Shown here: positions 1 to 64,000 of the stretch, in pieces
Layout of the letters: each line of letters starts with the position of its first letter
Numbering within the stretch: the first letter of the stretch is position 1
DNA from: an uncultured Candidatus Melainabacteria bacterium
GTDB taxonomy: Bacteria > Cyanobacteriota > Vampirovibrionia > Gastranaerophilales > Gastranaerophilaceae
Assembly (NCBI GenBank): GCA_949841365.1
Contig: CATKZI010000003.1
Coordinates: 62,001 to 126,000 of the forward strand
Length of the DNA stretch: 64,000 nucleotides
Direction of reading: 5' to 3'
Made by a program: the position numbers and the translations under genes
The notes under the pieces: generated by a model
The model's database searches: none
The model's input: only the letters and a program-made list of their open reading frames with translations
Told to the model about the DNA's origin: nothing

Positions 1-102
1 GTATGAATTTACGATTCCGTTGATAAAAAACGGAACAATTAAAAACAATACATATAATGTAACTAAAAATATCCCTAATCCTATAGCAAACTTCTTTAAC
101 AT
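1..102 (-). CDS. N-terminal fragment of a membrane-anchored protein (partial)
   Basis: Only the first 34 codons are inside the window; the gene runs off the left edge. The start overlaps the miaA stop as TAATG, and a GAAAGGAAG ribosome-binding site lies about 8 bases upstream. The peptide is a short basic start (MLKK) followed by one hydrophobic segment of about 20 residues, ending in PFFINGIVNSY. This resembles the N-terminal anchor of AsmA/TamB-like envelope proteins, but 34 residues cannot establish the family. What is seen is a signal-anchor start translationally coupled to miaA. Confidence 0.6.
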   Translation of the reverse strand, partial: MLKKFAIGLGIFLVTLYVLFLIVPFFINGIVNSY

Positions 103-974
103 TATTTTTTCTTCCTTTCAGGATAACAATTCCATTTTATATTTTCATTTTTTCTAAACCAGGTCAATTGGCGCTTGGCATAATTTCTTGTATTTTGTTT
201 AAGTTTATCAACAGCCTCGTCAAGAGTCATTACACCATCCAACGCCATTATAATCTCACGATACCCTATTGTGTCAACAATATTCGGGATACGGCCATAT
301 TTTTCAAGCAAGCCTTTTGTCTCCTCAACAAGCCCCATTTCCATCATCAAATCAACGCGTCTGTTAATTCTCTCATAAAGCACTTCTCGCGGGAAATTCA
401 AACCGATCCATTCTACATCATACTCGACTTCATTTATACCGCGAGCTTCCTTCAACGGTTTGCCTGTTGATTTCAAAATTTCAATATATCTGATTGCCTT
501 TTTTTTATCATTTTTTTCAACAAACACATCTTTATCTAAACAAAAAAGCATCTGTTCCAATTCATCATAAGAAAGTTTGTTCAAACTTTTACGCAACTCC
601 CAATTCGGTTCAATTTCAGGCAAATCATAATTATTTAGCAGAATATTAAAATATAATCCTGTTCCGCCTGCAATAATCGGAGCTTTTCCGCGAGACAAAA
701 TATCATTAATATATTTTTTAGCTTCTTTTGCATAAAGCCCCGCAGAATAATTCACATCGGGTTCAACGATATCAATCATATAATGCGAAATTCCCTGCCG
801 TTCCTCAACTGAAGGTTTTGCTGTGCCGATATCAAAACCTTTATATACAAGTCTTGAATCTGCTGATATTATTTCTCCGTCAATTTGTTTTGCAAGTTCT
901 ACAGCATAAGCAGTTTTTCCGCTCGCTGTTGCCCCGACTACCGCTATAACCTTATTTTTCATATTTTTCCGCAT
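102..974 (-). CDS. miaA: tRNA dimethylallyltransferase MiaA
   Basis: Transfers a dimethylallyl group to N6 of A37 in tRNAs that read codons starting with U. The P-loop GATASGKT is at residues 14-21, followed by DSRLVYKG (substrate Asp), GTAKPS and GGTGLY, in the family order; about 290 residues is normal length. The listed start overlaps the upstream membrane-protein gene by 23 bases. An in-frame ATG at 962, giving MKNKVIAVVG, is preceded by GCGGAAA and is the likelier start. The stop overlaps the following gene by one base (TAATG), so the genes are translationally coupled. Identification is secure; the start is not. Confidence 0.95.
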   Translation of the reverse strand: MRKNMKNKVIAVVGATASGKTAYAVELAKQIDGEIISADSRLVYKGFDIGTAKPSVEERQGISHYMIDIVEPDVNYSAGLYAKEAKKYINDILSRGKAPIIAGGTGLYFNILLNNYDLPEIEPNWELRKSLNKLSYDELEQMLFCLDKDVFVEKNDKKKAIRYIEILKSTGKPLKEARGINEVEYDVEWIGLNFPREVLYERINRRVDLMMEMGLVEETKGLLEKYGRIPNIVDTIGYREIIMALDGVMTLDEAVDKLKQNTRNYAKRQLTWFRKNENIKWNCYPERKKK

Positions 975-1788
975 AATATAAGAAAATTAACACAGTTAAA
1001 TAAACCATAAAATAATACATAATTATACTTACAATCAAATAAGCAAGAGGATTTATCACTGCAAACGTGTAAATAAACAGCAGCACAAATCCCATTAACC
1101 ACAATGATATAAATATTCTGAATGTATTCCAAAAATCCTTAAACAATTTAGCAATTGACGTAAACAAAGCAACAAACGGGTTTGCAGTTCTGTATAATAT
1201 TTCAGGCACCCAGAGCATTAAAAGATACATAATAACCGAAGTTGCAATCATAAACAACAAGCTCCATTTACCGAAAAATACTATTTGTGCAGGAGTAAGC
1301 TGTTCAACAAAAGATGCCATTGCGGTATTTGAAGCAGGGTCTGATGCAATCTGCATCAGACCCTGTGCAGATGCTTCATCCAGAGTCCCGATTATATTAA
1401 TCCCGAGTAAGTATACAACGGGCGTTGCAATAAGCTGTATAAAAAATAAAATTAAATACACACCGACAAAAGATAAAAAGAATTTACCGATACCTTCGGG
1501 AATAGTTTTAAACAATCCCAAAGAAGCATTTGCCCTATCTACATCTAAAACAAAAACTTTTTTAGATAATGCAACAGCACCTTTTACCATATAAAACCAT
1601 AAAGCACACAAAACACCGCTCATAAAGAGTACTGTAATTGATGCCAAAATAACCTTACCGCTTGAATCCATATGCGCTCTTGAAAAGAAAGTATATAAAT
1701 CAAGCATTTTTATACCTACTATCAAAGGTACTGCAAGAATTATATTTGAATTTGTTATTTTACAAGCTTGTTTAAACAGTTCCCGCAT
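952..1788 (-). CDS. Multi-pass membrane protein of unknown function
   Basis: A 278-residue protein with about five or six hydrophobic segments (roughly residues 17-35, 46-70, 100-125, 175-195, 220-260). It has no catalytic motif that I recognise. The N-terminus (MRELFKQACKITNSN) is a short cytoplasmic amphipathic stretch. A GAGGAT ribosome-binding site precedes the ATG. It lies between the CoA-activase-like gene and miaA, overlapping miaA. The general pattern (short amphipathic start, several spread-out helices) recalls the protein at 20783-21490, but I cannot demonstrate homology by eye. Confidence 0.75.
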   Translation of the reverse strand: MRELFKQACKITNSNIILAVPLIVGIKMLDLYTFFSRAHMDSSGKVILASITVLFMSGVLCALWFYMVKGAVALSKKVFVLDVDRANASLGLFKTIPEGIGKFFLSFVGVYLILFFIQLIATPVVYLLGINIIGTLDEASAQGLMQIASDPASNTAMASFVEQLTPAQIVFFGKWSLLFMIATSVIMYLLMLWVPEILYRTANPFVALFTSIAKLFKDFWNTFRIFISLWLMGFVLLFIYTFAVINPLAYLIVSIIMYYFMVYLTVLIFLYYAEKYEK

Positions 1789-1819
1789 AATTTATAATAT
1801 CCTCTAATCTCAAAATAAA

Positions 1820-2944
1820 TTAATCAGCCTTCTGAGCCATAGCCAATTTTCTCTTTCTACGGCGCATCAAATCCACAAAAGCTTCAAGTCTTGTCAAATA
1901 TCCTGCCTTACCTGTCTGCTCGTCCATAATAAGCGGCAGAATAGGAATATCACAGTTTTCTCTCATAGCAGGGAAAATATTTTGTGACATAATTTCAGGC
2001 ATGCAGGTAAACGGGCTTATGTGAATAATACCGTCAATTCCGCGTTCATCAGCGTAAGCAACATCAGATACACATTCCAAAGAATCGCCGCCTATATCAC
2101 GCATCAAATAGGGTTTTGCCATTCTGAATGCTCTTTGCAAATGAGTTTCACCTTTTCTGAAAGCTTCGGGAATAATTGCATCTTTTATAAACCCGCTTAT
2201 TGTAAGACTTCTACGGGTCTGAACACCCATTTTGCCAAGTTCGCGTGTAATATCCTGATTAGAAAATTTGTCGCAGACAAGATAAATTTCACCGGTCAAA
2301 TCAACATGCAAAACTTCACGGTTCGGATCAATTTCAACTTTTTTCATTTCAGCAAAAGCATCTTTTTTAGCCTTTTTAAGCTGTCTTGTATTATCGGCAT
2401 CTTTAATATATTTCAAAGCCTTGTTAAAATGTTTTTCGGCATCACCAAAGTTGATTTCTCTTGCTCTGTAATATGAAAGAATATTTTCCAAATCGTCAAG
2501 TACAAACATCTTTCTGATTGCGATATTAATGGCTCTTGCAAATAAAATCGGGTCGTTTTTACCGCTGATTTTTTTCAAAAAGTCATACATACCTTTTATG
2601 CCATCATACAAAGTCAATTCTATATATTTTGCATCATATCCCAAATCCATCAATGCGCTGTGAATACAGTTTCCATATTCACCCAAACGACAGCATCCTG
2701 GAGATGTAATCATAGCAACATAATCCGTTCCGCCTTCAATTGCTTCAATAAAGTTGCCCAAAATTAATTTATAAGGCAGGCAAATAGCTTCCGGGGAATG
2801 TTTTGTACCTAATGATAATGTTTTCTTGCTTGTATAAGGCGGGATAAAAGGTTCAACACCGATTTTTTTTAACGCTGCCGCCCATGCTATACTTACTGTT
2901 CCCATGTGGGGAAATGCTACTTTTATTTTTTTCTGTTCTTTCAT
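1820..2944 (-). CDS. CoA-protein-activase-like protein (2-hydroxyacyl-CoA dehydratase related, DUF2229 type)
   Basis: The 374-residue protein has the layout of the small CoA-protein-activase group related to 2-hydroxyglutaryl-CoA dehydratase components. It contains KVAFPHMGTVSIAW near the start, SPEAICLPYK, SPGCCRLGEYG and, towards the C-terminus, ISPFTCMPEIM with a nearby PILPLIMDEQTG. The conserved cysteines (ICLP, GCCRLG, FTCMPE) are those used as iron-sulfur ligands in the family. No ATP-binding activase (HgdC-type) or dehydratase subunit is adjacent, so the substrate is unknown. It lies just downstream of gcvPB, probably in the same transcript, with a GAGAATAATT ribosome-binding region. 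Confidence 0.75.
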   Translation of the reverse strand: MKEQKKIKVAFPHMGTVSIAWAAALKKIGVEPFIPPYTSKKTLSLGTKHSPEAICLPYKLILGNFIEAIEGGTDYVAMITSPGCCRLGEYGNCIHSALMDLGYDAKYIELTLYDGIKGMYDFLKKISGKNDPILFARAINIAIRKMFVLDDLENILSYYRAREINFGDAEKHFNKALKYIKDADNTRQLKKAKKDAFAEMKKVEIDPNREVLHVDLTGEIYLVCDKFSNQDITRELGKMGVQTRRSLTISGFIKDAIIPEAFRKGETHLQRAFRMAKPYLMRDIGGDSLECVSDVAYADERGIDGIIHISPFTCMPEIMSQNIFPAMRENCDIPILPLIMDEQTGKAGYLTRLEAFVDLMRRRKRKLAMAQKAD

Positions 2945-2958
2945 AATTATTCTCTTTT

Positions 2959-4377
2959 TTATTCAAATTTAAGGTTTGGTTTTCTTGCCGCCAATGTTTC
3001 GTCCAAGCGTTTTACAGGAGTTGTATGCGGTGCCGAAATAAGTTTTTCGGGATTTATTTTTGCTTCATCCGCAATTTTTAACATCACATTAACAAAATCA
3101 TCTAAAACTTCTTTAGTTTCACTTTCCGTAGGTTCAATCATGATAGCTTCGTGAACAATCAGCGGGAAATAAACCGTTGGCGGGTGAGTATTTTCATCCA
3201 TTAGAGCTTTTGCAATATTCAATGTTGAAACACCGTTTTCATGTTTTTGTTTTTCACCCGACAATACAAATTCATGCATGCAAGGTTCATCATAAGGCAA
3301 AAGATAAACACCTTTTAACTTCTCTTTCAAATAATTTGCATTCAATACTGCATTTTCACTTGCTTCTTTCAAGTTTTTGCCCATCATCAATATGTAAGCG
3401 TAAGCTCTTACAAGCACTCCAAAGTTTCCGAAAAATCCTTTAACGCTTCCGATTGAATATTTCAAATTATAGTTTCTAAAATATTTTTCGCCGTCAAAAG
3501 CCACAACAGGAGCAGGCAAAAATTCTTTTAAACTTTCGACAACACAAACAGGTCCTGCACCCGGTCCGCCGCCGCCATGAGGTGTTGAAAATGTCTTGTG
3601 AAGGTTCAAATGCACGACATCAAACCCCATTAATTTCGGATTTGAATATCCCATAATTGCATTGAAATTTGCTCCGTCATAGTATAACAACGAACCGTTT
3701 TCATGCATTAATTTTGAAATTTCAAGAACATTTTCCTCATAAATACCTAGCGTATTCGGGTTAGTCATCATAATAGCCGCAACATCACTGTCTAAAAGTT
3801 CTTTTAAAGCTTCTACATCAACCTGTCCCTTTTCGTTTGATTTAACGGGAACAATTTCAAATCCGCAAAGATGTGCACTTGCAGGGTTTGTACCATGAGC
3901 AGAATCAGGGATAATAACTTTTTTTCTGTTTTCGCCCTTAACTTCAAAATATTTTTTGATAACCATCATGCCCGTAAGCTCGCCATGCGCGCCTGCTGCA
4001 GGCTGTAAAGTAACGGCATCCATGCCTGTAACTTTTTTCAAAGCTTCCTGCAATTTATACATCAATTCAAGAGCACCCTGACAATCCTCATCAGAAGTAT
4101 GCGGATGAAGGTTTGCAAACCCTTCCAATGATGCAAGAAGTTCGTTAACTTTAGGGTTATATTTCATAGTACACGAACCTAAAGGATAAAAACCTTTTTC
4201 AATACAAAAATTCAAATCTGACAGTTCCTTATAATGGCGCATAGCTTCCAGTTCGCTCACCTGAGGAAGTCCTACCTCATCTTTTCTCAAAGCACCCTTT
4301 AGAAAACTCAAATCCTCTTTTTCGTCTGTTAAATTTATCCCCGATACACCGTTGCTTTTTTCAAAAATAGTTTTCAC
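2959..4377 (-). CDS. gcvPB: Glycine dehydrogenase (decarboxylating) subunit 2
   Basis: The P2 half of the split glycine-cleavage P-protein, which is PLP-dependent and decarboxylates glycine onto the H-protein lipoamide. PLP-site LNLHKTFSTPHGGGGPGAGP is clear, with Lys in HKTF near residue 260, preceded by GYSNPKLMGFDVVH. FYPLGSCTMKYNPK near the N-terminus is typical of this subunit, and 472 residues is normal. The start is GTG, overlapping the stop of the upstream sigma-factor gene as TAGTG, with ACAGGGGAT as ribosome-binding site. The partners gcvPA, gcvT and gcvH are not in the window. Confidence 0.93.
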   Translation of the reverse strand: MKTIFEKSNGVSGINLTDEKEDLSFLKGALRKDEVGLPQVSELEAMRHYKELSDLNFCIEKGFYPLGSCTMKYNPKVNELLASLEGFANLHPHTSDEDCQGALELMYKLQEALKKVTGMDAVTLQPAAGAHGELTGMMVIKKYFEVKGENRKKVIIPDSAHGTNPASAHLCGFEIVPVKSNEKGQVDVEALKELLDSDVAAIMMTNPNTLGIYEENVLEISKLMHENGSLLYYDGANFNAIMGYSNPKLMGFDVVHLNLHKTFSTPHGGGGPGAGPVCVVESLKEFLPAPVVAFDGEKYFRNYNLKYSIGSVKGFFGNFGVLVRAYAYILMMGKNLKEASENAVLNANYLKEKLKGVYLLPYDEPCMHEFVLSGEKQKHENGVSTLNIAKALMDENTHPPTVYFPLIVHEAIMIEPTESETKEVLDDFVNVMLKIADEAKINPEKLISAPHTTPVKRLDETLAARKPNLKFE

Positions 4378-4994
4378 TAAATAATCCCCTGTCTTTTTAA
4401 ATCTCTTTTAATTTTATCAAGCCCTGATTGAATAATTCTTGAAATTCTTGACTGTGAAATATTAAATTCTTCGGCAATTTCTCTGAGTTTTTTCTCTTTA
4501 AAGAATTTTTCCTCAATCAATTCTTTTTCACGCGGAGGAAGCTTTTTCATAGATTCAAGAATTTCCGCTTTAAGTTCAATAAGTTCAATACTTTCTTCGG
4601 GAGTTTTATCCTCAGCCTTAATTTGAGTCGGAACTTCTGCATCCTGCATCTCATCTATAGAAAGAATAGTCTTATATACTTCCTCTCTCAAATTGCCGCT
4701 TTCTTCATCCAACTGCTGTTTTTTATTTTTTAAAGAATACCATTTATAACGGCGTCTGACTTCATTTCTGACAGCCCATTTAATAGCAGTGGATAAATAT
4801 GTATTATTAAATTCCTGTTTCGGATTATTTTTAAATAAAATATATAAAGTATGATTACCGATATTAATAAGTTCCGGCAAGTCAATCAAATGCGAATTTG
4901 AAAATTTTTGGTATTCTACTTTTGCAATCGTTTCAATTAAATCTTTATAATCCCTTAGATTAATTTTTTGTTTTGTATTTTGTTCTGCCGCCAT
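4377..4994 (-). CDS. RNA polymerase sigma-70 family factor (alternative sigma)
   Basis: A compact 205-residue sigma factor. Residues about 15-95 match region 2 (TIAKVEYQKF...LINIGNHTLYILFKNNP...YLSTAIKWAVRNEVRRRYKW, covering the core-binding and -10 recognition helices). Residues about 145-205 form region 4, with the helix-turn-helix LREIAEEFNISQSRISRIIQSGL. A charged linker rich in Glu joins them and region 3 is reduced or missing. It resembles FliA/SigF-type group 3 factors rather than ECF factors, but assignment to a regulon is not possible. No anti-sigma factor is adjacent; it overlaps gcvPB by one base. Confidence 0.88.
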   Translation of the reverse strand: MAAEQNTKQKINLRDYKDLIETIAKVEYQKFSNSHLIDLPELINIGNHTLYILFKNNPKQEFNNTYLSTAIKWAVRNEVRRRYKWYSLKNKKQQLDEESGNLREEVYKTILSIDEMQDAEVPTQIKAEDKTPEESIELIELKAEILESMKKLPPREKELIEEKFFKEKKLREIAEEFNISQSRISRIIQSGLDKIKRDLKRQGII

Positions 4995-5035
4995 GACTAT
5001 AACATTTTCCTATAAAAACATTTCCCTAAAATAAT

Positions 5036-5064
5036 AATACCAGAAAAAAATATAGAATACCAGA
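5036..5064. repeat. Direct repeat AATACCAGA, two copies 20 bp apart
   Basis: AATACCAGA occurs at 5036-5044 and 5056-5064, in the 124-bp divergent region between the sigma-factor gene and the universal stress gene. The 20-bp period places both copies on the same face of the helix, as expected for a dimeric regulator site. The regulator is unknown. Confidence 0.4.
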
Positions 5065-5118
5065 CAATGTAATTTTCCTTAACATATTTTATATTATTCA
5101 AAAATAAGGAGAAAAATT

Positions 5119-6000
5119 ATGAGAATATTATTCTGCACAGACGGTTCTAAAATAAGTTTTAATTCATTAAACAATATATCACACTGGGTTAAAGACGCCA
5201 AAGTTGACACAATTTGCGTAATAGATTGGTCTTTTCTGCCCGATGAAATAAGTATTGAGGAAGAAAATTTCTCATATTCCTGCGCAAATATTGCAGACAC
5301 AATTCTTGATTATGCTCAGGAAGAAATTCAAAAACTCGGACTACAGTGCGGTATAAGAATTAAAAACTGCGGTTCTGCAATCGAAAGCATACTTGAGCAA
5401 GCCGATAAACAGGATTATGATTTAATCATTATGGGCTCTCACGGGAAAAAAGGTATTCAAAAGTGGCTGGGCTCAGTTTCACAGGAAATTATCAATTCAA
5501 GCAAGTTATCCTGCTATGTTGCAAAAGAGGAGAACAAACACGGCAGACTGCTTGTGACAACAGACGGCACATCTTGCTCCTGCGGAATTATAAAAGAAAT
5601 TCTGCCAAACTTAAATCTTGATGAAAAAGAAATTCATATTGTTATGGTAAACGATGACCCGAATTTGTTATTTCTTGACGGAACACTTGATACAAACTGG
5701 ATACTTGATATTCAAAAACAGCAAAATATTTATGCTTCAAAAGCAATTAAAGATATTGAGAGAATATTTGCCGACTACGGAGTTGAAACCTATAAATCGG
5801 CAATACTTACAGGTAACCCGGCGCAAGAAATTATTAATTACTCAAAAGATAATGAAATAAATCTGATTGTTCTAGGTTCACAAAACAAATCGCGCTTAGA
5901 CAGATTTTTAACAGGTTCTGTAAGCAAACGTGTTTTAGAAAATGTTGTAAGCGACATTTGGCTTGCAAGATGTAAACAAATTGACCAAAAAACTAATTAA
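5119..6000 (+). CDS. Tandem universal stress protein (two UspA domains)
   Basis: A 293-residue protein with two UspA folds. The first half runs from MRILFCTDGS to about residue 137 and ends in IIMGSHGKKGIQKWLGSVSQ; the second starts at GRLLVTTDGTS and ends in IVLGSQNKSRLDRFLTGSVSK. The G-x2-G-x9-G(S/T) nucleotide-binding pattern is kept in the first domain (GSHGKKG...GSVS) and is weaker in the second (GSQNKSR), suggesting that only the first binds ATP. An AAGGAG ribosome-binding site precedes the start. Two ABC permease genes follow 15 bases downstream, so co-transcription is likely. Confidence 0.9.
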   Translation: MRILFCTDGSKISFNSLNNISHWVKDAKVDTICVIDWSFLPDEISIEEENFSYSCANIADTILDYAQEEIQKLGLQCGIRIKNCGSAIESILEQADKQDYDLIIMGSHGKKGIQKWLGSVSQEIINSSKLSCYVAKEENKHGRLLVTTDGTSCSCGIIKEILPNLNLDEKEIHIVMVNDDPNLLFLDGTLDTNWILDIQKQQNIYASKAIKDIERIFADYGVETYKSAILTGNPAQEIINYSKDNEINLIVLGSQNKSRLDRFLTGSVSKRVLENVVSDIWLARCKQIDQKTN

Positions 6001-6015
6001 TGCAATAATCAACGT

Positions 6016-6882
6016 ATGTATAACAGTAAATATGCACCGTATTTATTCTTACTGCCTGCGGGAATAATTCTTGCAGTATTTTTCTTTCTGCCATTTTTTC
6101 AGACGGTTTGGCTTAGTTTTTTAGATTATTCGGCTGATATTTACAATCCCGCTTTTGCAGGTTTTGATAATTATATAAACCTTTTTAAAAACCCTGTATT
6201 TTATAAAGTGCTTTGGAATACATTTATATATTTATTTGTTGCAGTTCCGATACTTGCGATATTTCCGCTGTTTCTTGCGGTTTTAATTAATCAAAAAATC
6301 AGGGGGGTAACTTTATACAAAATTTTAATCTATTTGCCCGTAATTGTTTCCATAGTCGTTGCGGCAATTGCGTTTAAATGGCTGTATGCAGATCAGGGAA
6401 TTTTAAATTACGTTGTAACAAGTCTTGGCTTTAATTCAATCGGCTGGCTTACAGACCCTAAATATGCTCTGTATTCGGTAATTATTGTTACAATCTGGAA
6501 GGGTATTGGATATTATATGATAATATATCTCGCTGCGCTTATGAGTGTGCCAAATGAACTGTATGAAGCCTGCGATATAGACGGTGCAAATTTTTTAACA
6601 AAACATTTGACCGTTACAATTCCGCATATTATGCCGACAATTGCTCTCGTTACAACAATCAGTGCAATTTCTGCCATGAAAGTTTTTGCTGAAATTTATG
6701 TAATGACAAAAGGCGGCCCTCTAAATTCAAGTAAAACTATTGTTTATTATATCTATGAAAGAGCATTTGAAAATTTGGATTTGGGATTTGCATCAGCAAT
6801 GGCAGTTGTTCTGCTTGTAATTGTAATGATATTTTCACTCATAAATATTTTTTGCTTTGAAAGGAATAAGTACCAATTATGA
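6016..6882 (+). CDS. ABC transporter permease, carbohydrate type (MalF/UgpA-like)
   Basis: A 288-residue integral membrane permease with six predicted helices and the EAA loop LYEACDIDGANFLTKHLTVT, where the coupling Gly follows the Asp. The N-terminus (APYLFLLPAGIILAVFFFLPFFQTVWLSF) and YLPVIVSIVVAAIAFKWLYA are typical of CUT1-family sugar permeases. It overlaps the next permease gene by four bases (ATGA). Neither a substrate-binding protein nor an ATPase is encoded nearby, so the sugar cannot be named. Confidence 0.9.
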   Translation: MYNSKYAPYLFLLPAGIILAVFFFLPFFQTVWLSFLDYSADIYNPAFAGFDNYINLFKNPVFYKVLWNTFIYLFVAVPILAIFPLFLAVLINQKIRGVTLYKILIYLPVIVSIVVAAIAFKWLYADQGILNYVVTSLGFNSIGWLTDPKYALYSVIIVTIWKGIGYYMIIYLAALMSVPNELYEACDIDGANFLTKHLTVTIPHIMPTIALVTTISAISAMKVFAEIYVMTKGGPLNSSKTIVYYIYERAFENLDLGFASAMAVVLLVIVMIFSLINIFCFERNKYQL

Positions 6883-7709
6883 AGAAATTACCGACACATT
6901 TAATACTTATTTTTGTTTCACTGTTATCAATTTTCCCTTTTATCTGGCTGATATCAACATCATTAAAGGGAAACAGCGAAAATATTTTTGCATATCCTCC
7001 GCAAATTATCCCAACAGACTTTACATGGGCAAATTATACAGGGGTATGGGACAAGGTTAATTTTATCGGATATTTTATAAACAGCATGATTGTAGCGGGC
7101 GGTACCGTTTTGTTAAATCTTATACTTTCCGCAATGGCAGGATATCCGTTAGCAAGAATGGAATTTAAAGGCAAAAAAGTTACGTTTTTTGCAATTCTTG
7201 CAACAATTATGATTCCGTTTCAGGCGATAATGCTGCCTGTTTATTTGATTACATTAAAACTTCACCTTGTCGACAGCGTAAACAACTTTGCGGGATTTAT
7301 CGGCTTGATAATGCCGTTTGCCGTAAGTGCATTCGGGATATTTTTAATGCGTCAGGCATTTTTAGGGATACCCAAAGAAATGGAAGAAGCGGGGATTGTT
7401 GACGGGTGCAATGCTTTTCAAATTTTTTGGAAAATATTACTGCCAATGGTAAAACCTTCGCTTGCCGTACTTGCTATATTTACATTTATCGGTTCCTGGG
7501 GTGAATTTTTGTGGCCGAGTATTGTTTTAACCAAAGAAGCAATGTATACGCTTCCTGTCGGAGTAAATAACCTTCAGGGGATGTTCTCATCAAACTGGAG
7601 ATTTATCGCAGCGGGCTCAATTCTTTCAACAATACCGATTTTAATATTCTTTTTGGCAATGCAGAGATATTTTATCTCAGGCGAAAACGAAGGAGCAGTT
7701 AAGGGTTAA
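6879..7709 (+). CDS. ABC transporter permease, carbohydrate type (MalG/UgpE-like)
   Basis: Second permease of the pair, 276 residues and about six helices. The EAA motif is MEEAGIVDGCNAFQIFWKIL, and the N-terminal FPFIWLISTSLKG and C-terminal MQRYFISGENEGAVKG are hallmarks of CUT1 MalG-type subunits. It heterodimerises with the product of the previous gene. It ends two bases before the convergent TPR gene, with no intrinsic terminator between them. Confidence 0.9.
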   Translation: MKKLPTHLILIFVSLLSIFPFIWLISTSLKGNSENIFAYPPQIIPTDFTWANYTGVWDKVNFIGYFINSMIVAGGTVLLNLILSAMAGYPLARMEFKGKKVTFFAILATIMIPFQAIMLPVYLITLKLHLVDSVNNFAGFIGLIMPFAVSAFGIFLMRQAFLGIPKEMEEAGIVDGCNAFQIFWKILLPMVKPSLAVLAIFTFIGSWGEFLWPSIVLTKEAMYTLPVGVNNLQGMFSSNWRFIAAGSILSTIPILIFFLAMQRYFISGENEGAVKG

Positions 7710-7711
7710 GT

Positions 7712-8818
7712 TTACTCTACTCCAGGGACATGAACGTTATATCTTACATCATCAAATTCGCTTTGCTGATCTTCTATATCTTCTTTAATAAGTTTTTTAG
7801 CACCGCAAACTTTCAAATTTTTTATAATCGCGTTATCTAAATCGTCGGTAAACACCATTCTGCCGTTAACATAAGTAATTTGAGTGTGCTCAGACGGCTC
7901 ATCAGAAAATTTTTCAATCAAATCATTATCTGCATTAGCTAAAATTGTACGCGTAACATCGTTCATTACATCAAAAATATAACGCTGACGGGAAGATATT
8001 CCTGTTTTTGATGTGGAAATCAATGTAGAAGCTTTTTTAAGTTCATCTAAAGACTCTTTATAATATTTCAGATGTCGTAAAAGAACCGCAAGATTATAAT
8101 GAGCTTCGTAATTCATAGGAGCAAGTTCAATTGCCTTGCAGTAAGTCAAGCCTGCTTCTCTGTAGTTTCCTAGCAAATGATGAGTTAAAGCCAAATTATA
8201 TCTTGCATCATAATCTCTTTTGAGAATTTTGCACGCTTCTTTGTATGCTTCAAGGGCTTTTAACAAAAACTGACGTCTGTATTCGTAGTCATAATCAAGA
8301 TAAATTGATTTTTGTTTATAAGCTACTCCTTTATTGTAATATGCAAGTCCTTTGTTAACTTTATAGCTTTTTCTGTTGCTGTATACAAAAGGAATTGATA
8401 AAAGGTGGCGTTTGGTTTTTAAGATTTCATCATATTGATTAATTGCGCCGTCAAAATCTCCTAGTTTTTCTGCAGAAACAATACCGTAATTCATACGTGC
8501 AACCATCATCTTTGGGTTATGTTCAAATGCCTGTTCGTAGGCATCAACGGCAGAATAGTAATCCTCATATACAACATAAAGATTTCCCAAATTATACCAT
8601 GCTCCGTAATGCTCTGGATAAAGATTTACGGCTCTTGTATAATTATTAATAGCTTTCTGTAGTTTAAGTTTTCGAAGCTCCTTATCACCTTTATAGACAT
8701 AATATACGCCCTGAACTTTATCCAATTGTTTACGGACAAATTCAGGATGAGTATAAATTAAAAAACCTATACCAGCCAATATTAATAAAGTAAATAATCC
8801 CGAAAAAAATTTTTTCAA
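7712..8818 (-). CDS. Membrane-anchored TPR protein
   Basis: A 368-residue protein with a short basic start and one N-terminal transmembrane segment (about residues 5-23), followed by at least five tetratricopeptide repeats between residues about 50 and 270. Clear repeat cores include YGAWYNLGNLYVVYEDYYSA, ARYNLALTHHLLGNYREAG and YEAHYNLAVLLRHLKYYKES. The last 100 residues are acidic and not TPR. Translation begins at a TTG after a GAGAGG ribosome-binding site. TPRs act as protein-protein scaffolds; the partner is unknown. Anchoring orientation (cytoplasmic or periplasmic TPR) cannot be fixed from sequence alone. Confidence 0.85.
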   Translation of the reverse strand: MKKFFSGLFTLLILAGIGFLIYTHPEFVRKQLDKVQGVYYVYKGDKELRKLKLQKAINNYTRAVNLYPEHYGAWYNLGNLYVVYEDYYSAVDAYEQAFEHNPKMMVARMNYGIVSAEKLGDFDGAINQYDEILKTKRHLLSIPFVYSNRKSYKVNKGLAYYNKGVAYKQKSIYLDYDYEYRRQFLLKALEAYKEACKILKRDYDARYNLALTHHLLGNYREAGLTYCKAIELAPMNYEAHYNLAVLLRHLKYYKESLDELKKASTLISTSKTGISSRQRYIFDVMNDVTRTILANADNDLIEKFSDEPSEHTQITYVNGRMVFTDDLDNAIIKNLKVCGAKKLIKEDIEDQQSEFDDVRYNVHVPGVE

Positions 8819-8864
8819 AACAGAACCTCTCAGACTATTTTACAGCCCATTTCAATAAAAAATG

Positions 8865-8886
8865 GAATTGTAACAGAATTGTAACA
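8865..8886. promoter_or_regulatory. Tandem 11-bp direct repeat (Pho-box-like layout)
   Basis: GAATTGTAACA is repeated exactly head to tail at 8865-8875 and 8876-8886, in the divergent region between the TPR gene (minus) and the gene at 8972 (plus). An 11-bp period with a TTGTAAC core and 4-bp spacer is the geometry used by PhoB/OmpR-family response regulators. Which gene it controls is not known; a TATATAAG -10-like element lies near 8929 on the plus strand. Confidence 0.45.
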
Positions 8887-8971
8887 TAAATTTCTCATAA
8901 AAAGCAATTTTTGCAAACAAAATGTTTTTATATAAGTAAGGTAGGTTAAAATTAAATTTAGAGGTTAGGTT

Positions 8972-9826
8972 ATGTTCAACAGTAGTATGGCAGCACCCGG
9001 AATGTACGGCATTGCTCCGAATTATTACACAAATCAAATCGCGATGAACGATTTGTCAGGACTTGATTTGTATGCCCCGACCGGCATGGCAATGGATCCG
9101 ATGCTCACAATGAACGGAAGTATTTTCGGCTCACCGATGATGGGAATGGGCGGCTTCGGCTATGGCGGAATAGGTATGGGAATGCCTTATCCGATGATGG
9201 GCGGAAACGGAAATTACGAAGATTACTACAGAAATTATGAAAGATACCAAGATTTCATGATTAATAATCAGGTTCGCCAGCAGCAAAGAATGCGAAATGC
9301 TGATTTGCAGTTGAACTCACCGCAAGAAGGTATTCAAAAACAAGCCGCAATACTTCACGAAAAAATTATGCGCAACGAACAGGAACAAATCTTGCAAGCA
9401 TACGCATCATTTAAAGAAAGTGTAAGAAGTTTGTATGGCGATCAGGCAAGTGATGAACAAATCGCCAATAGAGCAAGCACTTTATATGCACAGATAACAG
9501 GAAAATCAATACCTGATGACATCCGAGAACACGGCAGAGATTCTTTAACCCAAGGATTTATGCAAACAGTAACCTTCGGATTAGCTGACGGAAAATCAGC
9601 CGAAGAAAATATATCAGCATTGACGGGACAACCTGTTGGCAGAAAAGATAAAACCAAAAAGGTAATAGGTAATGTAGCCGGCGGTGCACTGGTAGGCGGT
9701 GCAACATTCTGTGTAGCGTCTCCTTTACTAAAAGCACTAAAAGTATCAGCCAAGAGCAAAACTTTCTGGGGAATACTTGCAGGTGCAGTAGCAGGTATCG
9801 GAACAGCAATAGCAACATCAAGATAA
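8972..9826 (+). CDS. Lineage-specific protein with Gly/Met-rich N-terminus and hydrophobic C-terminus
   Basis: 284 residues, no family recognised. Residues 1-75 are rich in Gly, Met, Pro and Tyr (for example GFGYGGIGMGMPYPMMGG), probably disordered. Residues about 75-170 are charged and helical, with several Gln/Glu-rich stretches. The C-terminal 70 residues contain two Gly/Ala-rich hydrophobic segments (VAGGALVGGATFCVASPLL and GILAGAVAGIGTAIAT) that could insert in membranes. No signal peptide is apparent. It has its own intrinsic terminator (9855-9885), and the start follows a GAGGTTAGGTT ribosome-binding region. Confidence 0.75.
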   Translation: MFNSSMAAPGMYGIAPNYYTNQIAMNDLSGLDLYAPTGMAMDPMLTMNGSIFGSPMMGMGGFGYGGIGMGMPYPMMGGNGNYEDYYRNYERYQDFMINNQVRQQQRMRNADLQLNSPQEGIQKQAAILHEKIMRNEQEQILQAYASFKESVRSLYGDQASDEQIANRASTLYAQITGKSIPDDIREHGRDSLTQGFMQTVTFGLADGKSAEENISALTGQPVGRKDKTKKVIGNVAGGALVGGATFCVASPLLKALKVSAKSKTFWGILAGAVAGIGTAIATSR

Positions 9827-9854
9827 AAAAATAGTGTGTAGTGTAGAATATTTT

Positions 9855-9885
9855 AAAGGTCGAGAAATCGACCTTTTATTTTTAT
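9855..9885 (+). terminator. Rho-independent terminator with GAAA tetraloop
   Basis: A 9-bp stem AAAGGTCGA/TCGACCTTT (9855-9863 with 9868-9876) closes a GAAA loop and is followed by a T-rich tail. It terminates the gene at 8972-9826. Confidence 0.85.
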
Positions 9886-9892
9886 AAATAAA

Positions 9893-9920
9893 ACCCGCAT
9901 CAAGGAGTTCAAATGCGGGT
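9893..9920. other. Stem-loop with ribosome-binding site in its loop, and a 14-codon ORF
   Basis: ACCCGCAT (9893-9900) pairs with ATGCGGGT (9913-9920). The 12-base loop contains AAGGAG, and the ATG in the 3' arm opens a 14-codon frame, MRVIKSVKETSPTL, ending at 9957. Read on the minus strand, the same hairpin is followed by TTTTATTT and could be a terminator. The function of either reading is unproved. Confidence 0.3.
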
Positions 9921-9971
9921 AATTAAATCAGTAAAAGAGACATCACCAACATTATGAAATACTTATTTTTT

Positions 9972-10000
9972 TTGTCAAATTTTTTGATTTGTAATATAAT
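9972..10000 (+). promoter_or_regulatory. Sigma-70-type promoter giving a predicted leaderless transcript
   Basis: TTGTCA (9972-9977), a 17-bp spacer and TATAAT (9995-10000). The ATG of the next gene begins six bases after the -10, where transcription would start, and no Shine-Dalgarno is present. Confidence 0.75.
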
Positions 10001-10006
10001 TTCATT

Positions 10007-10573
10007 ATGAAAAAACTTTTGGCAATACTGTTTTTACTTATGACATTACCTGCTGTTGCACAGGATTATCAAGATATCTCAAATCAGGCAAACATTTTGT
10101 ATGCGGGAAATGATATAAAAAATGCACAAGAACTTTTTTTAAGTATTCCCGAAGAAGAAAGAACAGCACAAAATTGGCTTCTTTTAGGCAATATTATGCA
10201 AGATAAAGGCGAGCTTGATAAAGCAGTTTTTATGTACAATAAAGCTATTCAAAAAGATGAAAAATATTATAAAGCTTATTATAATTTGGGCAATGTTTAC
10301 CTAAAAGACAGCAAACCGAATATGGCAATCGAACAATACAAAAAAGTTGTTAAGCTGAAACCTGAATACGCATACGGGCATTATAATCTTGCCTGTGCTT
10401 ATATAAAACTCGGTAAATATTCAAAAGCCAAATATGAACTTTTAACAGCAATCGACTTAAAAAATACGGTAGCAGATTTTCACTACAATTTAGCTTATGT
10501 ATACAAAAAATTAAACAAAGAAAAAGATGCTAAAAGATACATCGAATACTACAATAAACTTATGGAGCAATAA
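10007..10573 (+). CDS. Secreted TPR protein
   Basis: 188 residues: a cleavable signal peptide (MKKLLAILFLLMTLPAVAQ, cleavage probably after AVAQ), then about four TPR units. The cores NWLLLGNIMQDKGELDKAV, YKAYYNLGNVYLKDSKPNMA and AYGHYNLACAYIKLGKYSKA are textbook. It is probably a periplasmic scaffold. The start ATG falls at the expected transcription start of the upstream promoter, predicting a leaderless mRNA. The stop overlaps the HAD gene (TAATG), so the two are co-translated. Confidence 0.9.
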   Translation: MKKLLAILFLLMTLPAVAQDYQDISNQANILYAGNDIKNAQELFLSIPEEERTAQNWLLLGNIMQDKGELDKAVFMYNKAIQKDEKYYKAYYNLGNVYLKDSKPNMAIEQYKKVVKLKPEYAYGHYNLACAYIKLGKYSKAKYELLTAIDLKNTVADFHYNLAYVYKKLNKEKDAKRYIEYYNKLMEQ

Positions 10574-11259
10574 TGTATAAAGGAATAATTTTTGATTTTA
10601 ACGGGACATTATTTTTTGATTCCGAAAAGCACCTTGAAGCATGGCGTGAATTTTCAAAACGCGTAAGAAAAGAAACTTTTACCGATGATGAGATGCGTGA
10701 ATATATGTTTGGCAGAACAAATGAAGATATTCTGGCTTATCTCCTCGGCAGAAAACCTGAACCCGAACTTGTGGAAAAACTAGGCAAAGAAAAAGAAGCA
10801 GTTTACAGAGAAATGTGTAGAAAAGATTATAAGAACACAGTTCTTGCTCCCGGAGCTGTAGAATTTTTAGACTACTTAAAAGAAAACAATATTCCGACAA
10901 CGATTGCTACAATGTCTGAAAAAGATAACGTTGATTTCTACATAGAAGAATTTCAACTTTCGAGATGGTTTGACATAGATAAAATCGTATACGCAGACGG
11001 CACAATCCCCGGCAAACCCGCTCCCGATATTTACATAAAAGCAGCAAAAGTTTTAAATCTCGCTCCTAAAGAGTGTATTGTTGTCGAAGATGCAGTATCA
11101 GGCATAGAGGCAGCAAGAAGCGCAGGCATAGGCAAAATTATAGCAATAGCTTCAATGGAAAGTGTTGAATTATACAAAAATATTCCTGCCGTGTCGCAGA
11201 TTATCAAAAACTTTGACGAAATCGACAGAAATATTTTCAACATCAAATGTAATATTTAA
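10573..11259 (+). CDS. HAD-family phosphatase, beta-phosphoglucomutase-like
   Basis: 228 residues with a type I cap. Motif I is DFNGT (residues 8-12; Asp8 is the nucleophile), motif II is TIATMS, and motif III/IV are KPAPDIY and CIVVEDAVSGIEAARSAG. The second acidic residue of the usual DxD is Asn10, as occurs in a DFNGTLF subgroup of these enzymes; in ordinary members that residue is the general acid/base. The substrate is unknown; sugar phosphates are the usual ones. It is coupled to the TPR gene upstream by a one-base overlap. Confidence 0.9.
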   Translation: MYKGIIFDFNGTLFFDSEKHLEAWREFSKRVRKETFTDDEMREYMFGRTNEDILAYLLGRKPEPELVEKLGKEKEAVYREMCRKDYKNTVLAPGAVEFLDYLKENNIPTTIATMSEKDNVDFYIEEFQLSRWFDIDKIVYADGTIPGKPAPDIYIKAAKVLNLAPKECIVVEDAVSGIEAARSAGIGKIIAIASMESVELYKNIPAVSQIIKNFDEIDRNIFNIKCNI

Positions 11260-11290
11260 AAAATCACCAAGTTTCCTATGGTCTACATAG

Positions 11291-11383
11291 CAAAAAAAAG
11301 CCCCTTATCAGGGGCTAAACTTTGTAGGTAGGTAGGAATTTAAAAATCTCTCTCTTAATATCTCGTTTTATTTAATGTTTACA
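11291..11383 (-). ncRNA. Candidate small RNA with C/U-rich anti-Shine-Dalgarno stretch
   Basis: On the minus strand this segment begins just below a promoter-like element (11384-11417). It runs through a single-stranded TCCTACCTACCTAC tract and ends in AGCCCC-TGATAA-GGGGCT followed by eight T, a strong intrinsic terminator (11291-11316). No open frame of useful length is seen. The C/U-rich tract is complementary to GGTAGG-type ribosome-binding sites, a common small-RNA design. Alternatively the hairpin only terminates the MFS gene lying 370 bases upstream on the same strand. Confidence 0.4.
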
Positions 11384-11449
11384 TATATATAAAGTATATA
11401 TGAGTTATCTAATTTCAAAGATTACCCTATTTGTTACATTAGTTAACAC
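11384..11449 (-). promoter_or_regulatory. Bipartite promoter motif, copy A
   Basis: On the minus strand: TGTTAAC-TA-ATGTAACAA, 13 bases, TGAAATTA (11417-11410), 9 bases, TATATACTTTATATATA (11400-11384). The same parts with the same 13- and 9-base spacings occur upstream of the small gene at 29349. This looks like a repeat-binding activator site joined to a special -10 region. Confidence 0.5.
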
Positions 11450-11478
11450 TTGATTTTTCAAATTGCTTGTAATACAAT
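11450..11478 (+). promoter_or_regulatory. Sigma-70-type promoter for the small gene at 11510
   Basis: TTGATT (11450-11455), 17-bp spacer, TACAAT (11473-11478). It is followed by a GGAG ribosome-binding site and the ATG at 11510, and runs divergently from copy A of the bipartite motif. Confidence 0.65.
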
Positions 11479-11509
11479 AATAAAGTTCGACATGGTATAG
11501 GAGTTAGGA

Positions 11510-11686
11510 ATGTTAGTTTCATCAATAGCACGTTTTAATGCACTGAAAAATGCCGTACAAACGCAAACTCAGGCGACTATAAATTCTTTTCACGGAGTGC
11601 AAAATATCAATCAACAACAATCCTTTAATCCGTTTTCTCTTGATAATTTAAAGTCTGCAATTAATAAATTAAATATTTTAGCTTAA
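11510..11686 (+). CDS. Small hypothetical protein, 58 residues
   Basis: Translates as MLVSSIARFNALKNAVQTQ..., ending in ...INKLNILA. The support is a near-consensus promoter (11450-11478), a TAGGAGTTAGG ribosome-binding site directly before the ATG, and an uninterrupted 58-codon frame that fills the gap. It is rich in Gln, Asn and Ser, with no signal peptide or membrane helix. Its last four bases overlap the convergent MFS gene. No family recognised. Confidence 0.65.
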   Translation: MLVSSIARFNALKNAVQTQTQATINSFHGVQNINQQQSFNPFSLDNLKSAINKLNILA

Positions 11687-12843
11687 TCTTTAAACAATTC
11701 TTTTACTAATACAGAACACACAGCAGGTATTATTGCAACCGCAATAAGTACGTTTGTTATACCAAAATTTTCTGCGACAAACCCGAGCGCTGACATAACT
11801 ATTGCAATTACACCCCACGAGAAACCGTTTATAAATCCTGCAATTATACTTTTATATTCGGGTAAAACTCTTTGTGCCATAACCATTGTAACAGGAGTTG
11901 CCATCATTGTTAAAAAGCCCATGACTACAAATATTACAAGCGAAAGGATTGAATATTTTTGATAAGTCATGATAAACAACAACAATAAAGGGAATGTTGA
12001 AATCATTGAAATATAAAATACATTTTTTGCCCCGATACGCTTTTCAACATAACCGCTCACCAATGAGGCAATACCGCCTGCAAATATAAACATAAACAAT
12101 GCCGCGCCGATATAAAACGGTCTGTGTCCCATGTTTTTCCACAAAAACGGAAGCAGGATAAAACATGACGACTGTACCACGGTTTTTAACATAGCAATAA
12201 CATTTAAAATATTAAGCTTATGATTTGTTAAAATTCTTTTAAAAGCAACTTTAAAATCAATTTTTGGAATTTCATTTTTTACATTAGAAATTTTCGGAAC
12301 AAGTTTGAACATTAAAAACGCCCAGATTATACCCAATACAGACATAAACGGCATTTTGTTCATTCCAAGGAATTGCGTTACCGACGATGACACAATCGGT
12401 CCTAAAGAATACCCCAGAGTTCCCATAGCCAAAAATACAGCCATAGCCTTTGTTGCACCTTTTGAAAAACGGGAAGCCAGTCCCAAAGCCTGCGGATGAA
12501 AGAAACTTGAACCGATACTGCCAAGAATTATAAAAAATACAAGCAGATAAACATTATTTGACAAAACCGAAAGCGGAATAAATACTGATGATAAAATTAG
12601 TCCCCAGAATATAAAATGACGTCTTAAAACATTATCTGCAAAATATCCGAATAAGGGCTGTAAAAGAGACGAGAATATATGCGACACTGTTAAAACAACA
12701 GTCGCAATTGCCATAGAAATCCCAATTTTTGCAGCAATGAACGGCATAATGGGATTTAAAACACCCGTGTAAACATCATTTATAAAATGCCCGCCCGAAA
12801 GCCAAATAAGCGCTTTTTTATTTTGAGGTAAATTGTTTTCCAT
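11683..12843 (-). CDS. MFS exporter, fosmidomycin-resistance (Fsr) type
   Basis: 386 residues and about twelve membrane helices. Near the N-terminus it has LSGGHFINDVYTGVLNPIMPFI, and in the first half GSIGSSFFHPQALGLASR, both typical of the Fsr branch of the major facilitator superfamily. PLFGYFADNVLRR is the loop 2-3 motif. I start it at the ATG at 12843; an upstream in-frame TTG at 12861 would add six residues, with no better ribosome-binding site. It lies 31 bases after lgt on the same strand. Substrate unknown; Fsr homologues expel fosmidomycin and other small molecules. Confidence 0.88.
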   Translation of the reverse strand: MENNLPQNKKALIWLSGGHFINDVYTGVLNPIMPFIAAKIGISMAIATVVLTVSHIFSSLLQPLFGYFADNVLRRHFIFWGLILSSVFIPLSVLSNNVYLLVFFIILGSIGSSFFHPQALGLASRFSKGATKAMAVFLAMGTLGYSLGPIVSSSVTQFLGMNKMPFMSVLGIIWAFLMFKLVPKISNVKNEIPKIDFKVAFKRILTNHKLNILNVIAMLKTVVQSSCFILLPFLWKNMGHRPFYIGAALFMFIFAGGIASLVSGYVEKRIGAKNVFYISMISTFPLLLLFIMTYQKYSILSLVIFVVMGFLTMMATPVTMVMAQRVLPEYKSIIAGFINGFSWGVIAIVMSALGFVAENFGITNVLIAVAIIPAVCSVLVKELFKD

Positions 12844-12874
12844 AACAAAATTAAACGTCAAAAAAATATTAAAA

Positions 12875-13642
12875 TCAATTCTTACAACGTATTAATCCGA
12901 CAATTCCAACAATCAGCAAAATCACTGAAACTACCTGAGCCACAGGAAATCCCGCAATATCCATAACACTATCTACGCGTAAATGTTCAACAAAAATCCT
13001 CACACACGCATATAAAATCAAATATGAACAAGCAATACAGCCTTCACGCGCACCTTTTTTGAACATGAAAAGCAAAACAAGAAAAATACAAAAATCCAAA
13101 ATACTTTCATAAAGGAAAGTCGGATGAAAATATTCAAAATTAATATATTCTAAAGGTCTGTGAGAAAGCGGAATAAACAATTTCCACGGCAAATTCGTCG
13201 GGATTCCAAAAGCCTCCGAGTTAAAGAAGTTCCCCCATCTTCCGATACTTTGCGCCAATGCTGTCGCACACAAAAACACGTCCGCAAGCTTCAAAAAACT
13301 TATTTTATATATTTTCGAAAACACATAAAGCGAAATAATTCCTACAATTATCATTCCGTGGATAGAAAGTCCGCCCTGTCTTATGTTAAAAATTTCAAAA
13401 GGGTGAGCGACATAGTATGAATAATTCACCGCGCAATAATATAATCTTGCACCCAAAATCCCCAAAATTATCATATATGGCGTAAAATCAAAAATATATG
13501 AAACTCTATCATAATATTTTTTATACAAAAAATCCGCCGTATAAACTCCAACAAATATTGCAACAGCAAGAATTATCCCGTAATAATAAACAGGAAATCC
13601 AAAAATATTAAATGCAATTTCTCCAGGGGAACTAATCGGCAT
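12875..13642 (-). CDS. lgt: Prolipoprotein diacylglyceryl transferase
   Basis: Attaches diacylglycerol to the lipobox cysteine of prolipoproteins, in the inner membrane. The 255-residue protein has seven helices and the Lgt signature QSIGRWGNFFNSEAFG, with catalytic-region GGLSIHG and HPTFLYES downstream; RIFVEHLRVD near the C-terminus is also conserved. It overlaps by 11 bases the end of a gene whose product carries a lipobox, a likely substrate. Confidence 0.96.
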   Translation of the reverse strand: MPISSPGEIAFNIFGFPVYYYGIILAVAIFVGVYTADFLYKKYYDRVSYIFDFTPYMIILGILGARLYYCAVNYSYYVAHPFEIFNIRQGGLSIHGMIIVGIISLYVFSKIYKISFLKLADVFLCATALAQSIGRWGNFFNSEAFGIPTNLPWKLFIPLSHRPLEYINFEYFHPTFLYESILDFCIFLVLLFMFKKGAREGCIACSYLILYACVRIFVEHLRVDSVMDIAGFPVAQVVSVILLIVGIVGLIRCKN

Positions 13643-14195
13643 GGCTTTTTAAAAGTTCTTCCAAAGCCTTGATACTTGCGTCAACCTCAGCTTTATCAGA
13701 TGCTGACGGAGATTTTTCCAAATATAACTTATAGTCTGAAATTGAATTGTTAATTACATTGGTCAATGTTGATTTTGCAATATCAGAAAGCTTAACATCT
13801 TCTTTTTCATCATCGTTTTTTTCAATTGTACCGTCATCTTTAACTTCAACATCGCCTGAAATAATATCTTTGGCAAGATTTTCCTCAGCAACGGCAAGAG
13901 AATAGTATGCATCTGCAAAATCAGGATTTAATTTTATAGCATCATTATAAGTTTTTACGGCATTAGCATAATCCTCAGCTTTTGTATAAGCAACTGCAAG
14001 ATTATATTGGGTTTCAAATACACTTCCGTCCAAATCTACACTTGATTTTAACCTTTCAATAGCAGAAACATAATCACCTTTGTCCATAAAGTCTTTTGCT
14101 TTATTGTTAAGTTCCTGAACAGCAAAGTTATTAATACATGCCGTTGAAATTACGGAAATGAATAAGATACTTGCTAGTAAAAAAGCTTTTTTCAT
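13632..14195 (-). CDS. TPR lipoprotein
   Basis: 187 residues. The signal peptide MKKAFLLASILFISVISTAC ends in a type II lipobox (ISTAC), so the mature protein should begin at a lipidated Cys20. Two to three TPR units follow (DYVSAIERLKSSVDLDGSVFE, YNLAVAYTKAEDYANAVKTY, ADAYYSLAVAEENLAK), then a long acidic helical region (EKNDDEKEDVKLSD) and a final helix. A GAGG ribosome-binding site precedes the ATG. The neighbouring lgt encodes the enzyme that would lipidate it. Confidence 0.88.
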   Translation of the reverse strand: MKKAFLLASILFISVISTACINNFAVQELNNKAKDFMDKGDYVSAIERLKSSVDLDGSVFETQYNLAVAYTKAEDYANAVKTYNDAIKLNPDFADAYYSLAVAEENLAKDIISGDVEVKDDGTIEKNDDEKEDVKLSDIAKSTLTNVINNSISDYKLYLEKSPSASDKAEVDASIKALEELLKSHAD

Positions 14196-14293
14196 GCTAT
14201 AATCATCCTCATAAAATAAACGTAATTCTGATTATAAAATAAGCAAATAATTTTGGCAAATTTTATAAAAAAAAGTTACAATGTGAGGTTAAT

Positions 14294-14536
14294 ATGTCAG
14301 AAGACAAAGTTGTTCAATTAGGAGCTAAAAAAAGAGAAACTACACAGGATGAGCCGGTTTACTGCAGTTTTTGCGGACGTCCGAACACGCAGGTAATCAA
14401 AATGATTCAAGGACCCGGTGTTAACATTTGCTCAGAATGCACAATGATTGCAGTTCAATATTTAATACTAAATGACAGAATGCCGTCAGCGGAAGCTCAG
14501 GCTATTCTTGATGCATTCTGGGGAAAAGCAAGATAA
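14294..14536 (+). CDS. Stand-alone ClpX-type C4 zinc-finger protein
   Basis: 80 residues. Residues about 24-50 form the ClpX N-terminal zinc-binding domain: CSFC...IKMIQGPGVNICSEC, with four Cys as CxxC-x19-20-CxxC, the segment ClpX uses for dimerisation and substrate or adaptor binding. The AAA+ domain that should follow is absent; the frame ends after a 30-residue helical tail and the next gene starts in the TAATG overlap. It is thus a complete small protein, not an obvious truncation. A GTGAGG ribosome-binding site and a TACAAT -10 lie upstream. It heads the run that contains the ATPase-less Clp_N protein. Confidence 0.88.
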   Translation: MSEDKVVQLGAKKRETTQDEPVYCSFCGRPNTQVIKMIQGPGVNICSECTMIAVQYLILNDRMPSAEAQAILDAFWGKAR

Positions 14537-16020
14537 TGCAGCAGCTTAATCCGTTTGAAATTAAAGCAGAAATTGCTAAGATTTACACTGAACTCGACGG
14601 TGTAAAAGATTTTGCAAGCTATGAAATTCATTACAGAACACTTGATGCGCAAACAGATAAAAGTGTTATTGTAAAGCTTTTATTTAAAGAGATTGGCAAA
14701 AACGGCAATTTAACAAAGTTTTTGCTTGTCAGATACTGCGAAGCAAAAGACTTGATTGAACGTTTGTGGGGTATAATAAAAAATAATCTTGCATCAAATC
14801 AGGCAAAAATTTTTGCATTGGATTTACTGAGAGATATTGATACAAACTGGTCTTACGAGGAATGCGGGCAGTATTTGGATAATCCCGATGAGTTTGTAGA
14901 TGCGGACACAAGAAAAATTCTTGATAATGCAATTGTAAATCCCGAAGTTCAAATTGATTTTCTAGACTTTTTAAACTCATTACCCGACAATGACAAAGTT
15001 ATTCTGCTAAACTCGCTCGGCAATGATTATTCAAAAGATGAACTTGCAAACATGCTTGTTCCCGTATATTTATCAATGCCTGACACGGAAGCGGGGAAAA
15101 CTGCTCTTGACATTTTGGGAAATTCCAAATCTCAGCTTGCATACCATGCCTTAAACGCATCTTTGGAAACTGCAGATGAAAACTTAATTCCCGCAATCAA
15201 GAAAAATATTTCCACATTGAAACTTGCAGGTATAAGAGAAGATAATACAATTGAATTTTATAAAAATATTCTGAAAGATTCAAAACCTTACAAGTTCTGC
15301 ATAACCTATCCTGACGGGCATGGGAATCAGGCGGTTATTGTGTCAAGAATTAATAAACAGGGGAAAGTTCAATTTGTTGCAATCGTAATTGATGATTACA
15401 AGGGGGTTAAAGACTGTTTTGGGTTTAACGAAATTTCAAAATTTGAATGCAACGCAATTATCGAAAGATTTTACAGAGGTCAAAGGGCTTTGGATTTAGA
15501 ACCGGAAGTTTTGAAAGCGATTCTTGTCAGAGCTGAAAAGCTTTCTAAAATGCCTTATGAATATGTTTGCTGGAGAAATTTGCTTATAGATATTGAACCT
15601 GCAGAGTTGAAATTAAACTATAAAGTTAAACAATTGACTGAGCAGGAATTTGAAAGTATTTTACAATGTGATTTTACGGATTTCTGGTTCTTAAACAGCA
15701 CATACAGCGATGAATTTGAGGAGTTCTTGAAACTTCTTGACGACCCGAAAGATTTTGAAAGACTTATTGACGAAAATGTTGAAAAAATCTTTTTCTCAGA
15801 GGAATACAGAGTTTGGTCAGAAAGAATTTTAAATGTTTCGTTACTAAAACACCTTGCAGGTGATGAAAAAACTGCACAAAATTTATATTCTTTGTATAAT
15901 GATAAAACATTGAAACGTGAATTTTTCAAAAACATCATCAGAAAAAGTATTTATGAATACTTCTTTGCAAAAAAAGATAAAAAAAGAGTTCAAGCGATAG
16001 AAGAAATGTGGGTAAAATAA
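14536..16020 (+). CDS. Large protein of unknown function, HEAT-like N-terminal half
   Basis: 494 residues, no family I can name with confidence. Residues about 1-240 are regular helical pairs (for example ANMLVPVYLSMPDTEAGKTALDILGNSKSQLAYHALNASLETADE) that look like HEAT/ARM repeats. Residues about 250-350 contain a beta-rich segment, ITYPDGHGNQAVIVSRINKQ, then VAIVIDDYKGVKDCFGF. The C-terminal 130 residues are helical and charged. It is cytoplasmic by composition. It is coupled by one-base overlaps to the ClpX-type zinc finger upstream and to ruvX downstream. Confidence 0.8.
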   Translation: MQQLNPFEIKAEIAKIYTELDGVKDFASYEIHYRTLDAQTDKSVIVKLLFKEIGKNGNLTKFLLVRYCEAKDLIERLWGIIKNNLASNQAKIFALDLLRDIDTNWSYEECGQYLDNPDEFVDADTRKILDNAIVNPEVQIDFLDFLNSLPDNDKVILLNSLGNDYSKDELANMLVPVYLSMPDTEAGKTALDILGNSKSQLAYHALNASLETADENLIPAIKKNISTLKLAGIREDNTIEFYKNILKDSKPYKFCITYPDGHGNQAVIVSRINKQGKVQFVAIVIDDYKGVKDCFGFNEISKFECNAIIERFYRGQRALDLEPEVLKAILVRAEKLSKMPYEYVCWRNLLIDIEPAELKLNYKVKQLTEQEFESILQCDFTDFWFLNSTYSDEFEEFLKLLDDPKDFERLIDENVEKIFFSEEYRVWSERILNVSLLKHLAGDEKTAQNLYSLYNDKTLKREFFKNIIRKSIYEYFFAKKDKKRVQAIEEMWVK

Positions 16021-16415
16021 TGTTCAAAATAATGGCACTTGATATCGGCACAAAAAGAATAGGGATTGCGCTAAGCGACTATTTGCTGATGCTCGCAAAC
16101 GGTCATTCTTACATTTCGCGCGACGACAATTCAGTTGAACAAATTCAAAAAATCGCTAAAGAAAATAACGTAAAAAAGATTGTTGCAGGAATCCCCTACA
16201 ATATGGACGGAACAGAAGGTTCTCAGGCTCAGGATTGCAGGGATTTTGCATCACAGATTACAGGTTTTGAAATAATTTTTGAGGACGAAAGACTAACCTC
16301 TGATACGGCAGAAGAAAATCTTCGCTCCAGAAAAATCGATTTCAGAAAAGAAAAGGGGCTTGTCGATATGGAAAGCGCCAGAATTATATTAGAACAGTAC
16401 TTAAGCAGACAATAA
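16020..16415 (+). CDS. ruvX: RuvX/YqgF-family nuclease
   Basis: RNase-H-fold protein of the YqgF family, implicated in 16S rRNA 5'-end processing and proposed as a Holliday-junction resolvase. LDIGTKRIGIALSD near the N-terminus holds the first catalytic Asp; VAGIPYNMDGTEG and FEDERLTS (second acidic residue) follow, and DMESARIILEQYL closes it. 131 residues is normal. I choose the ATG at 16020, overlapping the previous stop as TAATG, rather than an in-frame GTG 12 bases upstream. The DUF1292 gene follows, an order also known in Firmicutes. Confidence 0.93.
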   Translation: MFKIMALDIGTKRIGIALSDYLLMLANGHSYISRDDNSVEQIQKIAKENNVKKIVAGIPYNMDGTEGSQAQDCRDFASQITGFEIIFEDERLTSDTAEENLRSRKIDFRKEKGLVDMESARIILEQYLSRQ

Positions 16416-16431
16416 CGAAAGGAAACCTATT

Positions 16432-16689
16432 ATGGCAGAAGAAGATCAAATCATTGAAACCGTTGATGAGAACGGTAACGTAGTAAAATTCGAATTATTC
16501 GATATCGTTGAAGTTGACGAAAAAGAATACGCACTACTTTTACCTGCAGATGAAGAAGATGCAGACGAAGTTGTTCTTATGAGAATATCAAAAGACGGCG
16601 AAGAATACTTGTTTGAAACAATCGAAGACGATGCAGAATTCGAAAAAGTAGCAGAATATGTAGAAAATATGGAAGACGAAGAAGAATAA
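16432..16689 (+). CDS. DUF1292 family acidic protein (YrzB-like)
   Basis: 85 residues, very acidic. IIETVDENGNVVKFELFDIVEVDEKEYALLLP and the later EVVLMRISKDGEEYLFETIEDDAEFEKV are the DUF1292 pattern, a small beta-rich domain. Its function is unknown. Conserved adjacency to ruvX (yrrK-yrzB in Bacillus) supports the assignment. A GAAAGGAAACC ribosome-binding site precedes it, and its stop overlaps the Clp_N gene by one base (TAATG). Confidence 0.92.
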   Translation: MAEEDQIIETVDENGNVVKFELFDIVEVDEKEYALLLPADEEDADEVVLMRISKDGEEYLFETIEDDAEFEKVAEYVENMEDEEE

Positions 16690-18050
16690 TGTTTGAAAGA
16701 TTTACGGAAAAAGCAATAAATGTAGTAAGTGCATCACAAAATGTAGCCAAAGAAGCCGGCGCCCGCACAGTTGCGCCCGAATATCTTTTGCTTGCGCTTT
16801 TTGATGAAGCAAAAGGAATACCTCTAAAGCTTTTTAAAACTTACGATATCACAAGAGAAAACCTGCTTGAAGAAATTGAAAAATACCAGCACTTTGTATC
16901 AACTCAAACGTCAGGTACACTGCCTTTTGATGATGATTACAAAGAAATTCTCAAAAAAGCATTGGATTTAGCCAACAAGTCAGGTAATCCGACAATTTTG
17001 TATGAACATTTATTCCTTTCCGTACTCTCAGACAAAAAATCCAATAATGTCAAAATCCTTGAGGATTTGAATTTTGACATCTACAAATCAAAAACATTGC
17101 TTGAAAAACTCGTTCAAAAGAAAACAAAAAGACTTTATCACCCTGAAATTGACGAAAACAGAGAAGAAGGGAATAAAGCACAGCAGACCGACAACATTTT
17201 TGATAATGATGAAGCTTCACGTGTTTTTGAACGAGCTGTTTCCAAGCTTTCAACATCAAACTACGAAATTTTAGGCACAGAACAAATTTTATCATCAATT
17301 CTTGAGGATAAAAACTCACAGCTTGCCCAAATTTTTGCACAATATGGTGTAACAAGTGAAAATTTTGAAGAAAAACTCGCTAAAATTCAATCCCGACAGG
17401 CAGAATACGAAGGCAGACAAATTATTTTTACGCCAAACGCTTTTACCACAATGAATATGGCACAGCAGACCGCAAAAGAACTCGGCTCTTCTGTAGTTTT
17501 ACCCGAACACATGGTTTTGGGACTTTTAAAAACAAAACGCGGTATTGCTTATGAAATTTTGAAAGAATTAAAAATTTCTGATGATGACCTTGCCCACGCA
17601 ATTATCAAACCTATCGAAAAGCAGATGCCTGAAACATTGACAATATTGCGACTTGCAAAAGAAGAAGCAAGACGTTTGGGCAGAAATATCGTCGGAACCG
17701 AAATGTTTTTGCTTGGCATAATCGGAGAAGCAACAGGGATAGGCGGTCAAGTGCTTGCAGAGCTTGAAATTAACATAAAAGATGCGCGAACAACTGTTGA
17801 AAATCTTATAGGCTTCGGTAACGAATATTTTGACAAAGAAATAGTGTTCACAGAACGTGCAAAAAGAGTTCTTGAAACAGCTTGGAAACTTGCAAAAAAA
17901 GATAACAAAACAAAAATCGAATCGGCACATATGCTTCTTGCTCTGACAACAGAACCAAATTCACTTGCTATGAAAGCATTAGAGCAGTTGGGCGTTGATG
18001 CGGTTGAAATTAAAGAGGGTGTAAAGAAGTTTCAAGAGGCTAAACTTTGA
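16689..18050 (+). CDS. Clp_N repeat protein without an ATPase domain
   Basis: 453 residues made entirely of ClpC/ClpA-type N-domain repeats. I count six half-repeats, that is three double Clp_N domains. The half-repeats begin near residues 1 (MFERFTEKAINVVSASQ), 82 (YKEILKKALDLANKSGN), 172 (ASRVFERAVSKLS), 250 (NAFTTMNMAQQTAKELG), 315 (ETLTILRLAKEEARRLGR) and 390 (TERAKRVLETAWKLAKK). Each has the EHLFL/TEMFLLGI-like helix and a leucine-rich third helix. No Walker motif exists anywhere in it. Clp_N domains bind substrates or adaptors; here they would act in trans. The stop overlaps tilS by four bases (TTGA). Confidence 0.9.
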   Translation: MFERFTEKAINVVSASQNVAKEAGARTVAPEYLLLALFDEAKGIPLKLFKTYDITRENLLEEIEKYQHFVSTQTSGTLPFDDDYKEILKKALDLANKSGNPTILYEHLFLSVLSDKKSNNVKILEDLNFDIYKSKTLLEKLVQKKTKRLYHPEIDENREEGNKAQQTDNIFDNDEASRVFERAVSKLSTSNYEILGTEQILSSILEDKNSQLAQIFAQYGVTSENFEEKLAKIQSRQAEYEGRQIIFTPNAFTTMNMAQQTAKELGSSVVLPEHMVLGLLKTKRGIAYEILKELKISDDDLAHAIIKPIEKQMPETLTILRLAKEEARRLGRNIVGTEMFLLGIIGEATGIGGQVLAELEINIKDARTTVENLIGFGNEYFDKEIVFTERAKRVLETAWKLAKKDNKTKIESAHMLLALTTEPNSLAMKALEQLGVDAVEIKEGVKKFQEAKL

Positions 18051-19243
18051 TTAAATCTTTTATAGAGAAATATAAACTATCAGGCACATTTATCGTTGCT
18101 TTTTCGGGCGGATATGATTCAATGTGCCTTTTAGATATGCTTGAGGGGTATGATGTAGTAGCCGTGCATTTGAACCACAACTGGCGAGGTGAGGAAAGCC
18201 TTAATGAAGCTAAGGCTTGTGAAAAATTCTGTATGATGCGCGGGATTAAATTTTATACGGAAACATTAGGCGATGACGTTCCGCACAACGAAACCTGCGC
18301 AAGAGAAGCAAGATATGATTTCTTTAAGCGCTGTGCCGAAAAATTCAACTCTAATGTCGTATTTACCGCACACAATTATGACGATAACGCAGAAACAGTA
18401 TTATACAGGATTATAAAAGGAACAGGGATTGAAGGTTTAAAAGGAATTGCGGAACACAGAGATATTTTCTACCGTCCGCTTCTAAACACAACACGCGCCG
18501 AAATTGAAGCATATTGCAAAAGAAAAGGTTTAAAACCAAATCAAGACAGTTCAAACGAGGATACAAAATATAAACGCAACCTTATAAGAAAAAAAATTCT
18601 GCCTATCTTGAGAGAAATTAACCCGAAAGTCACGGATGCCCTGAACAGCTTGTCAAAAATTGCAAGCGAGGATTGCGAAGAAAAAAACAAAATCCGCGAG
18701 CTTTTAATCTCCCATAGCATTGATTACGACAAAAAAAAGATTGATGAGATTTATGAATTTATAAATGAAAATAAAAATTCAAAATCTGGAAAAACTCTGT
18801 CGCTGACAAAAGATTTGTGGTTGTATGCGAATGAGAACGGAACAGATGTCATTACAAAAAGCCAAAAATCATGTTCTGAAATCAACATAACCGAATGCGG
18901 AGAATATGAATTTGACAACTTTGTTTTCTCAATAAGACCTTTTGAAGGCGAGATAAAATTCCCGTCAGATAAAGAATTTAAGGCATTAATAAACATTGAT
19001 AAACCAGATTTCACATTAAGACACAGAAAAGACGGTGACATTATTCAACCGCTCGGGACAAAAGGAACGCAAAAATTAAAAAAATATTTGAATGAAAAAA
19101 AAGTTCCAAACCACAAAAAAGACGGCATAGTTCTGCTATGTAACGACAACGAAGTTCTTTGGGCAGGCGGTCTTGGCATCAACGATAAAATAAAAGTTAC
19201 TGATAAACCCACACATATTATAGAATTGAGAGGTAAATTATGA
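18047..19243 (+). CDS. tilS: tRNA(Ile)-lysidine synthase
   Basis: Converts C34 of the CAU anticodon of tRNA-Ile to lysidine. The PP-loop is AFSGGYDSMCLLDML (residues about 18-32), followed by VVAVHLNHNWRGEES, FTAHNYDDNAETVLYRIIKGTGIEGLKG and KRNLIRKKILPIL, all diagnostic. The C-terminal part has the RHRKDGDIIQPLGTKGTQKLKKYL element seen in many TilS proteins. The start is a TTG overlapping the previous stop (TTGA). It is followed by hpt in the order common in many bacteria. Confidence 0.96.
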   Translation: MIKSFIEKYKLSGTFIVAFSGGYDSMCLLDMLEGYDVVAVHLNHNWRGEESLNEAKACEKFCMMRGIKFYTETLGDDVPHNETCAREARYDFFKRCAEKFNSNVVFTAHNYDDNAETVLYRIIKGTGIEGLKGIAEHRDIFYRPLLNTTRAEIEAYCKRKGLKPNQDSSNEDTKYKRNLIRKKILPILREINPKVTDALNSLSKIASEDCEEKNKIRELLISHSIDYDKKKIDEIYEFINENKNSKSGKTLSLTKDLWLYANENGTDVITKSQKSCSEINITECGEYEFDNFVFSIRPFEGEIKFPSDKEFKALINIDKPDFTLRHRKDGDIIQPLGTKGTQKLKKYLNEKKVPNHKKDGIVLLCNDNEVLWAGGLGINDKIKVTDKPTHIIELRGKL

Positions 19244-19758
19244 AAATAAATGTTTTGTACAATGAACAAGAAATTCAATCAAAAATTAAAGAATTAGCTC
19301 AAGAAATGAACAAATTCTACAACGGAGAGGAAGTTTACGTTGTGTGCGCGCTCAAAGGTGCTGTAATGTTTGCGGTAGACCTTGTAAAACATCTTGATAT
19401 GCCTTTAAAAATGGAATTTATCAGACTTTCAAGCTATAACGGCGGAACAAAATCATCGGGAAAAGTTAATGCCGTAGATATTTCACTGCCTGATTTGAAC
19501 GGTAAAAATGTTCTTGTTGTTGAGGATATTGTTGATACAGGCTTAACAGCTAAATTTTTACTTGACTTTTTAAACTGCAATTTCCATACCAAATCTACAA
19601 AATTCTGTTCTTTGCTTGATAAGAAAATTACGCGTCAGACTGATGTCGAACCTGATTATTACGGATTTGAAGTTGACGACAAATTCCTTGTAGGCTACGG
19701 TTTAGACTATGACGGATACTACAGAAACCTTACATACATAGGCTATATTGAAAAATGA
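19240..19758 (+). CDS. hpt: Hypoxanthine phosphoribosyltransferase
   Basis: Salvages hypoxanthine or guanine with PRPP to IMP or GMP. The PRPP-binding motif is VLVVEDIVDTGLTAKFLL (residues about 89-106). An N-terminal VCALKGAVMFAVDLVKHL loop precedes the SSYNGGTKSSGKV flexible loop, and GYGLDYDGYYRNLTYIGYI closes the protein as in bacterial HPRTs. 172 residues is normal. Start overlaps tilS by four bases, stop overlaps the histidine kinase gene by four. Confidence 0.96.
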   Translation: MKINVLYNEQEIQSKIKELAQEMNKFYNGEEVYVVCALKGAVMFAVDLVKHLDMPLKMEFIRLSSYNGGTKSSGKVNAVDISLPDLNGKNVLVVEDIVDTGLTAKFLLDFLNCNFHTKSTKFCSLLDKKITRQTDVEPDYYGFEVDDKFLVGYGLDYDGYYRNLTYIGYIEK

Positions 19759-20756
19759 TAACTAAGTTTTTTGAAATTGAACCGTCAGAAATATTTGAAA
19801 CCCTGAAATCTGCCATAAACTTTCAAACAGGGTATATTTACTATACAAATCCGACAAGACTTGAGTATTCGTACGGACAAGATGATGCTCCTCAAAAACT
19901 GACAGAAAATTTAAAAATAAAAAATACTGTTTTTGGTGAAATTATCATTACGGGTGAAAATTTTTCTGATGAGGATAGAGAAATTTTCAAAACCTGTTCT
20001 GTGATAATCGCAAATTTGCTGAAGGACAAAGAGCTTTCAGAGATTATGAAGCTTCAGGCAAAAGAGCTACAAAACGGCTATTTGAAAGTAAAAGAAGCAG
20101 AGCAGGCAAAATCAAAATTTATATCGCACATTTCACACGAGCTTCGAACTCCGCTTAATTCTATCCTCGGATTTTCGGATTTGGTTTCTCTTGCAGGGCC
20201 TTTGAATGACAAACAAAAAGATTATCTGAACGACATAAAAATCTCGGGGCTTCATCTTTTAGAGATGATAAATGAAATTCTTGATATGTCAAAAATCGAG
20301 GCAGGCGCGGTAACATTAAATCTTAGAGAGTTTGAAATTAAACAGGCAGTTGATGAAACTGTGAATATAATCAAACCTCTTTTGAAACAAAAATTGATTA
20401 CGAATATTGAAAATTTCACAATAAAAGCAGATTATCAAAAGGTTCAGCAGATTTTGTTTAATCTGCTAAGCAATGCAATAAAATTCACGCCAAAAAATGG
20501 AGAAATCACAATAACCACGCGTTTTACCGATAAAGCAATTATTGAAATTTCAGACACAGGGGTTGGAATAGCTTTAGAAAATCAGAAAAAAATATTTGAG
20601 AAATTTGAGCAGGTCGATAACACAATCCAAAATTCTACAGGGCTCGGGTTGACAATTACGCAGGAACTTGTAAAACTCCATAACGGTACAATTTCAGTTG
20701 AAAGTTCACCAAATAACGGAGCAAAATTTACGATTGCACTGCCTCAAACATTGTGA
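19755..20756 (+). CDS. Cytoplasmic sensor histidine kinase
   Basis: 333 residues. Residues 1-95 form a small GAF-like input domain without membrane helices. A coiled linker follows, then HisKA with FISHISHELRTPLNS (phosphoacceptor His128), and a HATPase domain with N-box NLLSNAIKFTP, G1 ISDTGVGIA and G2 STGLGLTI. It is intact and soluble. No response regulator is adjacent, so the partner is elsewhere, as for an orphan kinase. It is the last gene of the tightly overlapping run from 14294. Confidence 0.92.
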   Translation: MITKFFEIEPSEIFETLKSAINFQTGYIYYTNPTRLEYSYGQDDAPQKLTENLKIKNTVFGEIIITGENFSDEDREIFKTCSVIIANLLKDKELSEIMKLQAKELQNGYLKVKEAEQAKSKFISHISHELRTPLNSILGFSDLVSLAGPLNDKQKDYLNDIKISGLHLLEMINEILDMSKIEAGAVTLNLREFEIKQAVDETVNIIKPLLKQKLITNIENFTIKADYQKVQQILFNLLSNAIKFTPKNGEITITTRFTDKAIIEISDTGVGIALENQKKIFEKFEQVDNTIQNSTGLGLTITQELVKLHNGTISVESSPNNGAKFTIALPQTL

Positions 20757-20782
20757 TATAATCGGTTTGAAAGGTTGGAAAT

Positions 20783-21490
20783 ATGGCATCAATAAAAGAC
20801 GCATTTGAAGAAAGCTTGCAAGATGAACATGCACTTATGATGTATATTATATTTGCAATTCCTTTGTTTCTTTGCTCAAAATTCCTTCTTGAAGGCGACA
20901 AAACTGTTTATTTTATCGGAACGGCATTATTTACGGCAATTTTATATATAGGATTTTGCCTAAAATGCACTTCCAATGTACGTTCAAGCAGTAATGTCGT
21001 ATTGCCGTCATTCAATATATTTCCGCTTTTATGGAACGGAATCAGAGGGATAATAGTTTTAGCACCGTTAATTATAGTTGCTTATACGCTTGAATATTTC
21101 ATTGCGGGATTTCTCTCAAATATGATAACAAATCCGACAACATTACAAGTTTTTATTGCAATAACAACAGGACTTTGTAATTCAATTGTTTATACAGGTT
21201 ACATTCTTTTTGCCAGAAGGTTTAGAGCAACCGATGTTTATGATTTTAAAACAATAAGCACATATTGCGTAGATATATTAATCGCAGTAATTTTCATGAA
21301 ATTGCAGATGATTTTAGTTAATTTAATCATTGCAGGTCCGATTACATATTTAATCTGGATATTCTTCGGCATTCCGCACCCTGTTGCAACATTTTTCTGG
21401 TGCATTATAGCTGTATTTAATCTCGCTATAATGGGGCATTACATGGCGCAAATTGATTATGAAGTAATAGGTGAAAAAGAAACTGTTTAA
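20783..21490 (+). CDS. Multi-pass membrane protein of unknown function
   Basis: 235 residues, about six hydrophobic segments (near residues 20-36, 44-60, 85-110, 120-145, 165-190, 200-220). The composition, with an amphipathic acidic N-terminus ([16 protein letters not shown]), recalls DUF4013-like membrane proteins, but I cannot confirm it. A TATAAT -10 near 20755, overlapping the end of the kinase gene, and an AAAGGTTGG ribosome-binding region suggest its own promoter. It overlaps the convergent uvrB stop by four bases. Confidence 0.75.
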
Positions 21491-23475
21491 CTTTCCGCCA
21501 TTTCACGAAGTTTTTTAAGCTTATCACGAATTTCTGCAGCGCGTTCAAAATCAAGGATTTTTGCAGCTTTTTTCATATCTTTTTCAAGTTGATCAATAAG
21601 TTTCGGCAAATCTTTTTTGCTTATACCCATGTCAACCATTTCCTCAGCTACAATGTCTTCCAAATCTCTATAACTTGCAACAAGTGACAACAAGTTATTT
21701 TCAATCGGTTTCTTAATAGTTTGAGGAATAATGCCGTATTTTTGGTTATGTTCAAGCTGAATTTTACGACGTCTTTCGGTTTCTGTAATGGCTTTTTCCA
21801 TAGATTCGGTCATTCTGTCCGCATACATAATAACTTCACCGCAAGCATTACGTGCAGCACGTCCGATTGTCTGGATTAAACTGGTTTCTGAGCGCAAGAA
21901 CCCTTCTTTATCCGCGTCCATAATCGCAACAAGCGAAACTTCAGGAATATCCAACCCTTCTCTAAGAAGGTTTACCCCGATAAGGACATCAAATTCACCA
22001 AGACGCAGGTCACGCAAGATTTCAACACGCTCAAGCGACTGAATTTCACTGTGCAAATATCTGACTTTTATACCTTCTTGAATAAAGTAATCAGTCAAAT
22101 CTTCCGCCATACGTTTTGTAAGCGTTGTAATCAATACACGTTCGTTCTTTTCGGTACGTTTTTCAATTTCAGCCTTCAAATCAGTAATCTGCGATTCGAT
22201 AGGACGAACCGAAATTTTCGGGTCAACAAGTCCTGTTGGTCTGATAATCTGTTCTACAAGCTGCGTTGATGTTTGTCGTTCAAACTCAGCAGGGGTTGCC
22301 GAAATATAAATCTTTTGATGAACTTTATTAAAAAATTCCTCATTTTTTAACGGTCTGTTATCTCTTGCACAAGGCAATCTGAAACCGTAATCAATCAGTG
22401 TAGTTTTTCTCGAAGAATCACCATGATACATACCTTTCAACTGCGGAAGCGTAACGTGAGATTCATCAATAACAGTCAAAAAATCACCCTGAAAATAATC
22501 CAAAAGCGTCGCAGGAGCAGAACCCGGCGGTCTGCGTTCAATAATTCTCGAATAATTTTCAATACCGGAACAGTAACCCATTTCCTTAATCATTTCAATA
22601 TCGTATTTCACACGCTGTTCAAGTCTTTGAGCCTCAACAAGCTTATTTTCATTATTAAGTTCAACAAGCCTGTGCTGTAATTCTTCTCTAATTAAAGCAA
22701 TTGTTTCATCTACATTTTCATCATAAGAAAGATAATGAACCGCAGGATAAATCACGACACTTTCCGGAGTTTCGATAACTTCACCCGTTACATTATCAAT
22801 TCTGACAATTTTTTCAATTTCGTCACCAAAGAAATAAATTCTGGTGACAATTTTTTCATACGCAGGCATGATTTCAACAATATCACCGCGCGCTCTGAAA
22901 GTAGAACGTTCCAAGACTAAATCATTTCTTGTATATTGAACACTCACAAGATGCTTAAGCAAGTCATCACGCGCCACTTCATCACCTACTTTAAGCTCAA
23001 CAGAACCCCTGAAATAATTTTCAGGAAGTCCCAAACCATAAATACAGCTTACGGAAGCCACAATAATAACGTCGTTTCTTTCATACAAACATCTTGTTGC
23101 ATTGTGCCTCAAACGGTCAATTTCTTCATTAATAGACGCTGATTTTTCAATAAACGTATCTGTACGCGGGATATACGCTTCAGGCTGATAGTAATCATAG
23201 TAACTTATAAAATACTCAACCGCGTTATCGGGAAAAAGTTCTTTAAACTCGTTATAAAGCTGTGCCGCAAGCGTCTTGTTATGCGCAATAATAAGCGTTG
23301 GTTTTTGCACCCGCTCAATTACATTTGCTATAGTAAAAGTTTTACCCGAACCTGTAATACCTAAAAGGGTTTGAGCATCATCACCGTTTTGCAATCCTTC
23401 AACAAGTTTATCGATTGCTTTTGGTTGATCACCCGATGGCGAATATTTTGAAGAAATTTTAAATTTTCTGTCCAT
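21487..23475 (-). CDS. uvrB: Excinuclease ABC subunit B
   Basis: Damage-verification helicase of nucleotide excision repair. Walker [17 protein letters not shown], the beta-hairpin region [39 protein letters not shown] (motif II), QTIGRAARN (motif VI) and a C-terminal UVR motif ([19 protein letters not shown]) are all present. Length 662 residues is normal. I choose the ATG at 23475 rather than an in-frame TTG at 23499 because a TGTTATAAT extended -10 lies between them, so the upstream codon would not be transcribed. uvrA and uvrC are not nearby. Confidence 0.97.
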
Positions 23476-23481
23476 AATTAA

Positions 23482-23490
23482 ATTATAACA
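23482..23490 (-). promoter_or_regulatory. Extended -10 promoter for uvrB, predicted leaderless
   Basis: On the minus strand TGTTATAAT (TATAAT at 23487-23482) is followed by six bases and the uvrB ATG. No Shine-Dalgarno is present, and the predicted transcription start coincides with the A of ATG. The -35 region is weak. Confidence 0.65.
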
Positions 23491-23529
23491 TAGTAGCAAA
23501 AAAATTTATTATGTGTTTATATATATTAT

Positions 23530-24462
23530 ATGATTACCCCGGTAGACAGTTATAAAGACCCGTTAAATTCAAACAGTGCAGTATTAATGTCTTACTCAAA
23601 CGAAGTTGGTACGGCAATTTCAGAGATTGCACCAAGATTAGGTACAGCTCTTTGGGCACCGACTTTTATGTACCTTGGGGCAGATATTTATGACAAATAC
23701 AAAAATGATAAGGATAATTATAACCCTAGTGCAAAACGAGCACTGAAACGAGCAATTTTCCAAGGCATTACCTGTCTTGTGGCTTTGCCTGCCGTAATCT
23801 TTGCGGGGCAATGTGCCGTTTCTCCTCTGGGGCGTTTGGATAAGACAGGGATTTCCGGTAACGCAAAAGATGCAATTTACCGACATACCAGAAACGTTAT
23901 TGACCAGGCACATGGAACTGCTTTAGAAAATTATGAACAATTTAAAGAAACTGTTTTGAAAACACTGCAAAATAAAATTAATGCAAGAAGTAACGAAAAA
24001 CAAACATCAAATATTTTCAAAAAGTTATATCGAATATTGTTTACTCACCGTTATGATATTCTGCACGGTGACAAAGCAAAAATAATGGCATTTGCAGAAA
24101 AGAATGCTAAAAATACATTTGATATTGCTCAAGCAATAAAAAACGGTGATACTGCAAATATTCCAAGAAAAATTTATAAAAAATATAAACAGGTTCTCCC
24201 CAGAATGAAAGAAACTTATAAAGACAGTGACTATGCTTTTCAGGCAACAAGAACCGCATTAAAAGAATATCAAAAAACAATGATTTTCAAAAATAAAATG
24301 TTAAAAACCATAGGCGGTCTTTTAACACTCATAGTATTCGCAAAACCAGTTAACGATTACGTAGATAAACAAATTATGGACAAATACATTGACCCGAGTG
24401 TTGACCAACTTAATGTACACGCATTTAAAAGATTTACATTGAAGAAAAACTTTTTAAGCTAA
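23530..24462 (+). CDS. Lineage-specific membrane-associated protein
   Basis: 310 residues; no family recognised. It has two hydrophobic stretches, near residues 78-95 (FQGITCLVALPAVIFAG) and 265-280 (IGGLLTLIVFAKP), with a long basic helical region between them rich in Lys, Tyr and Phe. The N-terminus (MITPVDSYKDPLNSNSAV) lacks a signal peptide. The start is preceded by TATATA, six bases and no Shine-Dalgarno, so the mRNA may be leaderless and divergent from uvrB. The stop overlaps the convergent CpaF-N-like gene by four bases. Confidence 0.75.
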   Translation: MITPVDSYKDPLNSNSAVLMSYSNEVGTAISEIAPRLGTALWAPTFMYLGADIYDKYKNDKDNYNPSAKRALKRAIFQGITCLVALPAVIFAGQCAVSPLGRLDKTGISGNAKDAIYRHTRNVIDQAHGTALENYEQFKETVLKTLQNKINARSNEKQTSNIFKKLYRILFTHRYDILHGDKAKIMAFAEKNAKNTFDIAQAIKNGDTANIPRKIYKKYKQVLPRMKETYKDSDYAFQATRTALKEYQKTMIFKNKMLKTIGGLLTLIVFAKPVNDYVDKQIMDKYIDPSVDQLNVHAFKRFTLKKNFLS

Positions 24463-24914
24463 ATTTTTCTTATTGTAATACTTTCATCAGGTTTAACATC
24501 AATCATATATGCAGTTTTATCAGAATATTTAATGTAATTTAAAACATATTGAAACATATTAAAAGAAAGCACAATCTCAGTATCAAAAACATTTCCGTCG
24601 ATTTCAATATGCACAGACATATCATCTTTTACAAAAACGGCATTGACTTTTTCGTTATCCAACAGTTTTTGCAACGGTCCAAAAGCTATAACATAAGGAA
24701 CAATAGTGTTATAAATTACTTCCTTATTTTCAACATCAGCGTTTTTGACAAAACTCCTGACCATATCACATTGTTCATCAACCGTGTATTCATTCCAATA
24801 AGGTACAGAATTAACCTTTTCAAGCAAAGCTTCAACCGGAGGGGTTTCTTCAACAACTGCTATCGGCTTCGACTCATCATATTTCTTAAATCTGTCACTT
24901 AATTTACTCATCAT
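24459..24914 (-). CDS. CpaF/TadA N-terminal-domain-like protein lacking the ATPase
   Basis: 151 residues. Residues about 55-150 (NTIVPYVIAFGPLQKLLDNEKV, then NAVFVKDDMSVHIEIDGNVF) resemble the N-terminal domain of CpaF/TadA secretion ATPases, where GLGPLEPLLxDPxVxxIxV and a short IERxGxL strand occur. The following GSGKT-containing ATPase domain is missing; the frame ends in ESITIRKI. It starts directly after the stop of the CpaE-like gene, so the two are one operon. It may be an adaptor derived from a Tad-pilus ATPase. The family call is by motif only. Confidence 0.6.
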   Translation of the reverse strand: MMSKLSDRFKKYDESKPIAVVEETPPVEALLEKVNSVPYWNEYTVDEQCDMVRSFVKNADVENKEVIYNTIVPYVIAFGPLQKLLDNEKVNAVFVKDDMSVHIEIDGNVFDTEIVLSFNMFQYVLNYIKYSDKTAYMIDVKPDESITIRKI

Positions 24915-26063
24915 TTACCCTTGCAGTTTTTGACGGAATACACTGTCTGATACCATTAATGCAAGATTTTTATAGCTTAAAGCAACATTAGAGTCTGCAT
25001 TAACCTCGCTGACGGGAATTCCCTTATTTATGGCAGACATCATAGAGAAGTAATTATTAGGAATTTTCCAATAAATTTTACGGTCTAAAACTTCCTCAAC
25101 ATCCTCCGCATTAATCTCATCATTTTCCATATAACGATTAATCAAAATCTGTATTTTATCCTGTTCAAACCCAAGTTTTTCAAATAATTCCAAACATCTC
25201 TGACAATTTCTCAAAGCAGGCAAATTCACAATAGTTACGAAAAATACCAAATCGGAATTTTCCAAAGCAGCCATTGCCTTTCCGTCAAATCCGCCGGATG
25301 TATCAACCACAACATAAGAAAATGTATCTCTCAAAATCTCAAACAATTTTGAAATATTTTTGGACAGAATATCGTCAACCTGTTTAAAATACGGCGGATC
25401 TGCAAGTACATACAAACTCGTATCTTTATATCTTTCCAGAGTCGACAAAAGAAAATCCTCATTAATTTTATCGAGATTTTGAAGCATATAAGAAATATTA
25501 AATGACGGCTTCAAATCCAAAAATGTCGTCACATCGCCGAGTTGAAAATTCAAATCAATCAGTGCAACATTTTCCTTTGTAATTTTTGCAAGTTCCAAAG
25601 CCAAATTTGTCGCAATAGAAGTCTTACCGACCCCGCCTTTATTTGAATAAACCGAAATTACACGACACTTAGATTTTTTAGGCTTAGCATCAGTTATGTC
25701 ATTAAATATTTTATCCAAAACCTCAAAAAAGTTTTTCTTAATCAAAGGCATTGCAAGAAAATCACATGCCCCAACCCTCATTGCTCTTATAACCAAATCA
25801 ACATCAGGTTTATCAGACAATGCCACTACTCTGCATTCGGGGAATTCTGCCGTAGTTTTTGAAACAAAGTTCAAACCCTGCTCCTGATATTGCGAAATAT
25901 CAACAATAATCAAAGCTTTTGCCAGTTCTTTGACAGCATCATAAGCCTTTGAAAAATCAGAAGTTCCCGCCAAAAACGAAAACTTTTCAAATTCCTCCAA
26001 ATAAAGTTTCAAAAGCTCTACGGTAGTATTATCCTCAGAAATTACAATTGTTGAAATACTCAT
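24915..26063 (-). CDS. CpaE/TadZ-like protein: receiver-like domain plus MinD/ParA ATPase
   Basis: Residues about 1-125 resemble a receiver domain (ALIIVDIS near residue 55 holds the acidic residue, then VVALSDKPD and a terminal GACDFLAMPLIKKNFFEVLDKI). Residues about 135-380 are a deviant-Walker ATPase: VYSNKGGVGKTSIATNLALELA, LIDLNFQLGDVT and VVVDTSGGF. This architecture matches CpaE/TadZ, which positions Tad pilus or secretion machinery at the cell pole. A CpaF-N-like gene follows; no CpaB, C, D or pilin gene is present. I start at the ATG at 26063, which lies exactly six bases after a TATAAT. Confidence 0.85.
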   Translation of the reverse strand: MSISTIVISEDNTTVELLKLYLEEFEKFSFLAGTSDFSKAYDAVKELAKALIIVDISQYQEQGLNFVSKTTAEFPECRVVALSDKPDVDLVIRAMRVGACDFLAMPLIKKNFFEVLDKIFNDITDAKPKKSKCRVISVYSNKGGVGKTSIATNLALELAKITKENVALIDLNFQLGDVTTFLDLKPSFNISYMLQNLDKINEDFLLSTLERYKDTSLYVLADPPYFKQVDDILSKNISKLFEILRDTFSYVVVDTSGGFDGKAMAALENSDLVFFVTIVNLPALRNCQRCLELFEKLGFEQDKIQILINRYMENDEINAEDVEEVLDRKIYWKIPNNYFSMMSAINKGIPVSEVNADSNVALSYKNLALMVSDSVFRQKLQG

Positions 26064-26069
26064 ACGCAA

Positions 26070-26098
26070 ATTATATCATATATAATCAAAATCCGCAA
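26070..26098 (-). promoter_or_regulatory. Promoter of the cpaE-like gene, predicted leaderless
   Basis: On the minus strand TTGCGG (26098-26093), a 17-bp spacer and TATAAT (26075-26070), then six bases and ATG. It sits directly after the terminator of the 6S-like RNA gene. Confidence 0.7.
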
Positions 26099-26099
26099 T

Positions 26100-26283
26100 A
26101 AAAAAGAAAGCCCTGCACAGATGCGATTTTGTTACCTGCGGAGTCTCGCAGGTGGGTGAACGCCTCGGATTATCCGTTTCCCGCTGGCGATATAAAATCG
26201 GCGGGTATACTTCACATCCTGTCAGAGTCAATTCTCCCTGTTAATAAAAATGTAGGAACAAAATAAACATCCATACAGAACTT
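26100..26283 (-). ncRNA. ssrS: 6S-like regulatory RNA
   Basis: A 184-nt transcription unit with its own strong promoter and a terminal U-tract. The first 16 bases (AAGTTCTGTATGGATG) pair completely, allowing G-U, with the last 16 before the tail (CATCTGTGCAGGGCTT); TTTTGTT and AACAAAA extend this closing stem. On the 3' side of the central region ACCTGCG/CGCAGGT forms a small hairpin, and CCCGC...GCGGG caps the distal arm. Length, long closing stem, large internal bubble and 3'-side hairpin are what 6S RNA shows; 6S binds the housekeeping holoenzyme. No primary-sequence match was tested. It lies just upstream of the cpaE-like gene, which has its own promoter. Confidence 0.62.
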
Positions 26284-26289
26284 AATTAT

Positions 26290-26319
26290 ATTATAACATA
26301 TTTCAGAGTTTTCGCAACA
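26290..26319 (-). promoter_or_regulatory. Promoter of the 6S-like RNA
   Basis: On the minus strand TTGCGA (26317-26312), a 16-bp spacer and TATAAT (26295-26290) preceded by TGT, an extended -10. The predicted start is 26283, exactly where the closing stem begins. Confidence 0.75.
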
Positions 26320-26322
26320 ATT

Positions 26323-26994
26323 CTATCGGCTGAACTTTTTAACACCGATATAAAAGCCCATATACATTGACAAACCGATTAATGCAACCGTGTTCAAAAT
26401 GTCCAAATATTGAAAATCATAAAAGAATACATTAGCGCCCAATGTCGCCAACGCAAAGCACAAAGCAGTTACAGTATAATTAAATGTACGGAATTTAGGC
26501 TTTTTATTTTCAACTTTCATAACATCAATATTAGAAAGTTTCATAGCATTGTCGTAAGCTTCCTGCGTAATTTGACCGTTCAAAAGTAAATGAGAACATG
26601 CCTTTTCAAAAGCTTTTTTTAGTTGAACTTCAACAATCTGCAGTAATTCCTCATTGCTGAGTTTGCCTAAAGTAGACTCTCTGCCCATTTCATAAGCTAC
26701 ATAACCGAGTTTTTGCAAAATACTTTCGTGATACATTGCGGGAATATCCGAACGCAATAAATCAACATATTTGTGGAAAGTCCATTCGGAAATCACTTGT
26801 GTCAAAAATTTTGCTGTTTCTGAATTTTCTATAGATTCATCGTTTGAAAAAGCTTCACCTGCAATATATGTGAAGTTATAAACCCTTTCAAGAAATTCTT
26901 TCTTATGCTGTAACGCAATATCTTCAGGCATAACTTCTTCTGCCTGTTTAGTTAAATTTTTTGCAAAATCTTTGTAATTGAATGTAGCCGTCAT
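26323..26994 (-). CDS. Hypothetical protein with two C-terminal membrane helices
   Basis: 223 residues. The first 165 are soluble and helical (for example EFLERVYNFTYIAGEAFSND and YHESILQKLGYVAYEMGRES). Residues about 170-215 form two transmembrane helices separated by a short YDFQYLD loop, ending in VKKFSR. The start is the ATG at 26994, since GGAGGG lies just before it and the longer frame would begin at a TTG inside that site. Tail-anchored-hairpin topology is inferred. No family recognised. Confidence 0.75.
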   Translation of the reverse strand: MTATFNYKDFAKNLTKQAEEVMPEDIALQHKKEFLERVYNFTYIAGEAFSNDESIENSETAKFLTQVISEWTFHKYVDLLRSDIPAMYHESILQKLGYVAYEMGRESTLGKLSNEELLQIVEVQLKKAFEKACSHLLLNGQITQEAYDNAMKLSNIDVMKVENKKPKFRTFNYTVTALCFALATLGANVFFYDFQYLDILNTVALIGLSMYMGFYIGVKKFSR

Positions 26995-27040
26995 AAAACC
27001 CTCCAAAAAGTATTATAACATGCCTGTCAATCCAGGGCAA

Positions 27041-29164
27041 CTAATTCATTTTCAAAGTTTGCAAAGCCTGTTGTTCTGCAAATTCCGCTCTACGCATAGC
27101 TTTGTCGGCTTCAGTCATATCTTCGCCTTGATTTAATTGAACACCTATCGGAGAAGGAACATAATTTCTCAAAGGTTCATTATTTGGCTTATTTACAGTC
27201 GGAGTTTGACCATTTTTGTATTTATTTAACAAGTTTGTCTGGCTTTTTCCGTCCTGCAAAATTTGTACTCCTTGTGATGACGGAATATAAGTTCTGCCGT
27301 TTGGAAGTGCCTGCTTAGCTGTTTGTTGCGCCTGTTGAACCGTTTGAGGATTTTGAAGTTGTTGAGGAATATTTGCCTGCTGCTGTGCCTCAGGTTTAGG
27401 TTCTTTATCTTCATCAAGCAATGAGTGTTTCGGTTTACCGAATATTTTATGACAACCTTTTACGGCAAGTTTAGAGAAGAACGGCATAATAACCATCATA
27501 CCTAAAATTATTCTCATCGGATAGCCTGCCATCTGCTTAAATCCGAATTTGAAATGTCCCGGACTCTTGAACATATCTTTTATTTTTTCCATAACGGTTT
27601 TTCTTGTTGAAGCTTTTGACTGATAAGGTCTTATTTGTTCAAGCCCAACCGATACAATGCGTCCGATACGTTTGCAAAGGTTTGTGAACGGATTTTTAAC
27701 GCCTGCTTTAAGCTCTTTTCGCAATGCTTTTTTGCCAGCTTTCCATTCAGCTTTTGACATTTTGCCTGCCATCGCTTTTTCATTGAAAGCTTTTAAATGC
27801 TGTCTGTATGCTTCAACCTCTTGTTTTGTCATACCGGCATATTGCAAACCGCCGACTTTATGCATCAACATAATTGCAGGAGGAATACAAGCAAACATTG
27901 CAACAAGTTCTGTGAAGCGTTCTGCAAATGTCTTAGCTTTTTCACCCGCACCGCCTTCGGCTTTAGCTGATTTATAGATAGCTTCCGCCAAGAACCATGC
28001 CTGCATAATCGCAATTAATTTACCGCCTGCAACCCTGTTTGTTGCACCTTCCAATATAATATTGTTATATTTTGCTATGAATTTACCCAATGCAGATTTA
28101 GGAATTTTCTTATCTAATCCTGTATCTTTTAAAGCTTTAGCCATTTCGGGAGTTAAAGTTTCGTTACCGATTGAACTTGCCATTTTGTTTGCAAATTCTG
28201 AACCGTAAACTTTTCTTCCGAATAAAAAACGTTTAAATCTACCCCACAAAGTCGGTTTAGCTTCATAAGCAATTGAAAACATATTTCTGTTTGCATTATG
28301 GGAAGATTCCATAATTCTATGCAAATAATCGGGTCTGTTCTTTTTAATGAGTTCAAATTCTGCAAAATCTTTTAGACCAAATTCAAAAGCTTTGGCATCT
28401 TTTAAAAGTTTTGCACGTGCAGCCGCATCAGTCGGAAGCGAACCTGTTAAGAAAGTATTACCGCCCCTTGTATATTTTTTCAAAAGTTCAAATTCAGCTT
28501 TTTGTAATTCTGCAAACTGTTGAGCTTTTGGCAATTTACTTATTCTTGCTTTATATGCTTCAATTTCAGATGCTTTTGCACCGTAAGCTGCCAAATCATC
28601 TACATGATGCGTATCTCTGATGAAATTATCGACAACCTGATCCCAATCGGTTGCACAGAACCCGAGCATACCTCTTGCCTGATCTCTAACCATTGAAAGT
28701 TCAGGTTTTGACGGAGTATCACAGAATGCTCTTAAAATTCTTGATTTATCGACTATTTTGGTACGTACAAATTTTTTAAAAGATTTATAACCTTTGCCGA
28801 TTGACTGCATAAAGCTGTTTTTGCCGAGCCTGTCCGAAACCCTGTCGCCCCATGCACCAATTTTGCCGGGGATAGTTTTCTCATAATCACCACGGCAATG
28901 TTCTGCATATTTGTCCATACCCTTGGCAATTCCGTACCATGCAGGAATAGTTAAACCTGCTGTCCACAACATACCTTTAGGGTCATCAGTCGTATTTGCA
29001 ACCCTGTTTGCAACATAAGTATCCTGAACATTTTCTTTTAAAAGTTCAGGATTAACACCCGCCTGCATAGTAATCTGCTGTCTTAATTGCTCCTGCTGCT
29101 GCGGAGTTAAAGACTGAAACTGCATTTGAGCCTGCTGCTGTTTTTGGACATTATTGTCGAGCAT
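27041..29164 (-). CDS. Large lineage-specific protein with Gln-rich ends
   Basis: 707 residues, family unknown. The first 40 residues are Gln-rich (VQKQQQAQMQFQSLTPQQQE). The middle is basic and helical, with hydrophobic segments near residues 410-435 (GKLIAIMQAWFLAEAIYKSA), 450-470 (ELVAMFACIPPAIMLMHKV) and 570-590 (MRIILGMMVIMPFFSKLAV). The C-terminal 130 residues are Gln/Pro/Asn-rich and contain two copies of a motif, RTYIPSSQGVQILQDG and RNYVPSPIGVQLNQGE. The start at 29164 follows a GGGGAAAC ribosome-binding site. It may be a surface or membrane-remodelling protein, but this is a guess. Confidence 0.75.
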   Translation of the reverse strand: MLDNNVQKQQQAQMQFQSLTPQQQEQLRQQITMQAGVNPELLKENVQDTYVANRVANTTDDPKGMLWTAGLTIPAWYGIAKGMDKYAEHCRGDYEKTIPGKIGAWGDRVSDRLGKNSFMQSIGKGYKSFKKFVRTKIVDKSRILRAFCDTPSKPELSMVRDQARGMLGFCATDWDQVVDNFIRDTHHVDDLAAYGAKASEIEAYKARISKLPKAQQFAELQKAEFELLKKYTRGGNTFLTGSLPTDAAARAKLLKDAKAFEFGLKDFAEFELIKKNRPDYLHRIMESSHNANRNMFSIAYEAKPTLWGRFKRFLFGRKVYGSEFANKMASSIGNETLTPEMAKALKDTGLDKKIPKSALGKFIAKYNNIILEGATNRVAGGKLIAIMQAWFLAEAIYKSAKAEGGAGEKAKTFAERFTELVAMFACIPPAIMLMHKVGGLQYAGMTKQEVEAYRQHLKAFNEKAMAGKMSKAEWKAGKKALRKELKAGVKNPFTNLCKRIGRIVSVGLEQIRPYQSKASTRKTVMEKIKDMFKSPGHFKFGFKQMAGYPMRIILGMMVIMPFFSKLAVKGCHKIFGKPKHSLLDEDKEPKPEAQQQANIPQQLQNPQTVQQAQQTAKQALPNGRTYIPSSQGVQILQDGKSQTNLLNKYKNGQTPTVNKPNNEPLRNYVPSPIGVQLNQGEDMTEADKAMRRAEFAEQQALQTLKMN

Positions 29165-29213
29165 AGTTTCCCCTATATAGATATAAAAACAATTTTTCGT
29201 CAATAATTGATTT

Positions 29214-29280
29214 AATGTAACGAAATGTAACAAGAAAAACAAAAACTGAAATTAAGAAGTTTGTATATACTTTATATATA
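29214..29280 (+). promoter_or_regulatory. Bipartite promoter motif, copy B
   Basis: AATGTAACG-AA-ATGTAACAA (29214-29233), 13 bases, TGAAATTA (29247-29254), 9 bases, TATATACTTTATATATA (29264-29280). Spacings are identical to copy A at 11384-11449. It lies upstream of the small gene at 29349. Confidence 0.5.
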
Positions 29281-29348
29281 CACAAGGCACGAGAGAGATT
29301 AATAAACAAAGCCGAAACACATTGGCTATACTAGAAAGGTGGCATCAA

Positions 29349-29513
29349 ATGGCAACAGCTAATTTGAAAAACATTGATGACAAATTGAAAAATATCTATG
29401 ACAATCAGGTTACTGTCAATAATAATCAGCCATTTGAGGACCGATCGGAACTTTTATTTGCACAAATGAATTTCATCGCAATTGCAAACAAACAAGCTTT
29501 ACATTTAATTTAA
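29349..29513 (+). CDS. Small hypothetical protein, 54 residues
   Basis: Translates as MATANLKNIDDKLKNIYDN..., ending in ...IAIANKQALHLI. The gene is supported by an AAAGGTGGC ribosome-binding site, the conserved bipartite promoter element upstream and an intrinsic terminator 33 bases after the stop, which together form a monocistronic unit. It is acidic, helical and has no membrane segment. The longer in-frame start at 29322 has no ribosome-binding site. No family recognised. Confidence 0.65.
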   Translation: MATANLKNIDDKLKNIYDNQVTVNNNQPFEDRSELLFAQMNFIAIANKQALHLI

Positions 29514-29545
29514 CTCCAATTTAATTTTTCCCCTACAAATTTTTC

Positions 29546-29575
29546 AGCAGAACCTCGGTTCTGCTTTTCTTTTTG
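29546..29575 (+). terminator. Rho-independent terminator
   Basis: AGCAGAAC-CTCG-GTTCTGCT (29546-29565) followed by TTTCTTTTT. It ends the small gene at 29349. Confidence 0.88.
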
Positions 29576-29619
29576 GTGCTATGCACGCAGCCACATCGGG
29601 GGCTCATATACAGTTTTTA

Positions 29620-29628
29620 TGGTACAAT
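29620..29628 (+). promoter_or_regulatory. Extended -10 promoter for nadD, predicted leaderless
   Basis: TGGTACAAT (TACAAT at 29623-29628) is followed by six bases and the nadD ATG at 29635; no Shine-Dalgarno and no clear -35. Confidence 0.6.
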
Positions 29629-29634
29629 TTGATT

Positions 29635-30144
29635 ATGAAACTTTGTATTTTTGCAGGTACATTCAATCCTATACACAGAGCACATCTTAAAATGGCTGAG
29701 CTTGCACTCGAGGAATACGGATTTGACAAAATTCTGTTTATTCCCGCATACAATCCTCCGCATAAAGATGTTGAATTGAGCGAACATCGCTATAATATGG
29801 TAAAGCTTGCGATACAAAATAACCCGAAATTTGAGATTTCCGATATTGAATACCAACGAAAAGGAAAATCTTACACATACCTGACGATTTTAGAATTATA
29901 CAAAAAATATGATATTGAAGGTAAAATAAGTTTTATAATAGGACAAGATTCCATTGAAAAATTTGACACCTGGTATGAAGCTGAAAAACTCAAAAATTTG
30001 ATTGAATTTGTTCCGTTTGAAAGATTACCTGAAGATATTTCATCATCAGAAATAAGACAAAGAGTAAAAGAAAACAAACCGATAGACGATTTAGTCACAA
30101 AAGAAGTAGGAGATTACATTGAAAGACACAGACTTTATAAATAA
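29635..30144 (+). CDS. nadD: Nicotinate-nucleotide adenylyltransferase
   Basis: Adenylates nicotinate mononucleotide in NAD synthesis. KLCIFAGTFNPIHRAHLKMA carries the nucleotidyltransferase GxFxPxHxxH motif (His residues in IHRAH), with IPAYNPPHK following and SSSEIRQRVKENKPI (the ISSTxIR motif) near the C-terminus. 169 residues, slightly short but complete. I start at 29635 because an upstream in-frame ATG at 29581 precedes the promoter -10. Its end overlaps yqeK by 26 bases, a gene pairing common in bacteria. Confidence 0.95.
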   Translation: MKLCIFAGTFNPIHRAHLKMAELALEEYGFDKILFIPAYNPPHKDVELSEHRYNMVKLAIQNNPKFEISDIEYQRKGKSYTYLTILELYKKYDIEGKISFIIGQDSIEKFDTWYEAEKLKNLIEFVPFERLPEDISSSEIRQRVKENKPIDDLVTKEVGDYIERHRLYK

Positions 30145-30697
30145 TTGGCTCAAAGAAAACTTATCAGAGGAAAGATATTTTCACACACTCGGCACTGCTG
30201 ATTGTGCAAAAGAATTGGCGCAAAAATTTAAACTCAATCTTGACAAAGCATATATTGCAGGACTTTTACACGATTGTGCAAAATGTTTTTCTAATGAAAA
30301 ATTGTTAGAAATTATAAAATCTCATTTGCAGGTTGAAGAATGTGAAATGCTGAATTACAAAACACTTCATGCACCTGTCAGCGCATATATTGCAGAAAAT
30401 GAATTTGGAGTAACAGATAGAGAGATTTTATCTGCAATAAGGTGGCACACACTCGGCAAACTTGATATGACAGATTTTGAAAAAATAGTTTTTTTAGCAG
30501 ACAAAATCGAACCTAACACAAGAGATAAAGAATATTCCGACAAAATCCGCACACTACTTGATGAAGGAAACGGTTTGAACAAAGCATTACTGAAATGTTA
30601 CAAAGAAACCATAAAAAGTCTTGTAAAACGAGATTTAAAAATCTGTTTATTGACAATTGAAATCTATAATAAACTTCAAGATATAGTGCAAAATTAG
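30119..30697 (+). CDS. yqeK: HD-domain dinucleoside tetraphosphate hydrolase YqeK
   Basis: HD phosphohydrolase of the YqeK family, which cleaves Ap4A symmetrically. The metal ligands are in RYFHTLGTADCAKELA (first His), LLHDCAK (HD), LHAPVSAYIA, and IRWHTLGKLDMTDFEKIVFLADKIEPN (later His and Asp). 192 residues is normal. It starts at a TTG after TAGGAG, within the end of nadD, so the two are translationally coupled; adjacency of nadD and yqeK supports both calls. Confidence 0.92.
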   Translation: MKDTDFINNWLKENLSEERYFHTLGTADCAKELAQKFKLNLDKAYIAGLLHDCAKCFSNEKLLEIIKSHLQVEECEMLNYKTLHAPVSAYIAENEFGVTDREILSAIRWHTLGKLDMTDFEKIVFLADKIEPNTRDKEYSDKIRTLLDEGNGLNKALLKCYKETIKSLVKRDLKICLLTIEIYNKLQDIVQN

Positions 30698-30739
30698 CAT
30701 GTTTATGATAGAATAAAATTCATAAGTGAGGGTATTTTA

Positions 30740-32626
30740 ATGAAGGTTTTGGAAATTAAGAACAATTTGGTTAAAGTAGCATTTGATGTGGCTGACAATC
30801 TTGCATTGGGCGGATTTATCATCATAGAAGATGCAAACAATCCGTATGTTGCACAGATTATGAACTTAAAATCCGAACCTGCATCAAATTATGCTATCGT
30901 AAAATTACTGTTCACTTTTAACGATGAAGGCATTTTGAAAAATTATAACGGCACAATCCCTTCACTCAATGCCAATGTTTCCAAACTTCCGGCAAGCGAA
31001 CTTCTTGACATTATTCCGGCAGAAGATCCGATTATTGTAGGAAGCCTTGCTCAGCAAGATGTTAACCTTAACATTGACAAGACTATTTTAGAAAATAATT
31101 TGTTAATATGCTCAAATAACCTTAGCAATACCACTACACTTTTAAGCAACATAACAGAACAAATTAAAGAAAAAGCAATTATAATTGATACCGAAGGTCA
31201 ATTTGAATGGGACAGAGCAATTGCGATAGGTAAAGATTTTAAACTGCCGTTAAATTTTGACACTATCAACTACATATATGAAAATGACCTTGAAGATGTT
31301 GATGCTGTCAGCAAGGCAATGATTCAGGATATTTTTATTGAAGTTCAAGACTATATCCAAACCTTACCTGAAAGATTTTTACCGTTTGATACATTTATCA
31401 ATGTAATTGACAGCCAATACAGAGAAACACAAATCCCGCAATTAATCCTTTTGAAAAATAAATTGCTTAAATACAAAGAATTGAATATATTCGCAGATAC
31501 TTTAAAAGATATTCTTGATTTAAGTATGGCTGTAGAGAGTGCTAAAAATATCAGCATAGACTTATCAGAAATTCCCGAAAACCTTCAAAAAGAAGTTATC
31601 AGATATATTTATTCAATCCTAAACAGCATAAACGAACAAATTTACTGCTTTGTTAAGGTGAATAATGCAAATATCAGCAAAAAGCTGTTAAAAAGATATA
31701 TAGCAAGAGACAATGTATTCACGATAGTAATTTGTCCGCATGAATTCAAATATATTGAAGAAATCAAAGAAGCTTCACAAAACATTATATTTTTTGCTCC
31801 GCTTACATTACAGCACGATTTTGCAAGCTACAATTCATTCTTGGGCAAATTGAACAATGATGAATTTGTAATTTACGGTGCACACACTCAAAATATACCG
31901 TTCATAACAGAAATCACTCCGGTTGAAGAAATTGAGACACAAGAAGTTGTTCCAATGCCTGAACCGACACAAGCTCAGGTGCAAGAGGAATTTCCCGAAA
32001 TAAATTATCCTGAAATCGCAGAAGAAGAAATTATTGAAGAACCTGTTATTGAAGAAGAACCTGCAGAGTTTGAGCAGGAAGAAATTCCTATGTATAACGA
32101 GGTTCAACCTGTAGATAATATTCTTGATGATAATAATGTTATTTATGAACCTTTAGAAGGACAGGAACCTCTTGATGTTGTTGAGCAGGAGGGAGTTTCT
32201 AACGATGAAATCATAGAACAGGTTGCCAAAGATGTTGATAAAGTTTTTTATGAAAAACTTCCTGCAGAAGAAGATGACGAAATTGAATTTGAACCGCAAG
32301 AAGATTTAACAGAAGATGACCTCAATTTAATCGATGACTTAGCTGTTAACGACGATATTTCACTTGTAGGAGAAGATGAAATTTCAGAATTTGACAACTA
32401 CGAAGAAGAACTCCCGCCTGTAGTTCCAATTTATCCTGCAGAAGAAGAATTAGACAGTGAAACACAGTCATTTGAACCGGGGGATAGAGTATCTACAGCT
32501 AAATACGGTGAAGGTGTTGTCGAAAAAATGATTAAATATGGCAATAAAATGCTTTGTTCAATAGATTTTCCAAATATCGGCAGAAGACTTTTAGACCCCG
32601 CAATAACAGAGATTACAAGACTGTAA
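30740..32626 (+). CDS. HerA-like pseudo-ATPase with acidic linker and C-terminal Tudor domain
   Basis: 628 residues, an unusual combination. Residues 1-95 resemble the small beta-barrel of HerA/FtsK-class ATPases. At residues 120-160 the Walker A place is filled by LLICSNNLSNTTTLLSNI, lacking GxGK(S/T), while AIIIDTEGQFEW occupies the Walker B/strand position. Residues about 170-400 continue the ATPase-like fold (FVKVNNANISKKLL, FTIVICPHEFKYIEEIKEAS). Residues about 405-565 are a disordered, Glu/Asp/Pro-rich linker. Residues about 570-628 (FEPGDRVSTAKYGEGVVEKM) form a UvrD/PcrA-type Tudor domain, which in PcrA contacts RNA polymerase. A GTGAGGG ribosome-binding site precedes it. Nucleotide hydrolysis seems unlikely; the role is unknown. 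Confidence 0.65.
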   Translation: MKVLEIKNNLVKVAFDVADNLALGGFIIIEDANNPYVAQIMNLKSEPASNYAIVKLLFTFNDEGILKNYNGTIPSLNANVSKLPASELLDIIPAEDPIIVGSLAQQDVNLNIDKTILENNLLICSNNLSNTTTLLSNITEQIKEKAIIIDTEGQFEWDRAIAIGKDFKLPLNFDTINYIYENDLEDVDAVSKAMIQDIFIEVQDYIQTLPERFLPFDTFINVIDSQYRETQIPQLILLKNKLLKYKELNIFADTLKDILDLSMAVESAKNISIDLSEIPENLQKEVIRYIYSILNSINEQIYCFVKVNNANISKKLLKRYIARDNVFTIVICPHEFKYIEEIKEASQNIIFFAPLTLQHDFASYNSFLGKLNNDEFVIYGAHTQNIPFITEITPVEEIETQEVVPMPEPTQAQVQEEFPEINYPEIAEEEIIEEPVIEEEPAEFEQEEIPMYNEVQPVDNILDDNNVIYEPLEGQEPLDVVEQEGVSNDEIIEQVAKDVDKVFYEKLPAEEDDEIEFEPQEDLTEDDLNLIDDLAVNDDISLVGEDEISEFDNYEEELPPVVPIYPAEEELDSETQSFEPGDRVSTAKYGEGVVEKMIKYGNKMLCSIDFPNIGRRLLDPAITEITRL

Positions 32627-32639
32627 TAGGAGAATATTT

Positions 32640-33524
32640 TTGAAAATAAGATTTTTACAGAAGCTTATAGATAAACTTAGAGGAAAACCTTATGCTATAG
32701 GTGATTTAGTAAGAAGATATGAGTACGCAACACGTATAAAAGATTTCAAAACAATTGCCTTAGGTTCATCACATATGGGATGTGCATACAGACCTGCTCC
32801 GGCTCCGGAAGGTGAAGCGCAAGATCTTAATTTTGGTTTTCCATATCAAGATTTATATTATTCTTATCATTTTTATAAATTTTTGAATAGTAACTCAACA
32901 AAAAGAGTGCTACTCTCATTTTCTGTATTTAGTCCGGGAGATGTAACTATAAAATCAAAATCTGACGGAATTTGTGTATTATATAAACTCATATATGGAA
33001 TACCATATCAATTTGATAATATTGCAGAGGAAAAGAAGTTAAAACAATTAGAAAAGCCATTGCTTAAGAAAATCGAAAAATATAAAAGAAAACTGAAAAA
33101 TTCTCAGAATTATATTTATGATAAACCAAGAGATGCAAAAATATTAGACAAAAGCCCGAAAGCAATTGAAAATATTAAAATTAGAGCGGGTAAACATCTG
33201 AAAATAAATCATCGTCCGACACAAATGGAATATTTGCATAAATTATTGGAAGCAACCAAAGCTAACTCTCAGGAATTTTATATTATTTTATCGCCTGTTA
33301 CAAGTTTTTATAAATCAGCATTGCCGCCATCTGACGTTATATATGCGGAATTGTATAAAATAATAGATAATGATAAATATCCGAATGCTAAAATTATTAA
33401 CTTCTATGATTCCGAAGACTTCACCGATGACGACTTTATGGATGGCGATCATCTTAACTCACAGGGTGCGAAAAAATTTACAGAATTATTAAATCACCTT
33501 AAAACAGATGCACCTTTTAAATAG
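32640..33524 (+). CDS. SGNH/GDSL-hydrolase-like protein
   Basis: 294 residues without signal peptide. KTIALGSSHMGCAYRPAP near residue 40 could be the Ser block (GSSH), and FMDGDHLNSQGAKKFTELL near the C-terminus supplies the DxxH that completes an SGNH-type active site; VLLSFSVFSPGD lies between. This layout is common in acyltransferase or esterase partners of cell-envelope polysaccharides. The middle 100 residues are basic (KKIEKYKRKLKNSQNY). Start is a TTG after TAGGAGAA, 13 bases behind the pseudo-ATPase gene, so an operon is likely. It overlaps the convergent aroH by 31 bases. Confidence 0.65.
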   Translation: MKIRFLQKLIDKLRGKPYAIGDLVRRYEYATRIKDFKTIALGSSHMGCAYRPAPAPEGEAQDLNFGFPYQDLYYSYHFYKFLNSNSTKRVLLSFSVFSPGDVTIKSKSDGICVLYKLIYGIPYQFDNIAEEKKLKQLEKPLLKKIEKYKRKLKNSQNYIYDKPRDAKILDKSPKAIENIKIRAGKHLKINHRPTQMEYLHKLLEATKANSQEFYIILSPVTSFYKSALPPSDVIYAELYKIIDNDKYPNAKIINFYDSEDFTDDDFMDGDHLNSQGAKKFTELLNHLKTDAPFK

Positions 33525-33841
33525 ACAAATTGCGGAACAAAATCATTTTCACAGTTTACAACAATAAGAACTCTTAAGCACATAGCTAGAGAATTTGGCA
33601 CATCCAGTTCATGAAAACACATCATTGCAACATTATCCCAGCCAAGCTCAAGACGTGCAAACTTTGCGGGAAATTCTGCGTTTAAATCATTTGTTGTCGT
33701 AAAAATAACGTGAGAAATTTTATCTGACGTGACGGCATTCTTTGCAATCATACCTTGCAAAAGCACCAGAGTAGCCTCCCTCAATGCTTCAACAGAGTTA
33801 TTTTCAACTGTAATTGCACCTCTAATTCCTTTAGTTATCAT
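33494..33841 (-). CDS. aroH: Chorismate mutase, AroH type
   Basis: 115-residue monofunctional mutase converting chorismate to prephenate. The family's N-terminus, ITKGIRGAITVENNS (R7 region), is followed by EALREATLVLLQGMIAKN, VIFTTTNDLNAEFPAKFAR and a C-terminal CLRVLIVVNC, matching the AroH trimer fold rather than the AroQ helical type. Last of the run purD-like, dnaJ-like, queE, def, fmt, aroH. Its 3' end is antisense to the end of the SGNH-like gene over 31 bases. Confidence 0.93.
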   Translation of the reverse strand: MITKGIRGAITVENNSVEALREATLVLLQGMIAKNAVTSDKISHVIFTTTNDLNAEFPAKFARLELGWDNVAMMCFHELDVPNSLAMCLRVLIVVNCENDFVPQFVYLKGASVLR

Positions 33842-33868
33842 AAGACCTCAAACCCCTCTATACAAAAC

Positions 33869-34795
33869 CTATTTCGCGGGTCCAGCGGCACGCTGGCCAT
33901 TAGCCCAATCCTTTGCAAGCATTTCTCCTTTGCCCTCAGGTTTAACTTTTACAAGCAAAATGCAATCTTTACCGCACCCAACTTTTATACCTTCTTTTGT
34001 AAATTGAACAAACTCGCCACACGCACCCGAACCTTCCACTACACGGGTTTCAAGAACTTTGATAATTTTATCGTTATGCATAAAATATGCGGACGGGAAT
34101 TTATAAATCCCGCGAACAAGGTTATGAATTTCTTGCGCAGATTTTGTCCAATCAATAAGAGTTTCATCTTTTGTAAGCTTGTTTGCCATACAACCCCCGT
34201 TTTCGCATTGTTTTTCAGGAGTTATTGTTTTTTCGACAAGCCCTATTAATGTTTTCTCCAGTAATTCAGGAGAACTATCACTAATCTTTTCAAACAAATC
34301 AACACAAGTCATATTGTCAGGAATTTGAATAACTTCGCGCAGGCAGACATCACCGCAGTCAAGCCCGAGTTCCGTAATCATTGTACAAATTCCAGTTTCT
34401 TTATCGCCATTGATAATTGCGCGCTGAATAGGGTTAGCACCGCGATATTTAGGCAATAATGACGCGTGAAGATTGATCGTTTCATATTTTGGAATATCTA
34501 AAACTTCCTGTGACAGAATTTGTCCGAATGCAAAAGTTACAAAGAAATCAGGATTTAATTTTTTCAATTCCTCTTGAATTGCAGGTTCTTTGCGAATAGA
34601 TTTCGGCTGAAAAACAGGTAAACCTTTTTCAAGCGCAAACTGTTTTATCGGTGACATAGAAATTTTGTGTCCGCGTCCTGCGGGTTTGTCAGGTTGTGTA
34701 ACAACAGCAAGCACATTAATTTTATCGGAATTATAAAGATATTCCAAAGATTTTAACGCAATTACGGGAGTTCCGAAAAAAACAATACTAATCAT
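33869..34795 (-). CDS. fmt: Methionyl-tRNA formyltransferase
   Basis: Formylates the initiator Met-tRNA. The N-terminal half has FFGTPVIALKSLEYL and the signature LHASLLPKYRGANPIQRAIINGD, with VCLREVIQIPDN following; the C-terminal OB-like domain begins near residue 208 (INLxxxx-type IDWTKSAQEIHNLVRGI). 308 residues is normal. It overlaps def by eight bases, the classic def-fmt pair. Confidence 0.96.
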   Translation of the reverse strand: MISIVFFGTPVIALKSLEYLYNSDKINVLAVVTQPDKPAGRGHKISMSPIKQFALEKGLPVFQPKSIRKEPAIQEELKKLNPDFFVTFAFGQILSQEVLDIPKYETINLHASLLPKYRGANPIQRAIINGDKETGICTMITELGLDCGDVCLREVIQIPDNMTCVDLFEKISDSSPELLEKTLIGLVEKTITPEKQCENGGCMANKLTKDETLIDWTKSAQEIHNLVRGIYKFPSAYFMHNDKIIKVLETRVVEGSGACGEFVQFTKEGIKVGCGKDCILLVKVKPEGKGEMLAKDWANGQRAAGPAK

Positions 34796-35321
34796 TTATC
34801 AACCTTTCAGGTTCAATAGGCGGAAGTTTATGTTTTGCAAGAATTTCATCTGTTTCAAAACGATTTACACAGTGATCAATAAACAAAATTCCGTCAAGGT
34901 GGTCATTTTCATGCTGAATTGCACGTGCAAGAAGTTCGCCGTCTTTTGCTTCAATTACAAATGGTCTGCCATGTCTGTCCAACGCTTTTACCATAATATC
35001 CGAGTAACGTTTTACGTCAGTATAAGCTTCTGGAAAACTGATACAGCCTTCTTGAGCTACACAAGAACCTGATTTTTTAATAATTTTCGGATTGATAAAC
35101 ACAATAGGATTAAGCGGTTCGTTATTTTTAGAAACATCAACAACAAATACTCTGTAATTAACCCCAATTTGCGGTGCAGCCATACCCACACCATTTTTAG
35201 CATACATTGTATCCAGCAAATCCTGTACAAGTTCCTGAATTTTTTTAGAAACCTTATGAACCTCTTTTGACGGTTCTCTCAAACTTTTTTCACCGTATTG
35301 TAAAACTCTTTTAACGCTCAT
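34788..35321 (-). CDS. def: Peptide deformylase
   Basis: Removes the N-formyl group from nascent proteins. All three motifs are present: GVGMAAPQIG (GxGxAAxQ), QEGCISFP (EGCxS, metal Cys) and IQHENDHLDGILF (HExxH). 177 residues. An AAGAAGGTGG ribosome-binding region precedes the ATG, with TGTTATAAT about 23 bases upstream as its -10 promoter. It is coupled to fmt by an eight-base overlap. Confidence 0.97.
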   Translation of the reverse strand: MSVKRVLQYGEKSLREPSKEVHKVSKKIQELVQDLLDTMYAKNGVGMAAPQIGVNYRVFVVDVSKNNEPLNPIVFINPKIIKKSGSCVAQEGCISFPEAYTDVKRYSDIMVKALDRHGRPFVIEAKDGELLARAIQHENDHLDGILFIDHCVNRFETDEILAKHKLPPIEPERLIND

Positions 35322-35356
35322 ATTCCACCTTCTTTTATCCTATTATAACATAAAAA

Positions 35357-36010
35357 CTATCTTACATCCAAAAACTTATGCACCTGCGGTATAAGGCGTA
35401 CGTTTTCATATTTTGCCAGAAATTTATCGAGAATTTGCGCGCAAAAATCAGAATTTACAGTCATACCGTCCGTGCCCATTTCAGGCTGTAAAATAAGTTC
35501 TATGCCGTATTTTTTACCCAATTCACAGCATTGAGCGATTTCATCATCAGAAATCTTGTCATTAAAGACGATTTTTGCAAAAGTTTCGACTCCTTTGCAG
35601 GCTTCAAAAAATTTATCATGAAATTTATAAGTATCTTTTATCCCTGTTGCGCTTTCAAGCTTAATATCAGCCGAAACAATATCAATAAACGGCTTCACTT
35701 CATTAAATTTATCCGCAAGCGTTGCATTTGTTTCCAGATAAACTTTTTTATTAACGCGCGGTAAAAAATCTTTCAAGAATTCAACCTGCAAAAGCGGTTC
35801 ACCGCCTGTCAAAGAAACAGAATGCACGTCTGAGAAATTATTCACCTCATCAGCCAGCTCACAAGGGTTGTAATCCTTGCCGTCCATAAATTCTGTATCA
35901 CAATAATTGCATTTCAAATTGCAGTTGCAAAAGCGTATGAACAATTGTTTATAACCAACATACGGACCTTCGCCCTGAATTGAAGCAAAAATTTCATTTA
36001 CTTTAACCAT
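35357..36010 (-). CDS. queE: 7-carboxy-7-deazaguanine synthase QueE
   Basis: Radical SAM enzyme of queuosine and 7-deazaguanine synthesis. [19 protein letters not shown] is the QueE N-terminus and [11 protein letters not shown] the CxxxCxxC cluster site; [11 protein letters not shown] binds SAM and [14 protein letters not shown] lies towards the C-terminus. 217 residues is normal. It overlaps the dnaJ-like gene by eight bases, so it belongs to the same minus-strand operon. Other queuosine genes are not in the window. Confidence 0.93.
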
Positions 36011-36965
36011 TTAACAAATTCTCTCTTAAATTTTGTACGGACAATTTCTTAAGCTTTTCATAAAGCCTGATTTCATCATCCGACAAAGAAGAAGGAATTT
36101 CAATATCTGTAATAATAATCATGTCGCCTATTTTTCCGTTTTGCTTAATTCCCTGACCTGCAAGACGAAATTTTTGACCCGAATGAGTTTTTGCAGGAAT
36201 TTTCAAAGACAAATTGCCGTCAAACGACGGGATTGAAATATTTCCGCCCAAAACTGCTTCAAACGGCGTAATTGGAACTTTAAAAATTATATTATTTTCT
36301 TCAATTTGTATTCTTGAATTTTGTTCAATATTAATTTTTAAATACAAATCACCGTTTTTACCGCCGTTTTCGCCAAAATTACCCTCGTTTGCAATTCTTA
36401 GTTTTGCTCCGTTTTTTACATTCTTGGGGATTTTTACGGTAATTTTTCTGTGCTCGGATTTTTCACCCGTTCCATCACAAACAGAACACACTGCACCGTT
36501 GATAAACTTCCTGCCTTTGCAGTGCGGACATTCAGTTGTGTGCAAAACATTTATAACTCTTTCGCACCCGTTTACAGCATCTTTTATTGTAATTGATATT
36601 TCTTCATTAATATCATCACCGCGTTTTGCAGACGGCTTTTGCTTTTTAGGGAAAATATCATCAAATTTTTTATAGAACTTTTCGTTTTTAATAGGTTCTG
36701 ATGCATTTTTTTTGTACTCCTCATGAGCTTTTTCAGAACTTGTTTCAGTTTTTTCTGTTTTGAAAAAGCCGTTGATAGTATCATACTGCATTCTCTTTTT
36801 TGCATCACACAGCGTAGAATAAGCTTCAGAAATATCTTTAAACTTTTGCACACCCTCAGGGTTTATATCAGGATGATATTTGCGCGCAAGAGTTCGATAT
36901 GCCGACTTAATCTCAGCAAAAGTACTGTCAGGTGTAACTCCAAGAATAGAATAATAGTTCTTCAT
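36003..36965 (-). CDS. DnaJ-like co-chaperone with a reduced zinc region
   Basis: 320 residues. The J-domain covers 1-65 ([23 protein letters not shown] in YHPDINPEG). After a Lys/Glu-rich linker come only two CxxC motifs (CPHCKG and CSVCDGTGE) instead of the four in DnaJ, making a single zinc site. Two substrate-binding beta domains follow ([33 protein letters not shown]). It is therefore shorter than canonical DnaJ and not CbpA either. It would stimulate DnaK. It overlaps queE downstream; no dnaK or grpE is adjacent. Confidence 0.88.
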
Positions 36966-36986
36966 ATTTTTATATATAATGAAGCT

Positions 36987-38228
36987 TTAAAATTTTTCAA
37001 CCTGCTCACAAATATCAGTACGGTATTTTTTACCTGCAAAGTTTAATAACTCAGCATCCTCATACAACCCGTTACGTGCTCTGGAAAGCGTTTTAGCTGT
37101 CTTTGTCAAAACCAAATTCTTGCCTTCAACAGTTTCAAATTCAAGATAATCGTTTTTAGATAAAGCAAACGGAGTAACATCAGATTCCACAATATCTAAA
37201 CCGTCGATTATCTGACCGCCCGTTCTTGTTGACAGGACTGCTGAAACAGAAGCACAATCCGAAACTTTAATACTTTCATAATCGTCAGCAAAAGAACCGT
37301 TTGAACATGCCTCAAATAAAGTATAAAGATTTTCATCAACCAGATTTAAAACAGCTTTTACATCGTGGTCGGACAAGAAAGATTTAAAATCTAAAACAAC
37401 AAATCTGCCATCATCTTTTAAAACACAGTCAACACCAAGAATACCAAGATAAGGTGTTTCTCTTTTTTCCAAAGCTTGAAGCGCGTTATTTATAACATTT
37501 TTCATTACCGCGTTTTCAACTTCTTTTGAAACTTTATAATCAGGTGTATAAGCACCTGTACCAGAGGTTAAAATCCCGCCGTCACCATCTTCTGCAAATT
37601 TGTAATTTGCAACGGTTGCAAGATGCACGGCATTATATCCGTCTGTTACCACATATACGGTAAATTCATGTCCGTATACATAATCCTCAAATACAACTTT
37701 TTCCTCACCTTTTGCAAACAAATCTTCGGTAAAAGTTTTTGCGGTTAAAAATGTTGTACAAACTAATCTGTCACAGCCGTTAGAAGCCTTGTCCGTTCTG
37801 ATAACTTGAGGCATAGGAGCATTTTTCAAGTAATCCACAGCCATTTGTAATTTGTCATACACAGAAAACCTTGGTGTCGGAATTCTTAACCTGTATAAAA
37901 ATTTCTTTCCCGCAGAACGACTCAAGGTCATTTCTGCACTTTTTGCCGAAGGCGCAAATATAGCCTGGCTGTTGCTCTGGAAAAGTTCTGCGATATCATT
38001 TTTTATGGCAGTTTCAGATGACACAATCGTCAAATCAATTGCATTTTCCAAAACATATTCCAACAACTCCTGCACATTTTCTTCTCTGATATCAACACAT
38101 TGAGCAATATCTTTTATTCTGCAGTTTCCCGGTGCAACAAAAACATCACATCCGTTTTCAATAAATTTTTCGGCAAGTGCATATTCTTTTGCAGATGCTC
38201 CTACAATTAGAACTTTTTTCTTTTCCAT
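36987..38228 (-). CDS. PurD-like ATP-grasp protein with altered catalytic residues
   Basis: 413 residues, same length and layout as phosphoribosylamine-glycine ligase: an N-domain (KVLIVGASAKEYALAEKFI, VFVAPGNCRIKDIA, IDLTIVSSETAIKNDI), an ATP-grasp core (VIRTDKASNGCDRLVC, GGILTSGTGAYTPDY, YLGILGVDCVLK) and a C-domain (LDIVESDVTPF). However, the Mg-binding EFNxRFGDPE block is replaced by LDFKSFLSDHD, and the IKADGLAAGKGV lid is divergent. It may be a PurD paralogue with changed or lost activity. A true purD elsewhere is expected. Confidence 0.7.
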   Translation of the reverse strand: MEKKKVLIVGASAKEYALAEKFIENGCDVFVAPGNCRIKDIAQCVDIREENVQELLEYVLENAIDLTIVSSETAIKNDIAELFQSNSQAIFAPSAKSAEMTLSRSAGKKFLYRLRIPTPRFSVYDKLQMAVDYLKNAPMPQVIRTDKASNGCDRLVCTTFLTAKTFTEDLFAKGEEKVVFEDYVYGHEFTVYVVTDGYNAVHLATVANYKFAEDGDGGILTSGTGAYTPDYKVSKEVENAVMKNVINNALQALEKRETPYLGILGVDCVLKDDGRFVVLDFKSFLSDHDVKAVLNLVDENLYTLFEACSNGSFADDYESIKVSDCASVSAVLSTRTGGQIIDGLDIVESDVTPFALSKNDYLEFETVEGKNLVLTKTAKTLSRARNGLYEDAELLNFAGKKYRTDICEQVEKF

Positions 38229-38334
38229 AGATTTTATTCTACATAAATTATATGATTTTGTAAAGAATTTTTAAAAATTTCAAAAAATATATGATAAAAT
38301 AAAAATAATCATTAAATCTAATATAGAGGTAGAG

Positions 38335-38562
38335 ATGGCAGGTATTGTAAATTTATTATCACAAATGTTTGTTCCGCAAACAACACAAGTAACAGCACCC
38401 GTAAGAAGTTCAAACCCTTACGCAAACAACCCCTTTGTGAATTATAACGGTAACAGTTTGAACAGTTATGCAAAAAACACTCCCGTACGTGGAGGATATT
38501 TTGCCGGTTATTATAACGGCAAACAAAATATCGTCGGACAACGCTTATTTATTGAAGTTTAA
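38335..38562 (+). CDS. Small hypothetical protein, 75 residues
   Basis: Translates as MAGIVNLLSQMFVPQTTQ..., ending in ...NIVGQRLFIEV. It is rich in Asn, Tyr, Gly and Val. A GAGGTAGAG ribosome-binding site precedes the ATG. A short hydrophobic start (IVNLLSQMFV) is followed by a Tyr/Asn/Gly-rich stretch (YGGYFAGYYNGK type) suggestive of an extended surface or disordered protein. No family recognised. It lies upstream of the pseudopilin pair but has a separate promoter arrangement. Confidence 0.6.
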   Translation: MAGIVNLLSQMFVPQTTQVTAPVRSSNPYANNPFVNYNGNSLNSYAKNTPVRGGYFAGYYNGKQNIVGQRLFIEV

Positions 38563-38566
38563 ACGA

Positions 38567-38595
38567 TTGACAAACCCCTCAAAAAGCGTTATAAT
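38567..38595 (+). promoter_or_regulatory. Near-perfect sigma-70 promoter for the pseudopilin genes
   Basis: TTGACA (38567-38572), a 17-bp spacer, TATAAT (38590-38595), then GAGGGAAG before the ATG at 38615. It is the closest match to consensus in the window. Confidence 0.85.
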
Positions 38596-38614
38596 CATAT
38601 ACGAGGGAAGTTAT

Positions 38615-39376
38615 ATGAAAAATAAGTTATACGGATTTACGCTTGCCGAAGGGCTTATTGCAATGGCTATTGTTGGAGTAATAGCAGCTTTGACAATTCC
38701 GGGTATTGTTGCAAACTACCAAACACAATCATATCTTACAGGATTAAAAAAAGCATACGCTGATTTACAGCAAAATCTGTCAATTATGCAGGCTGACAAT
38801 TATAGAATAAAAAGGCTCAATGCTTCAATGTTGGCAAGAGGGTATGTTGGTTTTGGCAACACTGGAAAAACGATTGATGAAACTGCAGGTCAATTTCTAA
38901 AAACATATTATAAAATTAATAGAGATTGCGGCACTGATACACAACCTTGTTTTGCTGATGCTTACGGAAGCATAGACGGTGATGGTGACGAAAACTTCAG
39001 TTGTTCTAAAGGATACAGTGTTCTTTTACCTGATAGTACCGCTATATGTATTGTACCGGCAAGAACAGAACGCCTTCCAAATACCTGTTATCCATCCGGA
39101 ATTTGTTTGGAAGTTATCAATACTAGATTCTATCCTAATGCTACGGTATATATAGATGTTAACGGGCCTGATTTACCTAATATAGGAGGTAGGGATATGT
39201 TTACTTTTAATATTTATGAAGATTTCAGTATTGATAATATATCGCCTGTTACAATAAAATACAACGATGCAACTGCAGAAAGAAATGAATTGTTTGATAA
39301 TAATTGTAAAACTTCAACAACAGGAGTAGGATGTTTTGGCAAAATATTAAATGATAACTGGCAAATGAATTATTAG
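38615..39376 (+). CDS. Type IV pilin-like (pseudopilin) protein
   Basis: 253 residues. A short basic leader MKNKLYG is followed by FTLAEGLIAMAIVGVIAALT, the prepilin N-methylation motif with cleavage after Gly and Glu at +5; the hydrophobic helix carries the secretion signal. The globular domain has several Cys (GTDTQPCF, NFSCSKG, NTCYPSGICLE, DNNCKTST, VGCFGKI) and the motif PNIGGRDMFTFNIY, shared with the next gene. The upstream in-frame extension to 38468 is rejected because it lacks a leader and lies before the promoter. No pilus assembly genes are nearby. Confidence 0.9.
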   Translation: MKNKLYGFTLAEGLIAMAIVGVIAALTIPGIVANYQTQSYLTGLKKAYADLQQNLSIMQADNYRIKRLNASMLARGYVGFGNTGKTIDETAGQFLKTYYKINRDCGTDTQPCFADAYGSIDGDGDENFSCSKGYSVLLPDSTAICIVPARTERLPNTCYPSGICLEVINTRFYPNATVYIDVNGPDLPNIGGRDMFTFNIYEDFSIDNISPVTIKYNDATAERNELFDNNCKTSTTGVGCFGKILNDNWQMNY

Positions 39377-39389
39377 AGAGGATTATATA

Positions 39390-40169
39390 ATGAAAAAAAT
39401 CACGGCATTCACATTATCAGAAGTACTAATAACAGTAGGAATCATAGGTGTCGTTTCAGCCTTAACCGTACCTACACTTATGAGAAATTATCAAAACCAA
39501 GCACAAACAGTGCAATTAAGAAAAGTTGTATCTGAAATTGAAAACGCAATCGATATGTTTATCACAGAAGAAGGGAAAACTTCACTAGCCAGTACAAGTA
39601 TAGCCCAAGATGGCGGTGTTGATTCTTTTATAAGAACTCACTTTAAAACAGTCAAAAGTTGTTCAGATTCAGAAACAAGTAATTGTTTTGCCAATGAACA
39701 ATATATGTCAATAGACGGTAATGAATCCAGAACTTTCAGATGTAGCAACAATTCTTATATATTAGCGAACTCCGCAGTAATATGCGCTAACAGAGTTAGC
39801 CAAATTAAAGTTAATGCTGTACAAACTCAACCTAACGGTACTGTCAGACCGTTACCTGATGCATTTGTAACAGCGAACGGAATAAACATTGAATTATTTA
39901 TAGACACTAATGGTGCACAAGCTCCAAATATCGGTGGCAGAGATATGTTCCATGTTTATATACAACCTGACGGCAGAATTTATGATCAGGCAAATACAGA
40001 TGGAGTTATCTGCGGTCCTGCAATAAATAATAATCCGTTTATGCCTACAGAAGGCCCGATGGTTTGCTATGCCAATGTAGAAGAACAATCAAAAGATTGC
40101 GGTGAAGATGCATTCGGCTCCGGATGTTTCGCAAGATTACTTGAAAACAACTGGAGAATGAACTACTAA
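39390..40169 (+). CDS. Type IV pilin-like (pseudopilin) protein, second copy
   Basis: 259 residues. Leader MKKITA, then FTLSEVLITVGIIGVVSALT, with cleavage before Phe and Glu at +5. The globular domain keeps NIGGRDMFHVYI and a C-terminal GCFARLLENNWRMNY paralogous to GCFGKILNDNWQMNY of the previous gene, so the two arose by duplication. Thirteen bases separate the genes, and a terminator follows this one. These pairs typically act as minor pilins or secretion pseudopilins. Confidence 0.92.
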   Translation: MKKITAFTLSEVLITVGIIGVVSALTVPTLMRNYQNQAQTVQLRKVVSEIENAIDMFITEEGKTSLASTSIAQDGGVDSFIRTHFKTVKSCSDSETSNCFANEQYMSIDGNESRTFRCSNNSYILANSAVICANRVSQIKVNAVQTQPNGTVRPLPDAFVTANGINIELFIDTNGAQAPNIGGRDMFHVYIQPDGRIYDQANTDGVICGPAINNNPFMPTEGPMVCYANVEEQSKDCGEDAFGSGCFARLLENNWRMNY

Positions 40170-40191
40170 TAAATATAAATCATAAACACAA

Positions 40192-40230
40192 AATCCCTGT
40201 CTTTGCTTTTGAAGGCAGGGATTATTTTTT
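40192..40230 (+). terminator. Rho-independent terminator
   Basis: AATCCCTG (40192-40199) pairs with CAGGGATT (40216-40223), with an inner CTT/AAG pairing and a T-rich tail. It ends the pseudopilin operon. Confidence 0.85.
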
Positions 40231-40342
40231 ACTTCAATTATTAAGAAAAATAAAAATATTTGTTAATAATTATTATAATTTGTTATTTCATTATAATATA
40301 GTATCAGGGTAGTTTATTATTTAGGAATTAGGAGTATTTATT

Positions 40343-42784
40343 TTGAAAAAATTATTTTGTGTTTTTATGGCACTGCTTATTGCAGTCATGTTTACAATGC
40401 CAGGGTTTGCTATTACTGAGACAAAAGTTCCAACAAATGCAAAAAATATTGAACTGGCGTTTGTATTTGATGGTCCATCTGATAAAAATGCTGTTATATT
40501 GAATAAATTTCAAACAACTATAACTCGTTCGCTGTTACCCGATTATAAAGCAAATTTTCCGAAAGATTTGATATTCACAGGAGATTGGACAGAGAAAGGT
40601 GCTGTGACAGTTTCGGAAAAAGCTCTTGCTTCACGTGCAAGGATGGTTATTTCATTGGGATATATGTCCAGCAACTACTATTCTGCAAAGAAAAATAAAA
40701 ACAAGTATGTCGTAACTATTGACCAATACGGGTTAAGAGATTTCGGGGACAAATTTTTTAATCCTATTCAACAGATGACAAATGATTTTATTACATTCCA
40801 AAAACTTGTTCCGACAATTCAAAAAACAGCTATACTTATTAATGAAAACTACTACAAAACAAACAAAAATTGGGATGCTGTAATTTCAAAGAAACTACAG
40901 GAAAAGAAATGCAATCTTAAATATACAGTTGTTCCGGTAAACTCAAATATAAATGCATCACTTGCTAAACTTCCGAAAGATGTTGATTCGGTGTTTGTCA
41001 CACCTTTATATAATTTATCGACTGCTCAAAGGAAAGATTTATATAAATTAATTAATACAAAAAAACTTCCTTCATATTCATCTGTAGGTAAAGAAGACGT
41101 GGAACTGGGTGCACTTTTAGGAACATCTACAATGGATGTAGATAAAAAGCTGGCTGAAGCTACATCATTCAATATTCATGGCGTTTTACACGGCAATGTT
41201 GTAAAAAATGAAAAAATACCTTTCTATGATGATAAAATTATTTTCTATAATTCAGATACAGGTGAGGCTCTGGGGTATACTCCGCCATTAAGACTATTGA
41301 ATAATTCAATTACAATTTCGCATAAAGAAATTCCCGAATGTGATTTGACATTATTGTTAAATACATTAGACGATAATAACCTTGATATGCTGAGAAAACA
41401 ATATCTTGTTTCTGCGGCAAGACGTTCGGTTGCTAGCGCGTATTTAAGATATTTGCCTACCTTAAGGTTAGATTTAGGATATCAAACTTATAACAGTTCT
41501 TACGCAACCTCTTACGCTGATATTCCAACACGTGTCGGCGCGTTTACTATCGGTATGGATCAGGTTTTGTATTCTCCCGATTTGGTAACAAATATTATTG
41601 TCAAACATAAAAAATTGAAGTTTAACAAAGCTGAAGAAGCTCTGACCAAAGCGAACACAGAATACAGCATGGCAAACCTTTATATTGATACTTTAATACT
41701 CCAAAACATGATAAAAGTTCAGAGTGAACTTGTTCAGGAAATGCGGGAAAATCTTGCAATTGCACGTGTAAGAGAAAAGACCGGCAAATGCGGGAATGAG
41801 GAAGTTTTACGCTGGGCAGGCGAAGTAAGTGAGGCTGAAAAAAAATTACTTTCAATGCAGGCTGATTTTAAAAATATAAAAGTTCATATAAATAAATTAC
41901 TATATAAAAATCAAACCGGTGACTTTAAATTCAAACCTCTTGTAGCAGATGATCCTGCATTTTTCACATCGGATTTACACATTATAGACCATGTCAGAGA
42001 TCCGAAAAAGCTTGCCAAATTTACAGATATGCTAGTTCAGGAAGTAATCTATTTATCACCCGAAACTACAAAGTTAAAAGCAGCAATTGCAATGAAAAAG
42101 GCTGAAATGTCTAATTATGCGCAGAAATTTATAATGCCAAATGCAAAAATGTCACTTGAATACACAACACAATTTGACAGAAATATTCCTTATGAAACAC
42201 AAGGGCATAATCAATTAAAAGCTGTTCAGGCTTCAACAGCAGTAAGCCAAACCGGAAATCCTGCACTATTTGGACCGGTTTGGGCAAGCTCACCTTATTT
42301 AGGTTTAAATGAAAATTCATTCAGATTTTTGGTAGGTGCGCAATGGAAACCGATTGAAGGCGGACATAAAATTGCAGAAATAGCAAGATGTAAGGCTGAA
42401 TTGAACGAACTTAACGCATATATGGCTGAAGTTCATACTGAAATTGAAATGCAGGTTCGCTCGGTTGTAAACAGAGCTATTGCCAAATACTTTATCATAG
42501 AAAAATCATACAAGGCAATGTTTGCACAGGCTGAAAATTATCAGACCGTAAAAACTAAATATTTGCTTGGTGAAGTTCCTATTAATCAAGTTGCAGATGC
42601 TCAGAATTTGTATTTTGCGGCAAAAATTGATGCATTAAACTCACAATATGAGTTTTTCAAAGAACTTGTCTGGGTTCAAAGAGGACTGCTTTCTATTAAC
42701 TGGACGAAAGCCTCGGATGAAGCGAAAAATTGGATTAAAGGAATCCCTGCAATATTACCTGCAGAAGCAGATTTCGCATTATAA
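40343..42784 (+). CDS. Fusion of a periplasmic binding-protein-like domain with a TolC-like outer-membrane channel
   Basis: 813 residues. A signal peptide (MKKLFCVFMALLIAVMFTMPGFA) precedes two parts. Residues about 30-320 resemble ABC_sub_bind (TrpX-type) proteins: ELAFVFDGPSDKNAVIL, ARMVISLGYMSS, TAILINENYYKTNKNWDAV, SVFVTPLYNLSTAQRKDLYKL. Residues about 340-800 form an OEP/TolC domain with long amphipathic helices (SAARRSVASAYLRYLPTLRLDL, RENLAIARVREKTGKCGNEE) that repeat with IAMKKAEMSNYAQKFIMPNA. The start is a TTG after GGAG. Such a head-on-channel fusion would couple a periplasmic sensor domain to an efflux duct. No membrane-fusion partner is adjacent. Confidence 0.72.
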   Translation: MKKLFCVFMALLIAVMFTMPGFAITETKVPTNAKNIELAFVFDGPSDKNAVILNKFQTTITRSLLPDYKANFPKDLIFTGDWTEKGAVTVSEKALASRARMVISLGYMSSNYYSAKKNKNKYVVTIDQYGLRDFGDKFFNPIQQMTNDFITFQKLVPTIQKTAILINENYYKTNKNWDAVISKKLQEKKCNLKYTVVPVNSNINASLAKLPKDVDSVFVTPLYNLSTAQRKDLYKLINTKKLPSYSSVGKEDVELGALLGTSTMDVDKKLAEATSFNIHGVLHGNVVKNEKIPFYDDKIIFYNSDTGEALGYTPPLRLLNNSITISHKEIPECDLTLLLNTLDDNNLDMLRKQYLVSAARRSVASAYLRYLPTLRLDLGYQTYNSSYATSYADIPTRVGAFTIGMDQVLYSPDLVTNIIVKHKKLKFNKAEEALTKANTEYSMANLYIDTLILQNMIKVQSELVQEMRENLAIARVREKTGKCGNEEVLRWAGEVSEAEKKLLSMQADFKNIKVHINKLLYKNQTGDFKFKPLVADDPAFFTSDLHIIDHVRDPKKLAKFTDMLVQEVIYLSPETTKLKAAIAMKKAEMSNYAQKFIMPNAKMSLEYTTQFDRNIPYETQGHNQLKAVQASTAVSQTGNPALFGPVWASSPYLGLNENSFRFLVGAQWKPIEGGHKIAEIARCKAELNELNAYMAEVHTEIEMQVRSVVNRAIAKYFIIEKSYKAMFAQAENYQTVKTKYLLGEVPINQVADAQNLYFAAKIDALNSQYEFFKELVWVQRGLLSINWTKASDEAKNWIKGIPAILPAEADFAL

Positions 42785-42812
42785 AAAAAAGACCGATATC
42801 GGTCTTTTTTTT
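42785..42812. terminator. Bidirectional Rho-independent terminator
   Basis: A-tract, GACCGATATCGGTC, T-tract. The symmetric hairpin serves both the TolC-fusion gene and the convergent acyl-CoA ligase gene; it is directly between their stop codons. Confidence 0.9.
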
Positions 42813-44499
42813 AAATATTAATCAATTCTTTCACTTCTTTACGCTTAACTTTTCTTGTCGTTGTTTTCGGAAGTTCATTTTTTGATATCACAATATTTGT
42901 AGGTCGTTTATACTGAGCTAATCTTTCCGATAATGATTTAACATCAAGTTTTACCATTCTTTCAATATCTTCATCCGAGTAGCTGTTGTATAATTCTGCT
43001 TTCGGAACAATTACTGCCGTTACTTCTTCTGTTCCATCTTTTGCTCCGAAAGTTCTGGATGTTCCGAGAACACAAACTTCTGCTATATAACTGCTTTTTT
43101 CAAGTACAGCTTCAATTTCTTCAGGGAAAACTTTTTTACCGCCGTTAAGAACAATCATATTTTTAATTCTGCCTGTAATATAAATATGTCCATTCTTATC
43201 GATTTTTGCAATATCACCTGTGTGGAACCAACCATCTTCATCAATTACTTCAGCAGTTAATTCAGGTTGATTATGATAGCCCTTCATTACGGACGGCCCT
43301 CTAAGCCATAATTCTCCTGTAGTTTCATCAATTTTTGTTTCAAAATTTCTCAAAGGATGCCCTACAGATGACATTATATTTCTTTTATTTGTGTTAACTG
43401 ATACAACAGGGCTGGTTTCTGACAGACCATATCCTTGGTAAACTTTTATACCTATTCTTTCAAAAAATTTGCCGACTTCTAAATCTAATGGAGCACCGCC
43501 CGATATACAGCCGAAAAATTTACCGCCGAAACTGTCATGTATTTTCTTAAATATACGTCTTTTTATTTCGTAAGACGGAATAAATTTTGCCAGATGATAT
43601 AAAAATTTAAAACCATATTGGGCAATAATTGGCGAACTATTTATTTCTTTTTCAATACCCGCTTTTAATAATTTCAAAAATGCAGGTACAACAATCATAA
43701 ACTGAATGCCTTTTTCTTTCATAATATCAGTAATATCTTTGGGTTTAAGGCTTGTTGTATAATAAATTGTAAAACCAAAATTCAAAAATACTGAAAAACC
43801 AACAGTCATTTCAAATAAATGGTTCATAGGTAAAATTGATAACATTGTAATTTTTTCGTTTGCAGGAAGAATTTCCTTTACAGCATCGGTTAAGCATTCA
43901 AGCTGTGCATTAACATTTTTAAAAGAGATTTCTACACCTTTTGGAGCGCCTGTTGTTCCTGATGTGTAGATTATAAATGCCGTAGACTTAGAACTTCTTT
44001 GACGCCATTTTGCATTATACTGTTCGGGCAAAGAATAAATATCTTCAATATCTGTTTTTTGTGTATGTTCGTCAATAAGAATTAAAGATTTTATGGACGG
44101 GATTACTTTTTGTAATTTTATAGCCATGTCCAAATATTTTAAAGAAACAAACATAACAGTCGGTAAACAGTCCGATAGTATTGAAGTAAGCTCGTATTCG
44201 GAAAGCTTTATATCCAGTGGGATTATGGTACCACCGCTCAATGTAGAGGCAAAAACACAAGCTCCGTATTCGGGTTTTGATTCTGATAAAATTGCTATCC
44301 CATCACCTTTTTTGAATTCTAAGTCCTCAATTAAATATCTGGCGATTTTTCTTGACAGTAAGCCCAAGCCCTGATACGTAAATTCACGCCAACCATACCT
44401 ACCCCTAATTCCTAATGCAATACGATTTGCATAATCAGTAGTTTTGGATTCAATGTGTGATAAAATACAACTATTTCTTAATTCACTTTTTTGTACCAA
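42811..44499 (-). CDS. AMP-forming acyl-CoA/acid ligase (long-chain fatty-acid-CoA ligase type)
   Basis: 562 residues, ANL superfamily. A3 motif AFIIYTSGTTGAPKGVEIS, A5 YQGYGLSETSPVVS, A7 LWLRGPSVMKGYHNQPE then GWFHTGDIAKID, A8 GRIKNMIVLNGGKKVFPEEIE and A10 PKTTTRKVKRKEV (with the catalytic Lys) are all seen. It activates a carboxylic acid as adenylate then thioester; CoA is the usual acceptor, fatty acid likely. The start is a TTG with AAGGAG eight bases upstream. A consensus promoter lies at 44537-44565. Confidence 0.9.
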   Translation of the reverse strand: MVQKSELRNSCILSHIESKTTDYANRIALGIRGRYGWREFTYQGLGLLSRKIARYLIEDLEFKKGDGIAILSESKPEYGACVFASTLSGGTIIPLDIKLSEYELTSILSDCLPTVMFVSLKYLDMAIKLQKVIPSIKSLILIDEHTQKTDIEDIYSLPEQYNAKWRQRSSKSTAFIIYTSGTTGAPKGVEISFKNVNAQLECLTDAVKEILPANEKITMLSILPMNHLFEMTVGFSVFLNFGFTIYYTTSLKPKDITDIMKEKGIQFMIVVPAFLKLLKAGIEKEINSSPIIAQYGFKFLYHLAKFIPSYEIKRRIFKKIHDSFGGKFFGCISGGAPLDLEVGKFFERIGIKVYQGYGLSETSPVVSVNTNKRNIMSSVGHPLRNFETKIDETTGELWLRGPSVMKGYHNQPELTAEVIDEDGWFHTGDIAKIDKNGHIYITGRIKNMIVLNGGKKVFPEEIEAVLEKSSYIAEVCVLGTSRTFGAKDGTEEVTAVIVPKAELYNSYSDEDIERMVKLDVKSLSERLAQYKRPTNIVISKNELPKTTTRKVKRKEVKELINI

Positions 44500-44536
44500 T
44501 TTCCTAACTCCTTATTTCCAAAAACACTACCCCCTT

Positions 44537-44565
44537 ATTATAAAGAGCTTACATAAAAAAATCAA
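44537..44565 (-). promoter_or_regulatory. Sigma-70-type promoter of the acyl-CoA ligase gene
   Basis: On the minus strand TTGATT (44565-44560), 17-bp spacer, TATAAT (44542-44537), with the TTG start and AAGGAG downstream. Confidence 0.75.
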
Positions 44566-44591
44566 GTATTACAGATATTATTAAAAAGATA

Positions 44592-44664
44592 TGCCGCGTC
44601 TCGGAATCGAACCAAGGACACAGGGATTTTCAGTCCCTTGCTCTACCAACTGAGCTAACGCGGC
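44592..44664 (-). tRNA. tRNA-Phe (GAA)
   Basis: On the minus strand GCCGCGT pairs with ACGCGGC, discriminator A. The D-arm GCTC-AGTTGGTA-GAGC, anticodon stem AGGGA/TCCCT with loop CTGAAAA (anticodon GAA), and TTCGATT T-loop all fold. CCA is not encoded. Confidence 0.97.
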
Positions 44665-44763
44665 ATATCTTCTATATATGCAATAATATTTAGTTGTTAA
44701 TCACGAGGCAATAAAATATTCTTTGGGATAAATGGTGTTAAATATTCAATTGCCACATTTTTT

Positions 44764-44791
44764 ATTATACGGACTGAAAATTTTCAGTCAA
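44764..44791 (-). promoter_or_regulatory. Promoter of tRNA-Phe overlapped by an 18-bp palindrome
   Basis: On the minus strand TTGACT (44791-44786), 16-bp spacer, TATAAT (44769-44764). GACTGAAAATTTTCAGTC (44772-44789) is a perfect palindrome covering most of the -35 and the spacer. It could be an operator, or the leftover hairpin of an infC terminator. Confidence 0.6.
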
Positions 44792-44799
44792 GAACTTTT

Positions 44800-45339
44800 T
44801 TAATTTGCCTGAGGAGCTACGTATAATGTTACGTTTCTACCTTCCAATTGAGGTTTCTTTTCTATTACAACAGGCATGTTTTCCATATCCTGCATAAATT
44901 TGTTTGCGAGGTCAAACGCAAGATTTGAATGCTGCATTTCACGACCGCGAAGCATTACAACAATCTTTACTTTATTTCCTTGAGCAATAAATTTTTCAAT
45001 ACTTTTTATTCTTACCTGATAATCATGTGTATCAATTTTATAACGAATTTTTATTTCTTTAACATCAACTGTATGCTGTTTTTTCTTTGCTTCTTTGGCA
45101 CGTTTTTCAAGCTCATATTTGTATTTACCGTAATTTAGGATTTTAGCTACCGGCGGTTCTTGATTAGGATTGATTAAAACCAAATCTAAATCAGCATCAT
45201 ATGCCATTTGTAAAGCTTTTGAAGTTGCTATAACTCCATGATTTTGTCCATCCTGATCAATCAATCTGACTTCTTTTGCGCGAATTCTTTCATTCATTAT
45301 CGCCTGATTTTTGTTGTTTTTATTATCGTTGGAAGCTAT
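44800..45339 (-). CDS. infC: Translation initiation factor IF-3, probable ATA start codon
   Basis: Keeps 30S subunits free and checks start codons. MNERIRAKEVRLIDQDGQ and NPNQEPPVAKILNYGKYKYE form the N-domain; the linker KRAKEAKKKQHTVDVKEIKIRYKI and C-domain KIVVMLRGREMQHSNLA match IF-3. No ATG, GTG or TTG in frame has a proper ribosome-binding site. An AGGAG followed by eight bases and ATA (45339-45337) fits instead, in keeping with the rare start codons by which IF-3 controls its own gene. The open frame continues to a TTG at 45384 without support. rpmI and rplT are not downstream; the next gene is tRNA-Phe. Confidence 0.88.
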   Translation of the reverse strand: MASNDNKNNKNQAIMNERIRAKEVRLIDQDGQNHGVIATSKALQMAYDADLDLVLINPNQEPPVAKILNYGKYKYELEKRAKEAKKKQHTVDVKEIKIRYKIDTHDYQVRIKSIEKFIAQGNKVKIVVMLRGREMQHSNLAFDLANKFMQDMENMPVVIEKKPQLEGRNVTLYVAPQAN

Positions 45340-45491
45340 TGTTCTATCTCCTGTCTTACTAATACAAGTGTCATGGTAGCACAAAATAATATTTTTTCAA
45401 ATTATTAATTGTTACAATATGTAAAATTATCTGAAAATATTAAAGTTTTTTCTAAATTATTCCGATATATAAATCAAAAGGAGTTATTTAT

Positions 45492-45641
45492 ATGGTACAA
45501 GAAACAGCTATGGATTTTTCTGCAAGTGAAGTCTTTGTAGACCTGAACAATGGGGAGTATTTGCAATTTGACATGACATTACCGCTTCAAATGCTATTTG
45601 ATGATGTATTTACGTTTGTGTCAAAAACAGATTTCGAATAG
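45492..45641 (+). CDS. Small acidic hypothetical protein, 49 residues
   Basis: Translates as MVQETAMDFSASEVFVDLN..., ending in ...VFTFVSKTDFE. An AAAAGGAG ribosome-binding site sits before the ATG, and a GCAA-loop terminator follows the stop, giving a self-contained unit. It is acidic with alternating hydrophobic residues (FDMTLPLQMLFDDVFTF), possibly one small beta/alpha unit. No family recognised; it is transcribed divergently from infC. Confidence 0.65.
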   Translation: MVQETAMDFSASEVFVDLNNGEYLQFDMTLPLQMLFDDVFTFVSKTDFE

Positions 45642-45660
45642 GTTAAATCAAAAATTTTAA

Positions 45661-45684
45661 AAAGAACCGCAAGGTTCTTTTTTT
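45661..45684 (+). terminator. Rho-independent terminator with GCAA tetraloop
   Basis: AAAGAACC-GCAA-GGTTCTTT (45661-45680), then TTTT. It ends the 49-residue gene. Confidence 0.88.
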
Positions 45685-45759
45685 GTTACAAAATATAGTA
45701 AAATGACTATGTTCATGTATAAATGGTTATATTAAAATTGTTGCCGAGAGGGATATTAT

Positions 45760-47865
45760 ATGAAAAGAATTTTAGTATTAATCTGTGCATTAACATTAGG
45801 TATTCCGGCATTTGCAGGATTTAAGGAACATTTTGATTTAGGTCAGCAGTATTTGTCAAATTACAGATATTCAGGTGCTATAACAGAATTTAAAAGCGCA
45901 TTAAGAATAAACTATCTTGATAACTCGGCACGTATAGGGCTTATCAATTCTTATCTTGCACGCGGAATGTATTATGCAAATACCGATAAAGATTTCAAAA
46001 AAGCGGCAGATGATTACCGTTCTGCATTATTTTATTTAACATATTACCCGACAGCAAATCAGGTAAAAAATTCATCTCAGGTAATCGTAAATGTTACATC
46101 AAATCTGAATAAATGTTTAAATGAAATTAAATTTGATACAAGTGCTTCAAACAGGTTTAATACCGCCAAAGAATTAAGGGCTGAGGGGAATTTTTCGGCA
46201 GCTGCATATGAATTTAATCAGGCACTTTCCGATACTTCATTAATTAAAGAATGCTTCCAACAGACAGGTGACATTATGAAACTCTTAGGGAACTTTCCAA
46301 AAGCGGGAGAATATTATAAAAAAGCGGTATCTGTTGCACCAAACGATGTTGAACTCAGACTTTCTTATGCAAAAATTCTTGATAAATTAGAACAAGAGGA
46401 TCAGGCTGTACAGGAATATAATTACATCTTAACAAAAACAGATGGTAACAAAGATGTCCTGTATTCTTTAGAAAGAATTTATAAACGAAAACTTGAGGAA
46501 TCCCCAAATGACTCATCCGTTACTGCAAATTTGGGCGCAATTATGCAAAAATTGGGCAATTTTGATGAAGCTCTCAGATATTATGCCAAAGCAGAATACT
46601 TAAATCCGTCTGATACAACTACAAGAATTAATGTCGGAACTTTGTATCAGCAAAAAGGTGATTATAAAACGGCAATTCATGCTTACGATTCTATTTTGAT
46701 AATTTATCCCGATAATGTTCAGGCAAACATCTACAAAGCACAATCTTTGGCAAAACTTGGTGACAGTAAAGGGGCACAGGAGATTTACAAAAAAATATTA
46801 GCAAAAGACCCGAACAATGAAATCGTTCAAAACGAAATGATTTCAAGCGCAAAAGATTCCATGACTCCGGCACAATTTACGGAATATATAAAGAAAAACG
46901 CTCCAAACAGTGCTTCAAGCATATTATATAATTATGCACTTGACCTGCATAAACACAACAAACTGGCAGAAGCACAAAGTATGTATAGCGAAGTTATAAA
47001 ACTCGAACCTGACAATGCAGAAGTTTATGTAAATCTTGCAATTGCTCAAGGACAAAATAAAAATTATAATGAAGCACTTTCTACTTTAAAAAATGCTAAT
47101 GCAAAGTTCCCAAACAATTCACAAGTTGCAGATGCTATAAAATCAATCAGTGCACAATCAACAGATGCACAGCTTGAAACTGCCGCAAACTACTTTAATA
47201 ATAAAGACTATCAAAATGCTATAAACGAATACTTAAAAATCACACCGGCAACTTCCGATACAATGCTCGGGGTTGCATCAGCATATCAAAACCTTGGTAA
47301 TACTGATAAAGCAATTGAATATTACTTAGAAGCCTTTAAACTCGCTCCGACTAATTCCGATATTGCATATTATATTTCAGCTCTTTACGCTGAAAAAGAG
47401 GATTTTGCAAATGCAGGAATTTATGCACAAAAATCTTTAGCGTTAAATAAAAATAATAAGCAGGCACAAGAATTAACTAAAATGCTTGCAGAAAATCAAA
47501 ACGCAACAATTTTAACAAACGCAATTAATCTTTTTGACAGCGAAAAATATGACGAAAGTTTAGTTGAATTAAATAAATTACTAACTTCAGACAGTAAAAA
47601 TGCTTACGGCTATTATTACCGCGCAATGATTTATGACACAAAACAAAAGTATAAAGAAGCTCTGGGTGACTATAAAAAAGCAATCAGCATGAATCCAGAT
47701 TTGGTAATAGTAAATTACTTAATCGGTGTAGATTATGATATGCTTGAAGATTATAAAAACGCTATAAGTTACTATAAATCATTCCTTGCTGTTTATACAG
47801 AGGATGATGAGTATAAAAAATATGCAGAAAGCAGAATAGGTGAACTTCAGGCTTATGTTAAATAG
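45760..47865 (+). CDS. Large secreted TPR protein
   Basis: 701 residues, signal peptide MKRILVLICALTLGIPAFA, then about fifteen TPR units through the whole length. Good cores are SSVTANLGAIMQKLGNFDEA, TTRINVGTLYQQKGDYKTAI, AEVYVNLAIAQGQNKNYNEA, DTMLGVASAYQNLGNTDKAI and AYGYYYRAMIYDTKQKYKEAL. A periplasmic or surface scaffold is inferred. A GAGAGGGAT ribosome-binding site precedes the ATG. Its end overlaps the dus gene by 11 to 26 bases. Confidence 0.93.
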   Translation: MKRILVLICALTLGIPAFAGFKEHFDLGQQYLSNYRYSGAITEFKSALRINYLDNSARIGLINSYLARGMYYANTDKDFKKAADDYRSALFYLTYYPTANQVKNSSQVIVNVTSNLNKCLNEIKFDTSASNRFNTAKELRAEGNFSAAAYEFNQALSDTSLIKECFQQTGDIMKLLGNFPKAGEYYKKAVSVAPNDVELRLSYAKILDKLEQEDQAVQEYNYILTKTDGNKDVLYSLERIYKRKLEESPNDSSVTANLGAIMQKLGNFDEALRYYAKAEYLNPSDTTTRINVGTLYQQKGDYKTAIHAYDSILIIYPDNVQANIYKAQSLAKLGDSKGAQEIYKKILAKDPNNEIVQNEMISSAKDSMTPAQFTEYIKKNAPNSASSILYNYALDLHKHNKLAEAQSMYSEVIKLEPDNAEVYVNLAIAQGQNKNYNEALSTLKNANAKFPNNSQVADAIKSISAQSTDAQLETAANYFNNKDYQNAINEYLKITPATSDTMLGVASAYQNLGNTDKAIEYYLEAFKLAPTNSDIAYYISALYAEKEDFANAGIYAQKSLALNKNNKQAQELTKMLAENQNATILTNAINLFDSEKYDESLVELNKLLTSDSKNAYGYYYRAMIYDTKQKYKEALGDYKKAISMNPDLVIVNYLIGVDYDMLEDYKNAISYYKSFLAVYTEDDEYKKYAESRIGELQAYVK

Positions 47866-48823
47866 ATTACTTCAAAGCCGTGTATCACTAGCCCCGATGG
47901 CAGGCATAACCGATTATGTCTTAAGAAGTTTAGTCAGAAAATATTCTGAAGGAGCTCTTCTGACAACGGAAATGATAAGCTCTGAATATCTTGCACAAAC
48001 ATTAAACGGACGTTCCGGAACAGAGATTTTAAAACGTGACGAAAATCAGTCGCCGATTTCATATCAAATTAGCGGTCACAAACCTCATATGATGCATCAG
48101 GCAGCAGAATTTTTGACACAGTATGCCGATATGATTGATATTAATATGGGCTGTCCCGTAAAAAAAGTTGTCGGCGGTCAAGACGGCTGTGCATTGATGC
48201 GCACACCAGAGCTTGCTTCCGATTTGATTAAAGCTGTAAAAGACGGAACAGATAAACCTGTAAGCGTGAAATTTCGCCTCGGCTACACTGCAGATGAGAT
48301 GAATTATGTTGAATTCGGGCAAAAAATGCAAGAGGCAGGGGCCCAATTTATAACAATCCATGGACGTACACGTTCTCAAATGTATTCGGGGCATGCTGAC
48401 TGGGGGAAAATCAGAGCATTAAAAGAAAACGTAGATATTCCCGTATTTGCAAACGGCGACATTTTATCGATAGATGATGCAATAATATGCTTGGAACAAT
48501 CAGGCGCAGACGGTGTAGCTGTAGGCAGAGGAGCAATAGGCGACCCGACATTAATCGGGCGTATTGAACATTACCTAAAAACAGGCGAAAAGCTTCCAGT
48601 TCCACCGTTAGACGAACGTATTCAAATGCTCAGATATCATTTGGATGAGGAAATAAAACTTCGCGGCGAAGGTATTGCAATAAAATTTATGCGCAAATTT
48701 TACCCGTATTACCTTGCAGGATTTGAAAATGCAAAACAACTGCGTTCAAAACTGGTACTTGAAGATGATTATAACGAAATTATTTCTTTATTAGAAACCA
48801 CGCAATGCTTCTGTGCAAACTAA
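47855..48823 (+). CDS. dusB: tRNA-dihydrouridine synthase (DusB type)
   Basis: FMN enzyme reducing uridines in tRNA D-loops. VSLAPMAGITDYVLRSL starts the TIM barrel, DINMGCPVKKVVGGQDGCALM carries the catalytic Cys (GCP), and ITIHGRTRSQMYSGHADW, VFANGDILSIDDA and GVAVGRGAIGDPTLIGRI bind FMN. 322 residues from the ATG at 47855; a GTG at 47840 would add five residues. Either start lies inside the TPR gene. No fis gene follows. Confidence 0.93.
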   Translation: MLNRLLQSRVSLAPMAGITDYVLRSLVRKYSEGALLTTEMISSEYLAQTLNGRSGTEILKRDENQSPISYQISGHKPHMMHQAAEFLTQYADMIDINMGCPVKKVVGGQDGCALMRTPELASDLIKAVKDGTDKPVSVKFRLGYTADEMNYVEFGQKMQEAGAQFITIHGRTRSQMYSGHADWGKIRALKENVDIPVFANGDILSIDDAIICLEQSGADGVAVGRGAIGDPTLIGRIEHYLKTGEKLPVPPLDERIQMLRYHLDEEIKLRGEGIAIKFMRKFYPYYLAGFENAKQLRSKLVLEDDYNEIISLLETTQCFCAN

Positions 48824-49017
48824 AAGGTTTTTTCCCAGCTTTCATATTATCCTTCATAACAGTCCACATTTTTGCCAAGCCTTTTCTGAATGACAAATTA
48901 GGTCTGGGCGTTTCATCAATATGTTCAAAACAAAACTCATCAACAGTATTTGCAAAATATACTCTTTTATTTATAGAACAAAAATCATATACAAATCGTG
49001 AAAATCTGTTTGGCTAA
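48805..49017 (+). CDS. Possible small secreted protein, 70 residues
   Basis: The frame starts inside the end of dusB (MLLCKLKGFFPAFILSFITVHIF) and has a basic and hydrophobic N-terminus like a signal peptide, followed by about 45 polar residues. It fills the gap between dusB and the convergent gene, and its stop coincides with that gene's stop. No Shine-Dalgarno is visible, and it may be fortuitous. Confidence 0.3.
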   Translation: MLLCKLKGFFPAFILSFITVHIFAKPFLNDKLGLGVSSICSKQNSSTVFAKYTLLFIEQKSYTNRENLFG

Positions 49018-49475
49018 GGAACTGCACATCTTGTGTCAAGCAGATAAGGCTTCCCGCTATATATTCCAACCTGTTGCAATCTATGTTCATCAAAATCTCT
49101 TGAAGGTTCAAAGCCAGCCGTAAATAAACGTCTTATAACATCCCTGCAATCTTCGCGTGTAACACTTTTGACATCAGCTTTTGGCTCTCTGACAAAATAA
49201 GTCTTTCCAAATTTTTCCACAGGCGACAAAAACGGAATATCAAAAGAGGGATTGTGAGCCCTGAATTCTAACGGATTTTCATAGGAACATTTCAATACAT
49301 CATCACCTAAATCCAAGACAACAGACAAACCACCCTGCCCTGCAACACCTTTTATATCAGTTTCTTTAATTCGTCCTGAATCAATATATTGCTGAATATC
49401 AGGCATTTTGATAAGATAAGAGGGTTTTGCACCGCAAAACATTATACGATTATGAAATCCGATTTTCATAATCAT
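49014..49475 (-). CDS. Small protein with protein-kinase-like motif order
   Basis: 153 residues, no family recognised with certainty. GVAGQGGLSVVLDLGDDVLKCS (residues 43-64) looks like a glycine-rich loop followed by a VxK lysine (Lys62). FDEHRLQQVGIYSGKPYLLD (128-147) has the order of a catalytic loop followed by an acidic residue (Asp147) in the DFG place. Such degenerate kinase or aminoglycoside-kinase-like folds are usually larger, so this is a minimal or decayed version. The start is one of two ATGs (49475, 49469). It lies 29 bases downstream of argS. Confidence 0.55.
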   Translation of the reverse strand: MIMKIGFHNRIMFCGAKPSYLIKMPDIQQYIDSGRIKETDIKGVAGQGGLSVVLDLGDDVLKCSYENPLEFRAHNPSFDIPFLSPVEKFGKTYFVREPKADVKSVTREDCRDVIRRLFTAGFEPSRDFDEHRLQQVGIYSGKPYLLDTRCAVP

Positions 49476-49504
49476 ATAAAATCAAAACAAATATAAATTT
49501 GCTA

Positions 49505-51202
49505 TTACATTCTTTCTGGTGCACTGACTGCCAGAATATCTTCTAATGCATTATGAAGAACTGTTTTCACACTCCATACAAGTGCAATTCTGGCTTTCAT
49601 CATTTCTTTGTCGTCAGAAATTACGCGGTTTGCATTGTAGAATGAATGGAATTCTGAAGCAAGCTCTTGAACATATCTGCAAATTGTATAAACTTGTCTT
49701 GTTTCAGCAGAAGTTTTGATAACTGATTTGTATTCTTCAAGCTTCAAGATAAGTTTTCTTGCAGTATCAATAGTCGGAAGCACCATGCCTGCATTAAAGC
49801 CATCAATTAACTCTTTCAATTCAGTTTCAGTCATCGGAGCATTTCCATCTTCTCTTGCTGTTACAACGTTTCTCAAGATTGAACAAGCTCTTGCATGTGC
49901 ATATTGAACGTAAAATACAGGGTTTTCATCAGTACTTTTCTTAGCAAGTTCAATATCAAAATCAAGAGTTGTGTCGATATTTCTCATAGCCATCCAGAAA
50001 CGTGTCGCATCAACCCCGACTTCGTCAATCAAATCATCAAGCGTAACCATATTTTTACGTTTGCCCATTCTGACTTCATTTCCGTCAATTACAAGGTTAA
50101 CGAGCTGTCCCAAAAGAACCTCAAGTTTATTCGGATCGTAACCCAAAGCTTCAATTGAAGCCTTAACACGTGCTACATATCCATGGTGATCAGCTCCCCA
50201 GATATTAATCATTCTGTCAAATCCGCGTTCAAGTTTATCAATATGATAAGCGATATCAGCAGTCAAATACGTATTTGAGCCGTCTGCTTTTTTGATTACA
50301 CGGTCTTGATCGTCGCCGTAATCTGATGATTTAAACCAATCGGCGCCGTCTTTTTGATAAATTTTTCCGCTTGCTTTCAATTTATTAACACATTCATCAA
50401 CTTTTCCCGATTTATGCAGAGTTAATTCAGAATAGAAATTGTCAAAATGTACTCTGAAATTGTCGAGCAATGCTTTTTGCAAATTTTCCATTTCTTTTTT
50501 TGCAAAATCAGAAAGTTCTTTTACATCTTGCGGTAAACCGTCATGAGTTTCAAGATATTTTTTAGCAACAGGGATTAAATAATCACCCGGATAGAAATTC
50601 TTTCTTTCAACTTCGTCGGTTGGGAAATCTACATTTTCACCCAATTCCTGACGAATTCTTATGGCAAGAGAATTTCCGAGTTTATTAATCTGTGAGCCTG
50701 CATCATTAATATAAAATTCCTGATAAACATCATGCCCGTAGAATTTCAGCAAGTTTGCGAGAACAGAACCCATAGAAGCCCATCTGCCATGACCGATATG
50801 GAAAGGACCTGTGGGGTTTGCTGAAATATATTCAAGCAAAATCTTTTCACATTTGACATTTTCAGGTTTTCCAAAATTATTTGTCTTTTTGAAAATTTCT
50901 TCAACAAGATTTGACAATAATTTTTTACCTGCTTTAAAGTTTATAAATCCGCCGATAACAGAATATTCATTATCATCTTTTTCAACATATTCAACAATCG
51001 CGTTAGCAATTTGAGGAGGAGCAATTTTTGCAAATCTTGCAAGTGAAGAAACATTCACTGCATAATCTCCAAAATCTGCATTTTTAGGTCTTTCAACAGA
51101 CAATGTACCGTTTGTATATTCGGTCATTGCACCTAACTTGCCGTCTTTTACAGCTTTTTCTATAGCATTTTCAATATTATTTATAAAATAATCTTTAATC
51201 AT
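49505..51202 (-). CDS. argS: Arginyl-tRNA synthetase
   Basis: Class I synthetase. The Add-1 N-domain (DFGDYAVNVSSLARFAKIAP) is followed by the HIGH motif in SANPTGPFHIGHGRWASMG. A KMSK-equivalent GNEVRMGKRKNMVTLDDL and a DALR helical C-terminus (ICRYVQELASEFHSFYNANRV) complete it. 565 residues is normal. A GGAGAG ribosome-binding site precedes the ATG, with a TATAAT element about 30 bases upstream. Confidence 0.97.
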   Translation of the reverse strand: MIKDYFINNIENAIEKAVKDGKLGAMTEYTNGTLSVERPKNADFGDYAVNVSSLARFAKIAPPQIANAIVEYVEKDDNEYSVIGGFINFKAGKKLLSNLVEEIFKKTNNFGKPENVKCEKILLEYISANPTGPFHIGHGRWASMGSVLANLLKFYGHDVYQEFYINDAGSQINKLGNSLAIRIRQELGENVDFPTDEVERKNFYPGDYLIPVAKKYLETHDGLPQDVKELSDFAKKEMENLQKALLDNFRVHFDNFYSELTLHKSGKVDECVNKLKASGKIYQKDGADWFKSSDYGDDQDRVIKKADGSNTYLTADIAYHIDKLERGFDRMINIWGADHHGYVARVKASIEALGYDPNKLEVLLGQLVNLVIDGNEVRMGKRKNMVTLDDLIDEVGVDATRFWMAMRNIDTTLDFDIELAKKSTDENPVFYVQYAHARACSILRNVVTAREDGNAPMTETELKELIDGFNAGMVLPTIDTARKLILKLEEYKSVIKTSAETRQVYTICRYVQELASEFHSFYNANRVISDDKEMMKARIALVWSVKTVLHNALEDILAVSAPERM

Positions 51203-51253
51203 CTTTTTCTCTCCGTAACTTGTATAAAAATTATACTATAAAAATATTTGTTA

Positions 51254-51259
51254 TATAAT
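51254..51259 (+). promoter_or_regulatory. -10 element for mgtE, predicted leaderless
   Basis: TATAAT (51254-51259), six bases, then ATG at 51266, with no Shine-Dalgarno. The -35 region is poor. Confidence 0.55.
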
Positions 51260-51265
51260 ATTACT

Positions 51266-52633
51266 ATGATGAATGTCCAAAACATTATCGACAGATTACG
51301 CGAAATAATGGAAGATGAAACCCTTGATCAGCTCAAAGAAGAACTGAACGGGTATCACGTTGCGGATTTGGCTGACATTTTTCAAGAATTAAAACCTGAA
51401 GAAAGATTGCAGTGTTTCAAACTTCTTGAAATTGACAAAGCTGCCGATATTATGGAATACCTTCCGCCTCAAATGCAGGTAGAATTATTATCGGATATTG
51501 ATGAAAACCTTGCATCACAAATTCTTACACAGCTTCCTCATGACGCGGCTGCAGACGTATTGGGCGACATGGAAGATGATGAAAGTGAAACTTATTTAGA
51601 TAAACTTCCTCATAAATTCTCCGAAGAAGTCAGAGAACTTTTAACATATAACGAAGATACGGCAGGCGGTATTATGAACCCTGTTGTTTTAACCGTAAAT
51701 TCCGACATGAGCGTATCTGATGTATTAAACCATATAAGAATTAAAGCTGAGCAAGACAACATGGAACTTTATTATGTCTATGTTACCGATAAACAAAACC
51801 ACTTGCTGGGCGTTGTTTCTTTAAGAAAACTTTTGACATCTCCAATTAATCAAAAAGTCGAAGACATAATGATTTCAGATATTGTGAAACTACATGTCGA
51901 TGATTACAGTGATTATATAACCGACGAATTTATGAAATACCAGTATAACGCGCTTCCCGTTGTAGATTTATACAACAGGCTGAAAGGTATGATTACGTGG
52001 GATGACGTTCATGACTTGTTTGAAGAAGAAACAACAGAAGAAATCTACCAGTCATCAGGTATCTCGACAGAAGTTGTTGATGAAGACGAAATTCTTTCAG
52101 GTAATGTCTTTAACGCAATTCGCGCACGCACACCGTGGTTATTTATCACACTTATCGGAGAATTTATTGCGGTTAATGTAGGTCATCATTTTGACCATAC
52201 ATTAAATGCTTTGCCTATTATTGCAATATTTATGCCGCTTTTAGCAGGTTTGGGCGGTAATATCGGAACTCAAAGTATTACGCTTATGGTTCGCGGTCTT
52301 TCAACAGGACAAGTTACATTAAGCTCTGCTTTACACCATATTATGAGAGAAACAAGTATCGGACTTGTCATCGGCTCTATTTTTGGAGTTCTCGTAACAG
52401 CAGTAACATGGGGTTGGCAGCATAATATGGAACTCGGTATTATTGTAGGACTGGCAATGGCGATAAATATGACAATGGCAACTATTATCGGTACATTTAC
52501 CCCGTTTGCACTGAAAGCAATGAAAATAGACCCTGCTGTAGCATCAGGACCGGTTATTGCTACAACTATTGATGTTTTGGGACTGGCAATTTACTTTACG
52601 CTGGTTTCTACTTATTTACTTAATGTTATGTAA
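51266..52633 (+). CDS. mgtE: Magnesium transporter MgtE
   Basis: 455 residues. The cytoplasmic N-domain (superhelical, LPHDAAADVLGDMEDDESETYL) is followed by two CBS domains (near residues 140-260; MNPVVLTVNSDMSVSDVLNHI and MIxxIVKLHVDDYSDYI-type segments). A connecting helix and five membrane helices complete it, with the signature PLLAGLGGNIGTQSITLMVRGL. It imports Mg2+ and is gated by cytosolic Mg2+ binding to the N and CBS domains. The ATG at 51266 (or 51269) is chosen because the in-frame codon at 51248 lies before the -10. Confidence 0.95.
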   Translation: MMNVQNIIDRLREIMEDETLDQLKEELNGYHVADLADIFQELKPEERLQCFKLLEIDKAADIMEYLPPQMQVELLSDIDENLASQILTQLPHDAAADVLGDMEDDESETYLDKLPHKFSEEVRELLTYNEDTAGGIMNPVVLTVNSDMSVSDVLNHIRIKAEQDNMELYYVYVTDKQNHLLGVVSLRKLLTSPINQKVEDIMISDIVKLHVDDYSDYITDEFMKYQYNALPVVDLYNRLKGMITWDDVHDLFEEETTEEIYQSSGISTEVVDEDEILSGNVFNAIRARTPWLFITLIGEFIAVNVGHHFDHTLNALPIIAIFMPLLAGLGGNIGTQSITLMVRGLSTGQVTLSSALHHIMRETSIGLVIGSIFGVLVTAVTWGWQHNMELGIIVGLAMAINMTMATIIGTFTPFALKAMKIDPAVASGPVIATTIDVLGLAIYFTLVSTYLLNVM

Positions 52634-52647
52634 GAGGGAAAATTATA

Positions 52648-53967
52648 ATGACAAATAACACTCAAAGAAGAGAAAGAACTGAATCATTCGTAAAACGTAT
52701 TAAAGCCGAAAGGGAAGAACGCTCATCATTTGCAAAAGTTTTGATAGGAATGATTATTGTGTTTATTGGGGTTGTTGCCTGTATATTTATTCTTGGCGGA
52801 AGCGAGGAATATGTTGCAAAACAATTCGGAGAAAATTCTGTTATTACAAAAATTTTCCATAAACTCTCACAAAGCAACGGGAATAAAGAACATGCCGATT
52901 TTACACTTCCGTTTGGTTTAAGACGCCAGAATATTTTATTTCTTGGGGTTGATGCCAGCGAAAATCCTGATGATTTGTGGACAGGTACAAGAACAGATAC
53001 AATTATTCTTGTAAATATTGACCCGAAAACCAAATCTGTTAACGCATTGTCAATTCCGCGCGACAGCAAAGTTTACCTACCAAAAAATCATGGAGTTAAT
53101 AAAATTAATGCAGCACATGCAATAGGCGGAGTTGAGATGACTAAAAGAACAGTCGAGGATACTCTGGGAGTTCATATCGACAGATACATAATGGTTCATG
53201 ATGATGCCGTAAAAGCAATAGTTGACGCCATGGGCGGAGTTGATATTTATGTGGAAAAACCTATGCGATATCACGATTACACAGCAGGTTTGCATATTAA
53301 TTTTGCAAAAGGCAATCAGCACTTAGACGGTCAAAAAGCTGTTGAATACTTACGTTTTAGGCATGATGCACTCGGTGATATCGGAAGAACTCAACGTCAG
53401 CAATGGTTGTTAAGAAGTATTTTAACCCAATTGAAACAACCTTCAACAATTACAAAAATTCCTGATATTATCTCAGTTGCCAAAAAATACGTAAAAACTG
53501 ATATGTCATTCTACGAAATGACTCAATATGCAGGACTTGCAAAACATGTTGATATGGATAAAATTGAGATTTCAATGCTTCCGGGCGGACCTAACCAAAA
53601 AGGATATATAAGTTATTGGATTTTAGATCCTGAAAAAACACAAGAAGTTGTAAACCGCGTAATCTACAGAGATAAAACCACAATAGATGAAACATTGCAA
53701 TTAACTGCAGGAATAATGTCAGCAGACAGCACAGTCGGCGAAAGAATGGCAGAGAATTTAAAAGCTGCTGGTATTGATGTAAAATGTACAGGAACGATGT
53801 CGCGTTCACATTCACAGTTTATTGCACATTCAAGCAAGGTTACAAACGACTACTACAACCACTTAAAGAAAAAGAATGAAGCATTTGGCGGTTTACAGTT
53901 CGTTTATGACCCCGTAAATTACTATTGCGGAGAAACTGATTTTACAATTATTTTATCCGGGAATTAG
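52648..53967 (+). CDS. LCP family glycopolymer ligase (LytR-CpsA-Psr) with LytR_C domain
   Basis: 439 residues, type II membrane protein: cytoplasmic basic start, one transmembrane helix (about 30-50), then the LCP domain with [39 protein letters not shown] and [23 protein letters not shown]-terminal LytR_C-type segment ([16 protein letters not shown]) completes it. LCP enzymes transfer glycopolymers to peptidoglycan or protein. It follows mgtE by 14 bases and ends so that its last stop base is the first base of tRNA-Arg. Confidence 0.92.
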
Positions 53968-54040
53968 TGTTCGTAGCTCAGTTGAATAGAGCGTTTCCCT
54001 CCGAAGGAAAAGGCCGCGGGTTTGAATCCCGCCGAGCACA
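53967..54040 (+). tRNA. tRNA-Arg (CCG)
   Basis: GTGTTCG pairs with CGAGCAC (one G-U), discriminator A. GCTC/GAGC D-arm, TTTCC/GGAAA anticodon stem with loop CTCCGAA (anticodon CCG), and GCGGG/CCCGC T-arm are complete. No CCA is encoded. It begins on the last base of the LCP stop codon. Confidence 0.95.
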
Positions 54041-55252
54041 CTATTTTAAGATTTTTGACCAGTAATTTTCCGGTATACTTTCATTGTTATTATTGTAAAC
54101 TTCAAATGCCGCTTTATGCCTTTTTATAGTTTTATTTTCACCTGTCAAATAATCATATTCAGAGACTCTGCCGGCATCTGTTAATCTCTGTCTGTTAATA
54201 TTTTCATATCGTATACTATGGTTCATTCCTGTAACCCAGTCTGTTTTCAGTTCCTGAAGAAAATCTTCTTTTTGTTTTAAAGCTTGTTGTAATTCTTTAT
54301 TATCAGGCTCTGCTGCAAGTTTAGTTCTCAAATCGCCAAGTTCCTGCAGTGTCTTTTTCATTGAAGTTTCAACTTTTTTCATTTCCTGCCATATTTCACC
54401 AATCGGATAAATATCTGTATCTGCAAGTCTGTCTACTTTGTGTGTAATTTTATTTTCAACTGATAAATAAATTTTTTCTAAGTGTTTTTGTGCACCCGGA
54501 ATATTTGCAAGAGATTTTCCATATGTTTCTTGAATTAATTCTCTAGCATTCTTTGCATCTTCATAACGATTAGAACGATTTTCGTATACATCAATTGTTT
54601 CTCTCAATGTTTGTTCATATTGTTTTTCAATTTGAGTAAGAAGCTGTTTTTTTGTGAGCGGTTTAGATGCAACTTTTGCTGTAGTAGTATTTTCTATAGG
54701 AGTTTCTGAAACAATATCAATCAACTCTCTGGTTGAATATTGCCCGTCACTGTTTATATTTTTTTTACGAACTTGCTCCCAGAAACGTTGTAAAGCAGAT
54801 GATTTTACTAATTTTCTTTCTGTATATTCATCTTCTATTCTTTCAAGGTCTTTAAAATAGTCTAATGCAGGTTTATTCTTTTTAGCTTCCAACTCTATAC
54901 TTTTATCTAAAGTTTTAAAAGTTGTTTCTAAATTTCCTGCCTTATCAATTTCAGCTAATAATTGAGGCAATTCTGGATGTGACGGTTCTTCTGACAGCAG
55001 TCTTGATGCCTGATTTACAGTGCCTCTCAATTGCATTTTTTGATTATTAAGACGTGCAAATCTGTCCAGCTTTAGTCTGTTTCTCAAAATTTCCAATAAC
55101 ACATCCTTTTCTAATTGAGTTTCAGGCATTTTAACTTTTAGCTTCGGACTCCAAATATCTTGAGTCAAAAGTATTCTCATTTGATTTCGTGCCACCTCAG
55201 GCTTTGGACCGCCTTTAAATGATGTACCATTAGATACAGGATAAATTAACAT
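54041..55252 (-). CDS. Lineage-specific coiled-coil protein with N-terminal TSFKG motif
   Basis: 403 residues, no known domain. The first 14 residues ([14 protein letters not shown]) carry a short TSFKG motif that I associate with lineage-restricted Gastranaerophilales proteins. The rest is Lys/Glu/Gln-rich and helical, with coiled-coil character ([38 protein letters not shown]). It is cytoplasmic by composition. It lies between two tRNA-Arg genes and reads opposite to them, its stop directly adjoining the end of the first. Confidence 0.78.
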
Positions 55253-55360
55253 ATAAACTACCTTTCTATAATATTACGTGCCTAAAAAATTAAAATCCGA
55301 ACAAAATATATTTTGCCACTAAAATAAAATATATTAATATTTTGTAATATTACAGTTTTA

Positions 55361-55369
55361 TGGTACAAT
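55361..55369 (+). promoter_or_regulatory. Extended -10 promoter of tRNA-Arg (CCT)
   Basis: TGGTACAAT, with TACAAT at 55364-55369, nine bases before the tRNA 5' end; the same form as the nadD promoter. Confidence 0.6.
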
Positions 55370-55377
55370 TCAAATAT

Positions 55378-55453
55378 GGCTCTGTAGCTCAGTAGGATAG
55401 AGCGGAGGTTTCCTAAACCTTGTCTGCCGTGGGTTCGACTCCCACCGGGGCCA
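55378..55453 (+). tRNA. tRNA-Arg (CCT)
   Basis: GGCTCTG pairs with CGGGGCC (two G-U), discriminator A. D-arm GCTC/GAGC, anticodon stem GAGGT/ACCTT with loop TTCCTAA (anticodon CCT), T-arm GTGGG/CCCAC. CCA is not encoded. Confidence 0.95.
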
Positions 55454-55455
55454 TT

Positions 55456-56754
55456 TTAAAATATTGCCACAGCTAGTAATGCGAATAAAATAAGAGCTAT
55501 ATTGTAATGTAAAAATGTCGGGAAACAGGTATCTTTTATATGCTCATGCTGTCCGTCAACATTCAAACCTGCAGTAGGACCAAGAGTTGTTCCCGAAGCA
55601 GGTGATCCGGCATCTCCGAGCGCTGCAGCTGCTGCAAATACAACTATTGCTTCCATTGGATTAAATCCTAAACTGATAAATACAGGCACAAACAAAACTG
55701 CCAAAATCGGAATTGTACCAAAAGAAGTTCCGATACCGATTGTTATAAATAATCCTACAAGAAGCATCAGAGCTGATGCCAAAAGTTTTGACCCCATCAT
55801 AAAAGGAATTAACCCGTTCACAAGCGCCTCAATTGACCCTGTTGATTTCAATACTCCTGCAAATCCTGCCGCAACAAGCATTACAAATGCCACATACCCC
55901 ATTAAACCGATACCTTCATTAATAAGCGTATCCATTTTTTCAGGATTAATTGCACGAGTCCCGAAAATTATAGTTAACCCGATAAGTGCGCCCAACGGCA
56001 AAGACTTTGTCCACAGCTGAACACCAAGTGTTGCCAAAGCCGCAAATAAAGTTATATAGTGACTTCCCGTAAATCTTAAAGAACGTCGCCTTTCTTCTCT
56101 GAACGGAACATCTTCATATTCTCGCGGTTTTCTGTAAGATACAAACACAGCCCACAAAAGTCCCACGAGCAAGCCGATACCCAAAATCCAAACTGATTTC
56201 CAAACATCATCAACAGAAACTGCCATTCCGTTCGCACTCATATTATCTGCAAGAAGGCTCTGAAAAATCAACCCAAATCCTGCAGGGAATATAATATAAG
56301 GTGTTACCAAGCCAAAACAAAGAGCACAGGCAACAGCACGTCTGTCAAGTTTAAGCTTATTCATCAAACCGATTAACGGCGGGATTATTACGGGAATAAA
56401 AGCAATATGTACAGGAATTAAATTTTGTGATGCACAAGCTAAAAGTGTCAAAATCAACAACAAAATAAATTTGTTATTTTTAATCAAAAGCGAAATTCTT
56501 TTTGCCAACACATCCGCAAGCCCAGTATGTGCCATAGCCGCAGCAAAAGTTCCAAGCAAAATATAGCTTAATGCGGTTTCACTATTCTGCCCCATACCGT
56601 TTATAAAAACATCCATAATCTGACCTGCATGCATTCCTGCAACCTTGCCCGCAACTACAGCAGACACAAGCAATGCTAAAAGAACATTAACCCTGCAAAG
56701 GCATAGCACACAAAGAAGTATTACAGATATTATAATCGGATTAAACAAAAACAT
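55456..56754 (-). CDS. Na+/H+ antiporter family membrane protein (NhaC-like)
   Basis: 432 residues and about eleven helices. It looks like the Na_H_antiport family: repeated LLGTFAAAMAHTGLADVLAKRI, LACASQNLIPVHIAFIPVII and a C-terminal conserved AAALGDAGSPASGTTLGPTAG loop. Ion specificity is not certain. The ATG at 56754 overlaps the thyX stop as TAATG, so it is co-translated with thyX; the longer frame to 56778 is rejected for that reason. Confidence 0.82.
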   Translation of the reverse strand: MFLFNPIIISVILLCVLCLCRVNVLLALLVSAVVAGKVAGMHAGQIMDVFINGMGQNSETALSYILLGTFAAAMAHTGLADVLAKRISLLIKNNKFILLLILTLLACASQNLIPVHIAFIPVIIPPLIGLMNKLKLDRRAVACALCFGLVTPYIIFPAGFGLIFQSLLADNMSANGMAVSVDDVWKSVWILGIGLLVGLLWAVFVSYRKPREYEDVPFREERRRSLRFTGSHYITLFAALATLGVQLWTKSLPLGALIGLTIIFGTRAINPEKMDTLINEGIGLMGYVAFVMLVAAGFAGVLKSTGSIEALVNGLIPFMMGSKLLASALMLLVGLFITIGIGTSFGTIPILAVLFVPVFISLGFNPMEAIVVFAAAAALGDAGSPASGTTLGPTAGLNVDGQHEHIKDTCFPTFLHYNIALILFALLAVAIF

Positions 56755-57446
56755 TATCTGGTCTGCATCCTGCCACAACTTTTGTCTTCGTCACAGAACC
56801 CTAAGCGTTCACACTTCGGAACAAGATATGGTTTTAACCAAGGTTCTTCTTTGATAAGTTCATCGCACATCATCTTAACCATAGTTCTTATTTCATATTG
56901 AGCACGCGTACAAAGTCTTAAATTTGCAACGTGAATAAGTTCTCTCAAATTCATGCTTACAACAAGCGAACTTGCTGCAGCATTCGGAAGCACAAATCTG
57001 GCATCTTCCGCAGGAATTCCCGCATCAACAAATTCTTGGTATTGCGCCGAAATCTGAGCCATAAAATTTTCAAATTTTTCTTTTAATTCAGGATTTTTCT
57101 CAATTGTCGGAGGAATAATATAATCAAACTGTCCTTTTTCTTTAACATATCTTTGAGATTTTTGGGAAAAAGACATGTGTCTGTGTCTTACAAGCTGGTG
57201 AGTACAAGCTCTTGATACATTTGAGATTGCAAAGCTTACCTGAATATGTTCAATTGTTGAATAGTGGCCTGATGAAATTACACGCTCAATAAGTTTAAGC
57301 ATTTTTTCTTCATCATCAGTGCTGTTATAAATATTTATCGGGTAATCCGCACTATAACAGGTTCTGCATGCTGTATAAACAGTTTTTAACATATTCTCAG
57401 GTTTTGAAATCAAATTAACTACAGGTTTATTATTCCCTTCCATCAT
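56754..57446 (-). CDS. thyX: Flavin-dependent thymidylate synthase ThyX
   Basis: Makes dTMP from dUMP with methylene-tetrahydrofolate and FAD/NADPH. The ThyX signature RHRxxSxxxxSxRY is RHRHMSFSQKSQRY (FAD and dUMP contacts), with ISSGHYSTIEHIQVSFAI preceding it and LRLCTRAQYEIRTMV at the C-terminal side. 230 residues is normal. AAGGAGGAT is a near-perfect ribosome-binding site before two tandem ATGs. Confidence 0.96.
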   Translation of the reverse strand: MMEGNNKPVVNLISKPENMLKTVYTACRTCYSADYPINIYNSTDDEEKMLKLIERVISSGHYSTIEHIQVSFAISNVSRACTHQLVRHRHMSFSQKSQRYVKEKGQFDYIIPPTIEKNPELKEKFENFMAQISAQYQEFVDAGIPAEDARFVLPNAAASSLVVSMNLRELIHVANLRLCTRAQYEIRTMVKMMCDELIKEEPWLKPYLVPKCERLGFCDEDKSCGRMQTR

Positions 57447-57463
57447 ATCCTCCTTAATATAAA

Positions 57464-57500
57464 AAATAATACCACATCTGAAATGAATGTGGCATTATTT
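57464..57500 (-). terminator. Rho-independent terminator of rpmE
   Basis: On the minus strand AAATAATGCCACAT pairs with ATGTGGTATTATTT, with one C/A mismatch, followed by a T-rich tail (57461-57466 in plus numbering). It separates rpmE from thyX. Confidence 0.75.
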
Positions 57501-57553
57501 AATAAATTCGTTACAAAACTTGTCTTGCTCGTTCGCGTTTAACGGGTCTACGG

Positions 57554-57588
57554 TTATCTGCTACATAATTTCATTATTACGCAGATAA
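57554..57588. repeat. Imperfect inverted repeat (hairpin) in the rpmE-thyX gap
   Basis: TTATCTGC (57554-57561) pairs with GCAGATAA (57581-57588), with an inner AATAA/TTATT stem. It lies in the 3' part of the rpmE transcript and lacks a T-tract, so it is probably an RNA-stability or repeat element. It is more GC-rich than the surroundings. Confidence 0.4.
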
Positions 57589-57603
57589 GCCTGCGCCCTC
57601 AGC

Positions 57604-57810
57604 TCACTTCGCGCTCTTACCGTAACGTTTGTTAAATCTTTCAACACGTCCTTCAGAGTCAAGAATTTTTTGTTGACCTGTATAGAACGGGTGGCAGTTG
57701 TTGCAAATTTCAACTGTAATATTATCTAAAATTGAACCTGTTTCAATTTCGTTACCGCAAACGCATTTTACGGTCATTTTCTTATAATCTGGGTGAATTC
57801 CGTTTTTCAT
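57604..57810 (-). CDS. rpmE: Ribosomal protein bL31
   Basis: 68 residues. [20 protein letters not shown] is the bL31 start. Four Cys (CVCG and CNNC) identify the zinc-binding C+ form. [11 protein letters not shown] is the C-terminal conserved tail. A GAAAGAAGG ribosome-binding site precedes the ATG. Zinc-binding L31 genes are often controlled by zinc in other bacteria; a palindrome around the promoter (57864-57898) is noted separately. Confidence 0.97.
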
Positions 57811-57863
57811 TTTTACCTTCTTTCTTTCAAGATTCCAAACTTGATTTAATTTCGACTAATTAT

Positions 57864-57898
57864 ATGATACTACGGAAATAAAAAAGTGCAAGTATCAT
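57864..57898. promoter_or_regulatory. Inverted repeat ATGATACT-N19-AGTATCAT at the rpmE promoter
   Basis: Perfect 8-bp arms at 57864-57871 and 57891-57898. They flank the -35/spacer region just upstream of the minus-strand TATAAT (near 57858-57865) that should drive rpmE, so this is a plausible operator. Confidence 0.4.
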
Positions 57899-57972
57899 GC
57901 ATTCGTTTGATGTTAAAAATTTTTAAGTTTGACATAATATAAAAGTTATCCGTTATAAAAGGTGATTATTAT

Positions 57973-58140
57973 ATGAATCTGCACGAACAATGTTTACTAA
58001 GATATTTACAAAACCCCGATGAACTGGCTTATTCCACACAAATTTTGAAATTAAATAATTTTATATTAGAAAAGCATTTTATATTAAATAATTTTGTTGC
58101 AAAACTCTCTGCCTTAAGCTATACTGATAGTGAAGTATAG
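57973..58140 (+). CDS. Small hypothetical protein, 55 residues
   Basis: Translates as MNLHEQCLLRYLQNPDELA..., ending in ...AKLSALSYTDSEV. An AAAGGTGAT ribosome-binding site precedes the ATG, and TTGACA (57929-57934) with TATAAA (57954-57959) supplies a plausible promoter with a long spacer. It is mainly helical and hydrophobic (FILEKHFILNNFVAKL), with a single Cys. It sits 12 bases before the CHASE2-GGDEF gene and may be co-transcribed with it. No family recognised. Confidence 0.55.
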   Translation: MNLHEQCLLRYLQNPDELAYSTQILKLNNFILEKHFILNNFVAKLSALSYTDSEV

Positions 58141-58152
58141 TTGGGATAGGTT

Positions 58153-59916
58153 ATGTTTAAGAAAATTTCATACGCAATCGGTATAATATTTTTTGCTATT
58201 TTTGCATTTTTAATTTTAAAAAATGCTAATTTAAGTTCTTTTATTGACTCTGTTGAAAACAGAACATTTGACCTTCGTCAAACCATAATGATTAATGAAG
58301 GTGCTAAAAAAGCAAGCAAGGACATTGTCATTGTTGCAATTGACGATGCAACTTATGAATATATTCTGGATACATACGGAGAATGGCCTTTACCCAGAGA
58401 TATTTATGCAGATATGATTAACTATCTGGAAAAACAAAGTCCGCGTGCGATTGCATTTGACTTAATGTTTGTTAAATCCATAAAAAGTAAAAACCTCGCT
58501 GACGAAATGTTAATTAATGCATTCAAAAAATATGACAATATTTATACTTCAATGAATTTCGATAACCAATCGGAAGATTTGAGAACCCCGCCTGAATTTT
58601 CCGATAAATTAAAACTCAATATTGAAAATAACTCACGAATTGATTTTTCTCAACTAACATTTACAAACTGCAGAACTATTTTACAAGGGATTTTGAATGC
58701 AACTTCCAATATCGGTATAATAAATGTTTCACGTTCAGATGACGGTGTTTTAAGAAAAATGCCGTTGGTTGTTAAATATAAAGACGACTTTTATCCTCAA
58801 TTAGCGCTAAAAGTCGGGTTAAATATTCTCGGTGAACCACATAACACCTACGAAATCGATAAAAACTCAGACTTTATAATAGGTGACAGAAAAATATATT
58901 TAGATAAAGACGGCAGTGCAATTCTCAACTGGTACGGCCCTGCTGGAACTTATACATATATTCCGATGTATAAACTTATAAAAGCCACTAAAGGCGGTAA
59001 ACTTGATTATAATTTTTCTAACAAAATTATTTACTTTGGCACAACTGCATCAAGCTTGTTTGACATAAAAACAGTACCGACAGGGAAAATATATCCCGGA
59101 GTTGAAGTTCAGGCAACTTATGTAAACAACATTATTGATAATAATTTTATCCGCAAAGTAGACAAGGGTTATACAATTGCACTGAGCGTCCTGCTTGCGC
59201 TTTTGATTGCATCAGTTGTAACCCGCATAAAGTCAGCATTCTCAGCTTCAGTGATATCATTGTCAACTTATTTTATTTATCTGTTGATTTCATACTATGC
59301 AATGAGATTTGAAAATTTGTGGTTGGAAGTGATTTATCCGCTTATATTCTCAATATTAGCGTTCACTTGTGCTTATATTATTAAATATCTTGTTAAATCA
59401 CGAGATTTTGAACAGCAGTACAAACTTGCAACAACTGACGGGCTAACAGAATTGTTTAACCACAGATATTTTCAGGAACAACTCAGACGTCAGCTTGAAC
59501 ATTGCAAACGTTACAATACAAGCTTTTCACTTATTATTATTGATATCGACTTTTTCAAAAAATTCAATGATAACTTCGGTCACCAATCAGGTGACGCAGT
59601 ACTAAGACAAGTTGCGCAAACCTTAAAAAGAAATGTTCGCGCAACAGATATAGTATGCAGATACGGCGGTGAAGAAATGAGCATAATCTTGCCAAATACA
59701 AGCGAAGAAGAAGCTTTTTCTACTGCACAAAAAATATGTGACCGTGTTGCTCAGCACAAATTTAAGCTTGCAAACGGCAAAGATACAAACGTTACAATCA
59801 GCTTAGGTGTTTCAACTTTCCCTAAAGACGGCGATACAGCCGAAACTATGATAGCTTCGGCTGATAAAAGACTTTATGATGCCAAAAATAACGGCAGAAA
59901 CCAAGTCGGCAAATAA
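58153..59916 (+). CDS. CHASE2-GGDEF diguanylate cyclase
   Basis: 587 residues. A first membrane helix (about 5-25) is followed by an extracytoplasmic CHASE2 sensor (ENRTFDLRQ, IVIVAIDDATYEYI, WPLPRDIYADMINYL, IAFDLMF; later YFGTTASSLFDIKTVP and YPGVEVQATYVNNII), three helices (about 338-420) and a GGDEF domain. The active loop is GGEEM (residues 505-509), with an RxxD inhibitory site RATD five residues before it and metal ligand IDIDFFKKFND. It makes cyclic di-GMP in response to an external signal; the Met in place of Phe in GGEEF is conservative. Strong identification; no EAL partner is nearby. Confidence 0.93.
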   Translation: MFKKISYAIGIIFFAIFAFLILKNANLSSFIDSVENRTFDLRQTIMINEGAKKASKDIVIVAIDDATYEYILDTYGEWPLPRDIYADMINYLEKQSPRAIAFDLMFVKSIKSKNLADEMLINAFKKYDNIYTSMNFDNQSEDLRTPPEFSDKLKLNIENNSRIDFSQLTFTNCRTILQGILNATSNIGIINVSRSDDGVLRKMPLVVKYKDDFYPQLALKVGLNILGEPHNTYEIDKNSDFIIGDRKIYLDKDGSAILNWYGPAGTYTYIPMYKLIKATKGGKLDYNFSNKIIYFGTTASSLFDIKTVPTGKIYPGVEVQATYVNNIIDNNFIRKVDKGYTIALSVLLALLIASVVTRIKSAFSASVISLSTYFIYLLISYYAMRFENLWLEVIYPLIFSILAFTCAYIIKYLVKSRDFEQQYKLATTDGLTELFNHRYFQEQLRRQLEHCKRYNTSFSLIIIDIDFFKKFNDNFGHQSGDAVLRQVAQTLKRNVRATDIVCRYGGEEMSIILPNTSEEEAFSTAQKICDRVAQHKFKLANGKDTNVTISLGVSTFPKDGDTAETMIASADKRLYDAKNNGRNQVGK

Positions 59917-60588
59917 TTATATTATCGGTACATCAACAGGGTCAACAAGAATAACGTTTAATATGTCGCCTTTTTTAAGGTTTACGTTTTTACCTTTTCT
60001 AATCATATCGGCAAAAAAATCGTAAGCATAATATGCACCGCCTCCGATTGCACCTCCGATTGCGCCGACTCCTGTCATAATCTGATCGGCAACAGGAACA
60101 TCGTCAAATACATCACCGCCCCATTCTGTTGCAGATGATGTGATATCTTTTGTTTTTTCCCAGTTTTCACCAAGAGCCTCTTTGTAACCTTTAGAGCCTG
60201 CAATTCCGCCATCATAAGTTAAATCGGTTCTGCCTACAACAGACATAGATAAAGGTAATTGTCTGCCGTTTGGGGTTACTACATGGTCAAAATCAAGGTA
60301 AAGAACCGCACCTTTTGAAAATCTTTTTGCAGGTTCGATTTTTCTTATTGTTCCGCGAACAAGAGAACCCATCGGCAAAATTACATCAGCATCAGCGGTC
60401 TGGTCATTTATCATAATTGCAGTAAATTCAGAACCCTCTGAGTTATATGATGATACGGGATTTGTCAATTGAAGTTGAAATGCAGTTCCCGCAGGAATTC
60501 TTTTAGTCTTTGCATTTCCGCTCAACGGCCCTGCCATAACTGATTGCGCAAACAAAAATAATGATAAAATTATAGTTAAGTATCTCAT
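59917..60588 (-). CDS. Secreted hypothetical protein
   Basis: 223 residues from the ATG at 60588, chosen for the GGAGGAG ribosome-binding site just before it. Signal peptide MRYLTIILSLFLFAQSVMAG, then a beta-rich domain (IPAGTAFQLQLTNPVSSYNS, MGSLVRGTIRKIEPAKRFSKGAVLYLDF). An internal AIGGAIGGGAYYAYDFF segment and a C-terminal KKGDILNVILVDPVDVP complete it. The general shape recalls periplasmic TrbI/VirB10-like or TraF-type beta domains, but I would not assign it. It converges on the cyclase gene, whose stop lies next to its own. Confidence 0.7.
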   Translation of the reverse strand: MRYLTIILSLFLFAQSVMAGPLSGNAKTKRIPAGTAFQLQLTNPVSSYNSEGSEFTAIMINDQTADADVILPMGSLVRGTIRKIEPAKRFSKGAVLYLDFDHVVTPNGRQLPLSMSVVGRTDLTYDGGIAGSKGYKEALGENWEKTKDITSSATEWGGDVFDDVPVADQIMTGVGAIGGAIGGGAYYAYDFFADMIRKGKNVNLKKGDILNVILVDPVDVPII

Positions 60589-60630
60589 TTTTCTCTCCTC
60601 CACAGACATTCTATAAAACTTTTAACATTT

Positions 60631-60659
60631 TTGCAATATATTTACAAAACTTGTATACT
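60631..60659 (+). promoter_or_regulatory. Sigma-70-type promoter for the TPR gene, predicted leaderless
   Basis: TTGCAA (60631-60636), 17-bp spacer, TATACT (60654-60659), six bases, then ATG at 60666. No Shine-Dalgarno. Confidence 0.75.
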
Positions 60660-60665
60660 ATACTT

Positions 60666-61592
60666 ATGTCTAAGATTGATAAAATTCAGGAATTACAGGA
60701 AATATTAAAACAGGATCAGACTGATTTCCAGACCCGCAGACAGCTTGCTGTTCTGCTTTTGGACTGCAACTTTCCCGATGAAGCATTACAGCATTTTTTG
60801 TATCTTTCAAAAATCTTTACAGACGACAGCGGAATTTTTTACAATCTTGGAATAACTTACGAAAAACTCAAAAATCTTAACAAAGCTATCGAAAATTATA
60901 ACAAAGCAATTGAACTTGCTCCTGATGAAGTTGATGCATATTATAATCTCGGACTTGTTTACACAGATAAAAAAATGTACGAAACCGCAATCGAATGTTT
61001 TGAAAGGGTTTTAAACAAAGATAATAACGACTCCAACGCATACTTTTCAATAGGTTTGTGCTACTTTAAACAGGGTAAATTTGACGGTGCAAAATATTAT
61101 TTTGAACGCACTGTTGAACTTAATGACGAGGATATTTACGCACATTTTTATATTGGAAATATTCTGAAAGAACAAGGCGATAATGAAGGCGCAAGAGACA
61201 AGTTTCATAAAGTCCTTGAGCTTTCACCCGATTACAGCTGGGCATATTTCAATCTTGCATCAATTGATTACGAGGAAGATGATATTGAAAATGCAATAGA
61301 AAACCTTGAAAAAACACTTGAATTTAACCCGAAAGACATTGATGCATATAAAATTTATGCAAAAATTCTGACCAAAGGCGGACAAACAGAATTTGCACAA
61401 ATGGTGCTTGAACGTGCATTAGAAAACTGCGGTAATAACGGGGATTTATACTATATGCTCGCACAAACTTACAAACTCGTAAAATCACGCGACAAATACG
61501 TATCTGCAATGAATAACGCATTAAAATTCAATAGCACACTGAGTGTTTCACCGAAACTGGTAAAAAAAGAACTTGATAACTTTCTCTCTTAA
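60666..61592 (+). CDS. TPR protein
   Basis: 308 residues, no signal peptide, about eight TPRs. Cores: IFYNLGITYEKLKNLNKAIE, VDAYYNLGLVYTDKKMYETA, SNAYFSIGLCYFKQGKFDGA, IYAHFYIGNILKEQGDNEGA and SWAYFNLASIDYEEDDIENA. Probably cytoplasmic. The ATG at 60666 is chosen over the in-frame codon at 60651, which lies inside the -10 hexamer. It is followed by proS after 33 bases. Confidence 0.9.
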   Translation: MSKIDKIQELQEILKQDQTDFQTRRQLAVLLLDCNFPDEALQHFLYLSKIFTDDSGIFYNLGITYEKLKNLNKAIENYNKAIELAPDEVDAYYNLGLVYTDKKMYETAIECFERVLNKDNNDSNAYFSIGLCYFKQGKFDGAKYYFERTVELNDEDIYAHFYIGNILKEQGDNEGARDKFHKVLELSPDYSWAYFNLASIDYEEDDIENAIENLEKTLEFNPKDIDAYKIYAKILTKGGQTEFAQMVLERALENCGNNGDLYYMLAQTYKLVKSRDKYVSAMNNALKFNSTLSVSPKLVKKELDNFLS

Positions 61593-61625
61593 TGCTAATA
61601 TAGTTGCAAAAAGAGGAATAGAATT

Positions 61626-63353
61626 ATGAAAATGTCAAAAATGTTTGTACAAACCCTGAGAGAATTTCCGTCAGATGCTGAAGTTATTTCTCACAAAATG
61701 CTAGGACGCGCAGGGTTTATAAAAAAACTTGCCCCCGGCGTTTATACTTATCAGCCTTTAATGTGGAAAGTTTTGAAAAAAATTGAAAATATCGTTAGAG
61801 AAGAAATGGACAGAGCCGGCGCTCAAGAACTTTTGATGCCGTTTGTTCAACCTAAAGAACTCTGGGAAGAATCAGGCAGATGGGAAGTCTACGGCAAAGA
61901 ATTGATGAGATTAAAAGACCGTCACGACCGCGATATGTGCCTCGGACCGACTCATGAAGAAATTATTACATCTGTTGCACGCGACGGATTAAAATCATAT
62001 AAACAATTACCTGTAAATTTATACCAAATTCAATCTAAATTCCGTGACGAAATCAGACCGCGCTACGGTCTTTTAAGAGGACGCGAATTTATTATGAAAG
62101 ACGCATACAGTTTTGATGTTGATGAAGCAGGTTTGGATAAAGAATATGAAAATATGGCGCAGGCTTACAAAAGAATCTTTGAAAGATGCGGACTTGATAC
62201 AAAAATGGTTCAATCAGATTCTGGTGCTATCGGCGGAAGCGTTTCGCACGAATTTATGGTAATCACTGATACTGATGCGGGCGAAAATGACGTATTCTAC
62301 TGCAACGATTGCGACTATTCAGCAAACTCAAACCATGCTGTATCAAACCTTCCTGAAGCTGTAGTTGACGGTAAAGATTACTTTAAAGAAACAAAAGTCA
62401 TCGACACACCGAATACTCATTCAATCGAAGAATTAAGCGAATTTTTAAATATTCCGTCAACATTAATTCTAAAATCACTTGTTTACATAATAGATAAAAA
62501 ACCTGTTATTGCATTAATCAGAGCTGACAAAGCCGTTGAAGAAACAAAATTAATGAACGCAGTCGGCGGAATTGATATTAGAATTGCATCATCTGCAGAA
62601 ATTGCCGAACTTATGGCAAAACATGGCTTTGATGCAGTTCCGGGCTTTATCGGACCAATGAAAGGCGTTAAAATTATTGCAGACAACACCGTAAAAGACA
62701 TGAAAAACTTTGTTGTCGGCATTAATCAAATAGATAAACACCTTGTTGGCGCAAATCTTTCTGACTTAGGTGTTGAATTGAATTATACGGATATTCGTCT
62801 TGTAGAACGCGGAGAATATTGCCCTCAGTGCGGAAAACCTCTACAGGTTACAAAAGGTATTGAAGTCGGCAACATTTTCAAACTCGGCACTAAGTATTCA
62901 AAACCTATGAATGCTGTTTACACAGATATTAACGGAAAAACTCACCCGTACGTTATGGGTTGTTACGGAATCGGTATCTCAAGAACCGCAGCTGCGGCAG
63001 TTGAAGCCCACTATGACGAACACGGTATTAAATGGCCGATTGCAATTGCACCGTATCATGTTATAATCGTTCCTGTTAATATTAAAGATGAACTTCAAAT
63101 GAAAGTTGCAAATGAAATGTATGACGCATTAAAATCAGCAGGAATTGAAGTTGTTCTTGACGACAGAGATGAACGCGCAGGTGTAAAATTCAAAGATGCT
63201 GATTTGATAGGTTTCCCATACAGAGTAACAGTCGGGAAAACTATTAATGAAGGTTTTGTGGAATTTAAAGTCCGTGAAACCGATGAACAGGAAAAATACA
63301 CTCCTGAAGAAGCTACAGAAAAACTTATTAATAATATCAAAGCGGTTTTATAA
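61626..63353 (+). CDS. proS: Prolyl-tRNA synthetase, bacterial type
   Basis: Class II synthetase, 575 residues. Motif 1 surrounds GAQELLMPFVQPKELWEESG, motif 2 FRDEIRPRYGLLRGREFIMKD and motif 3 VMGCYGIGISRTAAAAVEAH. An insertion at about 220-390 (IPSTLILKSLVYIIDKKP, FVVGINQIDKHL) is the INS/YbaK-like editing domain of bacterial ProS. The C-terminal anticodon domain has VVLDDRDERAGVKFKDADLIG. AGAGGAATAG ribosome-binding region. Its stop lies inside the terminator hairpin. Confidence 0.97.
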   Translation: MKMSKMFVQTLREFPSDAEVISHKMLGRAGFIKKLAPGVYTYQPLMWKVLKKIENIVREEMDRAGAQELLMPFVQPKELWEESGRWEVYGKELMRLKDRHDRDMCLGPTHEEIITSVARDGLKSYKQLPVNLYQIQSKFRDEIRPRYGLLRGREFIMKDAYSFDVDEAGLDKEYENMAQAYKRIFERCGLDTKMVQSDSGAIGGSVSHEFMVITDTDAGENDVFYCNDCDYSANSNHAVSNLPEAVVDGKDYFKETKVIDTPNTHSIEELSEFLNIPSTLILKSLVYIIDKKPVIALIRADKAVEETKLMNAVGGIDIRIASSAEIAELMAKHGFDAVPGFIGPMKGVKIIADNTVKDMKNFVVGINQIDKHLVGANLSDLGVELNYTDIRLVERGEYCPQCGKPLQVTKGIEVGNIFKLGTKYSKPMNAVYTDINGKTHPYVMGCYGIGISRTAAAAVEAHYDEHGIKWPIAIAPYHVIIVPVNIKDELQMKVANEMYDALKSAGIEVVLDDRDERAGVKFKDADLIGFPYRVTVGKTINEGFVEFKVRETDEQEKYTPEEATEKLINNIKAVL

Positions 63354-63366
63354 AAACCGCTTTTTT
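63339..63366 (+). terminator. Rho-independent terminator overlapping the proS stop
   Basis: AAAGCGGTTTT (63339-63349) pairs with AAAACCGCTTT (63353-63363), loop ATA, then TTT. The stop TAA spans the loop, so the last codons of proS form the 5' arm. Confidence 0.88.
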
Positions 63367-63401
63367 ACGCAAAAAATATTTTCAGGAGTTTTATACACAA
63401 T

Positions 63402-64000
63402 ATGCGACCAATTACCCTACATGAAATTATCCCCCTTCAAAGACCGATACAGCATTTTTCAGACTGCTATCTTATATCATCAGTCAGTGCACTTGCAAGA
63501 AGTAAAGATGGTCAAAAAATCTTAAGCCAAAATATTTCCCGCCGCGGAGATGGATTTAGAATAAGATTTCAAAATGTTGATGAGCACAGACTTGAATATT
63601 TAGTCACACAAGAAGACATTCAAAGACTTATTCCGCTAGACAAATATTACAACGAAGCCATTATAACATGTCCGCAAAACCCCATAATAAAAGCAATAGA
63701 AGTTGCCATGAACAAGTTATTAAAAGAACATCCGGATAAAAAACCTTTTGTAAGCAGACTTGCAAGATGTCACGAAAAATTTGAATATAATAAACCATCA
63801 AACTTTTTAGAAATATTCACCGGACAAAAACCGATTATTCTGAATGAAGGCGGGCTGAGAATGAGCTTAACTCACGATAAAGATAAAGCTATAGAACTGC
63901 TTGAAAGAATTGACAAAGCAGACGATTTTGCATTTATTGCAGGAACAGGCTTAAAAGATCAAAAAGGGTTTGCAAAAGTTCATTGTTTTGCAATAGAAGG
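63402..64000 (+). CDS. Calpain-like cysteine protease (family C2), C-terminally truncated by the window edge
   Basis: The frame is open for 199 codons to the right edge. MRPITLHEIIPLQRPIQHF leads to SDCYLISSVSALARSKDGQ, which has the DC(W/Y)xxxxxxxL pattern of calpains with Cys22 as nucleophile. FAKVHCFAIEG at the end supplies the catalytic His (His194) in the GHAYSV position. EAIITCPQNPIIKAIEVAMN resembles the W-x-x-L-EKAYAK block between them. The catalytic Asn should lie just past the edge. No signal peptide is seen. An AGGAG is 12 bases upstream. Calpain-like enzymes are uncommon in bacteria; target unknown. Confidence 0.68.
   Translation, partial: MRPITLHEIIPLQRPIQHFSDCYLISSVSALARSKDGQKILSQNISRRGDGFRIRFQNVDEHRLEYLVTQEDIQRLIPLDKYYNEAIITCPQNPIIKAIEVAMNKLLKEHPDKKPFVSRLARCHEKFEYNKPSNFLEIFTGQKPIILNEGGLRMSLTHDKDKAIELLERIDKADDFAFIAGTGLKDQKGFAKVHCFAIE

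Follow-up and report, generated by a model that had tools for sequence, protein, structure and literature searches.

The window, as we refer to the whole 64,000-nucleotide stretch of DNA analysed here, carries a gene whose protein is a variant of the HerA fold with a PcrA-type Tudor domain attached, an architecture that we did not meet in the literature searched. The gene belongs to the chromosomal core of the Gastranaerophilales (Melainabacteria), a branch of the cyanobacteria that dwells in guts and does not photosynthesise, and what appears to be a dead HerA-type motor is thus part of the core genome of a whole bacterial order from animal guts. When a dead DNA motor stays under strong selection, it is usually the sign of a regulatory or structural machine. 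Our search of the open-access literature found no description of a HerA–Tudor protein from this group. The open-reading frame lies where the original prediction had placed it, begins with ATG and belongs to an assembly of 1.69 Mb; its start is 42 bases past yqeK, which itself follows nadD.

Table 1. Features of the HerA–Tudor gene and of the neighbouring genes discussed in the text (window coordinates).
Feature	Residues	Position	Strand	Basis or remark
Whole gene: HerA-fold pseudo-ATPase (predicted), acidic linker, Tudor	1-628	30740..32626	+	628 aa
HerA-fold domain (predicted) with N-terminal beta barrel	1-396	30740..31927	+	Structure model, fold search, profile alignment
SNNLSNTT, place of Walker A	125-132	31112..31135	+	Profile alignment, motif survey
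AIIIDTEGQF, HerA DxxGE(Y/F)-type strand	146-155	31175..31204	+	Profile alignment, motif survey
FVKVNNA, place of Walker B, acidic pair lost	304-310	31649..31669	+	Profile alignment, motif survey
CPHEF, place of HerA SQRP sensor	332-336	31733..31747	+	Profile alignment, motif survey
Acidic linker, predicted disordered	394-576	31919..32467	+	Composition, full-length model
Short helix in linker (predicted)	488-504	32201..32251	+	Full-length model
LTEDDLNLI, within predicted helix 525-536	523-531	32306..32332	+	Pattern search, model
VVPIY, ahead of Tudor	561-565	32420..32434	+	Kept in most of the order
PcrA/UvrD-type Tudor	577-628	32468..32623	+	Profiles, model
nadD and yqeK, upstream neighbours		29581..30697	+	Kept in nearly all own-family loci
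uvrB, candidate Tudor partner, exact helicase interaction motif IDNVTGEVI	234-242 (motif)	21487..23499	-	Motif match

The original prediction had proposed a HerA-like fold with a barrel-like N-terminus, and both structure and profiles bear this out. An AlphaFold2 model of residues 1-402, built with 35 homologues (mean pLDDT 88.2, pTM 0.84), found 8ziq_M as its best Foldseek match in the PDB (E 3e-16), and the 50 best PDB matches were HerA or HerA complexes by title, save a few whose titles read simply ‘bacterial protein’ or ‘anti-phage defense complex’. Structural realignment to Sulfolobus HerA (4d2i_B) spanned residues 1-398, the N-terminal barrel included, with a Z of 26.3 and an rmsd of 3.9 over 378 residues at 16% identity, and the family profile reached the same structure at E 1.1e-7. 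Pfam DUF87 (PF01935) was matched by 13 of the 35 members (best 2.1e-9), the window member searched alone against Pfam giving no DUF87 match; aligned profile to profile, the family and canonical HerA-type ATPases of the order matched up over 393-399 columns. The predicted HerA-like fold thus holds, for residues 1-396, in both model and profiles. The membrane ATPase VirB4, which had been named beside HerA for comparison, falls behind HerA, as 4ag6 (Z 21.5) aligns only with residues 94-400, and the suggested link to membrane-bound machinery gains no support. We also rejected a degenerate copy of a resident HerA, as the genome itself has no DUF87 match over the cut-off; across 117 genomes of the order nine DUF87 matches were found, four of which are the family itself (G037, G049, G051 and G056) and five other P-loop ATPases. 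Canonical HerA-type ATPases with an intact Walker A do occur sporadically in the order (L143, L144, L145), separate from the HerA–Tudor family.

The ATPase site appears to have been erased throughout the family. In a motif survey of its 78 distinct N-domains, the Walker A pattern GxxxxGK[ST] occurred in none, no acidic pair was conserved at the place of Walker B, and the sensor position held His rather than Gln in 66 members; the pseudo-ATPase reading, first proposed because SNNLSNTT stands where Walker A should be, can therefore rightly be extended from the window protein to the whole family. No homologue had an intact GxGKT at the same place. Profile-profile alignment sets the canonical GSTGAGKS against CSNNLSN of the window protein, the CEEAH region of the canonical L143 against VKVNNA, and AKEGRKYG...SQRP against RYIARDN...CPHEF, such that the GRKYG arginine and the SQRP sensor are replaced by ARDN and CPHEF, respectively. 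AIIIDTEGQF, originally taken for Walker B, aligns instead with the DxxGE(Y/F) strand, and the Walker B place is occupied by FVKVNNA. Judged by these motifs, the protein would probably not bind nucleotide. Compared with HerA hexameric DNA translocases (PF01935/DUF87; 4d2i from Sulfolobus, 8xau and 8zir from bacteria), it shares the fold of the whole domain including the N-terminal barrel and partly keeps the DxxGE(Y/F)-type strand, but lacks equivalents of Walker A, Walker B, the arginine and the sensor Gln, and adds an acidic linker and a Tudor. Because the HerA fold is kept and the defining catalytic features fail, we do not call the protein a HerA translocase. A precedent for a retained dead fold is the DUF domain of EccC5, a degenerate ATPase fold kept within its machine (PMC11154593); EccC5 is a type VII secretion ATPase and has no Tudor.

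The linker is disordered in the full-length model (mean pLDDT 74.7), in which most of it falls below 50 save two short helices. The original figure of about 160 acidic residues was right if taken to mean how long the acidic stretch is and wrong as a residue count, since the 183 aa contain 66 D/E versus 3 K/R. Every member has an acidic linker, ranging in length from 124 to 625 aa. The motif LTEDDLNLI is present in 18 of the 19 own-family members examined (L083 is the exception), and the same pattern found no match in the other families of the order.

The C-terminus is clearly, by its profiles, a Tudor of the PcrA/UvrD type, as originally proposed. The Tudor family profile matched the solved PcrA/UvrD Tudor 9dqs at E 1.2e-8, and PF21196 (PcrA_UvrD_tudor) matched 29 of 29 members at E<=1 (best 1.3e-8), the window member scoring 20.5 bits, below the curated cut-off of 23.9. 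Five strands are predicted within residues 583-627 (pLDDT about 88 in the full-length model), the stretch FEPGDRVSTAKYGEGVV lies at about residues 578-594, and most members have a VPIY-type motif ahead of the Tudor. Shared with the PcrA/UvrD C-terminal Tudors (PF21196; 5dma, 6yi2, 9dqs) are the GDxVxHxKYGxGxV core, a basic residue and a Leu at RNA polymerase (RNAP) contact positions and a long disordered stretch that tethers the domain to the main body; differences are an LLDP ending peculiar to the HerA–Tudor family and the main body itself, a HerA fold here and an SF1 helicase there. Geobacillus PcrA depends on four residues to bind RNAP, H681, W684, K712 and L714 (PMC5397179), for which the window protein has T586, Y589, R616 and L618, an equivalence that rests on the family alignment together with the residue numbers and spacing as published, and that includes a deletion of one residue ahead of the GRRLL stretch. 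The positions of Y589 and R616 are invariant, and that of T586 is occupied by H in most distant members. The Mfd/CarD RNAP interaction domain (RID, PF02559), which has a Tudor-like fold in common and binds a different RNAP site (PMC7585439), gave weak matches in 23 of the 29 members, weaker than those of PF21196. An origin of the Tudor from a lost PcrA was ruled out, as the genome still has a PcrA with its own Tudor.

The full-length protein found a match in each of the 58 near relatives that were searched; the match in G057, a genome of another order, is only to the Tudor of a longer open-reading frame. In a wider sample of 292 genomes across the phylum, the N-domain profile matched 131, all but one in Gastranaerophilales, and the only genome of the order listed without a match was G137 (110 contigs). 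The single match outside the order (G382) is weak (E 9e-4) and covers a partial stretch, other orders of the class gave only weak matches above E 0.01, and the gene was thus not convincingly found beyond the order in this sample, judged by profile. Against four close relatives, dN/dS was 0.03-0.08 for the N-domain, 0.16-0.36 for the linker and, in those comparisons that allowed a value, 0.01-0.05 for the Tudor, by a simple Nei-Gojobori estimate in which synonymous sites approach saturation in more distant pairs. The low ratio of the N-domain and the order-wide presence therefore rule out a mobile newcomer or a decaying gene. No relatives of the protein were found in viral contigs or plasmids and PADLOC gave no match, and on these grounds we rejected an anti-phage system.

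Gene context differs between families of the order. In the family to which the window belongs, nadD and yqeK lie directly upstream in nearly every locus that reaches far enough; in the window itself the immediate neighbours are these two and a protein whose GDSL/DUF1574 matches are only weak. A nuclease or effector is the usual working partner of HerA proteins, but no NurA, Sir2 or DUF4297 was found among these immediate neighbours. In nine loci of other families the gene is divergently adjoined by a comM/YifB-type Mg-chelatase-like helicase gene (L085, L088, L089, L090, L093, L094, L096, L098, L100), and in seven a gene for a protein of ~150 aa lies directly upstream (L084, L085, L086, L089, L094, L098, L100). 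The ~150-aa protein has invariant W-K-G and K-H residues, with no Pfam match over the cut-off and no NCBIfam match, and its gene is present in 10 of the 58 relatives and in none of the own-family genomes searched. That the neighbours vary by family speaks against a single operon partner being obligatory throughout the order.

Candidate partners of the Tudor can be compared with those of PcrA. In Bacillus, the docking site of the PcrA Tudor on RpoB is a TGE hairpin within the SI1 insert, and the same TGE helicase interaction motif occurs in UvrB (PMC8318588). Cyanobacteria, Margulisbacteria and Melainabacteria are reported to have a type 1 beta subunit without lineage-specific inserts (PMC11515920). 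In line with this, a scan of RpoB from the same genome as the window found neither the strict TGE motif nor the SI1 insert; a near-match towards the C-terminus (IDGRTGEKF) failed the pattern at its last two positions. UvrB from the same genome matches the motif exactly, and because RpoB has neither motif nor insert, the known motif rule points first to UvrB as the putative partner, which weakens the RNAP connection drawn in the original prediction (PMC8318588, PMC11515920). The uvrB gene lies ~7 kb from the HerA–Tudor gene on the opposite strand and shares no operon with it. Since PcrA has its own Tudor too, partners may be common to both proteins or contested between them. Where RNAP lacks the PcrA docking hairpin, the Tudor would be predicted to dock on UvrB or on another site, and either answer would inform how PcrA-type Tudors choose partners without SI1, the condition reported for Cyanobacteria and their relatives.

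Starting from the computed fold, motif loss, Tudor family, linker disorder, distribution and UvrB motif, we infer a lack of ATP binding, an oligomer, a partner and a role as follows. The explanation that we tentatively prefer, at a little short of even confidence, is a non-hydrolysing HerA-fold platform that presents the Tudor to repair (UvrB) or transcription partners. Because all ATPase motifs are lost yet purifying selection is strong, residues 1-~396 would most likely serve as a structural, non-translocating platform, which may be a HerA-like ring or part of one. The long disordered acidic tether would carry the Tudor, which would dock on a partner with a TGE beta-hairpin; among the two known partner proteins tested, this motif occurs in UvrB and is absent from RNA polymerase beta. 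The protein might thereby gather repair (possibly transcription) machinery, or modulate PcrA through common docking partners. A more elaborate form, a ring-shaped non-hydrolysing HerA derivative with up to six tethered Tudors acting as a multivalent hub that couples nucleotide excision repair (UvrB) and transcription, seems unlikely, and no description of such a scaffold was found in the literature searched. Against the platform stand the lack of an adjacent nuclease or effector of the kind usual for HerA and the position of uvrB outside any operon with the gene; the comM and 150-aa neighbours of other families may point to other partners, and the acidic N-domain of the window protein (pI 4.6) does not favour DNA binding.

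A rather unlikely alternative has the Tudor bind RNAP away from the SI1 hairpin, with the HerA fold linking transcription to another machine. Tudors of UvrD and PcrA do bind RNAP (PMC5397179, PMC7585439), and the type of this Tudor, its basic residue kept as R616 and the weak RID matches all fit such a tether; the absence of both docking motif and insert from RpoB, as reported for Melainabacteria in general (PMC11515920), and the T in place of H681 in the window member argue against it. The adjacency of comM and of the 150-aa gene in other families would suit an accessory role in recombination or DNA uptake, the HerA–Tudor protein acting alongside the ComM branch-migration helicase and the 150-aa protein as a scaffold on recombining DNA. 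We consider this accessory role quite unlikely, as neither gene adjoins in the window's own family, the 150-aa gene is missing from all its genomes searched, and a divergent arrangement is a poor indicator that genes are functionally linked. The protein might also have no machine of its own and simply occupy the partners of PcrA, limiting its recruitment, as the genome has a second Tudor protein besides PcrA and free PcrA Tudor blocks PcrA–RNAP binding in Bacillus (PMC8318588); this is improbable, however, since the HerA domain is conserved as strongly as the Tudor, which would be needless for a mere decoy. An active but unorthodox ATPase with a non-canonical phosphate-binding loop would fit the invariance of D150 (DxxG strand) across all 78 members, but is barely credible, given that replacements affect all four sites, Walker A, Walker B, arginine and sensor, and that the Walker A stretch varies from member to member.

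Two further genes were recorded. In family f6, a gene for an LdpA-like Fe-S protein lies divergent from the HerA–Tudor gene (L092:3949-4818, L095:3861-4757). The window itself encodes, at 27041-29242 on the minus strand, a 733-aa orphan protein that has no Pfam match over the cut-off and is conserved in close relatives.
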